From Vandammella animalimorsus (GTDB lineage: Bacteria; Pseudomonadota; Gammaproteobacteria; Burkholderiales; Burkholderiaceae_C): a stretch of DNA of 64,000 bases. The position numbers and the translations under genes were made by a program. Under the pieces are notes generated by a model that saw nothing but the letters and a program-made list of their open reading frames with translations, was not told where the DNA came from and searched no databases. Location of the stretch: positions 1 through 64,000 of the forward strand of contig NZ_NSJF01000006.1 in assembly GCF_002285285.1 (NCBI RefSeq), read 5' to 3'. Of this stretch, positions 1 through 64,000 are shown one piece after another (the first letter of the stretch is position 1; each line of letters opens with the position of its first letter).

Positions 1-126
1 GCGTGCTGCGTGCTGCGTGCTGCGTGCTGCGTGCTGCGTGCTGCGTGCTGCGTGCTGCGTGCTGCGTGCTGCGTGCTGCGTGCTGCGTGCTGCGTGCTGC
101 GTGCTGCGTGCTGCGTGCTGCGTGCT
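1..126. repeat. heptanucleotide tandem repeat, 18 copies
   Basis: Eighteen perfect copies of the 7-base unit GCGTGCT run from the left edge of the window, so the array may continue outside it. Because 7 is not a multiple of 3, any reading frame through it repeats every 21 bases as Leu-Arg-Ala-Ala-Cys-Cys-Val. I see no gene here. Such arrays gain and lose units by replication slippage. Confidence 0.97.
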
Positions 127-221
127 GACCCCCTGCCCAAAGCGCACGGCTCTGGGCGGATGGACATTGCTTGGTGTGGCGCAGCTCACTTGCATAGCCG
201 GCGGATTATATAGAGATGTAA

Positions 222-384
222 GCACCTGTTAGGCAAGCTCGGCGCGAGCGAGCAAAAAGTGCTTTGGGATGGGCTGCAAGGCGCAAACACCAGCCGGCGC
301 AATCAGGACCGGTGGCCCAGAGAGGCTTTGCAGGGCAGCACAGACAGCCCCGATCCGCTGGCTTGCCATTTTGAGCAGGTTCTT
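222..384. repeat. divergent copy of the 164-bp palindromic repeat
   Basis: This 163-bp stretch upstream of dapC matches the full-length copies at 5449-5612 and 55619-55782 in size, in the left-end block CTCGGCGCGAGC, in the block GGGCTGCAAGGCGCAAA and in GAGGCTTTGC. Its right end, TTTTGAGCAGGTTCT, is a diverged version of the terminal inverted repeat. The centre carries CCGG arms in place of the GCCATAGC arms of the other copies. No gene is visible in the rest of 127-522. Confidence 0.75.
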
Positions 385-508
385 AGCTCCCTGGCACCTG
401 GCCGCGCTCTTGCCTGGCCACCCTCTCTTGCCTCAGCCCTGCCGTTGACAAGAGCGCCCGATGTCAAGCGCCCGGCCCACGCAGCCGCTGGCCCACCCGC
501 GACGAGCC

Positions 509-514
509 GATAAT
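509..514 (+). promoter_or_regulatory. putative -10 box of dapC
   Basis: GATAAT followed by CGCG lies only 8 bases before the dapC ATG. If it is a real -10 hexamer, transcription would begin at or within a base or two of the start codon, giving a leaderless or nearly leaderless mRNA. The same TAATCG context precedes tgt. I see no convincing -35 hexamer. Confidence 0.4.
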
Positions 515-522
515 CGCGCCCC

Positions 523-1731
523 ATGAATCCGCGCCTTCAATCCCTGCACCCTTATCCGTTCGAGCGCCTGCGCCAGTTGTTTGCCAGCGTTGCGCCCAAT
601 GCGGCGCTGGCGCCCATCAGCCTGGGCATTGGCGAGCCGCGCCATGCCACGCCGCAGCTGGTGCTCGATGCCTATGCCCAGGCCCTGCACGCCCCGGGCC
701 TGGCCAGCTACCCGGCCACGGCGGGCACGCCGGCGCTGCGCCAGGCCTGCGCGCAATGGCTGCAGCGCCGCTATGGCGTGAAGGCCGATGCCGAGCGAGA
801 AATCCTGCCTGTCAACGGCTCGCGCGAGGCGCTGTTTGCGCTCACCCAGGCCGTCGTCGATCCGGGCGATGCGCAGGCCATCGTCGTCTGCCCCAACCCC
901 TTCTACCAAATCTACGAGGGCGCGGCGCTGCTCGCTGGCGCGCAGCCGTATTACGCCAACAGCGATCCGGCGCGCAATTTCGCCGTGGATTGGGATGCCG
1001 TGCCCGAGGCCGTCTGGCAACGCACGCAGCTGGTGTTCACCTGCTCGCCGGGCAACCCCACCGGCGCGGTGATGCCGCTGGCCGAGTGGGACAAGCTCTT
1101 TGCGCTGAGCGAGCGGCACGGTTTCGTCATCGCCAGCGATGAGTGCTACAGCGAAATCTATTTTCAGGATGAAGCGCCGCTGGGCGCGCTGCAGGCGGCG
1201 CGCCAGCTCGGGCGCGACTGGCAGCGCCTGGTCATGCTCACCAGCCTGTCCAAGCGCAGCAATGTGCCGGGCATGCGCAGCGGTTTCGTGGCCGGCGATG
1301 CGGGCATCCTGCAGCAGTTCTTGCTCTACCGCACCTACCACGGCTGCGCCATGGCCCCGCCGGTGCAGGCCGCCAGCATCGCCGCCTGGGGCGATGAGGC
1401 GCACGTGGCGCACAACCGCCAGCTCTACCGCGAGAAGTTCGCCCAGGTCACGCCCGTGCTGCAGGCCGTGCTGGACGTGCGCCTGCCCGATGCGGGCTTT
1501 TACCTGTGGGCCGGCATCCCGCCTCAGCTGGGCCTGAGCGATACGCAGTTTGCCCGTGCGCTGTATGAACAGCAGGCCGTCACCGTGCTGCCCGGCAGCT
1601 ATCTGGCGCGCGAGGCCGCGGGCATCAACCCCGGCGCAGGCCGCGTGCGCATGGCGCTGGTGGCCGAGACCGCCGAGTGCCTGGAGGCCGCCGGGCGCAT
1701 CGCCGCCTTTGTGCGCAGCCTGCAGAACTGA
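523..1731 (+). CDS. dapC: succinyldiaminopimelate transaminase DapC
   Basis: This 402-aa fold-type I PLP aminotransferase most resembles DapC, which transfers an amino group from glutamate to N-succinyl-2-amino-6-ketopimelate in the succinylase branch of lysine and meso-diaminopimelate synthesis. The N-terminus MNPRLQSLHPYPFERLRQL is typical of the proteobacterial family. Visible class I/II signatures are SPGNPTGAV, the substrate and PLP-binding SDECYSEIYF, and SLSKRSNVPGMRSG, in which Lys244 should form the Schiff base with PLP. The ATG at 523 matches the family start. It stands next to smc, as in several Comamonadaceae. No dapD is seen in the window. A related aminotransferase specificity cannot be excluded from sequence alone. 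Confidence 0.9.
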   Translation: MNPRLQSLHPYPFERLRQLFASVAPNAALAPISLGIGEPRHATPQLVLDAYAQALHAPGLASYPATAGTPALRQACAQWLQRRYGVKADAEREILPVNGSREALFALTQAVVDPGDAQAIVVCPNPFYQIYEGAALLAGAQPYYANSDPARNFAVDWDAVPEAVWQRTQLVFTCSPGNPTGAVMPLAEWDKLFALSERHGFVIASDECYSEIYFQDEAPLGALQAARQLGRDWQRLVMLTSLSKRSNVPGMRSGFVAGDAGILQQFLLYRTYHGCAMAPPVQAASIAAWGDEAHVAHNRQLYREKFAQVTPVLQAVLDVRLPDAGFYLWAGIPPQLGLSDTQFARALYEQQAVTVLPGSYLAREAAGINPGAGRVRMALVAETAECLEAAGRIAAFVRSLQN

Positions 1732-1761
1732 TCTGATGCCCTGCCTGATGCCCCTGTGTTG

Positions 1762-1790
1762 AACGGGCCCTGAAACCGCCCGTTGCCTTT
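1762..1790 (+). terminator. weak terminator-like hairpin after dapC
   Basis: AACGGGC and GCCCGTT form a 7-bp stem with a 9-base loop 30 bases after the dapC stop, followed by the short T-rich stretch GCCTTTACTGCCTTTA. The T-run is interrupted, so termination may be partial and smc may receive read-through. Confidence 0.4.
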
Positions 1791-1897
1791 ACTGCCTTTA
1801 CCATTGGCGGCTTTTGCTTTTGTTTTGTAGTGGCAGCGCCCGGCGGCATCCAGGTCGCCACGCGCGCCGCCGCAACAGTCCAGCCCGTTTTCCCTCC

Positions 1898-4800
1898 GTG
1901 CGCCTCAATTCCATCAAGCTCGCCGGCTTCAAGTCCTTTGCCGAGCCGACCAACTTCCTGCTGCCAGGCCAGATGGTGGGCGTGGTCGGCCCCAATGGCT
2001 GCGGCAAGTCCAACATCATGGATGCGGTGCGCTGGGTGCTGGGCGAATCCAAGGCCAGCGAGCTGCGCGGCGAGTCCATGCAGGACGTGATCTTCAGCGG
2101 CACGCACACACGCAAGCCTGCCAGCCGCTCCAGCGTGGAGCTGGTGTTCGACAACGCCGACCACCGCGCCGGCGGGCAGTGGAACCAGTTTGGCGAGATC
2201 GCCGTCAAGCGCGTGCTCACGCGCGAGGGCGCCAGCAGCTACTACATCAACAACCAGCAGGTGCGCCGCAAGGACGTGCAGGACGTGTTCCTGGGCACCG
2301 GCCTGGGCCCGCGCGCCTACGCCATCATCGGCCAGGGCACGATCAGCCGCATCATCGAATCCAAGCCCGAGGAGCTGCGTCTGTTCCTGGAGGAAGCGGC
2401 CGGAGTCTCCAAATACAAAGAGCGCCGCAAGGAGACCGAGGCGCGCCTGAAGGACACGCGCGAAAACCTCACCCGCATTGAAGACATCCTGCGCGAGCTG
2501 GGCAGCCAGCTGGGCAAGCTGCAGGCCCAGGCCGAGGTCGCCGCGCAGTACACCCAGCTGCAAGAGCGCGTCACCCAGGCGCAGCAGCAACTGTGGCTGC
2601 TGCGCCAGCAAAAGGCCCAGCAGGAACTGGCCCAGGCCCAGGCCGCCGGCCAGCAGGCCATGGATGAGCTGCAGCAGCACACCGGCGAGATCGAAGTCGC
2701 CGCCGCGCAACTGGAGCAGGCGCGCGAGCAGCACTACGCCGCTGGAGAGCAGGTCAACAGCGCCCAGGGCGCGCTCTACGAAGCCTCGGCCGAGGTCGGC
2801 AAGCTCGAAGCCGAAATCCGCTTTGTGCTCGAAGGCAAGCAGCGCGCCGAGCAGCGCATCGAGGCGCTGCAGCAGCAGATGGCGCAATGGCAGCACAGCT
2901 CCAGCCAATCCAGCGAGCACTTGAGCGCGCTCGAAGGCGACGACGCCAGCGCGCTGGAACGCAGCGAAATCCTTGCCGCCCAGCTCGACGAGCACAGCGC
3001 CCAGCTGCCCGAGCTGGAGCAGGCCTGGCGCCAGGCGCGCGAGCAGGCCGAGCAGGCCCGCCAGCAGGCCCAGCACGTGCAGCAGCAACTGCAAGTGCTG
3101 GCCGCCGAGCAGCGCGGCCTGGCCGAGCGCCAGCAGCAGCAGCAGGCCCGCATGGAGCGCATCGAGCAGGAGCGCCGTGGCCTGCAGCCCATCGACGAGC
3201 AGCAGCTGGCCCAGCAACAGCAGACGCTGGAGCTGGCGCGCGAGGAGGCCGAACTCGCCCAGGCCGCCTGGGCCGAGTTAGAGGCCAGCCTGCCCGAGCT
3301 GGACAACCAGCGCCGCCAGGCGCAAAACGCGCTGCAGGCCAGCGCCGGCAAGCTCGCCAGCCTGGAGGCGCGGCTGCAGGCGCTGCGCGCCCTGCAAGAC
3401 AAGGTGCAGGCCGAAGGCAAGCTCGCCCCCTGGCTGGCCGAGCACGGCCTGGACCAGTTCGAGCCGCTGTGGCGCCAGCTGCACGTGGACAGCGGCTGGG
3501 AGCAGGCCGTCGAAGCCGCGCTGCGCGAGCGCATGGCCGCCCTGCCCGTCTCCGACCTGGAGCGCATCCGCGGCTTTGCCAGCGCCGAGCGCCGCCCGCC
3601 CGTCAAGCTGGTGTTCTACGCCAGCGGCCCTGACCACACACCCGCCGCGCCCGCCGCCACACCGGCCGCCGCCCCCAACCCGGCCATGACCCTGCCGCCG
3701 CTGAGCGAGAAAATCCGCTGCGACAACCCGCAGCTGCAGGCCGTGCTGGCCGACTGGCTACAGGGCTGCTACAGCGCCGCCCACCTGGACGACGCGCTGG
3801 CCGCTCGCAGCCTGCTGCGCCCGGGCGAGCAAATCCTGCTGGCCCAGGGCCACAGCATCACCGGCCACAGCCTGGGCTTTTACGCCGAAGACAGCGAGCA
3901 GGCCGGCCTGCTGGCGCGCGCCCAGGAGATCGAGGCCCTGCAGGCCGACTGCCAGGCGCAAGAGACCACCGTACAAGCGCAGCGCAGCGTCCAGGCCCAG
4001 GCCGAGAGCGCCTATCAACAGGCTGCCGCAGCGCTGCAGCAGCGCCGCAGCGCCGCCGACCAGGCGCAAAAACAGGCCCACCAGCTGCAAGTCGAAGTCA
4101 TGCGGCTGAGCCAGCAGGCCGAGCAGCTGCGCGCCGCGCACGCCCGGCTGGAGGACGATTGGCAGGAGCTGCAGCAAGGCCAGGAGGAATTGCAGGCGCG
4201 CAGCATCGAGACCGAAGCGCGCTTTGAGGAACTCGACGCCCAACTGGCCGAGGCCCAGGCCCTGCAATTCACGCAGGATGAGGCCGTGGACGCGGCCGAA
4301 CGCCAACTGGGCCAGGCGCGCGAGCAGCTGCGTCAACTCGAGCGCCAGCTGCAAGAGTCGCAGTTCGGCCAGCAAAGCATCCAGCACCGCCGCCAAGAAC
4401 TGCAGCGCAGCCTGGCCACCGCCGATCAGCAGCTGCAGGCCCTGCAGCAGGAGCTCGAACAGGCGCAGATCGAACAGGCGCGCTTTGCCGAGACTGGCGC
4501 ACTCGACGGCCTGGAGCAGGCCCAGGCCGTCAAGCTCGACTGCGAGCAGCGCCTGCAGCAAGCGCGCCAGCACTACGACGAAATGGGCCGCCAGCTGCGC
4601 GCCGCCGACGAGGCCCGCATGCACAAAGAGCGCGCGCTGGAGCCGCTGCGCCAACGCATCACCGAGCTGCGCCTGAAAGAACAGGCCGCACAACTGGCCT
4701 GGCAGCAATTCGAAGAGCTGCTGACCGAGGCCGAGAGCGACAAACAGGCCGTGGCCCACAGCATCGCCCAGGGCAAGGTGCGTCTGGAAGGTCTGCAGGG

Positions 4801-5449
4801 CGAGATCGAGCGCATGCAGCGCCAAATGGAGGCCTTGGGCCCCGTCAACCTGGCCGCCCTGCAGGAGCTGGGCCAGGCCAATGAGCGCAAAACCTACCTG
4901 GATGCGCAAGCCAGCGACTTGCAAGAGGCCATGGCCACGCTGGAAGAAGCGATTCGCACCATCGACGCCGAAACCCGCGAGCTGCTGCAAAGCACCTTCG
5001 ACACCGTCAACCAACACTTTGGCGCCATGTTCCCCGAGCTGTTCGGCGGCGGCCAGGCCAAACTCATCATGACGGGCGAGGAAATCCTCGACTCAGGCGT
5101 GCAGGTCATGGCCCAGCCGCCGGGCAAGCGCAACCAGACCATCCACCTGCTCTCGGGCGGCGAAAAGGCCTTGACGGCCATTGCCCTGGTGTTTGCCATC
5201 TTCCAGCTCAACCCCGCGCCCTTCTGCCTGCTCGACGAGGTGGACGCGCCGCTGGACGACGCCAACACCGAGCGCTATGCGCGCCTGGTCAAGCGCATGA
5301 GCGCGCACACCCAGTTCCTCTACATCAGCCACAACAAGATCGCCATGGAAATGGCCGAGCAGCTCATCGGCGTGACCATGCAAGAGCGCGGCGTCTCGCG
5401 CATCGTGGCCGTGGACATGCAAGAGGCGCTGAGCATGGCCGATGCCTGA
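1898..5449 (+). CDS. smc: chromosome segregation ATPase SMC
   Basis: This 1183-aa protein is a full-length bacterial condensin subunit, which dimerises at its hinge and works with ScpA and ScpB to compact and separate chromosomes. The N-terminal ATPase head has GPNGCGKS at residues 31-38. Two long Gln/Glu/Ala-rich coiled-coil arms flank a hinge around residues 510-670. The C-terminal head has the signature LLSGGEKAL near residue 1085 and the Walker B FCLLDEVDAPLDD near 1110. I use the GTG at 1898 because the protein then begins VRLNSIKLAGFKSFAEPTN, as the family does. An in-frame ATG at 1814 would add a 28-residue, Arg-rich extension unlike SMC. In related genomes zipA and ligA often follow smc. 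Here a repeat element follows directly, and its first base is the last base of the stop codon. Confidence 0.96.
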   Translation: MRLNSIKLAGFKSFAEPTNFLLPGQMVGVVGPNGCGKSNIMDAVRWVLGESKASELRGESMQDVIFSGTHTRKPASRSSVELVFDNADHRAGGQWNQFGEIAVKRVLTREGASSYYINNQQVRRKDVQDVFLGTGLGPRAYAIIGQGTISRIIESKPEELRLFLEEAAGVSKYKERRKETEARLKDTRENLTRIEDILRELGSQLGKLQAQAEVAAQYTQLQERVTQAQQQLWLLRQQKAQQELAQAQAAGQQAMDELQQHTGEIEVAAAQLEQAREQHYAAGEQVNSAQGALYEASAEVGKLEAEIRFVLEGKQRAEQRIEALQQQMAQWQHSSSQSSEHLSALEGDDASALERSEILAAQLDEHSAQLPELEQAWRQAREQAEQARQQAQHVQQQLQVLAAEQRGLAERQQQQQARMERIEQERRGLQPIDEQQLAQQQQTLELAREEAELAQAAWAELEASLPELDNQRRQAQNALQASAGKLASLEARLQALRALQDKVQAEGKLAPWLAEHGLDQFEPLWRQLHVDSGWEQAVEAALRERMAALPVSDLERIRGFASAERRPPVKLVFYASGPDHTPAAPAATPAAAPNPAMTLPPLSEKIRCDNPQLQAVLADWLQGCYSAAHLDDALAARSLLRPGEQILLAQGHSITGHSLGFYAEDSEQAGLLARAQEIEALQADCQAQETTVQAQRSVQAQAESAYQQAAAALQQRRSAADQAQKQAHQLQVEVMRLSQQAEQLRAAHARLEDDWQELQQGQEELQARSIETEARFEELDAQLAEAQALQFTQDEAVDAAERQLGQAREQLRQLERQLQESQFGQQSIQHRRQELQRSLATADQQLQALQQELEQAQIEQARFAETGALDGLEQAQAVKLDCEQRLQQARQHYDEMGRQLRAADEARMHKERALEPLRQRITELRLKEQAAQLAWQQFEELLTEAESDKQAVAHSIAQGKVRLEGLQGEIERMQRQMEALGPVNLAALQELGQANERKTYLDAQASDLQEAMATLEEAIRTIDAETRELLQSTFDTVNQHFGAMFPELFGGGQAKLIMTGEEILDSGVQVMAQPPGKRNQTIHLLSGGEKALTAIALVFAIFQLNPAPFCLLDEVDAPLDDANTERYARLVKRMSAHTQFLYISHNKIAMEMAEQLIGVTMQERGVSRIVAVDMQEALSMADA

Positions 5450-5612
5450 GAGCCTGTTCAAAATCTCGGCGCGAGTGGGCAAGAAGCGGTTTGGGGTGGG
5501 CTGCAAGGCGCAAAACGCAGCCATAGCTGGGGCTATGGCGAGGCTTTGCGGGCGCAGCAGAGCGCCAAAATCCGCTCTCTTGACCGCCGTGCAAAGATTT
5601 TGAACAGGCTCT
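5449..5612. repeat. full-length 164-bp palindromic repeat element, copy A
   Basis: The element has perfect 18-bp terminal inverted repeats, AGAGCCTGTTCAAAATCT at 5449-5466 and its reverse complement at 5595-5612. In the centre GCCATAGC and GCTATGGC form an 8-bp stem over a 4-base loop. The left end overlaps the smc stop codon. There is no open reading frame of its own. Size and structure are those of a miniature inverted-repeat element. The rest of 5613-5752 holds no gene that I can see. Confidence 0.93.
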
Positions 5613-5752
5613 GAGGGCCTTGCCTGAGAGATGGCCGGTTCACGCTCTGCGCAAGACGGGAAAGATGGCCGAGCGCCTGCACACGGACAGGCGCTGATCG
5701 AGGGATCAGAAGGCGCAGGCCACCGCCCCGAGCAGGGCTTGGCGCAGCAGAC

Positions 5753-6775
5753 TCAGGCCGCGCGCTCGACGCGCAGACCGCTTTCGGCGTCGAAGAAATG
5801 CAGGCGCCCGGCGCGGGGCTGCACGTACAACGTCTGGCCCGGCTCGGGCACGAAATGGCCTTCCTCGATGCGCACGATCAGGCTTTCGTCCTGCAAGCGG
5901 GCGTAAATCAGGCGCTCGGCGCCCAGCAACTCCACCGATTCGACCACCACGGGCCAGCCCTGGCCAGGCTCGACCAGATCCAGATGTTCGGGGCGGATGC
6001 CGGTCATCAAGCCATCCGGGCTGCCGGGGGCGTGCTTGAGCAGGTTCATCGGCGGCGAGCCGATGAAGCTGGCCACGAAGGTCGTCGCTGGCGTGTGGTA
6101 GACCTCCTCAGGCGTGCCAAATTGCTCCATGTGCCCGCCGCTGAGCACGATCATGCGCTGCGCCAGCGTCATGGCCTCGACCTGATCGTGCGTGACGAAC
6201 AGCGAGGTGATGCCCAGCTCGCGGTGCAGCTTCTGAATTTCCAGCCGGGTCTGCGCGCGCAGCTTGGCGTCCAGGTTGGACAGCGGCTCATCGAAGAGGA
6301 ATACCTGCGGCTGGCGCACGATGGCGCGGCCCATGGCCACGCGCTGGCGCTGCCCGCCCGAGAGCTCGCGCGGCTTGCGTTCGAGCAAATGCCCCAGCTC
6401 CAGGATTTGCGCGGCCTTGTCCACGCGGCGCTTGATTTCATCGGCCGGGGTCTTGGCGATTTTCAGGCCGTAGGCCATGTTCTCGAACACGCTCATGTGC
6501 GGGTAGAGCGCGTAGTTCTGGAACACCATGGCAATGTCGCGCCGCGCCGGCTCCAGGTCATTGACGACCTGCCCGCCAATGAGGATCTCGCCGCCGGAGA
6601 TTTCCTCCAGCCCGGCCACCATGCGCAGCAACGTGGATTTGCCGCAGCCAGAGGGGCCAACGATCACGATGAACTCGCCATCGGCAATCTCTGCGTTGAT
6701 GCCATGGATGACCTGATTGACCTTGGCACCACGGCCGTAGCGTTTGATGACGTTGCGCAGGGAAATGGATGCCAT
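5753..6775 (-). CDS. ugpC: UgpC/MalK-type ABC transporter ATP-binding protein
   Basis: This 340-aa cytoplasmic ATPase belongs to the carbohydrate-importer CUT1 family and resembles UgpC, which powers sn-glycerol-3-phosphate uptake. The N-terminal ABC domain has Walker [10 protein letters not shown] near residue 40, the Q-loop [11 protein letters not shown], the signature [14 protein letters not shown], Walker [13 protein letters not shown] and the H-loop FVTHDQ. A C-terminal TOBE-type regulatory domain follows from about residue 235 ([12 protein letters not shown]). The start at 6775 gives the usual [14 protein letters not shown]. An upstream in-frame start would add 22 hydrophobic residues and is unlikely. 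No binding-protein or permease genes adjoin it, because its 5' side faces a divergent dehydrogenase gene, so this is an orphan ATPase that may serve permeases encoded elsewhere. The exact substrate is inferred. Confidence 0.85.
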
Positions 6776-6932
6776 GGGAGAAGGGGCAAAAAAGAGAAAA
6801 AACGGAACACGAGCGGGCGCAGCGCAAAAAAATACCCGCACAAGGGCTTGTGCGGGCTCTCTGGCCCGGGCGGGGCCGTACTATACCCAAACTCACCCCC
6901 TGCTTTGCCCTGCCCGCCCCACAGAACATCAC

Positions 6933-7910
6933 ATGCACACCGACAGCACCCCTCCGACTATTGCCTTTCTGGGTACCGGCCTGATGGGCCAGCCCATGGC
7001 GCAGCGCCTGCTGGATGCGGGTTATGCGCTGCACGTCTGGAACCGCACCGCCAGCAAGACCGAGGCCCTGTGCCAGGCTGGCGCACACGGCCACGCCAGC
7101 GCCGCGCAGGCCGTGGCGGCGGCCGACATCACCATCGCCATGCTCGAGAGCGGCGCCATCAGCCGCGAGGTGCTGCAGGCGCACGGCGTGGCGCAGGCGC
7201 TGCGACCTGGCAGCCTGTTCATCGACATGGGCTCGATGCAACCGCGCGAGGCGCGCGAGCACGCCGCGCTGCTGCAGGCGCGTGGCGTGCTCGCGCTGGA
7301 TGCGCCTGTCTCGGGCGGCACCGTGGGCGCCCAGGCCGGCACGCTGGCCATCATGGTCGGCGGGCCGGCCGAGGTCTTCGAGCGCGCCCAGGTGCAGGCC
7401 CTGCTGGCCGTGCTGGGCCGCGCCACCCGCGTGGGCGAGGCTGGCAGCGGCCAGCTGGCCAAGCTGGTCAACCAGATGATCGTGGGCATCACCATCGGCG
7501 CCGTGGCCGAGGGCCTGCTGCTGGCCGAAAAAGGCGGCGCCGACCCGGCCAAAGTGCGCGAGGCCATGGCTGGCGGCTTTGCGCAAAGCCGCATCCTGGA
7601 GCTGCACGGCCAGCGCATGGTGGCGCACGATTTTGCGCCGCGCGGGCGCATGAGCGTGCAACTCAAAGACTTGCGCAATGTGCTGGCCAGCAGCGCCGAG
7701 CTGGGCTTTGAAGCTCCCATCACCGCGCTGCTGGCGCAGCTCTACCAACAGGCGCTCGATGGCGGGCTGGGCCCGCTGGACCACAGCGCGCTGTTTTTGC
7801 AGTTGGCGCAATGCAACCACATGCACACCGGCCTGGCCCAGGCCCAGCTGGCCTCGGCGCAGGCCCAGTCGGACGATGGCCTGGCACCGGCCGCAGCGCC
7901 TGCGCCATGA
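6933..7910 (+). CDS. NAD(P)-dependent beta-hydroxyacid dehydrogenase
   Basis: This 325-aa protein is in the 3-hydroxyisobutyrate dehydrogenase/GarR family, which oxidises or reduces short 3-hydroxy acids with NAD(P). The Rossmann motif FLGTGLMGQPMAQRL begins at about residue 11. The substrate-binding APVSGGTVGAQAGTLAIMVGG segment comes next, then SGQLAKLVNQM with the catalytic Lys, and an all-helical C-terminal domain. The ATG at 6933 places the Rossmann motif where the family has it. Its stop overlaps the next gene's start as ATGA, suggesting translational coupling. It is divergent from the UgpC-type gene. The substrate cannot be told from sequence. Confidence 0.85.
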   Translation: MHTDSTPPTIAFLGTGLMGQPMAQRLLDAGYALHVWNRTASKTEALCQAGAHGHASAAQAVAAADITIAMLESGAISREVLQAHGVAQALRPGSLFIDMGSMQPREAREHAALLQARGVLALDAPVSGGTVGAQAGTLAIMVGGPAEVFERAQVQALLAVLGRATRVGEAGSGQLAKLVNQMIVGITIGAVAEGLLLAEKGGADPAKVREAMAGGFAQSRILELHGQRMVAHDFAPRGRMSVQLKDLRNVLASSAELGFEAPITALLAQLYQQALDGGLGPLDHSALFLQLAQCNHMHTGLAQAQLASAQAQSDDGLAPAAAPAP

Positions 7911-8518
7911 CGCCCCCTGCCCGCCTGCCAGCCCCCCGCCACGCCTGGGGCAACGCCCTGCGCCATTGGCCTGCGCGGCTGCTCGCCCTTCCTCTGCGGC
8001 TGCGGTGCCTGCTTTGCCTGGCCTGGCTGCTGCTGCCCATCGGCCCGGCCCAGGCTGCCGGCGCACTGGCCACGCCGGCGCAGTGCATCGTCACCCGCGT
8101 CTCCGATGGTGATTCGCTGCAGGCGCGCTGCCAGCACGGCGCGCGCGTGCAGCGGCTCAAGCTGCGCCTGCGCGCCATCGACGCGCCCGAGCTGCGCCAG
8201 CCCTACGGCCAAGCCGCCAGGCAGGCGCTGCTGGGGCTTTGCCTGCACCAGCGCGTGCAACTGCCCGCGCGCGCGCAACGCGACCGCTATGGCCGCACCC
8301 TGGTCGATCTACACTGCGGCGGCGTGCCCGTGGCCGAGCGCCTGGTCGCGCAAGGCCTGGCCTGGGTGCACCGTGCCACGGCGCGCGACTACCCGCGCCT
8401 GCTGCGCCTGCAGCAACAGGCGCAGCGCAGCGGCAAGGGCCTGTGGACGCAGCGCGAGCCCACGCCCCCCTGGGCCTGGCGGCACGCGCACCCTCAACCG
8501 CCACGGCGGTCGCAATGA
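7907..8518 (+). CDS. secreted thermonuclease-like (SNase) protein
   Basis: This 203-aa protein has a long basic N-terminus and a hydrophobic segment (LLCLAWLLLPIGPAQAAG, about residues 33-51) that looks like a signal peptide ending at Ala-Gln-Ala. The SNase-like OB-fold domain follows: VSDGDSLQARC, then LRAIDAPELRQPYG, then RDRYGRTLVDL and ERLVAQGLAWVHR. The Asp and Arg motifs known from staphylococcal nuclease (IDAPE, RYGR) are present, so calcium-dependent phosphodiesterase activity is plausible. The start codon lies in the ATGA overlap with the upstream dehydrogenase. A role in degrading extracellular or periplasmic DNA or RNA is inferred from the family. Confidence 0.82.
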   Translation: MTPPARLPAPRHAWGNALRHWPARLLALPLRLRCLLCLAWLLLPIGPAQAAGALATPAQCIVTRVSDGDSLQARCQHGARVQRLKLRLRAIDAPELRQPYGQAARQALLGLCLHQRVQLPARAQRDRYGRTLVDLHCGGVPVAERLVAQGLAWVHRATARDYPRLLRLQQQAQRSGKGLWTQREPTPPWAWRHAHPQPPRRSQ

Positions 8519-8541
8519 TTTTTCTAAAAGGAGAGCTTGCA

Positions 8542-9249
8542 ATGACAACGACACAAAAAGTGGCCCTGATCACCGCCGGCGGCAGCGGTATGGGCGCGGC
8601 CGCCGCGCGGCGTCTGGCCGCCGATGGCTTTGCCGTGGGCATCCTCTCCTCCTCCGGCAAGGGCGAGGCGCTGGCGCGCGAACTCAGCGGCGTGGGCGTG
8701 ACCGGCTCCAACCAATCGCTAGAAGATCTGCAGCGCCTGGTGACCCTGGCCGAGCAGCGCTGGGGTCGCGTGGACGTGCTGGTCAACAGCGCTGGCCACG
8801 GCCCGCGCGCGCCGGTGCTCGAGCTCAGCGACGAGGACTGGCACCGTGGCATGGACACCTATTTGCTCAACGTCGTGCGCCCGACGCGCCTGGTCGTGCC
8901 GCTGATGCAGCGCCAGGGTGGCGGCGCCATCATCAACATCTCCACCGCCTGGGTCTTCGAGCCCAGCGCGCTGTTCCCCACCTCAGCCGTGTTCCGCGCC
9001 GGGCTGGCCAGCTTCACCAAGCTGTTTGCAGACCAGTTCGCCGCCGACAACATCCGCATGAACAACATCCTGCCCGGCTGGATCGACAGCCTGCCAGCCA
9101 CCGAGGAGCGCCGCCAGAGCGTGCCGCTGCAGCGCTACGGCAAGAGCGAGGAAATCGCTGCCACGGTGGCCTTTCTCGCCTCGGATGGCGCGGCCTACAT
9201 CACCGGCCAGAACCTGCGCGTGGACGGCGGCCTGAGCCGCTCCGTCTAA
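8542..9249 (+). CDS. SDR-family oxidoreductase lacking the usual Tyr-Lys pair
   Basis: This 235-aa protein has the short-chain dehydrogenase/reductase fold. It has the nucleotide motif TAGGSGMG near residue 12, NSAGHGPRA in place of NNAG, a Ser-containing NISTAW segment, and the C-terminal ITGQNLRVDGG. The catalytic YxxxK motif is altered. In the expected position the sequence reads TSAVFRAGLASFTK, which puts Ser and Arg where Tyr and Lys normally stand. It may therefore be a weak or altered enzyme, or use other residues. A good Shine-Dalgarno AAAGGAG at 8527-8533 supports the ATG at 8542. The substrate is unknown. Confidence 0.82.
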   Translation: MTTTQKVALITAGGSGMGAAAARRLAADGFAVGILSSSGKGEALARELSGVGVTGSNQSLEDLQRLVTLAEQRWGRVDVLVNSAGHGPRAPVLELSDEDWHRGMDTYLLNVVRPTRLVVPLMQRQGGGAIINISTAWVFEPSALFPTSAVFRAGLASFTKLFADQFAADNIRMNNILPGWIDSLPATEERRQSVPLQRYGKSEEIAATVAFLASDGAAYITGQNLRVDGGLSRSV

Positions 9250-9285
9250 AAAAACCGTTCCAAGTCTTCGCACCCCCTCCCCTTC

Positions 9286-10509
9286 ATGCCCGCCTACTCC
9301 TTCGAAGCCATCGACGAACTGGGCCAGCCGCGCAAAGGCACGCTGGAGGCCGACTCCGCGCGCAGCGCGCGCTCGCAACTGCGCACGCAGGGCCTGGTGC
9401 CGCTGCGCGTCGATGCCGTGGCTGCCAGCGCCCCGGCGCAGGCCGCCGCAGGCGGCGGCTGGCTGCGGCGGCGCGTCTTCAACGCCACGGCGCTGGCCAT
9501 CTGGACGCGCCAGCTCGCCGGCCTGGTCTCCTCCGGTCTGACGCTGGAGCGCGCCCTGGCCATGCTGGCCGAGGAAGCCGAAGACCTGCGCCAGCAGCAC
9601 CTGGTGGCTAGCCTGCGCGCCGAGGTCAATGCCGGCAGCAGCTTCGCCCGCGCCCTGGCCGCCTGGCCGCAGGAATTCTCCGAGGTCTATGTGGCCGTGG
9701 TCGGCGCCGGCGAGCAAAGCGGCGAGCTGGCGCTGGTGCTCGAGCGCCTGGCCGACGAGCTGGAAAACCGCCAGGCCCTGCAAGCCCAGATCACCGGCGC
9801 GGCGCTGTATCCGGCCATCGTCACCGTGGTGGGCATCGTCATAGTCATCTTCCTGCTCAGCTACGTCGTGCCACAAGTTGCCAGCGTCTTTGCCGGCGGC
9901 CGGCGCAGCCTGCCGCTGCTGACGGAAATCCTCATGGGCATCAGCGCCTTCTTGCGCGCCTACGGCCTGTGGCTGCTGGCTGCGCTGGCGCTGGCGACCT
10001 GGCTGTTCGGACGTTGGCTGCGCATCCCCTCACAGCGCGAGAAATTCGACGCCGCCTGGCTGAAGCTGCCCATACTGGGCCTACTGGCCGCGCAATTCAA
10101 TGCAGCGCGCTTTGCCTCCACACTGGCCATGCTCAGCGGCGCCGGCGTGCCCATCCTCAAGGCCCTGCAAGCGGCCGCGCAAACCGTGGGCAACCGCAGC
10201 ATGCGCCGCGACGCGCTGGAGGCCCTGGCCCTGGTGCGCGAAGGCGCGCCGCTGGCGGCCGCGCTGGCACAGAAAAAACGCTACCCGGCGCTGCTGTCCA
10301 TGTTCGCGCGCCTGGGCGAGCAAACCGGCCAGCTGCCGCTGATGCTCGAACGCGCCGCCCGCCAGCTACAAAGCCAAGTGCAGCGCCGCGCCGTGCGCCT
10401 GGCCACCATGCTCGAGCCGCTGCTCATCGTGGCCATGGGCCTGGCCGTGATGGTCATCGTGCTGGCCGTTTTGTTGCCCATCATCCAGATGAACACCTGG
10501 GTGCGCTAA
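9286..10509 (+). CDS. gspF: type II secretion/type IV pilus inner-membrane platform protein (GspF family)
   Basis: This 407-aa protein matches GspF, the polytopic inner-membrane platform of type II secretion, which is homologous to PilC of type IV pili. The start MPAYSFEAIDELGQPRKGTLEADSARSAR is characteristic. Two copies of the T2SF cytoplasmic domain follow, at about residues 70-190 and 270-395. Hydrophobic segments are at about 170-195 (IVTVVGIVIVIFLLSYVV), 215-240 and 375-400. No other gsp or pil gene is in the window, so it is separated from the rest of its machine. Whether it serves T2SS or pili cannot be decided here, although the N-terminus favours GspF. Confidence 0.85.
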   Translation: MPAYSFEAIDELGQPRKGTLEADSARSARSQLRTQGLVPLRVDAVAASAPAQAAAGGGWLRRRVFNATALAIWTRQLAGLVSSGLTLERALAMLAEEAEDLRQQHLVASLRAEVNAGSSFARALAAWPQEFSEVYVAVVGAGEQSGELALVLERLADELENRQALQAQITGAALYPAIVTVVGIVIVIFLLSYVVPQVASVFAGGRRSLPLLTEILMGISAFLRAYGLWLLAALALATWLFGRWLRIPSQREKFDAAWLKLPILGLLAAQFNAARFASTLAMLSGAGVPILKALQAAAQTVGNRSMRRDALEALALVREGAPLAAALAQKKRYPALLSMFARLGEQTGQLPLMLERAARQLQSQVQRRAVRLATMLEPLLIVAMGLAVMVIVLAVLLPIIQMNTWVR

Positions 10510-10518
10510 AGCGCCGCC

Positions 10519-12820
<2,302 letters not shown>

Positions 12821-12828
12821 GCATCGCC

Positions 12829-13425
12829 ATGCTGCTCTCGGGTCTGTGCTGCGCGCTTTACCTCACGGCGCTGCTGCTGTTTGCCGCCCTGCACCGACTG
12901 GATCGGTCTGTGCATTGGCTGCATGACCCGGTCAGCCAGTACATCAGAGGCCCATACGCCACGCTGTTTCGCTGGTACGGCCACATTGGCACGGCCGCGG
13001 CGCTGCTGCTGACCATCGAGCTGTTTCACGCCAGCGCGCCCATTTTTGCGCCCAAGGTTGTGATCAGCATGGCTTTGCTGGTCGTGCTGCGCGTCGGCGT
13101 GGTGCTGATTCCCACCGATCCCAAACACGCGCCTGCCACGGCCAAGGGGCGATTGCATCTGGCCCTGGCCATCGCCACATTCGCGGCGACCTACACGGCC
13201 ATTGCCAGCGCCACGCCAGCGTTTGCGCTGGATGCTGCAACGCCTCTCGTCCTGAGCCTGATTGCCATGCGCTACCTGGCGCTGGCCTCGCTCAGCGCCG
13301 TGGTTCTCACTATGCTGCCCGGCCTGAAAGCGTTTTTCGGCCTGGCCGAGCGGGCCTTTCTTGCCAGCACACAGCTCTGGTTTCTTGGGTGCAGCCTGTG
13401 GTTTACCGTAACACGCATGGGCTGA
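12829..13425 (+). CDS. DUF998-type integral membrane protein
   Basis: This 198-aa protein has about six predicted membrane segments, including LLSGLCCALYLTALLLFAAL at the start and others near residues 50-70, 75-95, 110-130, 140-160 and 170-190. A charged loop (LIPTDPKHAPATAKGRLHL) resembles the DUF998 family, whose function is unknown. It starts 8 bases after tgt and is likely co-transcribed with it. It ends 37 bases before a strong bidirectional terminator shared with the convergent baeRF gene. Confidence 0.7.
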   Translation: MLLSGLCCALYLTALLLFAALHRLDRSVHWLHDPVSQYIRGPYATLFRWYGHIGTAAALLLTIELFHASAPIFAPKVVISMALLVVLRVGVVLIPTDPKHAPATAKGRLHLALAIATFAATYTAIASATPAFALDAATPLVLSLIAMRYLALASLSAVVLTMLPGLKAFFGLAERAFLASTQLWFLGCSLWFTVTRMG

Positions 13426-13462
13426 GTGGCACAGCACGCAAAAAAACTGGCTGGCAATCAAA

Positions 13463-13518
13463 ATGCCGTCTGAATGAAAAACCCCGCAACAAGCTGCGGG
13501 GTTTTTCATTCAGACGGC
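13463..13518. terminator. bidirectional terminator made of inverted Neisseria-type DNA uptake sequences
   Basis: Two perfect 24-base arms (13465-13488 and 13495-13518) enclose a 6-base loop. The arms contain AAAAACCCCGCA and TGCGGGGTTTTT, which give a rho-independent terminator in both directions for the convergent DUF998 and baeRF genes. The outer ends are GCCGTCTGAA on each strand. On the plus strand the word is the extended ATGCCGTCTGAA at 13463-13474, identical to the 12-base uptake sequence of Neisseria species. In Neisseria such inverted pairs commonly form terminators. Confidence 0.93.
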
Positions 13519-13540
13519 TTCAAATCAGAAATCAGCCCAA

Positions 13541-14641
13541 TCAGTACCGAGTGATCACGGCCATGCCGAAATCCGGGTTGACGCTGGCCATGCTCTCGTT
13601 ATTCACGAAGCGGACACGGCCGTTATTGGCAAGCACTTTCTCGATGATTTCATCGACGATGTCCTCATAGGCGTTGTTGTCCTTGGAGGGGGCAGCCAAT
13701 TGCGCCGACTCCAACAGCTTGAGCTGGCGGCCATCCTCGCTGACTTCTGCGGGGATGCTCAAATCTTCCTCCACGACCAACACCTCAACACGGCCATCGA
13801 TCGCTGCCTGCCAGACTTCATTCAGGCCGCCGACGAACAGATGGTTGCTCTTGGCGCTTTCCAGCTCGGTGAAGATTTTCTGGCGCTCTTCATCCAGGGC
13901 TTCCTTGATTTGCGGCCAGATTTTCTTGGCCAGCTGATGCGCATCCTCATCGTGGTGGCCGCTGTGGATGTAGAGCATGACGTCATCGCTGTTGCGCGCG
14001 CCGTCACGGAAATGGCCGATATTGCGATCCACACCCACGACCACAACCGGAGCAGGCGTGTCTTTCTGGGCTGCTGCAATGGCTTCCCCGACCTCGCGCA
14101 TGCTGTCGGTCACGATTTGATCGCGCACATGGCTGATGTCCTGGCTGGGGTTGGCGTTTGCCACGCTGCCCTTCAAGCTGAACGGGAAGCCATAATCATT
14201 GATCTCGTTGAGATAATCCTTGCGGCCAATAAAAAGGCGTGTGCCGTTCTCGCTCAAAACCACCAGCAGATAAAGCGGGCTGCGATTCATGGCATACACC
14301 AGATCGCGGGTCAGGAAGTTATCCTCAATGCTCACCCGCTCAGGCAGACGGAAAGGCAGCTTGAATGACTGACTGTATTCAGCACTAGCAAAAATCACCA
14401 GTCCATCCAGATTGTGCTCATGATCGACCTCGTCTGCCATGCGCCGAATAGCGTCTGCAATGTCCATGGTTTCGCGCTTGCCAAATTGAGACTCCAATTG
14501 TTCGATGGCTTCGCTCACCAAGTTTTTCAAACGAATGGGATCCTTGTCGTTATCGGGCGAGGTGCGATAAGTAGGCAGCGTGATAGTCACGCTGGGGTCG
14601 GATCTCTTGGACTGGATCTCTTTGATAGTATTCAGGTTCAC
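13541..14641 (-). CDS. baeRF-family protein, Balon-like ribosome hibernation factor candidate
   Basis: This 366-aa protein looks like the bacterial archaeo-eukaryotic release-factor-1-related (baeRF) family. One member, Balon, binds the ribosomal A site in starved or cold-shocked cells. Supporting segments are VTITLPTYRTSPDNDKDPIRLKNL near residue 17, LYLLVVLSENGTRLFIG near 123, PAPVVVVGVDRNIGHF near 195 and a C-terminal domain with VEVLVVEEDLSIP. I see no GGQ, so peptide release is not expected. The start is a GTG at 14641 with Shine-Dalgarno GAAAGGAA 5 bases upstream. Its GC is visibly lower than its neighbours: three sampled 60-base lines had 37, 33 and 29 G+C. It ends at a Neisseria-type uptake-sequence terminator, so transfer from a Neisseriaceae donor is likely. 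The family is fairly sure and the hibernation role is inferred. Confidence 0.72.
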   Translation of the reverse strand: MNLNTIKEIQSKRSDPSVTITLPTYRTSPDNDKDPIRLKNLVSEAIEQLESQFGKRETMDIADAIRRMADEVDHEHNLDGLVIFASAEYSQSFKLPFRLPERVSIEDNFLTRDLVYAMNRSPLYLLVVLSENGTRLFIGRKDYLNEINDYGFPFSLKGSVANANPSQDISHVRDQIVTDSMREVGEAIAAAQKDTPAPVVVVGVDRNIGHFRDGARNSDDVMLYIHSGHHDEDAHQLAKKIWPQIKEALDEERQKIFTELESAKSNHLFVGGLNEVWQAAIDGRVEVLVVEEDLSIPAEVSEDGRQLKLLESAQLAAPSKDNNAYEDIVDEIIEKVLANNGRVRFVNNESMASVNPDFGMAVITRY

Positions 14642-15231
14642 AAAATTCCTTTCGGGATCAATAATGAAAGCAAATGCTCAAATGGATTACAAAGGACATC
14701 CACCTAAAAAAATGGTGAGAAATAAAAAATGAAATCCACTTATGCTTTGCAGCATAGCAGAAAAAATAAAATTCGTCAAGAAAGCCCTTTAAAGGCTAAC
14801 CAATGCATTCATTGGTATATGAGAAATCAATGCCCCATACCCCAATATCTGCAAATCAAATTTTCGGCAGGGAGAGGGGGATTTCCTCAAAATCCTTTTT
14901 CGACCCACACGAATCGCAGCCCATTGAGTTTTTGCTTATTTTTTACACAGCCTTTGTAGAACCCGCCATGCCACGCCATTGCTTCCTCACACGCTCCCCT
15001 CTGCGTGGCCTTGCGGCAAAAGCCTCTGGCTTTGGCATCCCAGGCATGTGGCCGAGACGGCGTGCGGTGAGGCTTTGCAGCGCCGCAACACACAATCGCA
15101 ACACGCTCTAACCCTTTTGGGTTCCGCCCAACGTATAAAGGGATGTAGCCTGACTGCGTGCGCCACTCTTGTGCAGCCCTGTTTGGCTGCAGGATTTGTT
15201 ATCCCCCCTTCTTGATGGAAAGGAGCCTCCC
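14642..15231. other. AT-rich intergenic gap with no recognised gene
   Basis: This 590-base gap separates the baeRF gene from the vWA lipoprotein gene. From about 14650 to 14960 it is strikingly AT-rich against the surrounding sequence and should contain the baeRF promoter. Short open frames exist here but have no ribosome-binding site or recognisable protein. From about 15068 to 15111 it resembles the right-hand part of the 164-bp repeat family (GAGGCTTTGCAG, then CACGCTCTAA), at low confidence. Confidence 0.6.
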
Positions 15232-16989
15232 ATGTCCCGTTTTCGCACCCATGCCCATTGCCACGCAAAGCCACGGCCCCAAGCCCGTGGTGGTTTGCAG
15301 CTCTTGCGCCCGCGCCATGGGCTGCCAGGGCTGGGGCTGTTAGCGCTGGCCAGCCTGCTGGCGGCCTGTTCCGGCAGCCCCGGTGGACATTCGGCATCCA
15401 GCCCGCAGCGCGAGTCGGCGCCGCAGTCGCCCGCCCCATTGGCCGCCCCGGCCCCTGAGTACGCATCGGCCATGGATGCCGCCACGACCACCAGGTCCAT
15501 GGCCCAGCAATCGGTCACGCTCTACGCCACTGGCATGCAGCCCATGCCCGATGTCGTGCGGCCCAGGCAGGATCGAGAGCGCTATGACGAGGTCAAGGAC
15601 AATCCGGTCAAGCGGACGGCGCAGGAAAGCGTCTCCACCCTCAGCCTGGATGTGGACACCGGCGCTTACGCCAACATGCGCCGCTTCATCCAAGCTGGCC
15701 GCCTGCCGCCCAAGGACGCCGTGCGCGTGGAGGAGCTGATCAATTACTTCCCCTTCGATTACCCACCGGCCAGCGGCGCGCACCCGTTTTCCGTCACCAC
15801 CGAGCTGGCGGCCGCGCCCTGGAACCCTCAGCACCAATTGCTCAAGATCGGCGTGAAGGCTGTGGAGGCACAGGCCAGCGCCATGCCGCCGGCCAATCTG
15901 GTGTTTCTGGTCGATGTCTCGGGCTCGATGAACTCTGCCGACAAGCTGCCGCTGGTGCAGGCCAGCCTGCGCCTGCTGGTCGAGCGGCTGCGCCCGCAAG
16001 ACAAGGTCTCGCTGGTGGTCTATGCCGGGCGCACGGCGGTGGAGCTCGAGCCCACCAGCGGCAAAGACAAGCAAAAGATTCTTGCCGCCATCGAGCGGCT
16101 GCAGGCCGGCGGCTCCACCGCGGGCGAGGCCGCGCTGCGCCTGGCCTACCAGCAGGCGCGCGCCGGCTTCATCCAGGGCGGCATCAACCGCATCCTGCTG
16201 GCCACCGATGGCGACTTCAACGTCGGCATCAGCGACGTGCGCCAGATCCGCGACATGGTCGAGCGCGAGCGCAAATCCGGCGTCTCGCTGACCACGCTGG
16301 GCTTTGGCACGGGCAACTACAACGAGGCCCTGATGCAGCAAATCGCCCAGGTGGGCAATGGCAATTACAGCTACATCGACAGCCTGCAGGAGGCGCGCAA
16401 GGTGCTCGATGAGGAGCTCTCGGCCACCTTCAACACCGTGGCCGCCGACGTCAAGCTGCAGTTGGAGTTCAACCCCGCCACCGTGGCCGAATGGCGCCTG
16501 ATCGGCTATGAAAACCGCGTGCTGGCAGAAGCAGACTTCCGCAACGACGCGGTCGATGCGGTCGAGATCGGCGCGGGCAAGAGCGTCACCGCGCTCTACG
16601 AGATCACGCCCGTGGGCCTGCCCACGCTGCACGTGCCGCGCCGCTACGGCCAGCAAAATGCAGCCCAGCCGCCAGCAGGCGATGCGGCCAAGCGCAACGA
16701 GCTGGGCGAGCTGCGCATCCGCTACAAGAAGCCGGGCCAGGCCAGCGCCACTGAGCTGAGCCAGCCCATTGCTGCGGCTGCCAGCGGCCAGCCCAGCGCC
16801 GAATGGCAGTTTGCCGCCGCCGTGGCCGGCTATGGCCAGCTGCTGCGCGGCAGCCCCTTCCTGGGCCAGTGGGGCTATGGCGACGCCAAGCGCCTGGCCC
16901 AGCAAGGCCTGGGCAGGGATCCGCAAGGCTACCGCCGCAGCTTCATCGAGCTGATCGACCTGGCCGCCAGCCTCTCGCCCAAGCCTTGA
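15232..16989 (+). CDS. YfbK-type von Willebrand factor A lipoprotein
   Basis: This 585-aa protein is probably exported and lipid-anchored. After a long basic N-terminus, the hydrophobic LLALASLLAACSGS at about residues 36-49 ends in a lipobox with the modified Cys. A vWA N-terminal domain follows (LSLDVDTGAYANMRRFI), then the vWA domain with the metal-ion site DVSGSMNS near residue 230 and TDGDFNVG near 327, and a C-terminal DUF3520-like region. Shine-Dalgarno GGAAAGGAG at 15217-15225 supports the ATG at 15232. Its function is unknown. Related proteins are often near stress or predation-related genes, but nothing in this neighbourhood defines a role. Confidence 0.85.
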   Translation: MSRFRTHAHCHAKPRPQARGGLQLLRPRHGLPGLGLLALASLLAACSGSPGGHSASSPQRESAPQSPAPLAAPAPEYASAMDAATTTRSMAQQSVTLYATGMQPMPDVVRPRQDRERYDEVKDNPVKRTAQESVSTLSLDVDTGAYANMRRFIQAGRLPPKDAVRVEELINYFPFDYPPASGAHPFSVTTELAAAPWNPQHQLLKIGVKAVEAQASAMPPANLVFLVDVSGSMNSADKLPLVQASLRLLVERLRPQDKVSLVVYAGRTAVELEPTSGKDKQKILAAIERLQAGGSTAGEAALRLAYQQARAGFIQGGINRILLATDGDFNVGISDVRQIRDMVERERKSGVSLTTLGFGTGNYNEALMQQIAQVGNGNYSYIDSLQEARKVLDEELSATFNTVAADVKLQLEFNPATVAEWRLIGYENRVLAEADFRNDAVDAVEIGAGKSVTALYEITPVGLPTLHVPRRYGQQNAAQPPAGDAAKRNELGELRIRYKKPGQASATELSQPIAAAASGQPSAEWQFAAAVAGYGQLLRGSPFLGQWGYGDAKRLAQQGLGRDPQGYRRSFIELIDLAASLSPKP

Positions 16990-17050
16990 GGCTGTACTCG
17001 CAGCGGCCTCAGGCCGGCGCATACGCGAGCCTTGGCAAGACAGGGCTCGC

Positions 17051-17398
17051 TCAATCGCCCTGGCCGGCCCGCTCGATCAGCACGATGGCGCACTCCTGCT
17101 CAGCGTGGGGTTGATGCTCCACGCCCTTGGGCATCACAAAGAGCTCGCCGGCACGGATGCGCACTGGCGCTGCATCCTTGAAGCGAATGCCCATTTCGCC
17201 GCTGAGCACCAGCACGGCCTTGTCGCTGTGCGCATGGCTGTGCCATTCAAAGTCGCCCACAAAACGCACGAAGCGCAGGCCGAAATCGCCACGGTTCAGG
17301 ATGAGCGGCTTCCAGTGCTCGCGCAGCTGCGCCAAGGTTTCTTGCAAAGAAATGGGGGCGTCAAAGGGTGCGTCAATGGGGGCGTGCATGGCTGCCAT
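17051..17398 (-). CDS. cupin-domain protein
   Basis: This 115-aa single-domain cupin has the two conserved metal-binding motifs: GDFEWHSHAHSDKAVLVLSGEMGIRF, giving the His cluster, and GELFVMPKGVEHQPHAEQE. It is too small for a multi-domain enzyme, and such proteins often act as small isomerases or binding proteins. The start at 17398 lies 20 bases after the TonB receptor stop, and an internal Met at 17389 is an alternative. Same strand and short spacing suggest an operon with the receptor, so an uptake or regulatory role linked to its ligand is possible but unproven. Confidence 0.8.
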   Translation of the reverse strand: MAAMHAPIDAPFDAPISLQETLAQLREHWKPLILNRGDFGLRFVRFVGDFEWHSHAHSDKAVLVLSGEMGIRFKDAAPVRIRAGELFVMPKGVEHQPHAEQECAIVLIERAGQGD

Positions 17399-17418
17399 TC
17401 CTTGGGATGTCTTGCCGC

Positions 17419-19701
17419 TCAAAAATCCACTGTGGCCGAGAGCTGGAAGCTGCGCGGCGCGCCCAGGGCCAGGCTGGTGTAGTGGGGCTTGGCCCAGTAG
17501 GTCTTGTTGGCGGCGTTGGCCACGCTGGCGCGCAGCGTCAGCGGGTAGCTGGCCAGGTGCGTGGCGTAGCGCGCGCCCAGATCGAAAACGGTGCGGCCGG
17601 GGATGGACAGTGCATTGTCGGCGCTGAGGTATTGGCGCGATGCGTAGTTGGCGTGGGCGCTGAGCGTCAGCCCCGGCAGCGCCGGCACATCCCACTCCGC
17701 GCCCAGCTTGGCCTGCCATTTGGAGAGGCCCGTGGCCTGCCTGCCCTGGTGCGCGGCTGCGGCGGCCTTGAGCACCTCCGCCTGTGCGTGGGCAATGCCA
17801 CCCATCAGGCGCCAGCCCTGGGCCGGCGCGCCGAAAAAGCCCCATTCCACGCCGCGGTTGCGCTGCAGCCCCCCGAACGAGAAAACATTGCTGACGGGAT
17901 CGACGTAGCCGCTGGGGCGCTCGATCTGGTAAAGGCTCAGCGTGTGGGCCCATTCGCCCTGGTCGAACTTGAAGCCCAGCTCTTTTTGCGTGCTCTTGTA
18001 AGGCGCAAAGACCTCACCGGCGTTGGCGGCCGTGGCCGGCGCGGTGGCGCCCTGGCTCAGCCCCTGCGCGTAGTTGGCGTACAAGGACAGGCGCTGCGTG
18101 GCTTTGAGCAGCACGGCCGCCACGGGCGTGGTCGCGGCCTGGTCGTAGCGCAGGCCCATGGCCGCGCCCGTGGCGGCGTTGAAGCGCTCTGCGACGACTT
18201 GTTGACGGCGCAGCCCCAGGGTCAGCTGCACCCGATCGCCCATGAAGGACAGGGTATCGGCCAGGCCCAGGCTGCGCAGCTGCGTTTGCGTGCGGCTCAA
18301 GGCCTGCAGTGGGCGCGGCAGGTCCGGGCCCCAGGCGGGGTGATGGATGTTGCTCGTCCAGCTCTCGCGCAAGCGAAAGCCATCGAGCTCGATGCGCTCG
18401 TCAAAATGGTTGAGGTGCAGCGCGAACTGGTGCCCCACGCTGCCAGTGCGCAGCTGGCCCTTCAGGCCCGCCTCAGCCGTCTTGCGGGTGATGGTTTCGT
18501 CCACGCCGCCAAAAGTCAGGCGCATGCTGCCTGCCGCATCGAGCACCGTGGGCAGGCCCATCATCGTCTCCAGCCCGCTGGTGCTGCGCCCGGCTGCGGC
18601 CCAGGCGGTCAGTCGCCCGCTCACATCGAATTCACCGCGCAGCGTGGCGCCGCGCGCGGTGGCCTCGTAAAAGGCCCAGGGCGGGTTCCACGATACCGTG
18701 GCACGCGGCGGCTGGGGCACGGCCAGGCCCGGCGCCAGCGTCAGGCCGCGCGTCATGCCGTTGAGGCGGTCGCTCGTGCGGTAGAAATCGGCAAACACGC
18801 GCGCACGCGGGCCGCGCCAGTCCAGCGCCAGCGCGCCCAGGTGGGCTTGCTTCTTTTGCGTATCGACGGCGGTCTCGCCGCTGCGGGCCATGGCGTTGAG
18901 GCGCACGCCCCACTGCTGACTGGCGCCAAAGCGCCGCCCCAGATCCAGGTGGGCGCGTCCATGCGCATCCGACTCCAGGCCGGCCGTCAGCCGCGTCAGC
19001 GGCGCGCTGCCCGCGCGCTTGGGCACCAGGTTGACGGCGCCGCCCACCGAACCTTTGGGCGGCATGCCGCCCAGCATGGCCGCAGGCCCCTTGAGCACCT
19101 CGATGCGCTCGAAGCGCTCGGCCAGATTGCGGTAGCTCGAGCCCATGCCAGCGAGGCCATCGACACTGACATCGCCCGCATCCATGGCAAAACCCCGGAT
19201 GAAGTAGCTCTCCAGATGCTCACCGGCAATGCCGCTGAGGGAAACGGCCGGGTCATTCCTGGCAATCACGCCCTGCACGTCGGCAAGGGCTTGCTCGGCA
19301 ATGAACTGCTCGGTGTAGCCGATGGTGGCAAACGGCGTTTCCATGAAATCCCTCTCGCCCAGCAAGCCCATGCGGCCGCCGCTGCTCACCTGGCCGCCGG
19401 CGTAGGGCGCGCTGGCCAGCCCGGCCTGACCAGTCACCGTCACGGCAGGCAGCGTCTTGTCCTGTGGCTGTGACGCTGCTGCAGCCTCAGCCTGTGGGAC
19501 CTGGGGCAGCGCCTGGGCCGCCTGGGCAATAGCCGGCGCCCAGACTCCCATACCGCTGCAAACGCCCAACCCAAAAGCCAGCCATTGGCGCACAGCCGCC
19601 GCGCGGCCGCCGCAAGGCGGGCTTGCATGGCCACAAGGCGGCCTGGCCTGGGTTGCGCGCACGGCTGCTGGAGTGGTGGATGGGGGCTGGCCTCGGGTCA
19701 T
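17419..19701 (-). CDS. TonB-dependent siderophore-type outer-membrane receptor
   Basis: This 760-aa protein is a TonB-dependent receptor. After a basic N-terminus the segment QWLAFGLGVCSGMGVWAPAIAQA (about residues 39-61) looks like a signal peptide. A candidate TonB box LPAVTVTG follows, then a plug domain (YFIRGFAMDAGDVSVDGLAG, FERIEVLKGPAAMLGG) and a long beta-barrel ending in LSATVDF with the terminal Phe that barrel assembly expects. YFIRGF and the plug layout match siderophore receptors, so ferric-siderophore uptake is the best guess. Shine-Dalgarno AAAGGA precedes the start. It is divergent from a TetR-type gene across a palindromic operator. Confidence 0.88.
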   Translation of the reverse strand: MTRGQPPSTTPAAVRATQARPPCGHASPPCGGRAAAVRQWLAFGLGVCSGMGVWAPAIAQAAQALPQVPQAEAAAASQPQDKTLPAVTVTGQAGLASAPYAGGQVSSGGRMGLLGERDFMETPFATIGYTEQFIAEQALADVQGVIARNDPAVSLSGIAGEHLESYFIRGFAMDAGDVSVDGLAGMGSSYRNLAERFERIEVLKGPAAMLGGMPPKGSVGGAVNLVPKRAGSAPLTRLTAGLESDAHGRAHLDLGRRFGASQQWGVRLNAMARSGETAVDTQKKQAHLGALALDWRGPRARVFADFYRTSDRLNGMTRGLTLAPGLAVPQPPRATVSWNPPWAFYEATARGATLRGEFDVSGRLTAWAAAGRSTSGLETMMGLPTVLDAAGSMRLTFGGVDETITRKTAEAGLKGQLRTGSVGHQFALHLNHFDERIELDGFRLRESWTSNIHHPAWGPDLPRPLQALSRTQTQLRSLGLADTLSFMGDRVQLTLGLRRQQVVAERFNAATGAAMGLRYDQAATTPVAAVLLKATQRLSLYANYAQGLSQGATAPATAANAGEVFAPYKSTQKELGFKFDQGEWAHTLSLYQIERPSGYVDPVSNVFSFGGLQRNRGVEWGFFGAPAQGWRLMGGIAHAQAEVLKAAAAAHQGRQATGLSKWQAKLGAEWDVPALPGLTLSAHANYASRQYLSADNALSIPGRTVFDLGARYATHLASYPLTLRASVANAANKTYWAKPHYTSLALGAPRSFQLSATVDF

Positions 19702-19850
19702 GCCGGATTCCTTTCAATTGGTACTTGGGGGGAGAAAACGCAGGCGTGGGGCAACCTTGGGCGGCTTTGCCATCAGCGCAGCCAAGTGGTAGCGGGCGGT
19801 GTCGGGTCGTGTCGGGTGGTTCGCCCATACACTCTTTTGATCTATGACAC

Positions 19851-19879
19851 GAATTAGTTTCATAACTATAAACTAATTC
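19851..19879. promoter_or_regulatory. perfect palindromic operator between TonB receptor and TetR gene
   Basis: GAATTAGTTT at 19851-19860 and AAACTAATTC at 19870-19879 are perfect 10-base inverted arms around a 9-base AT-rich spacer. Such sites are typical targets of TetR-family dimers. It lies 75 bases before the TetR start and 149 bases before the receptor start, in an AT-rich patch likely to hold both promoters. Autoregulation and control of the receptor are inferred. The rest of the gap shows no gene. Confidence 0.75.
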
Positions 19880-19954
19880 GGCGCGCACACCGCCCAGATG
19901 ACAGGCCAAATACCGGCCAAGAGCGCCGCGCGCCCGACCGAGAGAGGATTTGCC

Positions 19955-20626
19955 ATGAAAAAAATGCCGCCGCCAGCCCCCTGCTCTGCGCCAGCGCCCG
20001 CTGCCGCGCCGCGCGGCCGCCCGCCCAGCATCACGCGCGCGCGCATTGCCGAGGCCGGCGTGGCCATCGGCCTGCCGCACATTACCTTCACGGGGGTGGC
20101 CGCTGCGCTGGGGGTCAGCCACATGGCGCTGTACAAGCACGTGCCCAGCCTGGCAGCGCTCAAACAATTGGTGGCTGAGGAAATCTTTACCCGCTGGCAG
20201 TTGCCCGAAGTCGATGAGCAACGGCGACAAGGGCTGCGCGACTACCTGCTGGCCTTCAGCAGCGCCGCGCGTGCGTTCGTCCGTGCGCATCCTGGGCTGA
20301 CGCCCTATGTGCTGCGCCGCGAGGCCGCCACCCCGGCCATGCTGGACAAGATCGAGGCCCACCACCGGCACATCGCACGCATCTACGATCTACGCCCGGC
20401 GCAGGCGCGCTGGCTGCTGAGCACCGTGGCCTTTCATTGCATCGCCGTCTCCGACACGGTCTACAGCCTGGCCTGCCCCTCGGCTCAGCCCGACGAAGAG
20501 CCGGAGGATCTGGCCAGCGCCGCCGCGTGCGCCGCCCAGCAGTCCGAGATGGAGGCCGAGCTCGAACAAGGCATGCAGGCGCTGATCGTTGGCGCGCTGG
20601 CGCTGTTGGAGGAGAAAAGGGATTAG
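19955..20626 (+). CDS. TetR/AcrR-family transcriptional regulator
   Basis: This 223-aa protein has an N-terminal TetR helix-turn-helix: ITRARIAEAGVAIGL, then ITFTGVAAALGVSHMALYKHVPSLAALKQLV, about residues 22-70. A helical ligand-binding domain follows. The ATG at 19955 has GAGAGG upstream. An earlier in-frame ATG at 19898 would add 19 residues. It is transcribed away from the TonB receptor gene, with a perfect palindrome between them, so it probably represses itself and the receptor/cupin unit. The inducer is not evident. It is convergent with clpA. Confidence 0.85.
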   Translation: MKKMPPPAPCSAPAPAAAPRGRPPSITRARIAEAGVAIGLPHITFTGVAAALGVSHMALYKHVPSLAALKQLVAEEIFTRWQLPEVDEQRRQGLRDYLLAFSSAARAFVRAHPGLTPYVLRREAATPAMLDKIEAHHRHIARIYDLRPAQARWLLSTVAFHCIAVSDTVYSLACPSAQPDEEPEDLASAAACAAQQSEMEAELEQGMQALIVGALALLEEKRD

Positions 20627-20644
20627 GACCTGGTCAGGTCACCT

Positions 20645-20667
20645 GCCAGCGGCACGCAGCCGCTGGC
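20645..20667. terminator. hairpin between convergent tetR and clpA
   Basis: GCCAGCGGC and GCCGCTGGC form a perfect 9-bp stem with a 5-base loop in the 63-base gap between the convergent genes. There is no T-run on either side, so it may act as an RNA 3'-end stabiliser rather than a classic terminator. Confidence 0.45.
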
Positions 20668-20689
20668 ACGCAGCCTATGGCCCCACCGC

Positions 20690-23035
20690 TCATTCTGCGG
20701 CGGTTTCCTCTTCCTCCGGCTTGGGCTTGGCCTCTTTCTTGAGCGGCGTGATGTCCAGCTGCACTTCGTCCTTGACGCCGCCCTGGCCATCGTCCACCTG
20801 CTTGAGGCCGATGACCACGCGCCCGCCATCGGCCAGGCCGCCGAACAACAGCTCGTCGGCCAGCGATTTGCGGATCGTGTCCTGGATCAGGCGCTGCATG
20901 GGGCGCGCGCCCATCAGCGGATCGAAGCCTTTCTTGGCCAGGTACTTGCGCAGCTCGTCGGTGAAGCTGGCCTCGACCTTCTTTTCAGCCAGCTGGCTTT
21001 CCAGTTGCAGCAGGAACTTATCGACCACACGCAGGATGATCTGCTCATCGAGCGGCTTGAAGCTGACGATGGCGTCGAGCCGGTTGCGGAACTCGGGCGT
21101 GAACATGCGCTTGATGTCGCCCATTTCGTCGCCGGCCTGGCGCGGGTTGGTGAAGCCGATGCTGGCCTTGTTCATGGTCTCGGCGCCGGCGTTGGTCGTC
21201 ATGATGATGATGACGTTGCGGAAATCGGCCTTGCGGCCGTTGTTGTCCGTCAGCGTGCCGTGGTCCATCACCTGCAGCAGGATGTTGTAGATGCTGGGGT
21301 GGGCCTTCTCGATCTCGTCGAGCAGCAGCACGGCGTGCGGCTTCTTGGTCACGGCCTCGGTGAGCAGACCGCCCTGATCGAAGCCCACGTAGCCCGGCGG
21401 CGCGCCGATGAGGCGGCTGACGGCGTGCGGCTCCATGTATTCGGACATGTCAAAGCGGATCAGCTCGATGCCCATGATGTAGGCCAGCTGGCGCGCAGCC
21501 TCGGTCTTGCCCACGCCAGTGGGGCCGGAGAACAGGAAAGCGCCAATGGGCTTGTCGGGCTTGCCCAGGCCCGAGCGCGCCATCTTGATGGCGCTGGCCA
21601 GGGCCTCCAGCGCGCCGTCCTGGCCGAACACCACGCTCTTGAGGTCGCGCTCCAGGGTCTTGAGCTTGCTGCGGTCGTCCTGCGAGACGGCCGCCGGCGG
21701 GATGCGCGCGATCTTGGCGACGATGTCCTCGATCTCGGCCTTGCCGATGGTCTTGCGGCGCTTAGAGGGCGCGAGGATGCGCTGCGCCGCGCCGGCCTCG
21801 TCGATCACGTCGATGGCCTTGTCGGGCAGCTGGCGGTCGTTGATGTAGCGCGCCGAGAGCTCGGCCGCGGCCTGCAGGGCGGCATTGGCGTACTTGACGC
21901 TGTGGTGCTCCTCGAAGCGGCTCTTGAGGCCCTTGAGGATGTCCACTGTCTCGGCCACGCTGGGCTCGACCACGTCGATCTTCTGAAAGCGCCGCGACAG
22001 CGCCGCGTCCTTCTCGAAGATGCCACGGTACTCGGTGAAAGTGGTTGCGCCGATGCACTTGAGCTGGCCGCTGGAGAGCGCCGGCTTGAGCAGGTTGGAG
22101 GCATCCAGCGTACCGCCCGAGGCCGCGCCCGCGCCGATCAGCGTGTGGATTTCGTCGATGAACAGCACCGCATCGGGCTTTTCGCGCAGGCTTTTGAGCA
22201 CGCCTTTGAGGCGCTGCTCGAAGTCGCCACGGTACTTGGTGCCCGCCAGCAGCGCGCCCATATCCAACGCGTACACCGTGGCGTTTTCCAGCACCTCGGG
22301 CACATCCTTTTGCGTGATGCGCCAGGCCAGGCCCTCGGCAATGGCGGTCTTGCCCACGCCGGCCTCTCCGACCAACAGCGGGTTGTTCTTGCGGCGACGG
22401 CACAGCACCTGGATGGTGCGCTCGACCTCCTGTTGACGCCCGATCAGCGGATCGATGCGGCCTTGGGCTGCGGCCTGGTTCAGATTGACGGTGTACTGCT
22501 CCAGCGGGCTGAGTTTCTCACCGCGCTCGCCGCCAGGCTGCTGGCCTTCTTCCTGCCCGCCCATGGCGTCGGCGCTGCCGGCCTTGTCGCCGGCCTCGTC
22601 CTTGCGGATGCCATGCGCAATGAAATTCACCACGTCCAGCCGAGTGATGTTCTGCAGCTGCAGGAAATAGGCCGCATGAGAATCCTTCTCGCCAAAGATG
22701 GCCACCAGCACATTGGCGCCCACGACCTCTTTCTTGCCGTTGCCGGTGGACTGCACGTGCATGATGGCGCGCTGCACGACGCGTTGAAAACCCAGCGTGG
22801 GCTGGGTATCGACCTCATCGCTGCCACCCACTTGAGGCATGTTGTCGTCGATGAAACCCGTCAGCGCACTGCGCAACTCCTCGATATTGGCCTTGCAGGC
22901 GCGCAGCACCTCGGCGGCGCTGGGGTTGTCCAGCAGGGCCAGCAGCAAATGCTCAACGGTGACGAATTCATGGCGCTTTTCCCGCGCCTCGACAAAAGCC
23001 TTTTGCAAGCTGACTTCCAGTTCCTGGGCAATCAT
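20690..23035 (-). CDS. clpA: ATP-dependent Clp protease ATP-binding subunit ClpA
   Basis: This 781-aa AAA+ unfoldase feeds substrates to ClpP. Its N-terminal domain (MIAQELEVSLQKAFVEAR) binds the adaptor ClpS. NBD1 has Walker A GEAGVGKTAIAEG near residue 225 and Walker B VLFIDEIHTLIG. NBD2 has GPTGVGKTEAARQL near residue 505 and VLLLDEIEKAHPSIYN. The C-terminus has an acidic tail rich in Lys and Glu. The start at 23035 has Shine-Dalgarno AAGGAG and gives the canonical N-terminus; an upstream in-frame reading would add 32 residues. The adaptor gene clpS lies just upstream on the same strand, the usual pairing. The 249-base gap between them holds no gene and probably a clpA promoter. Confidence 0.97.
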   Translation of the reverse strand: MIAQELEVSLQKAFVEAREKRHEFVTVEHLLLALLDNPSAAEVLRACKANIEELRSALTGFIDDNMPQVGGSDEVDTQPTLGFQRVVQRAIMHVQSTGNGKKEVVGANVLVAIFGEKDSHAAYFLQLQNITRLDVVNFIAHGIRKDEAGDKAGSADAMGGQEEGQQPGGERGEKLSPLEQYTVNLNQAAAQGRIDPLIGRQQEVERTIQVLCRRRKNNPLLVGEAGVGKTAIAEGLAWRITQKDVPEVLENATVYALDMGALLAGTKYRGDFEQRLKGVLKSLREKPDAVLFIDEIHTLIGAGAASGGTLDASNLLKPALSSGQLKCIGATTFTEYRGIFEKDAALSRRFQKIDVVEPSVAETVDILKGLKSRFEEHHSVKYANAALQAAAELSARYINDRQLPDKAIDVIDEAGAAQRILAPSKRRKTIGKAEIEDIVAKIARIPPAAVSQDDRSKLKTLERDLKSVVFGQDGALEALASAIKMARSGLGKPDKPIGAFLFSGPTGVGKTEAARQLAYIMGIELIRFDMSEYMEPHAVSRLIGAPPGYVGFDQGGLLTEAVTKKPHAVLLLDEIEKAHPSIYNILLQVMDHGTLTDNNGRKADFRNVIIIMTTNAGAETMNKASIGFTNPRQAGDEMGDIKRMFTPEFRNRLDAIVSFKPLDEQIILRVVDKFLLQLESQLAEKKVEASFTDELRKYLAKKGFDPLMGARPMQRLIQDTIRKSLADELLFGGLADGGRVVIGLKQVDDGQGGVKDEVQLDITPLKKEAKPKPEEEETAAE

Positions 23036-23284
23036 TGATACGAACTCCTTGTGCTTGCGAAAAATAAGATACCGGGCAGGTGCGGCCGCCCTGAAAAAAA
23101 TCAATAGGTCATTGATCGACCATTGACACAACCAATCGAGTCAAGCACCGCCGGCCACTCACCGCTTTGAGCCCAGCGGGCGCGCCGCATGGTGAAGCAT
23201 TTGCTGCATGGCGTCAACGGCGCGTTTTCCATTGGCCGACGCACTCCCTGGCCCTTCGGTGCCGATCGGCCTTTGCTGTTGAGC

Positions 23285-23656
23285 TTATGAGGCCAGCGGC
23301 TCACTCAAGCATTGCAGCGGGTGACCCGCGCTGGCAGCGGCACCCATGACCTGATCGACCTTGGTCTCGGCGATCTCATGGGGATACACCCCGCAGACGC
23401 CACGACCTTCGAGGTGGATCTTGAGCATGATCTGCGTGGCCATATCCCGGTTCTTGCCAAAAAACTCCTGCAGCACGGCAATGACAAACTCCATCGGCGT
23501 GAAATCGTCATTGATCATCACTACCTGGTAGAGCGGCGGTTGCTTGGGCCGGTGCAGTTGGCGCTCCACCACCGCAGTTTCTTCTTCCTGCAACGGCAAT
23601 ACCGTGGGCGGCGCCGGGGGCTTGATGGGCTGGTTGGAGGCTTCTGGAACATTCAT
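23285..23656 (-). CDS. clpS: ClpA adaptor protein ClpS
   Basis: This 123-aa adaptor binds the ClpA N-domain and delivers N-end-rule substrates. The core is seen as [27 protein letters not shown], then [24 protein letters not shown], where Asp-Asp and the hydrophobic pocket residues recognise the N-terminal amino acid. A Pro-rich N-terminal tail of about 40 residues precedes it. The start at 23656 gives [19 protein letters not shown]. Its upstream gap carries a half copy of the palindromic repeat and is shared with the divergent DUF192 gene. Confidence 0.95.
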
Positions 23657-23669
23657 GGCGCTGGATTCT

Positions 23670-23755
23670 AGAGCGTGTTCATGACTTCGGCGCGAGTGGG
23701 CCAAAGCGGTTGGAGCTGGTTGCAAGGAGCCAAAGCACAATCGAAACAGGCATGC
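23670..23755. repeat. left-half fragment of the palindromic repeat
   Basis: AGAGCGTGTTCATGACTTCGG, followed by CGCGAGTGGG and a diverged CTGGTTGCAAGG block, matches the left half of the element at 5449-5612 with several substitutions. The right half is missing. It lies between the divergent clpS and DUF192 genes. Confidence 0.6.
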
Positions 23756-23866
23756 CCCGCCACGCTTGCCATGTACAAGTTTTTACGCCCGCAGTGCAGT
23801 GCATGCCGCGCAACTGCCGCTACGATGCCGGCCCAGCAAGATCACACCCACTGCACGTTTTCTGCC

Positions 23867-24385
23867 ATGCATCTGAAACACACGCTCACTCTGTTGCGCC
23901 GTGCCAATGCTGCGGCGCTGGCCTTGGCACTGGCGCTGCCCACCGCGCTGCAAGCCCAGGCGCCACAGGCTTCGGGCCAGCCGCAGCTGGACCTGCCGCG
24001 GCTGACGCTGTCGATCAACATGTTTCGCATCGATGCCCAGCTGGCCAGCACCCCTGCGCAACGGCAGATTGGTTTGATGTTCCGCCCGAGCATGCCGCAG
24101 CACGAAGGCATGCTGTTCGTCTTCGAGCAAGCTGGCGTGCAGTGCTTCTGGATGAAAAACACACTGCTTCCGTTAACAGCGGCTTTCCTGGCCGACGACG
24201 GTACGGTGGTCAACTTGGCTGACATGCAACCCTTGAGCACCGAGCAGCACTGCTCGGCACAGCCGGTCCGCTATGTTCTTGAGATGAACCAGGGTTGGTT
24301 TGCCCAGCGCGGCATTGCAGCGGGCATGCGCCTGCGTGGCCAGCCTTTCGAGACAGCCAGCACGCGCAAAGCCCAGCAGCCCTGA
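23867..24385 (+). CDS. exported DUF192 protein
   Basis: This 172-aa protein begins with a signal peptide (LRRANAAALALALALPTALQAQ, cleaved near residue 29). A DUF192 domain follows with the family hallmarks RQIGLMFRPSMPQHEGMLFVF, CFWMKNTLLPL and ADMQPLS, and VRYVLEMNQGWFAQRGI near the end. Its function is unknown. Members are small periplasmic proteins in many proteobacteria. The hexamer TACGAT at 23821 could be the -10 box. It precedes zapD with a 162-base gap in which TTGAAA (24411) and TAGAAT (24432) are spaced 15 bases apart and might be a weak zapD promoter. Confidence 0.85.
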   Translation: MHLKHTLTLLRRANAAALALALALPTALQAQAPQASGQPQLDLPRLTLSINMFRIDAQLASTPAQRQIGLMFRPSMPQHEGMLFVFEQAGVQCFWMKNTLLPLTAAFLADDGTVVNLADMQPLSTEQHCSAQPVRYVLEMNQGWFAQRGIAAGMRLRGQPFETASTRKAQQP

Positions 24386-24547
24386 TGCTCTGCGCACCCC
24401 AAGCCCTCTGTTGAAAATGCACCGCCGCATCTAGAATCAACGGCTTGCAAAGAGCGCATCAAGAATCCGCCGGGGCGCGCCCGATGGGCTCGCCCTTGGC
24501 ACCATCCAGCGCCAGCACCCATATCGCCAGCCTTCACCGCCACCGTC

Positions 24548-25306
24548 GTGATCCTGTACGAATACCCTTTCAACGAGCGCATCCGGACTTACCTGCGTCT
24601 GGAATACCTTTTGCTGCGCCTGCAGGAGCTGCTCAACCGCTCCGACGTCACCGACCACCAGTACGCCCTGCAAACCATTTTCGAGGCCATCGAGGTCGCC
24701 TCGCGCACGGATCTGAAAACCGACATGCTCAAGGATCTGGAGCGCCAGCGCGCCGCGCTGCAGATCTATAAGGACTACCCCGACATCGACCACGGCGTGC
24801 TCGACCGCATCTTCACCCGCATCGATTACTGCGCCAAGAACCTCACCACCATGCCTGGCAAACCCGGCCAAATCATTGCCGACAACGAGTGGCTCAACAC
24901 CGTGCGCAGCCGCATGGGCATCCCGGGTGGCACCTGCAATTTCGATCTGCCATTGCTCCACCATTGGAAACACCGCCCATCGGCCACCCGCCTGCGCGAT
25001 CTGGAAACCTGGGCCAACAGCCTCACGCCCGTGGCCGACACCGTATTCCTGCTGCTCAAGCTGGTGCGCGACACCGGCACGGCGCACCGCGTGGCCGTCA
25101 CCAGGGGGCAATTCCAGCAGAACCTGCCGCCCACGCGGGGCTTTCAGTTGCTGCGCCTGTGGGTCGATCCGCGCGACGACGTCACGCCCGAAATCAGCGC
25201 CAACCGTCTGCTGGTCTCCGTGCGCTTCATGGAGCCCAATCTGGAAGGCAAGCCCACGCCCGCACACAAGGATTTGTCGCTGGAAGTGGCCATTTGCGGT
25301 CTGTAA
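24548..25306 (+). CDS. zapD: cell division protein ZapD
   Basis: This 252-aa protein is ZapD (YacF/DUF1342), which crosslinks FtsZ filaments and stabilises the Z-ring. The start is a GTG that gives [21 protein letters not shown] as in the family. Other conserved parts are [45 protein letters not shown] and the C-terminal beta-rich segment. The order zapD-yacG is the standard proteobacterial arrangement, usually with coaE upstream, which is not seen here. Confidence 0.94.
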
Positions 25307-25343
25307 CCGCCCCCAGGCCGTCCGCCCCCACATTCGCCTTGCC

Positions 25344-25577
25344 ATGAGCCACTCATCCCCACCAGCAGATCAGCCCAAAGCCAACGATCAGCCTGCCAAC
25401 GCTGGCCCCATCGTGGCCTGCCCCCAATGCCAGCAACCCACGCACTTTGCGCCCAGCAACCCTTGGCGGCCTTTTTGCAGTGAGCGCTGCCAGCGCATCG
25501 ACATGGGGGCCTGGGCCAGCGAGCAGTTTCGCATTGCCGGCAAGCCCGGCGATCCCCAAGGAAGCGAGCAGGACTGA
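25344..25577 (+). CDS. yacG: DNA gyrase inhibitor YacG
   Basis: This 77-aa zinc-finger protein has the CPQC and CSERC cysteine pairs around NPWRPF, binding one zinc, and the conserved [18 protein letters not shown]. coli YacG binds GyrB and blocks DNA binding by gyrase. The N-terminus is a disordered Pro/Asn/Gln tail. It lies 37 bases downstream of zapD and is probably co-transcribed. Confidence 0.93.
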
Positions 25578-25641
25578 AGCGCCCTACCCTGCAGCCGCCA
25601 CCCCAGAGACCGGTGGCGGCCAGCGCAAGCCATAGTTTCAC

Positions 25642-25647
25642 TACAAT
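25642..25647 (+). promoter_or_regulatory. possible -10 box in the yacG-accD gap
   Basis: TACAAT, followed by CGGACG, is the same TAxAATCG word seen before yggS, dapC and tgt. It is 242 bases before accD, which would give a long leader that includes the shortened repeat at 25724-25806. No clear -35 box is seen. The rest of the 312-base gap holds no gene. Confidence 0.3.
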
Positions 25648-25723
25648 CGGACGCCCGCACGCCCTCTTTACCGAGGTTTGCCCAGGGTGATCTTCCAGGC
25701 TCAGGGTGAGCCCAAAACCGTTA

Positions 25724-25806
25724 AGGGCCTGTTCAAAATCTCTACTGCCCTGCAGCCCACTCACACCGCCTCTTGTCCAATCGCACCGAGACTTTGAGCC
25801 GGCTCT
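25724..25806. repeat. internally deleted copy of the palindromic repeat
   Basis: The left terminus GGGCCTGTTCAAAATCT and the right terminus AGACTTTGAGCCGGCTCT are recognisable, but they are only about 80 bases apart. The central hairpin block is lost. It lies upstream of accD. Confidence 0.65.
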
Positions 25807-25889
25807 GAGCAAGGTCTGGCATCAGCCAGTCACACAATGCAAGGGCTGCAGTGCAGCCGCGCTGTTTTCTCGACGACCATTTTTTCCGC

Positions 25890-26900
25890 ATGTCCTGGCT
25901 TGACAAAATCATTCCCTCCCGGCTGATTCGCAGTACGGAAACCAGCTCGCGCCACCAAATCCCCGAAGGCCTTTGGTCCAAGTGCCCGGAATGTGAAACC
26001 GTGCTCTACCGCGCCGACCTGGAGAAAAACCTCAATGTCTGCCCGCACTGCGGCGCCCACCAGCGCATCGGCGCGCGCCAGCGCCTGGCAGCCTTTTTGG
26101 ATGAACAAGGCCGCTACGAAATCGGCCAGGAAGTCACGCCGCTGGATGCGCTCAAGTTCAAGGACAGCCGCAAATACCCCGAGCGCCTGAAAGAAGCCCA
26201 CAAGGCCACCAACGAAAGCGATGCGCTGATTGCCATGGGCGGTACCCTGCATGGACTGCCCGTCGTGGCGGCCTGCTTCGAGTTCGACTTCATGGGCGGC
26301 AGCATGGGCAGCGTGGTCGGCGAGCGCTTCGTGCGCGCCGTGCAGGCCGCGCTGCACAAAAAAGTGCCTTTCATCTGCTTTACCGCCACGGGCGGCGCGC
26401 GCATGCAGGAAGGGCTGCTGTCGCTGATGCAAATGGCCAAGACCAACGCCGCGCTGACGCACTTTGCCCAGCAGCGCCTGCCCTTCGTCAGCGTGCTGAC
26501 CGACCCCACCATGGGCGGTGTCAGCGCCAGCTTTGCCTTCATGGGCGATCTGGTCATTGCCGAGCCCAAGGCCCTGATTGGCTTTGCCGGGCCGCGCGTG
26601 ATCGAATCCACCGTGCGCGTCAAACTGCCCGAAGGCTTTCAGCGCGCCGAATTCCTGCTTGAAAAAGGCGCCATCGACATGATCGTCGATCGCCGCCAAC
26701 TGCGTGACGTGATCGCGCAAAACCTGGCCATTCTGCTGGGCCGGCCCAGCATTGCCGCTCCCAGCGCGCCACTGTCCCCGGGCAGCACCGCCGCAGAGGC
26801 GGCCGGCCAGCCGGCCCCAGGGGGCGAGGCTGCTCTGCCCCACCCCGAGGCTGGCAGCGAGACGCCAAACAATGACGCTACAGGTGCTGGTAAAGGCTGA
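25890..26900 (+). CDS. accD: acetyl-CoA carboxylase carboxyltransferase subunit beta
   Basis: This 336-aa subunit, with AccA, transfers the carboxyl group from biotin carrier protein to acetyl-CoA to make malonyl-CoA for fatty acids. The N-terminal zinc ribbon has CPECETV and CPHCGAHQR. The carboxyltransferase domain shows [38 protein letters not shown] and [33 protein letters not shown]. The ATG at 25890 gives the usual [10 protein letters not shown]; an upstream in-frame Met would add 13 residues. A Pro/Ala/Gly-rich tail of about 45 residues extends beyond the typical end. In many relatives trpA precedes and folC follows. Here a low-GC insert follows instead. Confidence 0.96.
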
Positions 26901-27087
26901 AGCATCTCGTGCCACATTCGCTAAGCAGCTGCCAGATTTACTTCCGTCCAAAATTCGTTTGTAGCAACATCATGCAGCGCTTATTCCCACACTAAGTCAC
27001 CAGCCACCATGCAAGGCATGAAGCCATAGCTTCAGTATCATCTTGAAGCTGCACAATAAGCATTTATAGAATTTTGCACATGATTTT

Positions 27088-27096
27088 TGCTATAAT
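27088..27096 (+). promoter_or_regulatory. extended -10 promoter of the low-GC gene
   Basis: TGCTATAAT is a perfect extended -10 element (TGn plus TATAAT), 36 bases before the start at 27133, inside an AT-rich gap. It needs no strong -35 box, and none is seen. Confidence 0.6.
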
Positions 27097-27132
27097 TTAA
27101 GCCATTAAGCCCATAAAATAGAAAGTATATCA

Positions 27133-27768
27133 ATGCTTAGCTATCTAATTGAAAATTTAGCATCCATTTTGACAGCAGTCTTCACTTTACTCACTGCCGC
27201 AGTCGCATACATCGCAATTTACCAAAACTCTCGCCCAAGCATTATTGCCTATTACCAACCCAGCACACGCACACAATCAATTATTGATTTAGTTATTGAA
27301 AATTCAGGCCATAGCAATGCCTACGACATAAAATTCTCCCAACCGGTACCAATATGCCAGTTTGGAATTGGCGCTTCATTGGCAGGAGTTGACCACATTC
27401 CTACTTCATCAAGTATTCCATCGCTTGCGCCTGCTCAAAGGCTGATTTTTCAGGGCGGGAAGTACAATGAACTTTTAAATGCCTTGGGGCGTGATGGCAT
27501 ATCATTGAAAATCAAATACAAGTTTCGACCTCCTCTTTGGTTTCAAGTCAAAAAAACTGAAAATTGCACAATCTCAATCAACCACCTAGCAGGAATAATG
27601 ACCTTTAAAAGTATTGAGCAAGCAGTGATTGATGCCATAGAGGGACACAATCAGACCACAATCAAGGATATTTGCAACTCTCTTCAAGAAATCGAAAAGC
27701 ACCTAGCAGCAATCAGTAGCAGCAATAGTTCTTTAGGCCGTAAAGGAGGGAGATTTGCACATCTTTAA
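27133..27768 (+). CDS. hypothetical membrane-anchored protein in a low-GC insert
   Basis: I do not recognise this 211-aa protein. One N-terminal membrane segment (ASILTAVFTLLTAAVAYIAI, about residues 10-30) anchors a soluble region. That region begins with RPSIIAYYQPSTRTQSIIDLVIENSGHSNAYDIKF, resembling the immunoglobulin-like beta-sandwich that often follows a single anchor in such orphan proteins. The C-terminal third is helical and charged. Two sampled 60-base lines had 27 and 24 G+C, far below the neighbours, as did the flanking 230 bases. The start is preceded by only a weak AGAAAG. The composition suggests recent acquisition between accD and the DUF1178 gene. Confidence 0.65.
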   Translation: MLSYLIENLASILTAVFTLLTAAVAYIAIYQNSRPSIIAYYQPSTRTQSIIDLVIENSGHSNAYDIKFSQPVPICQFGIGASLAGVDHIPTSSSIPSLAPAQRLIFQGGKYNELLNALGRDGISLKIKYKFRPPLWFQVKKTENCTISINHLAGIMTFKSIEQAVIDAIEGHNQTTIKDICNSLQEIEKHLAAISSSNSSLGRKGGRFAHL

Positions 27769-27837
27769 ATGTCCCATCATACAAAAATAAATAAACTTTA
27801 TTAATTTACAAAGAGCTCGGAATTAAATCAAAACACC

Positions 27838-28344
27838 TTATTGCAATGGCTCATCCGCCCCTTCGGGCAGGGGCAGCACGGGGATTCCCTCGTCCAGCAA
27901 CTCCAACATTTGCTGCACGCTGGCTTGGCCGTGGATGGGCCGCTCTGGCGCCTGGCCTTCGTGGATGCGGCGGGCCTCGGCGGTAAAGCGCTCACCAACG
28001 TTTTCGGCATTTTTCAGCAAGGCGCGCGCCTGGCTCAGCCACTGGGCCTGGCGTCTGCGCTGCTCGGCCATGGCCTGCTGCGCGCCAGGGCTGGGTGTAT
28101 GCATTTCTGCCTGACTGGACGCCTTGTCTGCCCTAGCTGGCGGCGGCGGCTGGGCGGCAGCGCTGGGCTGGCGGTTGCTCTTGGCCTTCAAGTGCGGCGC
28201 GCTGAGCAGCTTGTCGATTTGCGCGCTCCCACATACCGGGCATTGCAGCAGGCCACGTTGGCACTGCGACTGGTAATCCTCAGCCGAGGCGAACCAGCCT
28301 TCAAACACATGCCCGTGCGCGCAGCGCAGATCGAAAACTTTCAT
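27838..28344 (-). CDS. DUF1178 family protein
   Basis: This 168-aa protein begins MKVFDLRCAHGHVFEGWFASAEDY, with a zinc-ribbon-like pair of motifs (CAHGH near residue 8 and CPVCGS near residue 36). A Pro/Ala/Gln-rich linker and a helical C-terminal domain (AENVGERFTAEARRIHEGQAPERPIHGQA) follow. Its function is unknown. In Burkholderiales it usually lies downstream of nuoN, often after DUF2818 and NUDIX genes. Here it is separated from nuoN only by the operon terminator, and those two genes are absent. Confidence 0.9.
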   Translation of the reverse strand: MKVFDLRCAHGHVFEGWFASAEDYQSQCQRGLLQCPVCGSAQIDKLLSAPHLKAKSNRQPSAAAQPPPPARADKASSQAEMHTPSPGAQQAMAEQRRRQAQWLSQARALLKNAENVGERFTAEARRIHEGQAPERPIHGQASVQQMLELLDEGIPVLPLPEGADEPLQ

Positions 28345-28429
28345 GGGTGCCAACTCCTGGCGTAGACACTGGCCTTGCCTGCGAGAGAACGCTTGGGGAC
28401 GTCGTGCCAGCCGAGCCAGATTGTGAAGC

Positions 28430-28468
28430 AAAAACCCCTGCCAGACACCGCAAGGTGCTGCAGGGGTT
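28430..28468 (-). terminator. rho-independent terminator of the nuo operon
   Basis: Read on the minus strand, AACCCCTGC and GCAGGGGTT form a 9-bp stem that closes an inner CACC/GGTG stem, followed by TTTTT. It lies about 60 bases after the nuoN stop and separates the complex I operon from the DUF1178 gene. Confidence 0.85.
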
Positions 28469-28525
28469 GTGCGAAGGGATGCAGTCTTTGACTGGTCAGG
28501 CCAATCCCGTGCCGTCCCCCTCAAG

Positions 28526-30025
28526 TCAAGTGCGCAAGGCGTTGAGCACGGCCTGCGCGCAAATGGCCATCAGCCCGCCCGGGAACAGGCCCAGCACCAG
28601 CATCAGCGCGCCATTGACGGTCAGCACCAGCTTCACGTCCCAGCCGGCCTCAAGCGGGCGTGCCTGGATGTCGGGGGCGTCAAAGTACATCACCTTGACC
28701 ACGCGCAGGTAGTAGAAGGCGCCGATCAACGACATGATGACGGCGAACACCGCCAGCGCAATGTGCAGGCTGGAGCCCGTGGCCAGCAGGGCCTGGAGCA
28801 CGGCGAACTTGGCATAAAAGCCCACCAGCGGCGGGATGCCGGCCATGGAGAACATGCACAAGGCCATGATGCCTGCGTACAGCGGGCTGCGCTGGTTCAG
28901 GCCGGCCAGGTCGGTGATCTGGTCGGCCTCGAAGCCTTCACGGGCCAGTAGCATGATGATGCCGAAGGTGGCCAGCGTGGTCAGCACGTAGGTCACCACG
29001 TAGAACATGGCCGAGCCGTAGGCGGCCTGGGCGCTGTCGGCATTGAACTCGCCGCCCTGCACACCGGACATCAGACCCAGCAGGATGAAGCCCACATGCG
29101 AAATGGTCGAGTAGGCCAGCATGCGCTTGAGGTTTTTCTGTGCAATGGCCACCAGGTTGCCGATGAACAGCGAGGCCATGGCCAGAATGCCCAGCATTTG
29201 CTGCCAGTCGGTGGCCAGGGGCAGCAGGCCATCGACCAGCATGCGCATCACGATGCCGAAGGCGGCCAGCTTGGGCGCCGAGGCAATCAACAGCGTCACG
29301 GCCGTGGGCGCGCCCTGGTAGACGTCGGGGATCCACATGTGGAAGGGCACGGCCCCCAGCTTGAAGGCCAGGCCGGCGACGATGAACACCAGGCCGAAGA
29401 CCAGCACCTGCTTGTGCTCGAACAGGCCCTGGTTGATGACGCGGAAAATCTCCCCAATATCCAGCGAGCCCGTGGCGCCGTAAAGCATGGACATGCCATA
29501 GAGCAGGAAGCCGCTGGCCATGGCGCCGAGCACGAAGTACTTCATTGCCGCCTCGGTGGCCTGGCTGTCGTCACGGCGCAGGGCCACCAGCGCATAGCTC
29601 GACAGCGTCAGCAGCTCCAGGCCGAGGTACAGCAGCAGCAGGTTGTTGCCCGAGATCATGAAGTCGATGCCCAGCAGCGCCAGCAGGGACAGCGAGAACA
29701 GCTCACCGCCGCGCAGCATGTCGCGCGAGGCCGAATAGGGGCGCGCATAGACCAGCGCCACCAGCACGCTGACGGCGGCAAAGCCCTTGAGCCAGCTGGC
29801 CATGGAATCGACCACCATCATGTTGCCAAAGCCGTACAAGGTATTGCCGTGGCTGGCGTAGATGAAGTTCATGCCGGCCACCACGGCCAGCGTGGCCAGC
29901 GTCAGCCAGTGCGTGGTCGGGCGCAGGCGCTGTTTTTCCTTCAGGTCCACCAGCGTGATGGCACAGGCCATGACCATCAGCACCAGCTCCGGATACACGG
30001 CCACCCAGCTATATCTGTCAATCAT
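28526..30025 (-). CDS. nuoN: NADH-quinone oxidoreductase subunit N
   Basis: This 499-aa subunit is one of three antiporter-like proton-pumping subunits of complex I. It has about 14 membrane helices, with conserved charged residues in the half-channels, such as the Glu in [15 protein letters not shown] and the Lys in [24 protein letters not shown]. Family segments such as [26 protein letters not shown] are intact. It is the last gene of the nuo operon, followed by a strong terminator. Confidence 0.97.
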
Positions 30026-30047
30026 CGTAAAACTCTCTTCTGGGCAA

Positions 30048-31523
30048 TTACTGCAGCTTGGCCTGCGCGATGTGGGCCAGCAGTTGGGCGACGGAGGCGT
30101 CCATCACGTCGGTGAAGGGCTTGGGGTGAATGCCCATGTAGAGCACGCACACGGCCAGCACGACCATGACCAGCATTTCACGCGCATTGATGTCCTGCAG
30201 CGCGCGCACCTCATCGTTGCGCACATCGCCCAGGTAGACCTTTTTGTACATCAGCAGCGAATAGGACGCGCCCAGGATCAGCGCCGTGGCCGCCAGGATG
30301 CCCACGGTGAAGCTGTGCTGCACCGAGCCCAGGATGACCATCCACTCACCGATGAAGCCGGCCGTGGCCGGCAAACCGGCATTGGCCATGGCAAACAGCA
30401 GCGCGAAGGCGGCAAACTTGGGCATGGTGTTGACCACCCCGCCGTAGGCGGCGATCTCACGGGTGTGCATGCGGTCGTAGAGCACGCCGATGGCCAGGAA
30501 CATCGCGGCCGAGACGAAGCCGTGCGCGATCATCTGCACCAACGCGCCGGTCATGCCCAGCTGGTTGAAGAGGAAAAAGCCCAGGCTGACGAAGCCCATG
30601 TGCGCCACCGAGGAATAGGCCACGAGCTTTTTCATGTCCTCCTGCACGATGGCCACCAGGCCCACGTAGATCACAGCGATCAGCGACAGCGCGATCATCA
30701 GCCAGGCATATTCCTGCGCGGCATCGGGCGCGATCGGCAGCGAAAAACGCAGAAAGCCGTAGGCCCCCAGCTTGAGCATGATGGCCGCCAGCACGGCCGA
30801 GCCGCCGGTGGGCGCTTCCACGTGCACGTCAGGCAGCCAGGTGTGCACCGGCCACATCGGGATCTTCACGGCGAAGGCGGCGAAGAAGGCAAAGAAGATC
30901 CAGGTCTGCTCCAACAGCGACAGCGGCTGGGCATGCCAGGTCAGGATGTCGAAGCTGCCGCCCGAGACGTTGTAGAGGTAGATCACCGCCACCAGCGTCA
31001 GCAGCGAACCCAGCAGGGTGTAGAGGAAAAACTTGAACGCGGCGTAGATCTTGCGCGGCCCGCCCCAGACGCCAATGATCAGGTACATCGGGATCAGCGT
31101 GGCCTCGAAGAACACGTAGAACAGCATGCCATCCAGCGCGGTGAACACGCCCACCATCAGGCCCGAGAGGATCAGGAACGCGCCCATGTACTGGTTGACG
31201 CGCTCAGTGATGCTCTCCCACGAGGCAATCACGACGATGACGGTGATGAAGGCTGTCAGCGGCACGAACCAGAACGACAGGCCATCGACGCCCAGGTGGT
31301 AATGCACGTTGAACGCGGCAATCCAGGGTGTTTTTTCGACGAACTGCATCTGAGCCGTGCCAGTGTCGAAGCCGGTATAGAGCGGCAGCGTCACCAGCAG
31401 GCCCAGCACGGCGCCGGCCAACGCCAGCCAACGCACCAGGTTGGCCTGCCCAGGCTTGCCCAGGGGCAGCAGCAGGATGCCCGCCACGATGGGCACCCAG
31501 ATCGCGAGACTTAACCAAGCCAT
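30048..31523 (-). CDS. nuoM: NADH-quinone oxidoreductase subunit M
   Basis: This 491-aa antiporter-like subunit has about 14 membrane helices. It carries the hallmark [18 protein letters not shown], with the conserved Glu, then [31 protein letters not shown], with the channel Lys, and [22 protein letters not shown]. The start at 31523 gives [15 protein letters not shown]; an upstream in-frame start would add 19 charged residues and overlap nuoL. It is 13 bases after nuoL and 22 bases before nuoN. Confidence 0.97.
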
Positions 31524-31536
31524 TTTTCTTGTTCTC

Positions 31537-33558
31537 CTAGTGGCTCCGCCACACGAAATACGCCATGAGCGCGAACACACCCAGAATCATGACCAGCGCG
31601 TAGTAGTAAATGAAACCCGATTGGAACCAGCGCACCACGCCGGCCAGCCAGCCCACCAGTCGCCAGGATCCGTTGACCACGGCGCCATCGATCAGCGCCT
31701 GGTCGCCCGCCTTCCAGAACACCCGCCCCAGCTTCATGAAGCTGCCTGCGATGCCATCGATCCAGAGCTTGTCCATGAAGTACTTTTCCTCGAACAGGCG
31801 GTAGATGGGGTGGAAGGCGCGTTGGAAGAATGCCGGCACGGCGGGATTGACCATGTAGCAATACCAGGCGGCCGCCACACCGGCCAGCGCCAGCCAGAAC
31901 GGCGCCGTGACGAAGGCGTGCAGACCCAGCTCCAGCCAGCCGTGGATGTGCTCGGCCAGGTAGGCCATGGCCGGGTGCTTGGCCGCATCGACGAAGATCA
32001 CGCCCTTGAAGAAATCACCGAACAGGAAGCCCATCAGCACGCAGGCGCCAATGGCCACCGAAGGAATGGTCAGCAGCAGCAGCGGCACCGTCACCACCCA
32101 GGGCGATTCGTGCGGCTTGGCGCCATGACCATGGCCATGGTCGTCGTGGTGGTGCTCATGCACATGCGGATCCTCGTCGTAGCGCTCGCGGCCATGGAAG
32201 ACCAGGAAGTACATGCGGAACGAATAGAACGCCGTGATGAATACGCCCGAGAGCACGGCCCAGTAGGCCAGGCCCGAGGCCGGCAGGTTGCTGGCGCCCA
32301 CGGCCATGATGATGGCGTCCTTGGAGTAGAAGCCGGAGAAGAACGGCGTGCCGATCAGCGCCAGCGAACCCAGCAGCGAGGTGATCCAGGTAATCGGCAT
32401 GTACTTCCACAGCCCGCCCATATAACGCATGTCTTGGTTGTGGTGGCAACCCATGATGACCGAACCCGCGCCGAGGAACAGCAGCGCCTTGAAGAAGGCG
32501 TGCGTCATCAGGTGGAACACCGCCACGTGGTAGGCCGAGGCACCCAGGGCCACGGTCATGTAGCCCAGCTGCGACAGCGTGGAATAGGCCACGACGCGCT
32601 TGATATCGTTCTGGATCAGGCCCAGCAGTCCCATGAAAAAGGCCGTGATGGAGCCGATGATGAGGATGAAGTTCAGCGCGGTGTCCGACAGCTCATACAG
32701 CGGCGAGAAGCGCGCCACCATGAAGATGCCGGCCGTCACCATGGTGGCGGCGTGGATCAGCGCCGAGATCGGCGTCGGGCCTTCCATCGAATCGGGCAGC
32801 CAGACGTGCAAGGGGAACTGCGCGCTCTTGCCCATGGCGCCGATGAACAGGCAGATCAGCGCCGCCGTCAGCAGGCTGCGGTCGGTGCCTGGCAGGTTCA
32901 GTGTTGCCAGATGGTCGGCGCGGGCAAAGACCTCGCTGTAGTTGAAGGTGCCCACGCTGGCCACCAGCAAGCCGATGCCCAGAATGAAGCCGAAATCGCC
33001 CACGCGGTTGATCAAAAAGGCCTTGAGGTTGGCGAATACGGCAGTGGGCTTGGTGTACCAGAAGCCGATCAGCAGGTAGGACACCAGGCCCACGGCCTCC
33101 CAACCGAAGAACAGCTGCAGCATGTTGTTGCTCATCACGAGCATCAGCATGGAGAAGGTGAACAGCGAGATGTAGGAGAAGAAGCGGTTGTAGCCCGGGT
33201 CGCCCTCCATGTAGCCGATGGTGTAGAGGTGCACCATCAGCGAGACGAAGGTCACCACCACCATCATCATGGCCGAGAGGCTGTCGATCTGGAAGCCGAC
33301 CTCCATCGCGGTATTGCCCAGCACAGCCCATTGGTAGAGCGTCTGGTTGAGCACCGGCGCGCCGTTCATGACCTTCCACAGGGTCATGGCCGAGAGCACG
33401 AAGGCGATGAACACGCCGGCGATGGTGATGCTGTGCCCTGCCCTGCGGCCCAGCAGATTGCCGCCCATGGCGGTGCCGAAGATGCCGACGATGAAGGCGC
33501 CGATCAATGGGGCCAACGGCACCCAGAGCAAGGTCGATGCGGAAAGTGTTGGAGTCAT
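31537..33558 (-). CDS. nuoL: NADH-quinone oxidoreductase subunit L
   Basis: This 673-aa protein is the distal antiporter-like subunit, with about 16 membrane helices and the long amphipathic lateral helix at its C-terminus (WIDGIAGSFMKLGRVFWKAGDQALIDGAVVNG). Motifs include LLQLFFGWEAVGLVSYLLIGFW, with the conserved Glu, and KSAQFPLHVWLPDSMEGPTPISALIHAATMVTAG, with the Lys. A His-rich loop (HVHEHHHDDHGHGHG, about residues 465-480) is unusual and may bind metal, or simply be a soluble loop. Confidence 0.97.
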   Translation of the reverse strand: MTPTLSASTLLWVPLAPLIGAFIVGIFGTAMGGNLLGRRAGHSITIAGVFIAFVLSAMTLWKVMNGAPVLNQTLYQWAVLGNTAMEVGFQIDSLSAMMMVVVTFVSLMVHLYTIGYMEGDPGYNRFFSYISLFTFSMLMLVMSNNMLQLFFGWEAVGLVSYLLIGFWYTKPTAVFANLKAFLINRVGDFGFILGIGLLVASVGTFNYSEVFARADHLATLNLPGTDRSLLTAALICLFIGAMGKSAQFPLHVWLPDSMEGPTPISALIHAATMVTAGIFMVARFSPLYELSDTALNFILIIGSITAFFMGLLGLIQNDIKRVVAYSTLSQLGYMTVALGASAYHVAVFHLMTHAFFKALLFLGAGSVIMGCHHNQDMRYMGGLWKYMPITWITSLLGSLALIGTPFFSGFYSKDAIIMAVGASNLPASGLAYWAVLSGVFITAFYSFRMYFLVFHGRERYDEDPHVHEHHHDDHGHGHGAKPHESPWVVTVPLLLLTIPSVAIGACVLMGFLFGDFFKGVIFVDAAKHPAMAYLAEHIHGWLELGLHAFVTAPFWLALAGVAAAWYCYMVNPAVPAFFQRAFHPIYRLFEEKYFMDKLWIDGIAGSFMKLGRVFWKAGDQALIDGAVVNGSWRLVGWLAGVVRWFQSGFIYYYALVMILGVFALMAYFVWRSH

Positions 33559-33577
33559 GGTCTGCCTTGCCTCGTGA

Positions 33578-33886
33578 TCAGCCTTTGAGGGTCGTCAAGT
33601 CGTCGGCGCTGATGCTGGTGCGGGCGCGGAATAGCTGCACCAGAATGGCCAGACCAATGGCCGCCTCGGCCGCCGCCACGGTCATGATGAAGAACACGAA
33701 CACCTGCCCGTGCAAGTCGCCCAGGAAGTAAGAAAACGCCACGAAGTTCATGTTCACGGCCAGCAGCATCAGCTCAATGGCCATCAGCAGCACGATCAGG
33801 TTCTTGCGGTTGAGGAAGATCCCCACCACGGCCAGGGCGAACAGGATCGCCCCCAGCGACAGAAAATGCCCCAATGTCAGACTCAT
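33578..33886 (-). CDS. nuoK: NADH-quinone oxidoreductase subunit K
   Basis: This 102-aa subunit has three membrane helices, carrying the conserved Glu residues in [25 protein letters not shown] that form part of the proton path between NuoH and NuoN. Its start overlaps the nuoJ stop by 4 bases. Length and sequence are standard for the family. Confidence 0.97.
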
Positions 33887-34533
33887 GGCTTGATCTCCTC
33901 TTGCGCGGCCTGTGCCGGCTCAGCCGCAGGCGCGCGGCGCACCGCAGGCATTTGCACGACGCGCATGCGATCCTCGGCCTTGACGTGCACCTGCAGCGAT
34001 GCGTCGATGGCCTTGGTGTCACGGCGCGTGCGCAGCGTCAGTGCGATCGCAGCAATCATGCCCACCAGCAGGATCACGCCGGCGACCTGCACTGGCAGCA
34101 CGTATTCGGTGTACATCAGCTTGCCCAGCTCACGCGTGTTGTTGTAGCCAGGCTGGGCGGCGATGAGTTCGCCAGCGGCATCGGTATCGGGAAAGCCCAG
34201 CCAGAGCACGGCCACCATCTGGCCCACGACCACGGCCAGAATCACCAACGCCGCCGGCAGGTTCTTCTTCAGTGCGCCCTGCATGCGCTCGATGCGGATG
34301 TCCAGCATCATCACGACGAACAGGAACAGCACCATCACCGCCCCCAGGTACACCATCACCAGCAGGATGGCCAGGAACTCGGCACGCATCAGCAGCCAGA
34401 CCCCTGCGGCCTGCGAGAAGGCAAAGATCAGGTAGAGCACCGCATGCACCGGGTTGCGCGCCGTGATGACGCGCAAGGCTGCAAACAGCAGCGCTGCGGC
34501 AAAAAGGTAAAAGAATGCGTTTCTGACGTCCAT
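33883..34533 (-). CDS. nuoJ: NADH-quinone oxidoreductase subunit J
   Basis: This 216-aa membrane subunit has five predicted helices, including [22 protein letters not shown], whose central kinked helix is thought to link quinone chemistry to proton movement. The C-terminus is a hydrophilic Ala/Pro/Glu tail of about 50 residues. It overlaps nuoK by ATGA and follows nuoI after 99 bases in which I see nothing else. Confidence 0.96.
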
Positions 34534-34632
34534 GACGGTCTTCTTCTCAGCCTGCGCCTGCGGCGCTGCAAAGGTCTTCGTAAGGAATGGGATGTACGCC
34601 CCTGGAATCCAGCCCGCTGCTGGCGCAGGGCT

Positions 34633-35163
34633 TCAGCGGTACGGGGCATCGGCCGCCTTGGCCGCGGCAATCTCTTTCTCGTAGCGGTCGCCCACGGCCA
34701 GCAGCATTTCCTTGGTGAAGTACAAATCGCCGCGCTTTTCGCCGTGGTATTCGAAAATCTGCGTCTCGACGATCGAATCCACCGGGCAGCTTTCTTCGCA
34801 AAAGCCGCAGAAGATGCACTTGGTCAGGTCGATGTCGTAGCGTGTGGTGCGGCGTGTGCCGTCATCGCGAACGTCCGACTCGATGGTGATGGCCATGGCC
34901 GGGCAGACCGCCTCGCACAGCTTGCAGGCGATGCAACGCTCCTCGCCGTTTTCATAACGGCGCAGCGCATGCAGGCCGCGAAAGCGCGGTGACAGCGGAG
35001 TTTTCTCCTCAGGGAACTGCACCGTGATGCGACGGCTCATGGCGTAGCGGCCGGTCAGCATCATGCCCTTGAGCAACTCCCAGAGCATGAAGCTCTTGAA
35101 GAAGTCCTTCAGGGAAAAGGCGTTGCCGGAGATCGTGGGTTTGGCTTGCGTGGTGTGTGCCAT
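34633..35163 (-). CDS. nuoI: NADH-quinone oxidoreductase subunit I
   Basis: This 176-aa ferredoxin-like subunit carries two 4Fe-4S clusters (N6a and N6b). Motifs are [13 protein letters not shown] near residue 77 and [13 protein letters not shown] near residue 116, which pass electrons toward NuoB. The N-terminus ([25 protein letters not shown]) is slightly longer than usual. It lies in the peripheral arm of complex I, and its gene is between nuoH and nuoJ as expected. Confidence 0.97.
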
Positions 35164-35179
35164 CTGCTTGTTCGCTCCA

Positions 35180-36256
35180 TCAATGCCAGATGTTCAGCGG
35201 CGAGAACAGCCAAATGCCGACCACGACCACCCACACCAGTGTCAATGGGATAAAAATCTTCCAGCCCAGGCGCATGACCTGGTCATAGCGGAAACGCGGG
35301 AAAGTGGCGCGGATCCAGATGAACCAGCTGACGACCAACGAGGCCTTGATTCCCAGCCAGATCCAGCCAGGGATGAAATCCAGGAAGGCCAAAGGCGCAT
35401 CCCAGCCGCCCAGGAACAAGATCGCCGCCAGGAACGACACCAGCCACATGCTGGCGTATTCGGCCAGGAAGAAGATCGCAAAACCCATGCCAGAGTACTC
35501 GACCATGTGGCCGGCGACGATCTCAGCCTCGCTCTCGACCATGTCGAACGGGTGACGGTTGGTTTCGGCCACGACCGAGATCATGTAGACCACGAACAGC
35601 GGCAGCAGCGGCAGCCAGTTCCAAGAGAGGAAATTCAGGCCCATGTCGGCAAAACGGCCCACCTCTTGCACGCGCACGATGTCGCTGAGGTTCATGCTGC
35701 CCGTGACCATGACGACCGCGAGAAAACAAAAGCCCAGCGCGATCTCGTAACTGATCATCTGCGCCGAGGCGCGGATTGCACCCAGGAACGGGTATTTAGA
35801 GTTCGAGGCCCAACCGGCAATGATGACACCGTACACCTCGATGGAGGTGATGGCCATGATCAGCAGCACGCCGGCATGCACGTTGGACAGCGCCATGTCG
35901 GGGCCGAAGGGAATCGCCACCCAGGCCGCCAGCGCCGGCATGATGGCCATCACCGGGCCGAGCAAATACAGTTTGAAGCTGGCCGCCGAGGGACGAATGA
36001 TTTCCTTGGTCAGCAGCTTCAGGCCATCGGCCATGGGCTGCAGCAGGCCCCAAGGGCCAACGCGGTTGGGGCCATAGCGCACTTGCATCCAGCCCAGCAG
36101 CTTGCGCTCCCACAGCGTCAGGTAGGCCACGGCAATCATCAGCGGGGCCACGATGGCCACGATCTTCAGCAGGTTCCACAGCACTGGCCAAGCCAGGCCG
36201 TTCCACCATGCAGCGTCGATCGCATTGAAGCCCAGGTTGTAGAAGGATTCGATCAT
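35180..36256 (-). CDS. nuoH: NADH-quinone oxidoreductase subunit H
   Basis: This 358-aa membrane subunit has eight helices and forms the quinone chamber with NuoB and NuoD. Conserved parts are [36 protein letters not shown] and [30 protein letters not shown], whose acidic residues line the E-channel. The start overlaps the nuoG stop by 4 bases. Confidence 0.97.
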
Positions 36257-38466
36257 GCGCTCACCTCATCGACAGCGCGGGCAATTGGGGAGTTGGGCTG
36301 CGCTGCATCGCGTTGCACCTCGGCCCAGCCAGCGCGCTCGCCCAGGCGGGCATCGGCCGTGGCCTGCAGGGCCGGGGCACGGCGCACCAAGCCGTCGAGC
36401 TGGTAGATGCTGGCCACGACCGGGCGCACGCCAGCGACGCGCACATCGACCTGGGCGATGTCGGCACGATTGCTCAATGTCGCAGCCGGCACGAATGCAG
36501 GCTTGCTCTCGCCGGTGCGTTCGCGCGCAAAGCGCGCCAGCACTTCGGGCGATTCTTCGTAGTCGAAGCCGGGCAAGCCCAGCAGATTGCCCAGCACGCG
36601 CAGCACTTTCCAAGCCGGGCGGGTTTCGCCCAGTGGCTTGACCACAGCATGGAAGCTCTGCAGCCGGCCTTCGGCATTGACAAAACTGCCGGAGGTTTCC
36701 GTGAACGGCGAGATCGGCAGCAGCACGTCGGAAAACTCCAAGTTGGTTTTGAACGGGCTGAGCGTGACCACCATCTCGGCCTGCTGCAAGGCGGCCACAG
36801 CATTCTGACCGGCGGCACTGTCCCACTGCGGTTCGGTGTTGAGCAACAGCAAGGCTTTGGCCCCACCGGCCAGCATCTGCCCGGCATTCAGGCCATGCGC
36901 GCCCGGCAAGGCTGCGGCCCATTGAGCGCCCACGGTATTGGCCGCCTCGGTCAAGAAACCGACGCTGGCGCCGATGTGCTCGGCCAGCCAGTTGGCCAGG
37001 GCCAGCAAGGCCGTGGCCTGCGGATGGTGGGCCACGGCATTGCCCAACAGCACGGCCTTGGGCATACCCCCAGCGCCAGCCAGCAATTGCTTGGCCACAG
37101 CTTGATCCTGCGCATGCACGGGGGCCTCGAGCGGCGCTGGCAGGCCTTTCTCGGCAGCTACGGCCGCTGCCAGGCTGGCCAGCTCGGGCAGCCAATTCGT
37201 GCTGGGCACGATCCAGTTGTGCGCCACGGGCATGGCCCAGTCGTAGGCGTGCTCGGTAAAGGCATAGACCTGCGCGCCATGGCGCGCGGCCTGGCGGATG
37301 CGCGCGGCAAACAGCGGATGTTCCTTGCGCAGGTTGGAGCCGATGACCAGCGCCTGGCCCAGCGTGGAGAGCGCCGCGATCGAGGTGCCCAGCCAGCGCA
37401 CGCCGGCCTGCTGCGCAAACTCGGCATGGCGCAGGCGGTGGTCGATGCTGTCGCTGCCCAGGCCCTGCATCAGCTGCTTGGCCAGGATCAGTTCTTCAAG
37501 GGTGCTGTGCGGGCTGACCAACGCGCCAATGCGGTGCGCGCCGTGCTCGGCCTTGATCTGGCCCAGGCCCTGCGCCACGTATTCCAACGCTTGTTGCCAG
37601 CTCACTTCCTGCCATTGGCCGCCCTGCTTGATCATGGGCGCGCGCAGGCGATCCGGACCGTTGAGGGCTTCGTAGGAGAAGCGGTCGCGGTCGGCGATCC
37701 AGCATTCGTTGACAGCTTCGTTCTCGAACGGCAGCACGCGCATGACGCGATGGTTCTTGATCTGCACGATCAGGTTCGCGCCCGAGGAATCGTGCGGCGC
37801 GATCGACTTGCGGCGCGACAACTCCCAGGTGCGGGCGCTGTAGCGGAAGGGCTTGCTGGTGAGCGCGCCCACGGGGCAAATGTCGATCATGTTGCCGGAG
37901 ATTTCAGAATCGACTGTATCGCCTTTGACCGTGGTGATCTCGGAGTGCTCGCCACGATTGATCATGCCCAGCTCCATCACGCCGGCCACTTCCTGGCCGA
38001 AGCGCACGCAGCGTGTGCACTGGATGCAGCGGCTCATCTCCTCCATGGAGATCAGCGGGCCGACGTTCTTGTGCAGCACGACGCGCTTTTCCTCCTGGTA
38101 GCGCGAGCGGCCCTGACCATAGCCCACAGCCAAATCCTGCAATTGGCATTCACCGCCTTGATCGCAGATCGGGCAGTCCAGCGGATGGTTGATGAGCAGG
38201 AACTCCATCACCGATTGCTGGGCCTGCACGGCCTTGGCGCTGTGCGTATGCACCACCATGCCTTGCGTCACCGGCGTGGCACAGGCCGGCAGGGCCTTGG
38301 GGGCTTTTTCCACGTCCACCAGGCACATGCGGCAGTTGGCGGCGATGGAGAGTTTCTTGTGGTAGCAAAAGTGCGGGATGTAGGTGCCTGCCTTCTCGGC
38401 CGCATGCATGATCATGCTGCCTTCCTGCACCTGGACTTTTTTGCCGTCGAGTTCGATTTCAACCAT
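36253..38466 (-). CDS. nuoG: NADH-quinone oxidoreductase subunit G
   Basis: This 737-aa peripheral-arm subunit carries several iron-sulfur clusters. An N-terminal 2Fe-2S ferredoxin fold ([17 protein letters not shown], then PACATPV) is followed by a His/Cys 4Fe-4S site ([18 protein letters not shown]) and a [10 protein letters not shown]...CPVGALTSK site. The rest is a molybdopterin-oxidoreductase-like domain ([21 protein letters not shown]) without the cofactor role. The protein is full length and lies between nuoF and nuoH. Confidence 0.96.
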
Positions 38467-38488
38467 ATCGCGGGTTCTCCATCATCGA

Positions 38489-39913
38489 TCAGGCGGCCGC
38501 GCGCTGCGCCGCGTGCGCGGCCACAACGGCCTCCAGCGCCCCGGCCATGCCTGGAAGGACTGGCTCTGGCGGCTGCACCTGCGGCTGGGCCGCAGCGATC
38601 TTGGCCTCAAACTCATGGCGGAAGTGCTTGAGCATGGCACGTACCGGCATTGCAGCGGCATCGCCCAGCGCACAGATTGTGCGGCCCTGGATGTTGCCAG
38701 CCACAGAGTCCAGCAGCTCCAGATCACCGGGACGGCCGTGGCCGTGCAAAATGCGGTGCACTACGCGCGAAAGCCAGCCCGTGCCTTCGCGGCAGGGCGT
38801 GCACTGACCGCAGGACTCATGGGCGTAAAAGTAGGACAGGCGCGCCAGCGACTCGACCATGCAGCGCGTGTCGTCCATGACAATCACCGCGCCCGAGCCC
38901 AGCATGGAGCCGGCCTTGGCGATGGAGTCGTAGTCCATCGTGCATTCCATCATCATCGCCGCCGGAATCACGGGCGCGGACGAGCCGCCGGGGATCACAG
39001 CCTTGAGGGTGCGCCCTGGGCGCACACCGCCAGCGAGCTCCAACAGCTTGGCAAAGGGCGTTCCCATGGGAATTTCATAATTGCCCGGCAGCTGCACGTC
39101 GCCGCTGACCGAGAAAATCTTGGTACCGCCGTTGTTGGGCTTGCCGCACTCCAGGTAGGCCTGACCGCCATTGCGCACAATCCAGGGCACGGCGGCAAAG
39201 GTCTCGGTATTGTTGATGGTGGTGGGCTTGCCAAACAGGCCAAAGCTGGCTGGGAACGGCGGCTTGAAACGTGGCTGGCCTTTCTTGCCTTCCAGCGATT
39301 CCAGCAGGGCTGTTTCCTCGCCGCAGATGTAGGCGCCAAAGCCGTGGTGGGCATGCAGCTCGAAACTGAAGCCCGTGCCCAGGATGTTCTGGCCCAGGAA
39401 GCCCGCCGCGCGCGCTTCCTCCAGGGCGGCCTCGAAGCGCTCATAGACCTCGAAGATTTCGCCGTGGATGTAGTTGTAGCCCACGCTGGCGCCCATGGTG
39501 TAGCCCGCCAGGATCATGCCTTCGATGACGATGTGCGGGTTGTACATCAGGATGTCGCGGTCCTTGCAGGTGCCCGGCTCGCCCTCGTCCGAGTTGCAGA
39601 CCACGTATTTCTGCCCCGGGAAGTTGCGCGGCATGAAGCTCCACTTCAGGCCGGTGGGAAAGCCCGCGCCGCCACGGCCGCGCAGGCTCGATTCCTTGAG
39701 CAAGGCCACCATGTCATCCTGGCTCAGACCCTGGCCGCCGTCCTTGCCCAACACCTTTTTCAGCGCGCGGTAGCCGCCGCGGTTTTGGTAATCGCGCAGC
39801 GACCAATTGCTGCCGTCGAGGTGCGCGTAGATCTGAGGCTCAATGTGGCGACCGTGAAAGCAGGTCTCGCGGCCGGTGGACTTGAACGGCTGAAGAATGT
39901 CTCGCAGGCTCAT
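38489..39913 (-). CDS. nuoF: NADH-quinone oxidoreductase subunit F
   Basis: This 474-aa subunit binds NADH and FMN and is the entry point for electrons. [21 protein letters not shown] and [17 protein letters not shown] are the nucleotide and flavin motifs. [16 protein letters not shown] with a downstream Cys binds cluster N3. I use the start at 39913 ([19 protein letters not shown]), which overlaps the nuoE stop as ATGA. An upstream in-frame start would add 22 residues from within nuoE. The C-terminus has an Ala/Pro-rich extension of about 30 residues. Confidence 0.97.
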
Positions 39914-40398
39914 TGGCTGCCCTCCGCACGCAAGGCGTCGACGAGTTGGTCGAGGCGCTCGTTGCTCATGAAACTGCACATGTCGCGGTCATTGACCAGC
40001 ATCACCGGCGCATCCGCGCAAGCACCCAGACACTCACACTGCTGTAGCGTGAACATGCCGTCGACCGTGGTCTCGCCCATGTGCACTTTCAGACGCTGCT
40101 CCAGGTGCTGCAGCGCCTCTTTGCCGCCGCGCAGCTGGCATGGCAAGTTGGTGCAGACAGCCAGCTTGAACTTGCCTACTGGCTGCTGGTTGTACATGTT
40201 GTAGAAGGTCGTGACCTCATGCACGGCAATCTCGGGCATGTCCAGATAAGCGGCGATTTCGGCCTCGCTTTGCTGGCTGATGTAGCCTTGCTCCTGCTGC
40301 ACGATGGACAGGCAGGCCATCACGGCCGATTGCTTGCGCTCGGGCGGGTATTTGGCGACCTCGCGCGCAAAGCGCGCCTTGGTGGCTTCGGTAATCAT
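39910..40398 (-). CDS. nuoE: NADH-quinone oxidoreductase subunit E
   Basis: This 162-aa thioredoxin-like subunit binds the 2Fe-2S cluster N1a through CTNLPC and CECLGAC, about residues 85-130. An N-terminal helical domain ([26 protein letters not shown]) precedes it. It overlaps nuoD upstream and nuoF downstream by 4 bases each, so translation of the three is likely coupled. Confidence 0.97.
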
Positions 40399-41648
40399 CG
40401 GTCAACCTCCCCAAACACGATATCCAGCGTCCCCAGAATCATCACTGCATCCGAGAGCATGTAGCCGCGCGTGACGGCATCCATGGCCGACAGGTGCGCA
40501 AAGCCGGGCGCGCGAATCTTCATGCGATAGGGCTTGTTGGCGCCATCGCTGATCATGTAGATGCCGAACTCGCCCTTGGGGTGCTCGACTGCGGCATAGG
40601 TCTCGCTCTCGGGCACCTTGAAGCCTTCGGTGAACAGCTTGAAGTGGTGGATCAGCTCCTCCATGCCCGACTTCATGTTGGCGCGCGGCGGCGGCGCCAC
40701 TTTGCGGTCGGCGGTGATGACGGGGCCGGGGTTGGCGCGCAGCCAGTCCACGCACTGCTTGATGATGCGGTTGGCCTCGCGCATTTCGCGCATGCGCACC
40801 AGATAGCGGTCGTAGCAATCGCCGGTCACGCCCACGGGCACATCGAACTCAACGCGGTCGTACACGTCGTAGGGCTGCATCTTGCGCAGATCCCAGGCCA
40901 CGCCCGAGCCGCGCAGCATCGGGCCAGTCATACCCAAGTTCAATGCATCCTCGGCGCTGACCACGCCAATGCCCACGGTACGCTGCTTCCAGATGCGGTT
41001 GTCGGTCAGCAGCGTCTCATATTCATCCACGCACTTGGGAAAGCGCTGCGTGAAGTCGTCGATGAAATCCAGCAGGCTTCCCTGACGCGCTTCGTTGAGG
41101 CGGTCCAGGCTGCGCTGATTGCGCACCTTGGAGGCCTGGTACTGAGGCATGGTGTCAGGCAGGTCGCGGTACACGCCCCCCGGACGGAAATAGGCCGCGT
41201 GCATGCGCGCGCCGGACACCGCCTCGTAGATGTCGAACAAATCCTCACGCTCGCGAAAGGCGTAGATCAGAATGGTCGAGCTGCCAGCATCATTGCCATT
41301 GCCGCCCAGCCACATCAAGTGGTTGAGGATGCGGGTAATCTCGCTGAACATCACGCGGATGTACTGCGCTCGCAGCGGCACCTCAATGCCCAGCATCTTT
41401 TCGATGGCCAGGCAGTACGCATGCTCGTTGCACATCATGGAGACGTAGTCGAGACGGTCCATGTAAGGCAACGACTGGATGTAGGTCTTGTGCTCGGCCA
41501 GCTTCTCGGTGGCGCGATGCAGCAGGCCAATGTGCGGGTCGGCGCGCTGCACCACCTCGCCATCGAGCTCCAGCACCAGACGCAGCACACCGTGCGCAGC
41601 CGGGTGCTGCGGGCCAAAGTTGAGCGAATAGTTCTTGATTTCAGCCAT
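40395..41648 (-). CDS. nuoD: NADH-quinone oxidoreductase subunit D
   Basis: This 417-aa, 49-kDa-type subunit forms the quinone site with NuoB. The N-terminus [26 protein letters not shown] carries the conserved His and is followed by [30 protein letters not shown] and a C-terminal hydrogenase-like fold ([35 protein letters not shown]) complete it. It is full length and follows nuoC after 38 bases. Confidence 0.97.
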
Positions 41649-41686
41649 CGTGTCGTTCCCAACCTTCGGGCGCGCTCAGCGCCAAT

Positions 41687-42331
41687 TCAGTGCGGGCCTC
41701 CATAGGTGTCCTCACGGATCACGCGCGGCGTAATCTCGCGCGGCTCGATGGTCACAGGCTGGTACACCACGCGCCCCTGCGCCTCGTCATAGCGCATCTC
41801 CACATGTCCGGAGAGGGGAAAGTCTTTGCGGAACGGGTGACCGATGAAACCGTAGTCAGTCAGAATGCGGCGCAGGTCATCGTGTCCATCGAAGACGATG
41901 CCATACAGGTCAAACGCCTCTCGCTCATACCAGTTGGCCGAGCGCCAGATGCCAATCAGCGAAGGCAACACAGGGAAGTCATCGTCCTCGGCCAAGCAGC
42001 GCACGCGCACGCGCTGATTGAGCTGGACCGACAGCAGCTGCACCACAACGCCAAAGCGCGGCCCTTCCCACACGCCATTGCCATAGTCGGAATAGTCCAC
42101 GCCGCACAGGTCGATCAAGGTGTCGAACCGGCAACCCTGGGCCTGCTGCAGCTGCTGCATCACCGGCAGGTAATTGGCAGCCGGCACGTCAATCACAACT
42201 TGATCGAGCGACAGCGACACGCGACGCACACGCTCCCCCAACAGAGCTTGCAATTGGGCGCAAAGAATTTCGGGATTGACTGCCTGCATGGCTGACTGCA
42301 GGGACTCTTGCTTGTTCATCGTGGTGCTCAT
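41687..42331 (-). CDS. nuoC: NADH-quinone oxidoreductase subunit C
   Basis: This 214-aa, 30-kDa-type subunit of the peripheral arm has the family signature [42 protein letters not shown] in its C-terminal half. It is separate from NuoD, unlike the fused NuoCD of enterobacteria, and as expected in Burkholderiales. The start at 42331 lies 5 bases after the nuoB stop. Confidence 0.96.
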
Positions 42332-42336
42332 GAGGC

Positions 42337-42816
42337 TTAGACCCTGGCGATGGTGTTCGTGCGACGCACCTTTTGCTGCAGCTGGATGATGCCGTACATC
42401 AAGGCCTCGGCCGTGGGCGGGCAGCCTGGCACGTACACATCCACGGGCACCACACGATCACAGCCGCGCACCACCGAATAGCTGTAGTGGTAGTAACCAC
42501 CGCCATTCGCGCAAGAGCCCATGGAAATCACCCAACGCGGCTCGGCCATCTGGTCGTAAACCTTGCGCAAGGCAGGCGCCATCTTGTTGCACAGCGTACC
42601 GGCCACGATCATCAGATCGGCTTGCCGGGGGCTGGCGCGAAACACTTCCGCACCAAAGCGAGAAAGGTCATAACGGGCCGCCGCAGTGTGCATCATCTCC
42701 ACGGCACAGCACGCCAAGCCAAAAGTAACGGGCCACAAAGAGCCCGATTTCGCCCAGTTCGCCACCGCATCGTAGGTCGTGGTGACAAAGCCCTGCTTGA
42801 GGACGCCTTCAATCAT
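42337..42816 (-). CDS. nuoB: NADH-quinone oxidoreductase subunit B
   Basis: This 159-aa subunit holds the terminal cluster N2 next to quinone. The ligands are visible as the tandem Cys in [10 protein letters not shown], the Cys in [22 protein letters not shown] and the one in [16 protein letters not shown]. Typical flanking segments are [28 protein letters not shown]. Size and sequence are standard. Confidence 0.98.
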
Positions 42817-42861
42817 TTTTATTCTCCTCGGCGGAGTGCATCCGCCAACCGGGAAACCCGA

Positions 42862-43221
42862 TCACTCCCAGGTCAGAGCGCCTTTTGCCCACTCATAGGC
42901 AAAACCCACCACCAGAATGGTCAGGAATATCAACACCGCAACGAAGCCAACCAAGCCAACATCGCGCAATGCCACTGCCCAAGGAAAAAGGAAGGCAATC
43001 TCCAGATCGAACAAGATGAACAGGATTGCCACCAGGTAGTAGCGCACATCGAACTTCATGCGCGCATCATCAAAAGCCTCGAAGCCACACTCGTAGGCCG
43101 AATTCTTGGCTGCATAAGGCCTCGTTGGCCCCAAGATCCACCCCAGCACCAGGGGAACCACCCCGACCAGGCCACCAACCAGAATGAACAACAGGACGGG
43201 CAGATACTGATCAAGAGTCAT
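42862..43221 (-). CDS. nuoA: NADH-quinone oxidoreductase subunit A
   Basis: This 119-aa membrane subunit has three helices and the conserved loop [43 protein letters not shown], which contacts NuoD and NuoH near the quinone site. The start at 43221 gives [14 protein letters not shown]; a longer in-frame reading would add 40 residues and run toward the tRNA. It is the first gene of the complete nuoA-N operon. Confidence 0.97.
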
Positions 43222-43298
43222 GGATAAGGGCCATCGTGCGGAGCCTGACATTGCACTGCGAAGCCATGCGTGCAATGAAGACTTTTGTAATCTGGTTA

Positions 43299-43384
43299 TG
43301 GTGCCGTCGGCGAGACTCGAACTCGCACAGCCATGGGCCACTACCCCCTCAAGATAGCGTGTCTACCAATTCCACCACGACGGC
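43299..43384 (-). tRNA. tRNA-Leu (GAG)
   Basis: The minus strand folds as a class II tRNA. The 7-bp acceptor is GCCGTCG/CGACGGC with discriminator A and an encoded CCA. The anticodon stem CTATC/GGTAG carries loop TTGAGGG, so the anticodon is GAG, reading CUC and CUU. There is a long variable arm, and the T-arm CGAG-TTCGAGT-CTCG is standard. It lies 77 bases upstream of nuoA on the same strand, as in other Burkholderiales. Confidence 0.96.
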
Positions 43385-43652
43385 GCAATGTACTTGCTTT
43401 TGATGTGCTTGCCGCGCTGAACATCAGGCTTGCAAGCACCTGTCCCATTTGCAGGACAGCAAGTATTCTAACCACGTTTTCACGTGTCTCCGGGCTTCTA
43501 ACAACCCCGGAGGTCGTTATTTTTTCTTTTTCATGACAATCTGCCTCAGCGCCTGTTCAAAGCCTTGGCAGAAGAGCGGAGCCCCCTGTTGCGCAACTGC
43601 AGGCATGCCACCGCAGCACACAGACCTGTACCGGACCTTTAGCCAACAACCA

Positions 43653-44267
43653 TTACTGGTTGCTGCCATCCGTCGCAGCCGTGGAGGGCGCAGCCCCTTG
43701 GTTGGCCTCTGCTGCATTGCTGGCGGCCGCCTCGCCCGCAGCGGGCTGCACTGCCGCAGGCGCCTCGGCGGATGCTGGAGCAACGGCAGACGCTGGGGCA
43801 GCTTCAGACGCAGTCGGCGTCGGCGCAGGCGTAGCCGGCGTGGCATCCGGGATGGCATTTGCGCCAGTGGCACCTGCGGCTGCAGCATTGCTGGCAGCAG
43901 CCGGGGCTGGGGCCGAAGCGCCAGGAATGGCCGCTGCTGGGCCGCTCTCGGACAGCGGCGCAGGCGCGCTGCTGGCAGGCAGGCTGTCCAGCACACTGCT
44001 GCCGCTTTCATCAGCGGGACGCTGCATGCCCTGACTACCGAGGTAAGCCAGCACCAGCGTGGCGGCAAAGAACACCGTAGCGCACAGCGCCGTCATGCGC
44101 GAGAGGAAGTTGGCCCCACCCGTGGCACCAAACAGACTGCCAGAGCTGCCACTGCCAAACGCAGCCCCCATGTCGGCGCCCTTGCCGTGCTGAAGCAGGA
44201 TCAGGCCCGCCATGACCAAAGCGGCCAGGATCTGGACCATCAGTACCAGTGTCATCGTCATGCTCAT
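43653..44267 (-). CDS. secG: preprotein translocase subunit SecG with long Ala/Pro tail
   Basis: SecG helps SecYEG move proteins across the inner membrane. The core is standard: a first helix MTLVLMVQILAALVMAGLILLQ, the loop HGKGADMGAAFGSGSSGSLFGATGGANFLSRMTA and a second helix LCATVFFAATLVLAYLG. After about residue 80 the protein continues for roughly 125 residues of Ala/Pro/Ser/Glu-rich low-complexity sequence, making 204 aa where most SecG proteins are near 75-120. The gap to the tRNA (43385-43652) holds a short match to the repeat terminus at 43543-43563, some hairpins and no gene. Confidence 0.93.
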   Translation of the reverse strand: MSMTMTLVLMVQILAALVMAGLILLQHGKGADMGAAFGSGSSGSLFGATGGANFLSRMTALCATVFFAATLVLAYLGSQGMQRPADESGSSVLDSLPASSAPAPLSESGPAAAIPGASAPAPAAASNAAAAGATGANAIPDATPATPAPTPTASEAAPASAVAPASAEAPAAVQPAAGEAAASNAAEANQGAAPSTAATDGSNQ

Positions 44268-44322
44268 GTCGTATCCCTTTTTCGTTCAATCAAAATTCTT
44301 CGTGCTTGGCCCGAGAGTGACT

Positions 44323-45087
44323 TCAGCCCCGTGCAGCGGCAATGATGTTGAGAAAGTCCGGCGCCTTGAGCGCCGCCCCGCCGATCAGGCCGCCGTCGAT
44401 GTCGGGCTGGGCCAGCAGCGCGGCGGCGTTGGCCGCGTTCATGCTGCCGCCGTAGAGGATGCGCACGCGCTCGGCGTGGGCTGTGGCCGCCTTGAGCTGT
44501 GTGCGCAGCACGGCGTGCACAGCCTGGGCCTGCTCGGGCGTGGCGGTCTGGCCGGTGCCGATGGCCCAGACGGGCTCGTAGGCCACGACGATTTCGCTGA
44601 TGCAGTGGCCGTTGAGGTGGATCACCGCCGAGAGCTGGCGCTTGACGATGAACTCGGTCATGCCCTGCTCGCGCTCTTGCAGCGTCTCGCCCACGCAAAC
44701 GATGGGCGTGATGCCGGCGGCCAGCGCGCACTGGGTCTTGACGGCCACTTGCTCGTCGCTCTCGCCCTGGTACTGGCGGCGCTCGCTGTGGCCGACGATG
44801 GCGTAGCGCACGCCGAACTCGCGCAGCATGGCGGCCGAGACATCGCCGGTGAAGGCGCCGCCTTCGTGCTGCGAGAGGTCCTGCGCGCCCAGCGCAATGG
44901 CCTGCTGGCCTGCCAGCAGCGCCTGCACTTGGGCCAGGTAGGCGGCGGGCGGGCATACGGCCACGTCCACCGCGGCATCGCCTGCCGCCTGGCCGATGCC
45001 TTCGCGCAGCGCCTGCACCAGCGCCTCGTTGGCGGCCAGGCTGCCGTTCATCTTCCAGTTGCCGGCGATCAGTTTGTTCTTGCTCAT
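44323..45087 (-). CDS. tpiA: triosephosphate isomerase
   Basis: This 254-aa TIM-barrel enzyme interconverts dihydroxyacetone phosphate and glyceraldehyde 3-phosphate. The catalytic residues are visible: Lys in AGNWKMNG near residue 12, His in [10 protein letters not shown] and Glu in [20 protein letters not shown]. The phosphate-binding loops [11 protein letters not shown] and [19 protein letters not shown] close the barrel. It lies upstream of secG and downstream of the quinone oxidoreductase gene, whose stop is 2 bases away from the tpiA start. Confidence 0.97.
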
Positions 45088-45088
45088 G

Positions 45089-46105
45089 TCAATGCTCCCA
45101 GGTCAGCACGATCTTGCCAATGTGCTGGTTGGACTCCATCAGCGCATGGGCGCGCGCGGCGCCGCTGGGCAGGTCATCGGCCGCTTGCAGTGCATCAAAA
45201 CTGGCATGCAGCACGGGCTTGACGGCGCCGCTTTCCAGCCAGGGCCAGACCTTGGCGCGCAACGCCTGGGCGATAGCGCCCTTGAAGGCCACCGGGCGCG
45301 GGCGCAGCGTGCTGCCGGTGATGGTCAGGCGCCTGCGCAGCACCAGCGCGGCGTTGAAGCCACTGTCCACGCCGCCTTGCACGGCGATGATGAGCAGCCG
45401 GCCATCCTCGGCCAGGCATTCGACTTCGCGCTGCACGTAGCTGCCCGCCACCATGTCGAGGATGAGGTCCACGCCCCGGCCATCCGTCAGGCGGCGGGCT
45501 TCTTCGGCGAAGTCGGCCGTCTTGTAATTGATGGCGTGGTCGGCGCCCAGTTCGCACGCGGCGGCGCATTTGGCATCGGAGCCGGCGGTGACGATGACCG
45601 TGGCCCCAGCCACCTTGGCCAGCTGGATGGCCGTTACGCCAATGCCGCTGGTGCCGCCTTGCACCAGCAGGGTTTCACCCGGCTGCAAGCGGCCCCGCTC
45701 GAACACATTGCTCCAGACGGTGAAAAAGGTCTCGGGCAGCGCAGCGGCCTGCTCGTCGCTCAAGCCGCGCGGCACGGGCAGACATTGCGCCACGGGGGCG
45801 GTGCAGTACTGCGCATAGCCGCCACCGGCCAGCAGCGCACAGACGCGATCGCCCACGGCCAAGCCAGCCTGGGCCAGCGCGGCGGCATCACCGGCTTCGA
45901 TGACGCCGGCCACTTCCAGCCCGGGCAGGTCGGAAGCCCCAGGCGGCGGCGGGTACAGGCCGCGGCGCTGCACCACGTCGGGCCGGTTCACGCCGGAGGC
46001 GCTCACGCGGATCAGCGCCTCGCCGGGGCCGGGCTGCGGCTGCGGGCGCTCGGCCGGGCGCAGCGCTTCAGGGCCGCCGGGGGCGCTTATTTCGATGCAC
46101 TTCAT
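45089..46105 (-). CDS. NAD(P)H-quinone oxidoreductase (zinc-free MDR family)
   Basis: This 338-aa medium-chain dehydrogenase/reductase resembles the PIG3/Qor group, which reduces quinones with NADPH and has no zinc. An N-terminal GroES-like domain ([31 protein letters not shown]) precedes a Rossmann domain with [30 protein letters not shown]. The Cys ligands of zinc alcohol dehydrogenases are missing. I prefer the Met at 46105 ([15 protein letters not shown]) because it matches the family start, although a Met at 46129 is possible and neither has a clear ribosome-binding site. The stop nearly touches the tpiA start. Confidence 0.87.
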
Positions 46106-46213
46106 GGTTTTGCGCAAATGGGTTGGCATGCAGAGGATGCAGGCAAACGGGGCAGCTGCGCCGCGTCAGCACGCAGGCAGCTCACCCCTTGATCGTTCCC
46201 AAGCGGGAGCCGC

Positions 46214-48538
46214 TCAGGCCTGCGGCTCCATGCCGCCGTGGCTGTCTTCGGCGGCGGGGCGGTCTTCACGCTCGGCGCGCTCGGCACGTTCAGTAGCGCG
46301 TTCGCCGCCGCGCTCAGCGCGTTCGCCGCGCGGGCGGCGCTCGCCACGGGGCTCGCGCGGTTCACGGGGTTCGCGCGCCGGGCGCTCGTCGCCGTTGCCG
46401 CCAAAGCCATTGCCCTCGCCGCCTTCGCGCGCGGGGCGCTCCAGCAGCGCCTTCATGGACAGCTTGATGCGACCCTTTTCGTCGGTCTCCAGCACCTTGA
46501 CCTTGACCACCTGGCCTTCCTGCAGGTAGTCGCTCACTTTTTCCACGCGCTCGTGCGCGATCTGGCTGATGTGCAGCAGGCCGTCCTTGCCGGGCAGGAT
46601 GTTGACCAGCGCGCCAAAGTCCAGCAGCTTGGTCACCGGGCCTTCGTAGACCTGGCCGACCTCGGCCTCGGCGGTGATTTCCTCGATGCGGCGGCGGGCC
46701 TCGTCGGCGCGCGCGCTGTCGGTGCTGGCGATGGTGATGGTACCGTCCTCGGCGATGTCGATGGTGCAGCCCGTTTCCTCGGTCAGCTGGCGGATGGTGG
46801 CGCCGCCCTTGCCGATCACGTCGCGGATCTTCTCCGGGTTGATCTTCATGGTGTAGAGCTTGGGCGCGTAGCTGCTGATCTCGGCCTTGGCCTCGCCCAT
46901 GGCCTCCTGCATCTTGCCCAGGATGTGCATGCGCGCTTCCTTGGCCTGGGCCAGCGCGACCTGCATGATTTCCTTGGTGATGCCCTGGATCTTGATGTCC
47001 ATTTGCAGTGCGGTGATGCCGCTGGTGGTGCCGGCCACCTTGAAGTCCATGTCGCCCAGGTGGTCCTCGTCGCCCAGGATGTCGGTCAGCACGGCGAAGC
47101 GGTTGCCCTCTTTGATGAGACCCATGGCGATGCCGGCCACGTGCGCCTTCATGGGCACGCCCGCGTCCATCAGGCTCAGGCAGCCGCCGCAGACCGAGGC
47201 CATGGACGAGGAACCGTTGGATTCGGTGATCTCGCTGACCACGCGGATGGTGTAGGGAAACTCGTCCTTGGCCGGCAGCAGCGGCACCAGGGCGCGCTTG
47301 GCCAGGCGGCCGTGGCCGATCTCGCGGCGCTTGGTGCTGCCCATGCGGCCGGCCTCGCCGGTGGCAAAGGGCGGCATGTTGTAGTGGAACAGGAAGCGGT
47401 CCTCGAACTCGCCGGCCAGCGCGTCGATGCGCTGCGCGTCGCGCTCGGTGCCCAGCGTGGTCACCACCAGCGCCTGCGTCTCGCCGCGCGTGAACAGGGC
47501 CGAGCCGTGGGTGCGCGGCAGCACGCTGCTGCGGATTTCGATGGGGCGCACGGTGCGCGTGTCGCGCCCGTCGATGCGCGGCTCGCCCGCCAGGATCTGG
47601 CCGCGCACGATGCTTGCCTCCAGCTCAAAGAGCTGGTTGTCCAGCTTCACCTCGTCATACGTCGCTTCTTCGGCGGTCAGCGCGGCCTTGATGGCGGCGT
47701 AGGCCTCGCGCACAGCCTGGGTGCGGGCCTGCTTGCTGCGGATCTGGTAGGCGGCGCGCAGCTTGTCCTCGGCCAGTTGGTTGACTTTGGCGATGAAGGC
47801 CTCGTCCTTGGCCTCGGGCGTCCAGGTGCCGTCCTCGGCCCACAGGGGCTTGCCAGCTTCGCGCACCAGCTCGTGGATGGCCTCGATGGCGATCTTGCCC
47901 TGCTCGTGGCCGAACACCACAGCGCCCAGCATCACGTCTTCACTGAGCTGGTCGGCCTCGGACTCGACCATCAGCACGGCAGCTTCGGTGCCGGCCACCA
48001 CCAGATCGAGCTGGCTGTTCTTGCGCGCCGTGGGGCCGGGGTTGAGCACGTACTCGCCATTGATGTAGCCCACGCGCGCCGCGCCAATGGGGCCGTTGAA
48101 CGGAATGCCGCTGATGGACAGCGCCGCGCTCACGCCAATCATGGCGGCGATGTCGGCGTCCACCTCGGGGTTGAGCGACAGCGTGTGGATGACCACGTGC
48201 ACTTCATTGAAGAACCCTTCCGGAAACAGCGGGCGGATGGGGCGGTCGATCAGGCGGGAAGTCAACGTTTCCAGCTCGCTGGGCTTGGCCTCGCGCTTGA
48301 AAAAGCTGCCGGGGATCTTGCCGGCGGCATACGTCTTCTCGATGTAGTCCACCGTCAGCGGGAAGAAGTCCTGCCCCGGCTTGGCCTGCTTGCTGGCAGC
48401 CACCGTGGCCAGCACCACCGTGCCGTCGATGCTCACCAGCACGGCGCCGGTGGCCTGGCGGGCGATCTCGCCCGTTTCCATGACGACGGTCTTGTCGCCC
48501 CACTGAAAGGACTTGGTGACTTTGTTGAAGAGACTCAT
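46214..48538 (-). CDS. pnp: polyribonucleotide nucleotidyltransferase (PNPase)
   Basis: This 774-aa phosphorolytic 3'-5' exoribonuclease is an RNA-degradosome enzyme. Two RNase PH domains ([23 protein letters not shown] at the start; [20 protein letters not shown] and [34 protein letters not shown] in the second) are followed by a KH domain ([21 protein letters not shown], near residue 565) and an S1 domain. The C-terminus is a Glu/Arg-rich tail of about 75 residues. The 5' leader holds a large hairpin that may serve autoregulation, and rpsO lies upstream. Confidence 0.97.
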
Positions 48539-48614
48539 GGTTTGCTCCTGGTTGTATGGTGTGACATGGGCTCTGCAGCCTTCTGGGGCCCGCCCTTAGA
48601 GCAGAACACGATGC

Positions 48615-48674
48615 CATTCCATGGAGGCTGGCGCCGCCGGTTGTCGGCGTGGGGGCATCAGCCCCCATGGAATG
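48615..48674 (-). promoter_or_regulatory. long hairpin in the pnp leader
   Basis: Arms CATTCCATGGAGGCTG at 48615-48630 and CAGCCCCCATGGAATG at 48659-48674 pair over 16 positions with one mismatch, and a smaller CGCCG/CGGCG stem sits inside. It is 77 bases upstream of the pnp start and has no T-run. In E. coli, pnp is autoregulated through an RNase III-cut leader hairpin. A similar role here is inferred. Confidence 0.6.
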
Positions 48675-48738
48675 ACACAGCTTCGATCTGCCCTGCCCGC
48701 CGCCACGAATGGCGATCAAGCCATCGCCTGCGGCAAGG

Positions 48739-48796
48739 AAAAAGAAAATGCAGGAACGCCTGAGTGCTTCAGAGCAAACCCAGGCGTTCCTGCATT
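48739..48796 (-). terminator. rho-independent terminator between rpsO and pnp
   Basis: AATGCAGGAACGCCTG at 48747-48762 and its exact reverse complement at 48781-48796 form a perfect 16-bp stem. On the minus strand the stem is followed by TTCTTTTT. It lies about 115 bases after the rpsO stop and would end the rpsO transcript before pnp. With the pnp leader hairpin it accounts for most of the structure in the 372-base gap, which contains no gene. Confidence 0.85.
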
Positions 48797-48910
48797 CGAG
48801 ATCCGATTAGCTCAATTCCCAGTGACAGCATGGCTCAATTGCGTTCGCCGGCCTTGCTCTGACAATGCCTGCGCTCACACTTGCCGCCCTGTTGCCACCG
48901 GCAAATGGCA

Positions 48911-49177
48911 TTACTTGCGCAGACCCAGTTTGGCGATCAGCGCGGTATAACGATCCGCATCCTTGCGCTTGAGGTAGTCCAGCAGCTTGCGACGGCGGCT
49001 GACCATGCGCAGCAAGCCGCGACGACCGTGGTGGTCTTTGGCGTGCTGTTTGAAGTGCGGCGTCAGCTCGTTGATGCGTGCTGTCAGCAAGGCCACCTGC
49101 ACTTCGGGGCTGCCAGTGTCATTGGCGCTGCGCGCGTTGTCCTTGATGAGTTCGGCCTTGGTCGATGCTTCGATCAT
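48911..49177 (-). CDS. rpsO: 30S ribosomal protein S15
   Basis: This 88-aa protein is S15, which binds the central domain of 16S rRNA and organises the platform of the small subunit. The family segments [38 protein letters not shown] and [30 protein letters not shown] are intact. It lies upstream of pnp on the same strand, the conserved order in proteobacteria. S15 autoregulation by a pseudoknot may occur but is not evident to me in the leader. Confidence 0.98.
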
Positions 49178-49263
49178 GATGTCAATTTCCTTCTTTGAGG
49201 GCCGCTGCCCCCGTTACCACAGGCGCCGCAACAGGAAATGCGTCACGGCGTGAAAAACGCGCA

Positions 49264-49269
49264 ATTATA
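49264..49269 (-). promoter_or_regulatory. -10 box of rpsO
   Basis: On the minus strand the sequence reads TGGCTATAATTGCG. The hexamer is a perfect TATAAT, 86 bases before the rpsO start, in an AT-richer patch. No good -35 hexamer is seen at 17 bases. The gap 49178-49431 is divergent, between rpsO and yggS. Confidence 0.6.
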
Positions 49270-49383
49270 GCCAGACTCTGCGCCCTTTCGCCCTTTGGAT
49301 GCCAGATACAGCCAGACGCCCCTGCCCACAGCGGATGACTCAGCCCCGACGCCATGCGCATGCCGAGACCGCCCTGCCCCACC

Positions 49384-49389
49384 TACAAT
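49384..49389 (+). promoter_or_regulatory. putative -10 box of yggS
   Basis: TACAAT, followed by CGGCGGCG, ends 42 bases before the yggS ATG. It shows the same TAxAATCG pattern as the words before dapC, tgt and in the accD leader. A -35 box is not clear. Confidence 0.4.
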
Positions 49390-49431
49390 CGGCGGCGTTT
49401 CTGCTCCCACGCCTTGACCGGCCTCTCTGCC

Positions 49432-50163
49432 ATGCCTTCTTCCGATGCCCTGCCGCCTGCCCAGCTGCAGATGCAGCGCAATCTTGCCAACATGCGGCAG
49501 CGCATTGCCGCTGCCTGCGCCCGCGCCGGACGTGATCCATCGCAAGTGCGCCTGCTGCCAGTGAGCAAAACGGTGCCCGCCGAGCAGTTGCGCCTGGCCT
49601 ATGCCGCTGGCTTGCGCACATTAGGCGAGAACAAGGTGCAGGAGGCCTACGGCAAATGGCAGGCACTGGACGACCTGCCCGGGCTGCGCTGGAGCATCAT
49701 CGGCCACTTGCAAAGCAACAAGGCGCGCCAGGTGGCCCAGTTTGCCGATGAGTTCCAGGCCCTGGACAGCCTGCCGCTGGCGCAGGAGCTCGATCGCCGC
49801 CTGCAGCAGCACGGCCGCAGCCTGGACGTGCTGGTGCAGGTCAACACTTCGGGAGAGGCCAGCAAGTTCGGCCTGCCCGCCAGTGAAGTGCCGCGCTTTG
49901 TGCAGCAGCTGGCGCCGTTTTCCGCGCTGCGCGTGCGCGGTCTGATGACGCTGGCCATGCCCAGCAGCGACGCTACGCTGGTGCGCGGCTGCTTCGTGCA
50001 GTTGCGCCAGTTGTTGGAGCGTTTGCAGCAGGAGACGGCCCTGGGCGCGCAGCTCAGCGAGCTATCCATGGGCATGTCGGGCGATTTTGAGTGGGCCATC
50101 GAGGAAGGCGCCACCATCGTGCGCATTGGCCAGGCCATCTTCGGCGCCCGCCCCAGCGCCTGA
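49432..50163 (+). CDS. yggS: PLP homeostasis protein YggS (PROSC family)
   Basis: This 243-aa TIM-barrel protein binds pyridoxal phosphate and buffers its level without known catalytic activity. The PLP Lys lies in LLPVSKTVPAEQLRLAYAAG near residue 39. RTLGENKVQEAYGKW, WSIIGHLQSNKARQV and LSMGMSGDFEWAIEEGATIVRIGQAIFG are family hallmarks. The ATG at 49432 gives MPSSDALPPAQLQMQRNL; an in-frame start at 49354 would add 26 residues of unlikely sequence. It is divergent from rpsO and not beside proC or pilT as in some genomes. Confidence 0.93.
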   Translation: MPSSDALPPAQLQMQRNLANMRQRIAAACARAGRDPSQVRLLPVSKTVPAEQLRLAYAAGLRTLGENKVQEAYGKWQALDDLPGLRWSIIGHLQSNKARQVAQFADEFQALDSLPLAQELDRRLQQHGRSLDVLVQVNTSGEASKFGLPASEVPRFVQQLAPFSALRVRGLMTLAMPSSDATLVRGCFVQLRQLLERLQQETALGAQLSELSMGMSGDFEWAIEEGATIVRIGQAIFGARPSA

Positions 50164-50198
50164 CTAGGGTCTAGGGTCGCGCCCCTGCGCATCACGCC

Positions 50199-51485
50199 AT
50201 GAACCAGCTTCTGCCTCGCGCTGCCGCCATCCGCGTATTCCTACTGTTTGCGCTGGTGTATCTGCTCTCGATGCTGGTGCGGGCCGTCACCGCCACGCTG
50301 GCGCCAGAGCTCAGCGCCAGCTTCGCGCTGGACTCTGGCGCCCTGGGGCTGCTGGCCGGCAGTTATTTCATCGGCTTTTGCCTGATGCAAATCCCGCTGG
50401 GCATTTGCCTGGACCGCTTCGGCCCGCCGCGCACTGCCGTGGCTTTCCTCTGCGTGGCATTGCTGGGCGGCGCCATGACGGCGGCGGCCCAGACTTTCCC
50501 TCAGATGCTGTTGGGCCGAACGCTGCTGGGCCTGGGGCTGGCCGCCGGCCTGATGGCGCCGCTGACGGCCTACCGCCGCTGGTACAGCCCGGCGGCTCAG
50601 GTGCGCGCCAACGCCTGGATGCAAATGGTCGGCGCGCTGGGCATGTTGCTCTCCACCTTGCCCGTGCAATGGCTGCTGCCGCAGCTGGGCTGGCGCGGCG
50701 TGTTCTGGGCCTGGTGCGGCGTGGGCGCGCTGGCGTTGTTGGGCCTGCTGTTGGGCCTGCCGCGCTGGTCGGCATCGGGCAGCGTGCTGGCCCCGCCCGG
50801 CGTGGGCGCGCCGGCCTCGGTGCTGGACATTCTCAAAGGCTACGGCGTGGTGCTGCGCAATCGCCGCTTCATCAACGTCGCCCCGCTGGCCTTTTTCGGC
50901 TATGGCGGGCTGTTTGCCATCCTGACACTCTGGGCCGGCCCCTGGCTGCGCGATGTTTCCGGGCAAACGGCCGAGCAGGCTGCCGCCGGCCTGCTGGGCA
51001 TCAACACCGCCATGATGTTGGCCTTTTTTGCCTGGGGCCTGGTGGCCGCGCCGCTGGAGCGACGCGGCCTGCAACTGGAGTCGTTGACGCTGGGCACCAT
51101 GCTGCTGGGCCTGCTGGTGCTGCCTTGGGTCGTCTGGCAGGGCGCGGACAGCCGCTGGCCGCACTGGGCGGCTTACTGCCTGAGCCTGACCGGTTTTTCT
51201 CTGGTGCAGCCCAAGCTGGCCCAGCAATTCCCCAGCCAGTTGGCCGGGCGAGCGCTGACGGCCTTCAATCTGGTGATCTTCACAGGCACCTTCTTCGTGC
51301 AATGGGGCCTGGGCCTGGCCATTGACCTGCTGCAAACGCTGGGCTGGTCGCAGCCGGCGGCCTACCAGGGCGCGATGCTGCTGCTGTGGCTGTGCAAGCT
51401 GTTGGCGCTGGGCTGGTTCCTGCGGCGGCACCTGCCACCCGCACGGCCCAACGCCGGGCCGGACGAGCACGCACAGCGCGTATGA
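50199..51485 (+). CDS. major facilitator superfamily transporter
   Basis: This 428-aa membrane protein has 12 predicted helices and the MFS intracellular motif LDRFGPPRTAV after helix 2. The start AAAIRVFLLFALVYLLSMLVRAVTATLAPEL is typical of CynX/NarK-like or sugar-phosphate-type MFS members. Its substrate is unknown. It ends 63 bases before the EIIA gene. In many Burkholderiales gshB, for glutathione synthetase, stands at this place upstream of the PTS genes, so the position may have been taken over or gshB lies elsewhere. Confidence 0.8.
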   Translation: MNQLLPRAAAIRVFLLFALVYLLSMLVRAVTATLAPELSASFALDSGALGLLAGSYFIGFCLMQIPLGICLDRFGPPRTAVAFLCVALLGGAMTAAAQTFPQMLLGRTLLGLGLAAGLMAPLTAYRRWYSPAAQVRANAWMQMVGALGMLLSTLPVQWLLPQLGWRGVFWAWCGVGALALLGLLLGLPRWSASGSVLAPPGVGAPASVLDILKGYGVVLRNRRFINVAPLAFFGYGGLFAILTLWAGPWLRDVSGQTAEQAAAGLLGINTAMMLAFFAWGLVAAPLERRGLQLESLTLGTMLLGLLVLPWVVWQGADSRWPHWAAYCLSLTGFSLVQPKLAQQFPSQLAGRALTAFNLVIFTGTFFVQWGLGLAIDLLQTLGWSQPAAYQGAMLLLWLCKLLALGWFLRRHLPPARPNAGPDEHAQRV

Positions 51486-51548
51486 TCGGCGCAACGCTTG
51501 CGCTTTGCACAGCCCTTGCACGCCCGCGATTTCCCCCAGCCATTCCCC

Positions 51549-51980
51549 ATGCCCGCCTGCCGCATCCTGATCGTCGCCCACACCCCCCTGGCCAATGCCC
51601 TGAAGGCCTGCGCCGCCCATGTGCTGGCCGAGCTGGCACAGGACGTGCTGACGCTGGACGTACAGCCCACGCACGACACCGCCTGGGGCCTGGCACAGGC
51701 GCCTGCCCTGCTGGGCGCATCGCAAACGCCCGTGCTGCTGCTCACCGACGTGGTGGGCGCAACCCCTTACCACGTGGCCTGCGCGCTGCAGCAATGGTGT
51801 GCCGCGCATGGCATTAGCGCCCAGGTGCTGACCGGCGCCAACCTGCCCATGCTGCTGCGCAGCCTGACCTACCGCCACGAGCCGCTGCCCGTGCTGCTCG
51901 AGCGCGCCCAAAGCGGCGGCGTGCAAGGCATTGCCGCCGTGCCCAGCGCGGCCCCATCACCCAGCCCAGCCTCCGCATGA
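51549..51980 (+). CDS. mannose/fructose-type PTS EIIA protein
   Basis: This 143-aa protein resembles the soluble EIIA of the mannose PTS family. It has the phosphorylated His in ILIVAHTPLANAL at residue 11 and the signature LLLTDVVGATPYHVACAL. It ends in an Ala/Pro/Ser tail. The start at 51549 fits the family and is preferred to an in-frame start 51 bases upstream. Its stop overlaps the HPr start. No EIIB or EIIC is present in the window, so it likely acts in regulation rather than sugar import, as in other Burkholderiales. Confidence 0.9.
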   Translation: MPACRILIVAHTPLANALKACAAHVLAELAQDVLTLDVQPTHDTAWGLAQAPALLGASQTPVLLLTDVVGATPYHVACALQQWCAAHGISAQVLTGANLPMLLRSLTYRHEPLPVLLERAQSGGVQGIAAVPSAAPSPSPASA

Positions 51981-52246
51981 TTCAAACCACCGCCACCATC
52001 GTCAACAAATTGGGCCTGCACGCACGGGCCTCCGCCAAGCTGACCAAGCTGGCCAGCAGCTTTCCGTGCCAGGTGTGGATGGCGCGCAACGGGCGCCGCA
52101 TCAACGCCAAAAGCATCATGGGCGTGATGATGCTGGCTGCCGGCCAAGGGGCACAGGTGCAGCTCGAAACCGAAGGCGAACAAGAAGAACAGGCCATGCA
52201 AGCTCTGCTGGAGCTGATTGCCGACCGCTTTGGCGAAGGCGAATGA
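51977..52246 (+). CDS. ptsH: phosphocarrier protein HPr
   Basis: This 89-aa protein passes phosphate from enzyme I to EIIA. His15 in KLGLHARASAKL is the phosphorylation site. Ser46 in NAKSIMGVMMLAA is at the position used by HPr kinase in other groups. Length and the ATGA overlap with the EIIA gene are as expected, and the next gene codes for enzyme I. Confidence 0.96.
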   Translation: MIQTTATIVNKLGLHARASAKLTKLASSFPCQVWMARNGRRINAKSIMGVMMLAAGQGAQVQLETEGEQEEQAMQALLELIADRFGEGE

Positions 52247-52323
52247 GCGGCGCCTCACAGCCGCCGCCAGCGGGCACGGTCGGCAAGGCCGACGCGGCAC
52301 ATTTTGAGGAGAGGAGAACACGC

Positions 52324-54252
52324 ATGAAACCACCCATCCAAGGCATCGCCGTCTCAAGCGGCATCGCCATTGGCCGGGCCTTGCTGCTGGGCAAGGAGCC
52401 ACTGCCCGTGCAGCACTACCTGGTCGGCAAGGCCCAGGTGGCGCGCGAGCTGCAGCGCCTGGAAAAAGGCTTTGCCCTGGCCATCGGCGAGCTGCGCCGC
52501 GTGCAGCACAGCATTGCCGAAGACCCGGCCTCCAGCGATCTGCACGCGCTGCTGGACGTGCACGCCATGCTGCTGGAGGACGAGGCGCTGCAGCAAGGCG
52601 CTGCCGCCTTTGTGCGCCAGCGCCGCTACAACGCCGAGTGGGCGCTGATGCAGCAACTGGCCCAGTACGCGCGCGAGTTCGACGCCATGGACGACGACTA
52701 CCTGCGCGAGCGCAAAACCGATCTGGAGCAGCTCGTCGCCCGCGTCGTGCAATGCATTCAGGCGCAGGATCGGCAAGGTCGCGGCCAGGCCGCTGCACCG
52801 CCGCCGGGCGCCTTGGGCGCGGCCCTCAGCAGCATCCAACAAACTCAGGCCACTCTCAAGGCCCCAACGCCTCAGGCAACTCAACAAAATCCACAACAGG
52901 CCAGTCAGAGCCACCCAACAGCAGAAGACTTGCCGCTGATCGTCGTCGCCCACGAACTGGCTCCGGCGGACATGCTGCACTTTCGGCAAAACATCTTTGC
53001 CGGCTTCGTCGTCGACACCGGCGGCACCACTTCACACACCGCCATCGTTGCGCGCAGCCTGGACATCCCCGCCGTAGTCGGCGCCAAAGATGCCACCAGC
53101 CGCGTCACCCAGGACTGTCTGCTGATCGTCCATGCCGATGCTGGCCAGGTCATCGTCAACCCCGATGCCGCCACCCTGGCGTACTACCGCCAGCTGCAGC
53201 AGCAGCTGCAACAGGTGCGCCAGCGCCGCCAGCGCCTGCGCTACACCCCGGCCATCACCCACGATGGCCAGGGCATCGAGCTGCTGGCCAACATCGAGCT
53301 GCCCGGCGACTGCGCCGCCGCGCTGAACAACAGCGCTGTTGGGGTTGGACTGTTCCGCAGCGAGTTTCTCTTCATGGGGCGACAAGGCACATTGCCCGAC
53401 GAGCAGGAGCAATACCGCGCCTACCGCGACGCCATGCTGGCCATGCAAGGCCTGCCCGTGACCATCCGCACCGTCGACATCGGCGCGGACAAGGCGCTGG
53501 ACGGCCAGGCCGTCAGCCGCCAGACTCAAGAGCACTCCGCGCTGGGGCTGCGCGCCATCCGCTGGAGCCTGGCCAGCCCGGCCATGTTCCGCACCCAGCT
53601 GCGCGCGTTGCTGCGCGCCGCAGTGCACGGGCCGCTGCGCATCCTCTTCCCGATGCTGGGCCAGCGGCAGGAAATCCAGCAGGCGCTGAACCAGCTGGAG
53701 CTGGCCCGCGAGGAGTTGCGCGCCAGTCAGACGCCATTCGGCCCCGTGCTGGTGGGCGCGATGATCGAGGTGCCCGCCGCCGCGCTGACCATCGACCAGT
53801 TCCTGCAGCACTTCGACTTCGTCTCCCTGGGCACCAACGACCTGACGCAATACACCCTGGCCGTGGACCGCGCCGACGAATCCGTGGCCCATTTGTTCGA
53901 CGCCACCCACCCGGCCGTGCTGCAACTGATTGCCCACGTCATCCAGCGCTGCCAGGCGCGCGGCAAGCCCGTCTGCGTCTGCGGCGAAATCGCCGGCGAG
54001 CCCGAGCTGACCGAGCTGCTGCTGGGCCTGGGGCTGCGCTCCTTCTCCATGCACCCGGCGCAAATCCTGGCCGTCAAAGAGCGCATCCTGCTGGCCAACA
54101 CCCAGGCCCTGCAGCCCTGGGCCCGCAGCGTGCTGCAGGCCGAAGACCCCAAGGCCCTGCTGCAACAAAGCCCTTGCAACGGACCTGAGGCCGCGCCGCT
54201 GCAGCCCCGCAGCGCCCACCCCTGCCCAGAGCCCACGGCGCTCAACGCATAG
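52324..54252 (+). CDS. ptsI: PTS enzyme I with an inserted low-complexity linker
   Basis: This 642-aa phosphotransferase takes phosphate from PEP and gives it to HPr. The N-terminal swivel domain has the phospho-His in DTGGTTSHTAIVARSLDIPAVVGA at residue 238, while E. coli has it near residue 189. The shift is explained by an insert of about 50 Gln/Pro/Ala/Thr-rich residues at about 149-200. The PEP-binding barrel shows GLFRSEFLFMGR, VTIRTVDIGADKAL, FVSLGTNDLTQYTLAVDR and VCGEIAGEPELT with the catalytic Cys. The C-terminus is about 40 residues longer than usual. Shine-Dalgarno GAGGAGAGG precedes the ATG at 52324, 77 bases after ptsH. Confidence 0.95.
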   Translation: MKPPIQGIAVSSGIAIGRALLLGKEPLPVQHYLVGKAQVARELQRLEKGFALAIGELRRVQHSIAEDPASSDLHALLDVHAMLLEDEALQQGAAAFVRQRRYNAEWALMQQLAQYAREFDAMDDDYLRERKTDLEQLVARVVQCIQAQDRQGRGQAAAPPPGALGAALSSIQQTQATLKAPTPQATQQNPQQASQSHPTAEDLPLIVVAHELAPADMLHFRQNIFAGFVVDTGGTTSHTAIVARSLDIPAVVGAKDATSRVTQDCLLIVHADAGQVIVNPDAATLAYYRQLQQQLQQVRQRRQRLRYTPAITHDGQGIELLANIELPGDCAAALNNSAVGVGLFRSEFLFMGRQGTLPDEQEQYRAYRDAMLAMQGLPVTIRTVDIGADKALDGQAVSRQTQEHSALGLRAIRWSLASPAMFRTQLRALLRAAVHGPLRILFPMLGQRQEIQQALNQLELAREELRASQTPFGPVLVGAMIEVPAAALTIDQFLQHFDFVSLGTNDLTQYTLAVDRADESVAHLFDATHPAVLQLIAHVIQRCQARGKPVCVCGEIAGEPELTELLLGLGLRSFSMHPAQILAVKERILLANTQALQPWARSVLQAEDPKALLQQSPCNGPEAAPLQPRSAHPCPEPTALNA

Positions 54253-54430
54253 CCGCGTCGCGCCCGAGCAGCCCTGCTGCGCTGCCAAGTGATGCCTTGG
54301 TTACTGCCGGCCAGCGCTTTTTGCGTTGCAATGGCGCGCTTTTTCTTTGAACAGCCTCTTGCAGCAGGCCACTTGCGCACCGCAAGCAACCTGCCTGTAC
54401 CGCCATCCCCAACCCACAAGGAGCCCACCC

Positions 54431-55417
54431 ATGCACGCATGGCTTTGCAGCGACCCATCCGGCCCAGAAAAACTGCAGTGGCAGCAGCAGCCCACGCCCA
54501 GCCCCGGCAAGGGCCAGGCGCTGGTGAGCATCCACGCCGCCAGCCTGAACTTCCCCGATCTGCTGATCGTGCAGAACAAATACCAGATCAAGCCGCCCCT
54601 GCCCTTCGTGCCTGGCTCGGAATACGCCGGCGTGGTCGAAGCCATCGGCGAAGGCGTGCAGCATCTGCGGCCCGGCCAGCGCGTGGCGGCTCTGAGCGGC
54701 ACGGGCGGCTTTGCCACGCACACCCTGGTCGATGCCAAGCTGTGCATGCCGCTGCCCGATGCCTTCAGCTTCGAGGATGCGGCCGCCTTCATCATGACCT
54801 ACGCCACCTCCCACCACGCGCTGATCGACCGCGGCGCACTGCAGCCCGGCGAGACCGTGCTGGTGCTGGGCGCAGCCGGCGGCGTGGGCACAGCGGCAAT
54901 CCAGATCGCCAAGGCCCAGGGCGCCCGGGTCATCGCCGCAGCCTCCAGCGCCGAGAAATGCGCCCTGTGCGAGCAGATCGGTGCCGATGCCAGCATCAAC
55001 TACCAGGAGCAGGACCTGCGCGAAGCGCTCAAGACGCTGACCGACGGCAAGGGCCCGGACGTGATCTACGACCCCGTAGGCGGCCCATGGGCCGAGCCGG
55101 CCTTTCGCTCCATCGCCTGGCGCGGGCGCTATCTGGTGATCGGCTTTGCCGCCGGCCCCATCCCCGCGCTGCCGCTGAACCTGCCGCTGCTCAAGGGCGC
55201 GTCCATCGTCGGCGTGTTCTGGGGCGCCTTCAGCCAGAAAGAGCCGGCCGCCAACGCCGCCATGCTGCAGCAGCTGGCCCAGTGGTATCAGCAGGGCAAG
55301 ATCAAGCCCGTGATCGACGCCACCCTGCCCATGCGCGAGCTGCCCCAGGCTTACGCCCGCATGGGCCAGCGCAACGTGCGCGGCAAACTGGTGCTGGTCA
55401 ACGACGCGCAGGAGTGA
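54431..55417 (+). CDS. NADPH:quinone oxidoreductase (zinc-free MDR family)
   Basis: This 328-aa protein is a second MDR-family enzyme. A GroES-like N-terminal domain (ALVSIHAASLNFPDLLIVQNKYQIKPPLPFVPGSEYAGVVEA) is followed by the Rossmann motif LVLGAAGGVGTAAIQIAKAQGARVIAAASS. Zinc ligands are absent. Shine-Dalgarno AAGGAG at 54418-54423 supports the ATG at 54431. It follows ptsI after 178 bases with no gene. The family reduces quinones or other enones, but the physiological substrate is not evident. Confidence 0.88.
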   Translation: MHAWLCSDPSGPEKLQWQQQPTPSPGKGQALVSIHAASLNFPDLLIVQNKYQIKPPLPFVPGSEYAGVVEAIGEGVQHLRPGQRVAALSGTGGFATHTLVDAKLCMPLPDAFSFEDAAAFIMTYATSHHALIDRGALQPGETVLVLGAAGGVGTAAIQIAKAQGARVIAAASSAEKCALCEQIGADASINYQEQDLREALKTLTDGKGPDVIYDPVGGPWAEPAFRSIAWRGRYLVIGFAAGPIPALPLNLPLLKGASIVGVFWGAFSQKEPAANAAMLQQLAQWYQQGKIKPVIDATLPMRELPQAYARMGQRNVRGKLVLVNDAQE

Positions 55418-55618
55418 CCCGCCACAGCGCACTGCCCCCCCCCGCCTGCGCGATGGCAGCGCAGGTGGAAATGGGTATCCAGGCCCAACAGCAGCCCAAG
55501 CAAAACAGGCGCAAAAGATGCCGAAACTTGACCGCACTGATTTCTGAATGGTGGCAGTACCTGTTTTTGCTTGGCACTTCAATCAGTTAGCATGTGATAA
55601 GCACATGTTTGCTTTCTA
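55418..55618. other. intergenic stretch before repeat copy B
   Basis: The 394-base gap between the quinone oxidoreductase and lemA holds no gene. After a small GC hairpin (CCTGCGC and GCGCAGG, near 55445-55466) it is AT-richer, and the second part is occupied by the repeat at 55619-55782. Confidence 0.6.
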
Positions 55619-55782
55619 AGAGCCTGTTCAAAGTCTCGGCGCGAGCGGGCAAAAAGTGGTTTGGGATGGGCTGCAAGGCACAAAACGCAGCCATAGCTAG
55701 GGCTATTGGCGAGGCTTTGCAACGCAGCAGACCGCCCAAATCCACTTTCTTGCCAGCCCTGCAGAGACGGTGAACATGCTCT
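55619..55782. repeat. full-length 164-bp palindromic repeat element, copy B
   Basis: It has the same length as copy A at 5449-5612 and shares most positions. The left terminus is AGAGCCTGTTCAAAGTCT and the right is the diverged AGACGGTGAACATGCTCT. The central GCCATAGC arm pairs with GCTATTGGC. It ends 29 bases before the lemA start and may hold part of its promoter or leader. Confidence 0.92.
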
Positions 55783-55811
55783 AAGCCCCAGTACCATTTT
55801 TGGAGAAAGAC

Positions 55812-56411
55812 ATGAAAGGTTTGAGCGGTATCGCGATTGTCATTGCCCTGATTGCCGCATTGGCGGCGCTTGCCATTCCTGGCTACAACCGCTTGCAGGG
55901 GCTGGACGAGGATGTCAATGCACGCTGGTCGGAGGTGGTGAGCCAGTACCAGCGCCGTGCCGATCTGGTGCCGAATCTGGTTGAGACCGTCAAGGGCTAT
56001 GCGCGCCACGAGGAAGCGGTGTTCACGCAGGTGACCCAGGCGCGCGCCAAGGTCGGCAGCGTGACGCTCACTCCGGAGATGCTGGGCGACGAGGCGGCAA
56101 TGCAGCGCTTCCAGCAGGCGCAGGGCGAGCTGACCTCCGCCCTGTCGCGTTTGCTGGTGGTGGCGGAGAATTACCCCGAGCTCAAGGCCAATACCAATTT
56201 CGAGAATCTGATGACCCAGCTTGAAGGCACGGAGAACCGCATCACCACGGCGCGCCGCAACTATATCGAGGGCGTGCAGGCCTTCAATACTGCAGTACGC
56301 ACCTTCCCCACCAGCCTGATTGCGCGCCTGGCCGGCTTGTCGCGCCGCGCGCAGTTCACGGTCGAGAACGAGGCGGGGATTTCCACCGCGCCGCAAGTGC
56401 AGTTCAACTGA
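55812..56411 (+). CDS. LemA family protein
   Basis: This 199-aa protein has an N-terminal membrane helix (IAIVIALIAALAALAIPGYNRL) and the LemA helical domain: DEDVNARWSEVVSQYQRRADLVPNLVETVKGYARHE and TQLEGTENRITTARRNYIEGVQAFNTAVRTFP are conserved. Shine-Dalgarno GGAGAAAG supports the ATG at 55812. Function is unclear. LemA is regularly next to TPM-domain genes, as here, and its stop overlaps the next start by one base. Confidence 0.93.
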   Translation: MKGLSGIAIVIALIAALAALAIPGYNRLQGLDEDVNARWSEVVSQYQRRADLVPNLVETVKGYARHEEAVFTQVTQARAKVGSVTLTPEMLGDEAAMQRFQQAQGELTSALSRLLVVAENYPELKANTNFENLMTQLEGTENRITTARRNYIEGVQAFNTAVRTFPTSLIARLAGLSRRAQFTVENEAGISTAPQVQFN

Positions 56412-57370
56412 TGCGACACATGTTGCGCGCCCTTTTCCTGGGGCTGGCCTTTTGCGCGGCAGCGGTATTTGCCGTGCCCGCCGATAGTCTCAAGCTCGAC
56501 GCTCCAGTGGTGGATCAGGCGGGCGTGATCGCGCCACAGGCCGAGCGCGAACTCAATGCGCTTTTGCGCAGCTGGCATGCCCAGGGCTTGATGCAGGGCG
56601 CGGTGGTCCTGGTCGATTCCACTGACGGCATGGATGTGTTCGATTACGCCATGCAGCTTGGCAAACGCTGGCAGCTTGGCGACAAGGCGCGCGACAATGG
56701 CCTGCTGCTGCTCGTGGCCGTCAATGACCGCAATCTGCGCATCGTCACCGGCAGCGGCATCGAAGGCGTGCTGCCCGACATTTCTGCAAAGAAAATCATC
56801 CGCGAAGACATCACCCCCTATTTCCGCAACGGCAACTACGCAGGCGGCGTGCGCGCCGGGCTGGAAGCGGCGGCGCAACGTTTGCAAGCCGATCCGCAGG
56901 TGCAGGCGGAAATGGTGGCCGCCGATCGCCAAACGGCATCGTCCGGCCCCGCCGCATCGGCCCACCCCGATGTGCGCCTTTTGGGCCTGTTGCCGATCTT
57001 TTTCATTCTTATCTTCGCCACGAGCATGCTGCGACGCAAAAACGCTGTGGCGCGCGGTCTGTCCGGCCTTGCCGCCGGCGGCTTTGCCGGCATCATCACC
57101 TGGCAGATCACCCATGTCTTGCTGCTCGCGCTGGGCATGGCGCTCTATTTCGGGCTGGCTTTTTCCCGCAGCAGCGACACGCGCGCCACGCGCCGTCGCC
57201 ACAGACGCGATGACGATGATGGCAACGACTGGTTCAGCGGCGGCTTCGGGGGAGGCTTTGGGGGAGGCTTTGGGGGAGGAGGCTTCGGCGGCGGCTTTGG
57301 AGGCGGAGGCGGTGGTTACAGCGGCGGCGGCGGCAGTTTTTCCGGCGGCGGCGCCGGCGGATCCTGGTAA
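56411..57370 (+). CDS. TPM-domain membrane protein (YgcG family)
   Basis: This 319-aa protein has a signal peptide (residues 1-21, cleaved after AAAVFA), then a TPM domain (LDAPVVDQAGVIAPQAERELNALLRSW, then DNGLLLLVAVNDRNLRIVTGSGIEGVLPD) on the outer side of the membrane. Two membrane helices follow at about residues 190-208 and 218-255, and then a basic/acidic segment. The C-terminal 80 residues are almost pure Gly/Phe/Ser, ending SGGGAGGSW, typical of this family. It is coupled to lemA and probably works with it in envelope maintenance, but the role is unproven. Confidence 0.9.
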   Translation: MRHMLRALFLGLAFCAAAVFAVPADSLKLDAPVVDQAGVIAPQAERELNALLRSWHAQGLMQGAVVLVDSTDGMDVFDYAMQLGKRWQLGDKARDNGLLLLVAVNDRNLRIVTGSGIEGVLPDISAKKIIREDITPYFRNGNYAGGVRAGLEAAAQRLQADPQVQAEMVAADRQTASSGPAASAHPDVRLLGLLPIFFILIFATSMLRRKNAVARGLSGLAAGGFAGIITWQITHVLLLALGMALYFGLAFSRSSDTRATRRRHRRDDDDGNDWFSGGFGGGFGGGFGGGGFGGGFGGGGGGYSGGGGSFSGGGAGGSW

Positions 57371-57379
57371 GGAGCAGCA

Positions 57380-57886
57380 ATGGCGATGCAACAATCCCTC
57401 TCGCGCACCCTGCGCAGCCTCACCAGCGCCCCCTGGCAGCACCGTTGGCTCAACGACAAAGCCATGCACAAGCTGGAAAGTGTGCTGGCCGAAGCCGAGC
57501 GCGGCCACAGCGGCGAAATTCGTCTGCTCATCGAGCGCCATTTGCCCCTGAGCGTGGCCTGGCATCAGGACGTGCGCACGCGCGCCGAAGACTGCTTCGC
57601 CCATTTGCGCGTGTGGGATACCGCCGCGCGCAGCGGCGTGCTTGTCTACGTCAATCTTGCACAGCGGCGGCTGGAAATCGTCGCCGATCGCGGCATCAGC
57701 GCCGTGGTCACGCAAGCGCGCTGGCAAGCGCTGTGCGACGCAGCGCTGGATGTCATGCGCAGCGGCCAATATGTCCGCGCCCTGAGCCAGCTCCTGGAAA
57801 ACATCGGCGCGGAGATGCGCACGCATTACGGCATGCCCGACGACCCGCACGGCAACGAGCTGCCCAACCGCATCGAAACAAGATAG
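57380..57886 (+). CDS. soluble TPM-domain protein
   Basis: This 168-aa protein carries a second TPM domain (GHSGEIRLLIERHLPL, then GVLVYVNLAQRRLEIVADRGISAVV, then YVRALSQLLENIGAEMRTHYGMPDD) without a signal peptide or clear membrane helix. It starts 9 bases after the first TPM gene, forming a three-gene lemA-TPM-TPM unit seen in many Burkholderiales. The gap to anmK (57887-58115) has short repeated GGCCCAAAG words and a terminator serving anmK. Confidence 0.87.
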   Translation: MAMQQSLSRTLRSLTSAPWQHRWLNDKAMHKLESVLAEAERGHSGEIRLLIERHLPLSVAWHQDVRTRAEDCFAHLRVWDTAARSGVLVYVNLAQRRLEIVADRGISAVVTQARWQALCDAALDVMRSGQYVRALSQLLENIGAEMRTHYGMPDDPHGNELPNRIETR

Positions 57887-58068
57887 GCCTCAACGTGCAC
57901 GTTTTTTGGCTTGGGGCTTGGCAGGCTTTGGGGGCCCATTGGCCCTGGCCTGCCAAAGCAACTGGCCTGCTTCAAAGCCTGTTCAAGGCTTCGGCTCCAA
58001 GGCCCAAAGGCCCAAAGCAGGCTTGGGGCTTGTTGAAATTTGGTTTGCACAGTGCAAAACCGCGCCAC

Positions 58069-58107
58069 AAAAAACCCAAGGCCGCGCTTTGACAAGCGCA
58101 AGGCCTT
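58069..58107 (-). terminator. rho-independent terminator of anmK
   Basis: On the minus strand AAGGCC and GCGCTT stems (58078-58107) fold over a 4-base loop with a 2-base bulge and are followed by TTTTTT at 58069-58074. It begins 8 bases after the anmK stop. Confidence 0.8.
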
Positions 58108-58115
58108 GAAGGCGC

Positions 58116-59342
58116 TCAACACGGATAGATCGCGCCCAGAATGCGCGGGCCGGCGGCCTGCGTCACCGCCGGCAGATTGCCCGGCAGGCCCAGCAGGCAC
58201 TGGCGCGCCAGCCAGGCAAAGGCGCAGGCCTCGACCAGCTCGGGGGCCAGCCCCCATTGGGCCGTGCTCTGCACCGCCACCGCTGCGCCCAGGTGGTGTT
58301 GCAGCCGCGCCATCACATGGCGGTTGTAGGCCCCGCCGCCGCACACGCCCAGCACCGGCTGGCCTTGCTGATAGCGCGCATAAGCCTGGGCGCAGCTGAT
58401 GGCCGTCAGCTCCGCCAGGCTGGCCTGCACGTCCTCGGGGCGCAGCGCCGGCGCAGCGCCACCAGCATCGCCCTCTACCTGTGCGCACTGCGCCAGGCAT
58501 TGCTGCAGCCAGTCCAGATTGAACACATCCAGCCCCGTGCTCTTGGGCGCAGGCTGCTGGAAATACGGCTGCGCCAGCATGCAGCGCAACAGCCCTTCAT
58601 GCACCTGGCCACTGGCGGCCCATTGGCCGTCCCGGTCGTAGGGCTGGCCGGTGTGGCGCAGGCACCAAGCGTCCAGCAGCGTATTGGCTGGGCCGCAGTC
58701 AAAGCCCAACGTCTGCCCTTGGGCGTCGATCAGGCTGAGGTTGGCAATGCCGCCCAGATTCAGCACCGCCAAGCCTGCGCCGCCGCCCTCGGCAGGACCG
58801 AACAGCGCCTGATGAAAGGCCGGCGCCAGCGGCGCGCCCTGGCCGCCGGCAGCCATGTCGCGGCGGCGGAAATCTGCCACCACGCTGATGCCAGTGTGCT
58901 CTGCCAGCCAGGCCGGGTTGTTCAGCTGGATGGTGTAGCGCTGCAGCGGCACGCCCTGCGGCCGGTGGCGCACCGTCTGCCCGTGCGCGCCAATGGCCGC
59001 CACCTGCCGCGCCGCGATGCCGGCTTGCTGGCACAGGCGCTCCACGGCCTGCACGCAGCACTGCGCCAGCGCATTGGCCACCAGCGCCGCCTGGTGCAGC
59101 TCGTCCTGGCCGGGGAAGTTCAGCGCCATCAGCACCTCGCGCAGGCTGGCCTCGAAGGGCTGGTGCACATGGCCGCCAACCTGCACCGCCACTGCACCCA
59201 GCGCCCCGGTCTGCGCCTGTTGCCCAGCACGCGGCGCAAAACGCGCCAGAACGGCGTCCACACCGTCCAGCGAGGTGCCTGACATCAGGCCGATGTACCA
59301 GCCATCGCTGGCATTGGTGGTGCAGTGTGCAGGCAAGGTCAT
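58116..59342 (-). CDS. anmK: anhydro-N-acetylmuramic acid kinase
   Basis: This 408-aa kinase opens and phosphorylates 1,6-anhydro-MurNAc to MurNAc 6-phosphate in peptidoglycan recycling. The N-terminal ATP motif is YIGLMSGTSLDGVDAVLARF near residue 14. Other family segments are AIGAHGQTVRHRPQG, NPAWLAEHTGISVVADFRRRDMAAGGQGAPLAPAFH and VLNLGGIANLSLI. The start at 59342 gives MTLPAHCTTNASDGWYIG, and longer in-frame readings are unlike the family. Upstream is a divergent gap with a degenerate repeat copy, shared with yheS. Confidence 0.95.
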   Translation of the reverse strand: MTLPAHCTTNASDGWYIGLMSGTSLDGVDAVLARFAPRAGQQAQTGALGAVAVQVGGHVHQPFEASLREVLMALNFPGQDELHQAALVANALAQCCVQAVERLCQQAGIAARQVAAIGAHGQTVRHRPQGVPLQRYTIQLNNPAWLAEHTGISVVADFRRRDMAAGGQGAPLAPAFHQALFGPAEGGGAGLAVLNLGGIANLSLIDAQGQTLGFDCGPANTLLDAWCLRHTGQPYDRDGQWAASGQVHEGLLRCMLAQPYFQQPAPKSTGLDVFNLDWLQQCLAQCAQVEGDAGGAAPALRPEDVQASLAELTAISCAQAYARYQQGQPVLGVCGGGAYNRHVMARLQHHLGAAVAVQSTAQWGLAPELVEACAFAWLARQCLLGLPGNLPAVTQAAGPRILGAIYPC

Positions 59343-59448
59343 GGCAAAAAGGGGAAATAGTGGCTCGGGGCAGGCGGCGGCCATTGTAGGAGCCTGCCGC
59401 AGCCAGTAAGAACGGTTTGCACGCCCCCAGCGGCAAAGCAGGCACTGC

Positions 59449-59541
59449 GGCCCGGGATGGGATGCAAGGCGCGCAACCACAGCAATGGCCCAGCCATTGC
59501 GAGAACGAGCAACGCAGCAGAGCACCTGAATCCGCAGATGC
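59449..59541. repeat. degenerate central part of the palindromic repeat
   Basis: GGGATGCAAGGCGCGCAA, then GCAATGGC and GCCATTGC as hairpin arms with a 3-base loop, then AACGCAGCAGAGC match the central order of the elements at 5449-5612 and 55619-55782. The arm sequence differs from the other copies, but both arms have changed together so pairing is kept. The terminal repeats are not recognisable. Confidence 0.6.
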
Positions 59542-59568
59542 GTACCGCTGCGATGCCCATAGAGCTTT

Positions 59569-59574
59569 CATAAT
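59569..59574 (+). promoter_or_regulatory. putative -10 box of yheS
   Basis: CATAAT ends 7 bases before the yheS ATG. If real, transcription would begin at the start codon, giving a leaderless mRNA like that proposed for dapC. No Shine-Dalgarno is seen in front of the ATG, which agrees with this. Confidence 0.4.
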
Positions 59575-59581
59575 TCGCACC

Positions 59582-61552
59582 ATGATCGTCTTGAAGAATG
59601 TCGTGCTGCGCCGGGGCAGCAAAGTCCTGCTCGATGGCGCCAGCGTCAGCCTGCAGCCAGGGGAAAAAGCCGCGCTGGTAGGGCGCAACGGCGCGGGCAA
59701 ATCCACCCTGTTTGCATTGCTCACCGGCCAGCTGCACGAGGACGGCGGCAGCTTTTCCATGCCGGCGGGCTGGCGCATTGCGCAGGTCGCGCAGGACATG
59801 CCCGAAACCGCCGCCAGCGCCACCGATTTCGTGCTCGGCGGCGATGCGCAGCTGCAGGCCCTGCAGGCGCGGCTGGCCGAGGCCGAAGCCGCCGGCGACG
59901 GCCTGGCCATGGCCCAGCTGCACGCCGAGCTGGCCGACGCCGGGGCCTACGACGCGCGCTCGCGCGCCCAGGCGCTGATCCTCGGCCTGGGCTTTGCGCC
60001 CGATGAGCTCGAACGGCCAGTCAACAGCTTTTCCGGTGGCTGGCGCATGCGCCTGCAGCTGGCGCGCGCACTGATGAGCCCCAGCGACCTGCTGCTGCTG
60101 GACGAGCCCACCAACCACCTGGACCTGGACGCGCTGATCTGGCTCGAAGGCTGGCTGGCGCGCTACAGCGGCACGCTGCTGGTCATCAGCCACGACCGCG
60201 AATTCCTCGACGCCACCACCCAGGTCACGCTGCACCTGGAGCACCAGGACCTGACGCGCTACGGCGGCAACTACAGCTTCTTCGAGGAGCAGCGCGCCCT
60301 CAAGCTGGAGCAGCAGCAGGCAGCCTTTGCCCGCCAGCAAGAGCAAATCGCCCATCTGCAACACTTCATCGACCGCTTCAAGGCCAAGGCCACCAAAGCG
60401 CGCCAGGCGCAAAGCCGCGTCAAGGCGCTTGAGCGCATGCAGCGCATCGCCCCCGTGCTGGCCGAGGCCGAGTTCAGCTTCAGCTTCAAGGAGCCTCTGG
60501 CCCTGCCCAACCCCATGCTCAGCGTGCGCCAGGCCGACATGGGCTACCAAAGCAAGGACGGCAGCGAGCACAAGACCATCCTGCGCGGCGTCAAGCTCTC
60601 GGTGCAGGCCGGGCAGCGCATCGGCATCTTGGGCGCCAACGGGCAGGGCAAGTCCACGCTGATCAAATCCATCGTCGGCGACATCCCACTGCTGTCAGGC
60701 GAGATCATCCAGGGCAAGGGCCTGGCCATCGGCTACTTCGCCCAGCAGGAGCTGGACGTGCTGCACGCTGGCAGCAGCCCGTTGGAACACTTCATCCGCC
60801 TGGCGCGTCAGTACGGCGCCCAGCCGCCCAACCCCGCGCGCGAGCAGGATCTGCGCAACTTCCTCGGCGGCTTCCAGTTCAGCGGCGACATGGTCGCCCA
60901 GCCCGTGGGCACCATGAGCGGCGGCGAAAAAGCCCGCCTGGTGCTGGCCATGCTCGTCTGGCAGCGCCCGGGCCTGCTGCTGCTGGACGAGCCCACCAAC
61001 CACCTGGACCTGAGCACGCGCGAGGCGCTGAGCCTGGCCCTCAACAGCTTCGAAGGCACGCTAATGCTGGTCAGCCACGACCGCGCGCTGCTGCGCAGCG
61101 TCTGCGAGCAGTTCTGGCTGGTCAGCCAGGGCAGCGTGCGCAGCTTCGACGGCGACCTGGAGGACTACCAACAGCACGTGCTCGAACAGCAAAAGGCCCA
61201 GCGCGCCCAGCTCGAAGCCCAGCGCCCCGGCCAGTCCCAAGCTGCCGCCAGCCCCCCTCCCCCCGCCAACCAGCGCGAGCAACGCCGCATTGACGCCCAA
61301 AAGCGCCAGCAGCTGGCCGCGAAAACCCAGCCGCTGAAAAAACAGCTGCAAACCATCGAGCAGCAACTCAGCGACTGGCAGGCGCAGAAAACCACCCTCG
61401 AAGCCAGCCTGGGCGAACACAGCAGCCCGGCAGACTGGGCCGAAAGCGGCAAGAAAATCAAAGAGTTGCAAAGCGCCATCGACGACGCTGAGGAGCAATG
61501 GCTGAGCCTGTCGGAAACCCTGCAGGCCCTGCAGCAAGAAGCCGACGCTTGA
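59582..61552 (+). CDS. yheS: ABC-F family ATPase YheS
   Basis: This 656-aa protein is an ABC-F ATPase with two ATP-binding cassettes in one chain and no membrane part. These proteins act on the ribosome. Cassette 1 has GRNGAGKST near residue 35, FSGGWRMRLQLARAL, LLLLDEPTNHLDLD and ISHDREFLD. A linker of about 80 residues (RFKAKATKARQAQSRVKALERM) follows. Cassette 2 has GANGQGKSTLIK, MSGGEKARLVLAML, LLLLDEPTNHLDLS and VSHDRALLR. The C-terminal 130 residues are a Gln/Lys-rich coiled coil. Order and motifs match YheS rather than Uup or EttA. The ATG at 59582 gives MIVLKNVVLRRGSKVLLDG. Confidence 0.94.
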   Translation: MIVLKNVVLRRGSKVLLDGASVSLQPGEKAALVGRNGAGKSTLFALLTGQLHEDGGSFSMPAGWRIAQVAQDMPETAASATDFVLGGDAQLQALQARLAEAEAAGDGLAMAQLHAELADAGAYDARSRAQALILGLGFAPDELERPVNSFSGGWRMRLQLARALMSPSDLLLLDEPTNHLDLDALIWLEGWLARYSGTLLVISHDREFLDATTQVTLHLEHQDLTRYGGNYSFFEEQRALKLEQQQAAFARQQEQIAHLQHFIDRFKAKATKARQAQSRVKALERMQRIAPVLAEAEFSFSFKEPLALPNPMLSVRQADMGYQSKDGSEHKTILRGVKLSVQAGQRIGILGANGQGKSTLIKSIVGDIPLLSGEIIQGKGLAIGYFAQQELDVLHAGSSPLEHFIRLARQYGAQPPNPAREQDLRNFLGGFQFSGDMVAQPVGTMSGGEKARLVLAMLVWQRPGLLLLDEPTNHLDLSTREALSLALNSFEGTLMLVSHDRALLRSVCEQFWLVSQGSVRSFDGDLEDYQQHVLEQQKAQRAQLEAQRPGQSQAAASPPPPANQREQRRIDAQKRQQLAAKTQPLKKQLQTIEQQLSDWQAQKTTLEASLGEHSSPADWAESGKKIKELQSAIDDAEEQWLSLSETLQALQQEADA

Positions 61553-61671
61553 ACCCTTCAGAGCACTTCAAGTGCCGCGCGGGAAATTTTTCGGATTTTT
61601 TTGCGCGGCCTGTCAACGCCCTGGCCGGAGCAGCGTTGAGGGATGCATTGTGATTTTTTGAGGATAGAGAC

Positions 61672-61728
61672 ATGAACACCAAAAGCACCCGCATCTGGCC
61701 CGACGACGAGCGCGATCGCAAACGCTGA
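61672..61728 (+). CDS. possible 18-aa small protein
   Basis: A short frame reads MNTKSTRIWPDDERDRKR, very hydrophilic with basic ends. GAGGA lies 8 bases before its ATG, which is good ribosome-binding spacing. It is about 120 bases after yheS, and a strong terminator follows 107 bases later. I do not recognise it, and no downstream gene exists that it could regulate as a leader peptide. It could be a real small protein or chance. The rest of 61553-62030 shows no other gene. Confidence 0.3.
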   Translation: MNTKSTRIWPDDERDRKR

Positions 61729-61834
61729 GATTGCCTTCTCTCACCGGCAATCGCGCTGCCGAGCCGCGCTGAGCTGCCTCCAAACAGTGGCCGGCAACCC
61801 AATAACTCGAACAACAGTCCATGCACCATTTACA

Positions 61835-61862
61835 CCCCGCCTCTAGGCGGGGTTTGTCTTTT
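61835..61862 (+). terminator. rho-independent terminator
   Basis: CCCCGCC and GGCGGGG form a 7-bp stem over the loop TCTA and are followed by TTTGTCTTTT. It would end transcription from yheS and the small ORF. Confidence 0.85.
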
Positions 61863-62030
61863 CTGGGATCAAAAAACCGCAATATCCAGCTTTGCCCGCC
61901 CCACAAGAAAACAAAAAGCCTCGTTGGAAATCGCAAACATTCGTATCCCACAAGCCATCCGGCCGGGCAAATATTGGTCAAACAACGCCAGCTCGCATCC
62001 TCTGTGCTTCATTCAGCGCATGAATCCGCC

Positions 62031-63098
62031 TCATGCGCCTGGGCTGTCCGTCACTTCCACCAGCTCGGTGGGGCTGGAACCCATGTGGAAAACCCGGCAG
62101 CGCATGTCCAGCAACACGCGCTTTTGCGCCTCTGCCTGCTCGCGGTTGAGAAAGACAAAGCGCACCTCCTTCAGTGGTTCGCCCTTATCCAAGCGCTTGT
62201 TGAAGCGCCAGTGCAAAATCTGCGCCACTTCACGCGGGGCAATGTCAATGCCCGGATCGGCCCAGGCGGTCACATCCAGCGTCTGCGTTTCGGCCTGGTA
62301 GTGCATGGACTGGATAATGCCTTGGCCCTGCTGGAAATAGTCTTGCTCCTCGGGATTCACAGAAAAACCCGTCATGCCACTGGCCAACGCTCCGTAGGTG
62401 GTCAGCTTCGGCTTGGCGGCTCGCGCCATTTGCCATTGCGCGGGGTATGTTGCCTGCTTGAAGGCCAACTCATCAATGATCGCGGGCGCGCGGCCCACCA
62501 GCATCCGTCCGTCCCCCAGATCACGCTGCGTGGACCAGGCTTGCCAGTACACCGATGGGTCTTCGTAAGCGGTCTCCACCTCGCTCTTGCGCACGATGCG
62601 AATCAGATCGCCGATATAGGCCAGCGGCGGGCTGGGGGCAAAGCCGTTACGACCCCGATCCATCACCAGATCCAACACATCGAAGTGGTCACAGAGAAAG
62701 TCCACCAGCGAGTGGGCCGCTGCAAAACTGGTTTGCGCTCGAGACAGTGCTTGATCATCCAGAAAGTCGGTTAAATCAAGGGCGATGCAGTGAGCGTGAC
62801 CAAAGGTATTTCTTTGCTTGTCACCACGCCGTTGCTCGTCGTAGGTAAGCAGAAAAATTTTCCCGAACTGATCTGGTGAGGAGAAAAGCAAGTCTCTTAA
62901 AGCGGGGTTGGTGTATATGTCCGGCGTGGGCGGGCCTTCTTTTTCGGTTTTGCCGTACTCCAATTTTCCATTGGCCTTCAAGTTGTGTGCAGGCATCCAC
63001 TGCTCAATCAGCGCAGTCGCCACCTCGGCCAAAGTGTACCGAGGCGACAAGACGCATTGCATGCGAATCAAAAATGGGGGCCTCATTTTTATTTCCAT
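62031..63098 (-). CDS. hypothetical protein with a decayed paralogue upstream
   Basis: I do not recognise this 355-aa protein. It has no signal peptide or membrane helix and appears soluble. Its N-terminus (FLIRMQCVLSPRYTLAEVATALIEQWMP) matches the pseudogene just upstream (ISIRCALAPKHTLADVATALLEKWRP). Later parts include DLTDFLDDQALSRAQ, VLDLVMDRGRNGF and ALASGMTGFSVNPEEQDYF. I chose the ATG at 63098 because its length before the shared block matches the paralogue. A Met at 63086 also exists, as does a TTG at 63107. Composition is slightly AT-richer than neighbours at its 5' end. Tandem paralogues of one soluble type are common in immunity-gene arrays, but no toxin is visible. Confidence 0.7.
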   Translation of the reverse strand: MEIKMRPPFLIRMQCVLSPRYTLAEVATALIEQWMPAHNLKANGKLEYGKTEKEGPPTPDIYTNPALRDLLFSSPDQFGKIFLLTYDEQRRGDKQRNTFGHAHCIALDLTDFLDDQALSRAQTSFAAAHSLVDFLCDHFDVLDLVMDRGRNGFAPSPPLAYIGDLIRIVRKSEVETAYEDPSVYWQAWSTQRDLGDGRMLVGRAPAIIDELAFKQATYPAQWQMARAAKPKLTTYGALASGMTGFSVNPEEQDYFQQGQGIIQSMHYQAETQTLDVTAWADPGIDIAPREVAQILHWRFNKRLDKGEPLKEVRFVFLNREQAEAQKRVLLDMRCRVFHMGSSPTELVEVTDSPGA

Positions 63099-63146
63099 AA
63101 AAATCAATACTCTAATTGGGCTCCACTCTACCCAGAATAATGGCTT

Positions 63147-63407
63147 TCAGCGTAGCTTTGGAGGCAAATGATCTGCCACCATGAAGCACAGCTTTCGGGT
63201 GTTTGGATTGGCATAAATATCTCGAATGGGCGCTTTTTAGGTCTCAACCCATTTTTCGTCGCGCTCGTAATCAAAACCACCCTTGGCCACGAATTGATGC
63301 TCAGGCCTCCATTTTTCTAACAGGGCTGTGGCCACATCTGCCAAAGTGTGCTTGGGTGCCAGTGCGCAGCGAATGCTGATGTGATGGGGGTTTCTGACAT
63401 GCTTCAT
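63147..63407 (-). pseudogene. truncated, stop-interrupted paralogue of the 62031-63098 gene
   Basis: From the ATG at 63407 the frame reads MKHVRNPHHISIRCALAPKH, then TLADVATALLEKW, homologous to the downstream gene. It meets an in-frame TAA at 63237-63239. Past that stop, in the same frame, it continues PIRDIYANPNTRKLCFMVADHLPPKLR, which matches PDIYTNPALRDLLFSSPDQ of the intact gene, and ends at a TGA at 63147-63149. The remaining two thirds of the gene is missing. It is therefore the 5' remnant of a duplicate. Nothing identifiable lies between it and livF (63408-63595). Confidence 0.8.
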
Positions 63408-63595
63408 TTGCTTGAAGGCTCCAATGTGATGGCCCGCTTCAATGGCTTGCTGGCAGTCTGCAGCCCATCCCCAATCGATTCTTTCCCTCCCCCGCGCCAA
63501 GATGCTGAAGCGGTTTTGAGACGCGATCGATCAGGCAGCAGGCCTGCCGCCAATGGGCGGCCTGCCTGCAACCAGCGCCGCCAGGGCAGGCGGCC

Positions 63596-64000
63596 TCATT
63601 CGCCCAGGTAGGCCGCGCGCACTTTGGGGTCGTGCAGCAGTTGCGCGGCTGGGCCTTGCAGGATGACCTGGCCCGATTCCATGACGTAGCCGCGCTGGCT
63701 CAGCTGCAGCGCCAGTTTGGCGTTTTGCTCGATGAGCAAGATGGTCACGCCCGATTGGGAGATGCCGCGCACGACTTCGAAGATTTTCTCGACCATGATG
63801 GGCGCCAGGCCCATGGTGGGCTCGTCCAGCAGCAGCAGCCGGGGCTTGGCGAGCATGGCTCGGCCCATGGCCAGCATTTGCTGCTCGCCGCCCGAGAGGG
63901 TGCCGGCCGTCTGGCGGCGGCGTTCGGCCAGGCGCGGGAACATGGCATAGACGTGCTCAGTGTCCTGCGCAATGGCGGCCTGGTCGCGGCGGCTGTAGGC
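63596..64000 (-). CDS. livF: branched-chain amino acid ABC transporter ATP-binding protein LivF (partial)
   Basis: This is the C-terminal 134 codons of LivF, one of two ATPases of the high-affinity branched-chain amino acid importer. The visible part begins AYSRRDQAAIAQDTEHVYAMFPRLAERR and includes the signature LSGGEQQMLAMGRAML, Walker B LLLLDEPTMGLAP and the H-loop LLIEQNAKLAL, with the usual C-terminus GPAAQLLHDPKVRAAYLGE. The gene runs off the right edge, where its 5' part and probably livG, livM and livH lie. A short GC hairpin follows its stop. Confidence 0.95.
   Translation of the reverse strand, partial: AYSRRDQAAIAQDTEHVYAMFPRLAERRRQTAGTLSGGEQQMLAMGRAMLAKPRLLLLDEPTMGLAPIMVEKIFEVVRGISQSGVTILLIEQNAKLALQLSQRGYVMESGQVILQGPAAQLLHDPKVRAAYLGE

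Follow-up and report, generated by a model that had tools for sequence, protein, structure and literature searches.

Why should a chromosome of the Vandammella group carry, at the end of one gene, an inverted pair of the DNA uptake sequence (DUS) of Neisseria? In the Neisseriaceae, inverted DUS pairs are established as rho-independent terminators (PMC3630211, PMC2397512), and so is the occurrence of 'peregrine' DUS, which belong to a different dialect, in related genomes (PMC3630211), the same source describing an A at position +4 as the feature of eikDUS and a T inserted after +3 as that of wadDUS. DUS of alien dialects have been used for tracing donors in Neisseriaceae genomes (PMC7371117), and horizontally acquired regions of Neisseria are described as carrying few DUS (PMC2397512). 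The pair considered here lies in a stretch of 64,000 nucleotides, referred to below as the window, and the original prediction, made from the letters alone, was that a Neisseriaceae donor had brought the gene and its terminator together. In this paper, we have computed the sequences and folds at the locus, the copy number of the DUS in the host, the distribution of the adjoining gene in the genomes sampled, its composition and the family membership of its product. The features of the locus are as follows.

11648..12820, + strand: coding sequence which we take, from its letters, to be tgt (queuine tRNA-ribosyltransferase); its 3' side is variable in the genus
12829..13425, + strand: DUF998 gene between tgt and the hairpin (PF06197, 34.6 bits against a cut-off of 30)
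13463..13474, + strand: ATGCCGTCTGAA, exact 12-base AT-type DUS, left outer arm of the hairpin
13465..13518, no strand assigned: perfect 24-bp hairpin with a loop of 6, 13465-13488 pairing with 13495-13518
13475..13508, no strand assigned: inner hairpin resembling a bidirectional terminator, TGAAAAACCCCGCA/TGCGGGGTTTTTCA, each strand having a T-run (from the fold)
13509..13518, - strand: GCCGTCTGAA, exact 10-base DUS core, inverted, right outer arm
13541..14641, - strand: gene of a predicted 366-aa ribosome hibernation factor of the Balon type (baeRF_family3), with affinity to Neisseriaceae (PF18845, NF052287, 8rd8)
14751..14779, - strand: candidate promoter of sigma70 type for the Balon gene, TTGACG-17-TATGCT, by consensus match only

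The DUS pair and its hairpin

The 12-base sequence and the inverted 10-base core are both exact at the places first reported for them, and the window holds no further exact copy of the core, as had also been claimed. The right-hand core is preceded by AA instead of AT, so the full 12-mer is confined to the left copy. The region 13450-13530 folds at -47 kcal/mol (z -9.4; shuffled sequences -16.9, sd 3.2, with none of 200 as low), and its 24-bp stem is the longest perfect hairpin with a loop of 2-10 in 264 kb, comprising the window and ten 20-kb stretches of contig C6 (200 kb), where 23 such hairpins of at least 11 bp were found and the runner-up measures 17 bp.

The inner 34 bases form by themselves a 14-bp stem of -22.7 kcal/mol on either strand, with an A-run at 13477-13481, which is the T-run of the - strand (13481-13477), and a T-run at 13502-13506. 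Directly after the outer stem come TTCAAATC on the + strand and ATTTTGAT on the - strand, and a T-run after the DUS stem is absent. As both T-runs of five sit within the 24-bp stem, in its inner part, the functional terminator is probably the 14-bp hairpin, with the DUS arms lying outside; the 24-bp terminator stem first proposed is thus upheld in its perfect pairing, but not as the likely functional unit. As the T-run precedes the far DUS arm on either strand, RNA polymerase would presumably halt without making that arm. The design of A-run, GC stem and T-run recurs in other hairpins of the genome, e.g. ATGAAAAAAGGGCC...GGCCCTTTTTTCAT in L042, and a second inner hairpin of the exact ACCCCGC type was not found in the 264 kb scanned.

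The arrangement resembles the DUS-pair terminators of the Neisseriaceae in that the exact core stands inverted at a gene end, as the stem of a hairpin. It differs from them in that the genome is without DUS, in that the T-runs lie inside the stem rather than after it, and in that 34 bases separate the two cores, compared with at most 21 in pairs counted as one composite DUS in PMC2397512.

Copy number of the DUS in the host

The host assembly (3,081,705 bases, 99.6% complete) contains five exact DUS cores, namely the pair in the window and three single copies, and the reversed-pattern control also gives five. Each of ten genomes of the genus (G000 included) has between 1 and 6. An AT-type DUS should be greatly over-represented in a genome that uses it. 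In contrast to the counts above, there are 3583 cores in G589 and 329 in the genome of a Neisseria sp. MAG (locus L008). We infer that G589 belongs to the Neisseriaceae, because it is DUS-rich and because L018, a locus of its family, shares its printed flanks with L008. As the host count equals the control, the host is no DUS user; a genome-wide count, proposed at the outset as a check in which hundreds of copies would have told against transfer, gave a figure far from that. The idea that the Vandammella host itself uses the sequence for uptake, for which the pair in the window is the one point that speaks, deserves practically no credence in the face of these counts, and was rejected. The copy in the window matches the 10- and 12-base sequences exactly, and descent or likeness makes it a DUS, though not one that works in this host.

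Identity of the convergent gene

The 366-aa protein matches PF18845 (baeRF_family3) in Pfam, and scores 387.2 bits against a cut-off of 330 for NF052287 (AOC03_06830 family ribosome hibernation factor) in NCBIfam, residues 6-366 covering positions 1-361 of the 361 in the profile, i.e. its full length. Its sole match among solved structures at E <0.01 is 8rd8_B (with 8rdv and 8rdw), at 5.2e-36 over residues 5-366, an entry labelled 'Methyl-accepting chemotaxis protein' in the PDB. We take chain B of 8rd8 to be the Balon of Psychrobacter urativorans, which is consistent with the NCBIfam name; the likeness to that protein consists of the full-length match and of a score above the AOC03_06830 equivalog cut-off. 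Inspection by eye found neither the GGQ nor the NIKS string in the 366 residues, and Balon is described as a hibernation factor that binds the A site and is without these two motifs (PMC10901736). On this evidence from sequence, the gene is better named a Balon-type ribosome hibernation factor than baeRF, and its product most likely shields idle ribosomes during starvation. Unlike in the Balon system, the gene here is not beside raiA, and lies between the hairpin on the tgt side and a vWA gene.

For the candidate promoter, TTGACA-17-TATGCT can be read at the corresponding place of the sister locus L007 in an alignment, and the region holds 2 promoter-like matches against 1.1 in shuffles. Membership of the Balon and DUF998 proteins in a defence system was also considered, and dropped when neither gave a PADLOC match at E up to 0.01.

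Distribution, composition and kinship of the Balon gene

With the protein as query, the Balon gene was found in 3 of the 10 genomes of the genus (among the other seven, G008 is 80% and G009 77% complete) and in the same three carriers among 299 genomes of the family, the other 296 giving no match. In the Neisseriaceae, the family of G589, it occurs in 9 of 83 genomes at 62-77% identity. A sample of the order gave four matches in 399 genomes, i.e. its own, G589 (67%) and two of another family (28-31%), and a sample of the class, at a stricter E of 1e-30, gave only its own in 369; the genus, family, order and class samples overlap in part. The carriers named by a scan that detects close relatives only are Allofranklinella schreckenbergeri (L006, 98%), Vandammella animalimorsus (L007, 96%) and the Neisseria sp. 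MAG (L008, 69%), the first two forming a trio with the window. Outside this trio, the proteins nearest to that of the window are those of the Neisseriaceae loci L015 (77%), L016 (77%) and L017 (73%), and the samples searched yielded no close kin other than Neisseriaceae. The gene is therefore missing from most close relatives and present in the putative donor family, the pattern by which horizontal transfer is recognised.

The composition of the gene sets it apart as well. Its GC content is 54.8% (GC3 69.8%), about 10 points below the 64.6% of the window, as had been noticed at first sight, compared with 64.8% (GC3 87.2%) for tgt, 67.9% (GC3 85.6%) for the vWA gene and 63.6% (GC3 77.8%) for the DUF998 gene; the stretch from the Balon start to the vWA gene has 47.5%. 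In L006 and L007 the gene has 54.2% and 57.9%, between flanks of 66.4% and 67.8%. Distribution and composition are two independent signs that mark the gene as alien, and its transfer from the Neisseriaceae, the part of the original prediction that concerned the gene, is well supported by these sequence data. Wide spread of baeRF genes by lateral transfer has been described (Burroughs and Aravind, PMC6514570). A phage or plasmid as carrier was considered and discarded: phage records gave no match to Balon, and the 12 matching plasmid records are all below 60% identity.

A tree of the protein had been proposed as a check, on which a firm place among Comamonadaceae would have spoken against a Neisseriaceae source. 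In a tree of 17 proteins (L018 was omitted as a repeat of L008), the three carriers form one group (100/100) among the Neisseriaceae copies, but the surrounding forks are weak and the nesting is unproven; the remaining five relatives included share 26-34% identity with the protein of the window. The trio is nested within the Neisseriaceae in both best trees, on weak forks, and constraining the nine Neisseriaceae rows to one clade gives a tree that the test does not reject (p-AU 0.234 with five outgroups, 0.0965 when L024 and L025 are left out). This test is limited by L024 being a 283-residue piece and by outgroups whose identity to the proteins of the Neisseriaceae and the trio is no more than 25-35%. 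Within the trio, the window goes with L007 at weak support (77/49; 74/72). As the Neisseriaceae clade is not rejected, the tree is compatible with a third party as donor to both groups. Transfer in the opposite direction, from the Vandammella lineage or such a third party into the Neisseriaceae, would also suit this unrejected clade and the patchy occurrence of the gene in the Neisseriaceae; we regard it as very improbable, since the GC content of the gene falls below that of the surrounding DNA in all three carriers, and since the copies diverge down to 58% identity within the Neisseriaceae and are 96-98% identical within the trio.

The site 3' of tgt

On the + strand the order is tgt, DUF998 and the hairpin, followed by the Balon gene, which converges on the - strand. 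tgt was found in 9 of the 10 genomes of the genus, and the roughly 1.5 kb that follow it contain Balon in three of these loci and other DNA in six. One of the latter is that of G008, the nearest non-carrier by tgt (98% in protein; genome 80% complete). The DNA 3' of tgt also varies among the six non-Balon loci themselves (the site being 12821-13540 in the window, compared with loci L026-L034; the first 260 bases were read, unaligned).

Collinearity between the window and L007 extends to either side of the site, and L006 resembles the window over tgt and Balon, not beyond either. At 2482-3570 of L006, the A. schreckenbergeri locus, the frame upstream of Balon is unlike that in the window and in V. 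animalimorsus. This locus has thus been rearranged, while tgt, terminator and Balon stayed together. At third positions of tgt, the window differs from L006 by 0.033 and from L007 by 0.077, and a TAA stop codon of tgt is confined, within the trio, to the window's species.

Downstream of tgt, the DUF998 gene also occurs only in the window's species, being not found in the other eight loci of the genus; among 250 genomes of the family it was found in two, its own and G237, a relative at 41%. A Neisseriaceae origin of this gene was rejected, as it was found in none of 83 Neisseriaceae genomes (a search without a positive control, though one of the same kind found the 41% relative in the family) and had no match among plasmid records.

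Terminators of the carriers and of the Neisseriaceae copies

In each of the three carriers, an inverted pair of GCCGYCTGA stands just past the Balon stop. The sister species L006 and L007 have a shorter hairpin, GGCCGCCTGA / TCAGGCGGCC, whose arms GCCGCCTGA are one transition off the DUS core, having a C at position +5, and are separated by two bases; a T-run lies towards Balon. Within the trio, the exact DUS and the long nested hairpin belong to the window's species only; its right arm, together with the 22-base spacer before the Balon stop, can be aligned to the sequence of the sisters, with differences.

The terminator of the sisters might be an ordinary GC-rich hairpin, which a paired change from C-G to T-A made to mimic a DUS in one species by chance, the gene then being Neisserial and the terminator not. 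That GCCGCCTGA is a single transition from the core is in keeping with this, and so is the finding that 10 of 150 genomes of the family contain inverted GCCGYCTGA pairs at gaps of 2-32 (reversed control 4 of 150), with T-A in both arms in G042 and a mixed pair in G115. That search missed the window's own pair, whose 9-base arms are 36 bases apart, and its sample did not include G006, a short-hairpin carrier; one of the ten, G007, has its pair at exactly the Balon-end site. Pairs being so rare in the family, one at the Balon end in all three carriers is not expected by chance: at ~0.07 pairs per genome, and assuming some 3000 genes, about 2 in 100,000 gene ends would have one. Moreover, the site was picked from its sequence before any search of the gene's kinship. 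We therefore consider a chance origin improbable, and it was largely set aside on core counts and pair rarity.

For terminators in NEISSERIACEAE, an inverted DUS pair of some dialect lies at most 220 bases from the stop in 6 of the 9 Neisseriaceae copies. AGGCCGTCTGAA pairs are found downstream of Balon in L012 and L020, and likewise in L021 with widely spaced arms; the pair of L019 has one full and one shortened arm, that of L017 is AGGCTACCTGAA, presumably of the eik type, and L008 and L018 have a pair ~130 bases past the stop which we take to be of the wad type. In L015, L016 and L022, other sequences and no DUS pair stand within 220 bases of the stop. Of 83 Neisseriaceae genomes, 49 contain GCCGYCTGAA pairs at gaps of 10-40, up to 703 per genome, and the genomes of the two closest copies, G720 and G733, have just 7 and 10. 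We count both these low numbers and the lack of a DUS pair at the closest copies (L015/L016, 77%) against a transfer of gene and DUS-type terminator as one unit.

In the Neisseriaceae, the gene is patchy and the DNA downstream of it differs between L012 and L015-L022. This patchiness and variety suggest that Balon is mobile within the Neisseriaceae too.

One transfer or two

By tgt the window is nearer to L006, yet L006 and L007 share the non-DUS form of the terminator. Barring an exchange of tgt, that form is thus likelier to go back to the ancestor of the trio, and the exact DUS form seems to have arisen by later change or renewed import, and not by plain retention. This leaves room for two events, in which Balon would have come first, with or without a DUS-like terminator, and the exact AT-type DUS hairpin later and only in the window's species, as a second Neisseriaceae piece or a converted terminator, near or with the insertion of DUF998. 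The exact DUS, the inner hairpin, DUF998 and the TAA stop of tgt being limited within the trio to that species, and the place of the window beside L006 with its short form, speak for such a history; in addition, a perfect hairpin nested between DUS arms is found in the Neisseriaceae (G702:C1:445889-445943, 23-bp stem). On the other hand, the right arm and its 22-base spacer still align to those of the sisters, as change in place predicts, and DUF998 is a gene with no match in the 83 Neisseriaceae and a GC content near that of the window. We hold two events to be unlikely, although they deserve some weight.

A bolder form of the idea, that Neisseriaceae terminators entered this DUS-less lineage repeatedly at one spot, first with Balon and then as a fresh AT-DUS hairpin in one species, seems to us doubtful. 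If true, Neisseriaceae DNA would land recurrently at the 3' side of tgt, the niche being shared, and DUS terminators would be small exchangeable modules outside the DUS world.

We consider it likely that one complete transcription unit, consisting of promoter, Balon gene and DUS-type terminator, came from a Neisseriaceae donor and became established 3' of tgt in the ancestor of a cluster of three species in the Vandammella group. From the data above we infer the direction of the transfer, its being a single founding event, the descent of the terminator and the function of the protein. The inverted DUS pair would then be a terminator habit of the donor that was brought along, and in a new host lacking a DUS repertoire its arms probably play no part in uptake. 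In the sisters, T-A may have changed to C-G at +5 after the transfer; in the window's species, there would have been either a return to T-A with growth of the inner hairpin or a fresh import. The exact DUS form may accordingly have been inherited, in altered shape, from the first transfer or have been imported a second time. The original prediction of gene and terminator arriving together is thus supported in part: it stands for the gene, and the exact terminator may have come with it or later. The core of the hairpin may now act as a native-style bidirectional terminator between DUF998 and Balon, two genes that run towards each other, and the DUS arms would enclose it like a clamp. The predicted Balon-type protein would enter the A site of idle ribosomes under starvation.

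A niche shared by donor and recipient is plausible, as the source of V. animalimorsus is given as animal saliva (PMC11278545), and the DUS signal would be superfluous for entry into a recipient without DUS specificity.

Relation to known systems and significance

Exchange of genes between Haemophilus and Neisseria, e.g. of sodC, is the classic parallel described in PMC3088665, and is alike in that a chromosomal gene crossed between genera; it differs in that here the gene would have passed from the Neisseriaceae to a Comamonadaceae group, leaving the donor's watermark in a non-DUS host. As in the donor tracing of PMC7371117, an alien DUS points to a former host, but that work, as it describes its aim, seeks islands in Neisseriaceae genomes, and the present case is a single gene outside that family. 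Our literature searches found no paper joining DUS, Comamonadaceae and horizontal gene transfer, and none joining Balon, Neisseria, ribosome hibernation and horizontal gene transfer, which does not prove that none exists. Since DUS terminators, tracing by alien DUS, intergeneric exchange and transfer of baeRF genes are all known, the case is a new and clear instance of these.

If our preferred reading of a single imported unit is right, the locus records gene flow out of the Neisseriaceae into another family, marked by the watermark of the donor and placed on the branch of the recipients, and it suggests that a stress-survival factor such as Balon can spread by such transfer. In this one case, the cue of a DUS pair led to a gene of Neisseriaceae kinship, and a screen may be suggested in which rare inverted DUS pairs are sought in genomes that do not use DUS and the adjoining gene is then inspected.
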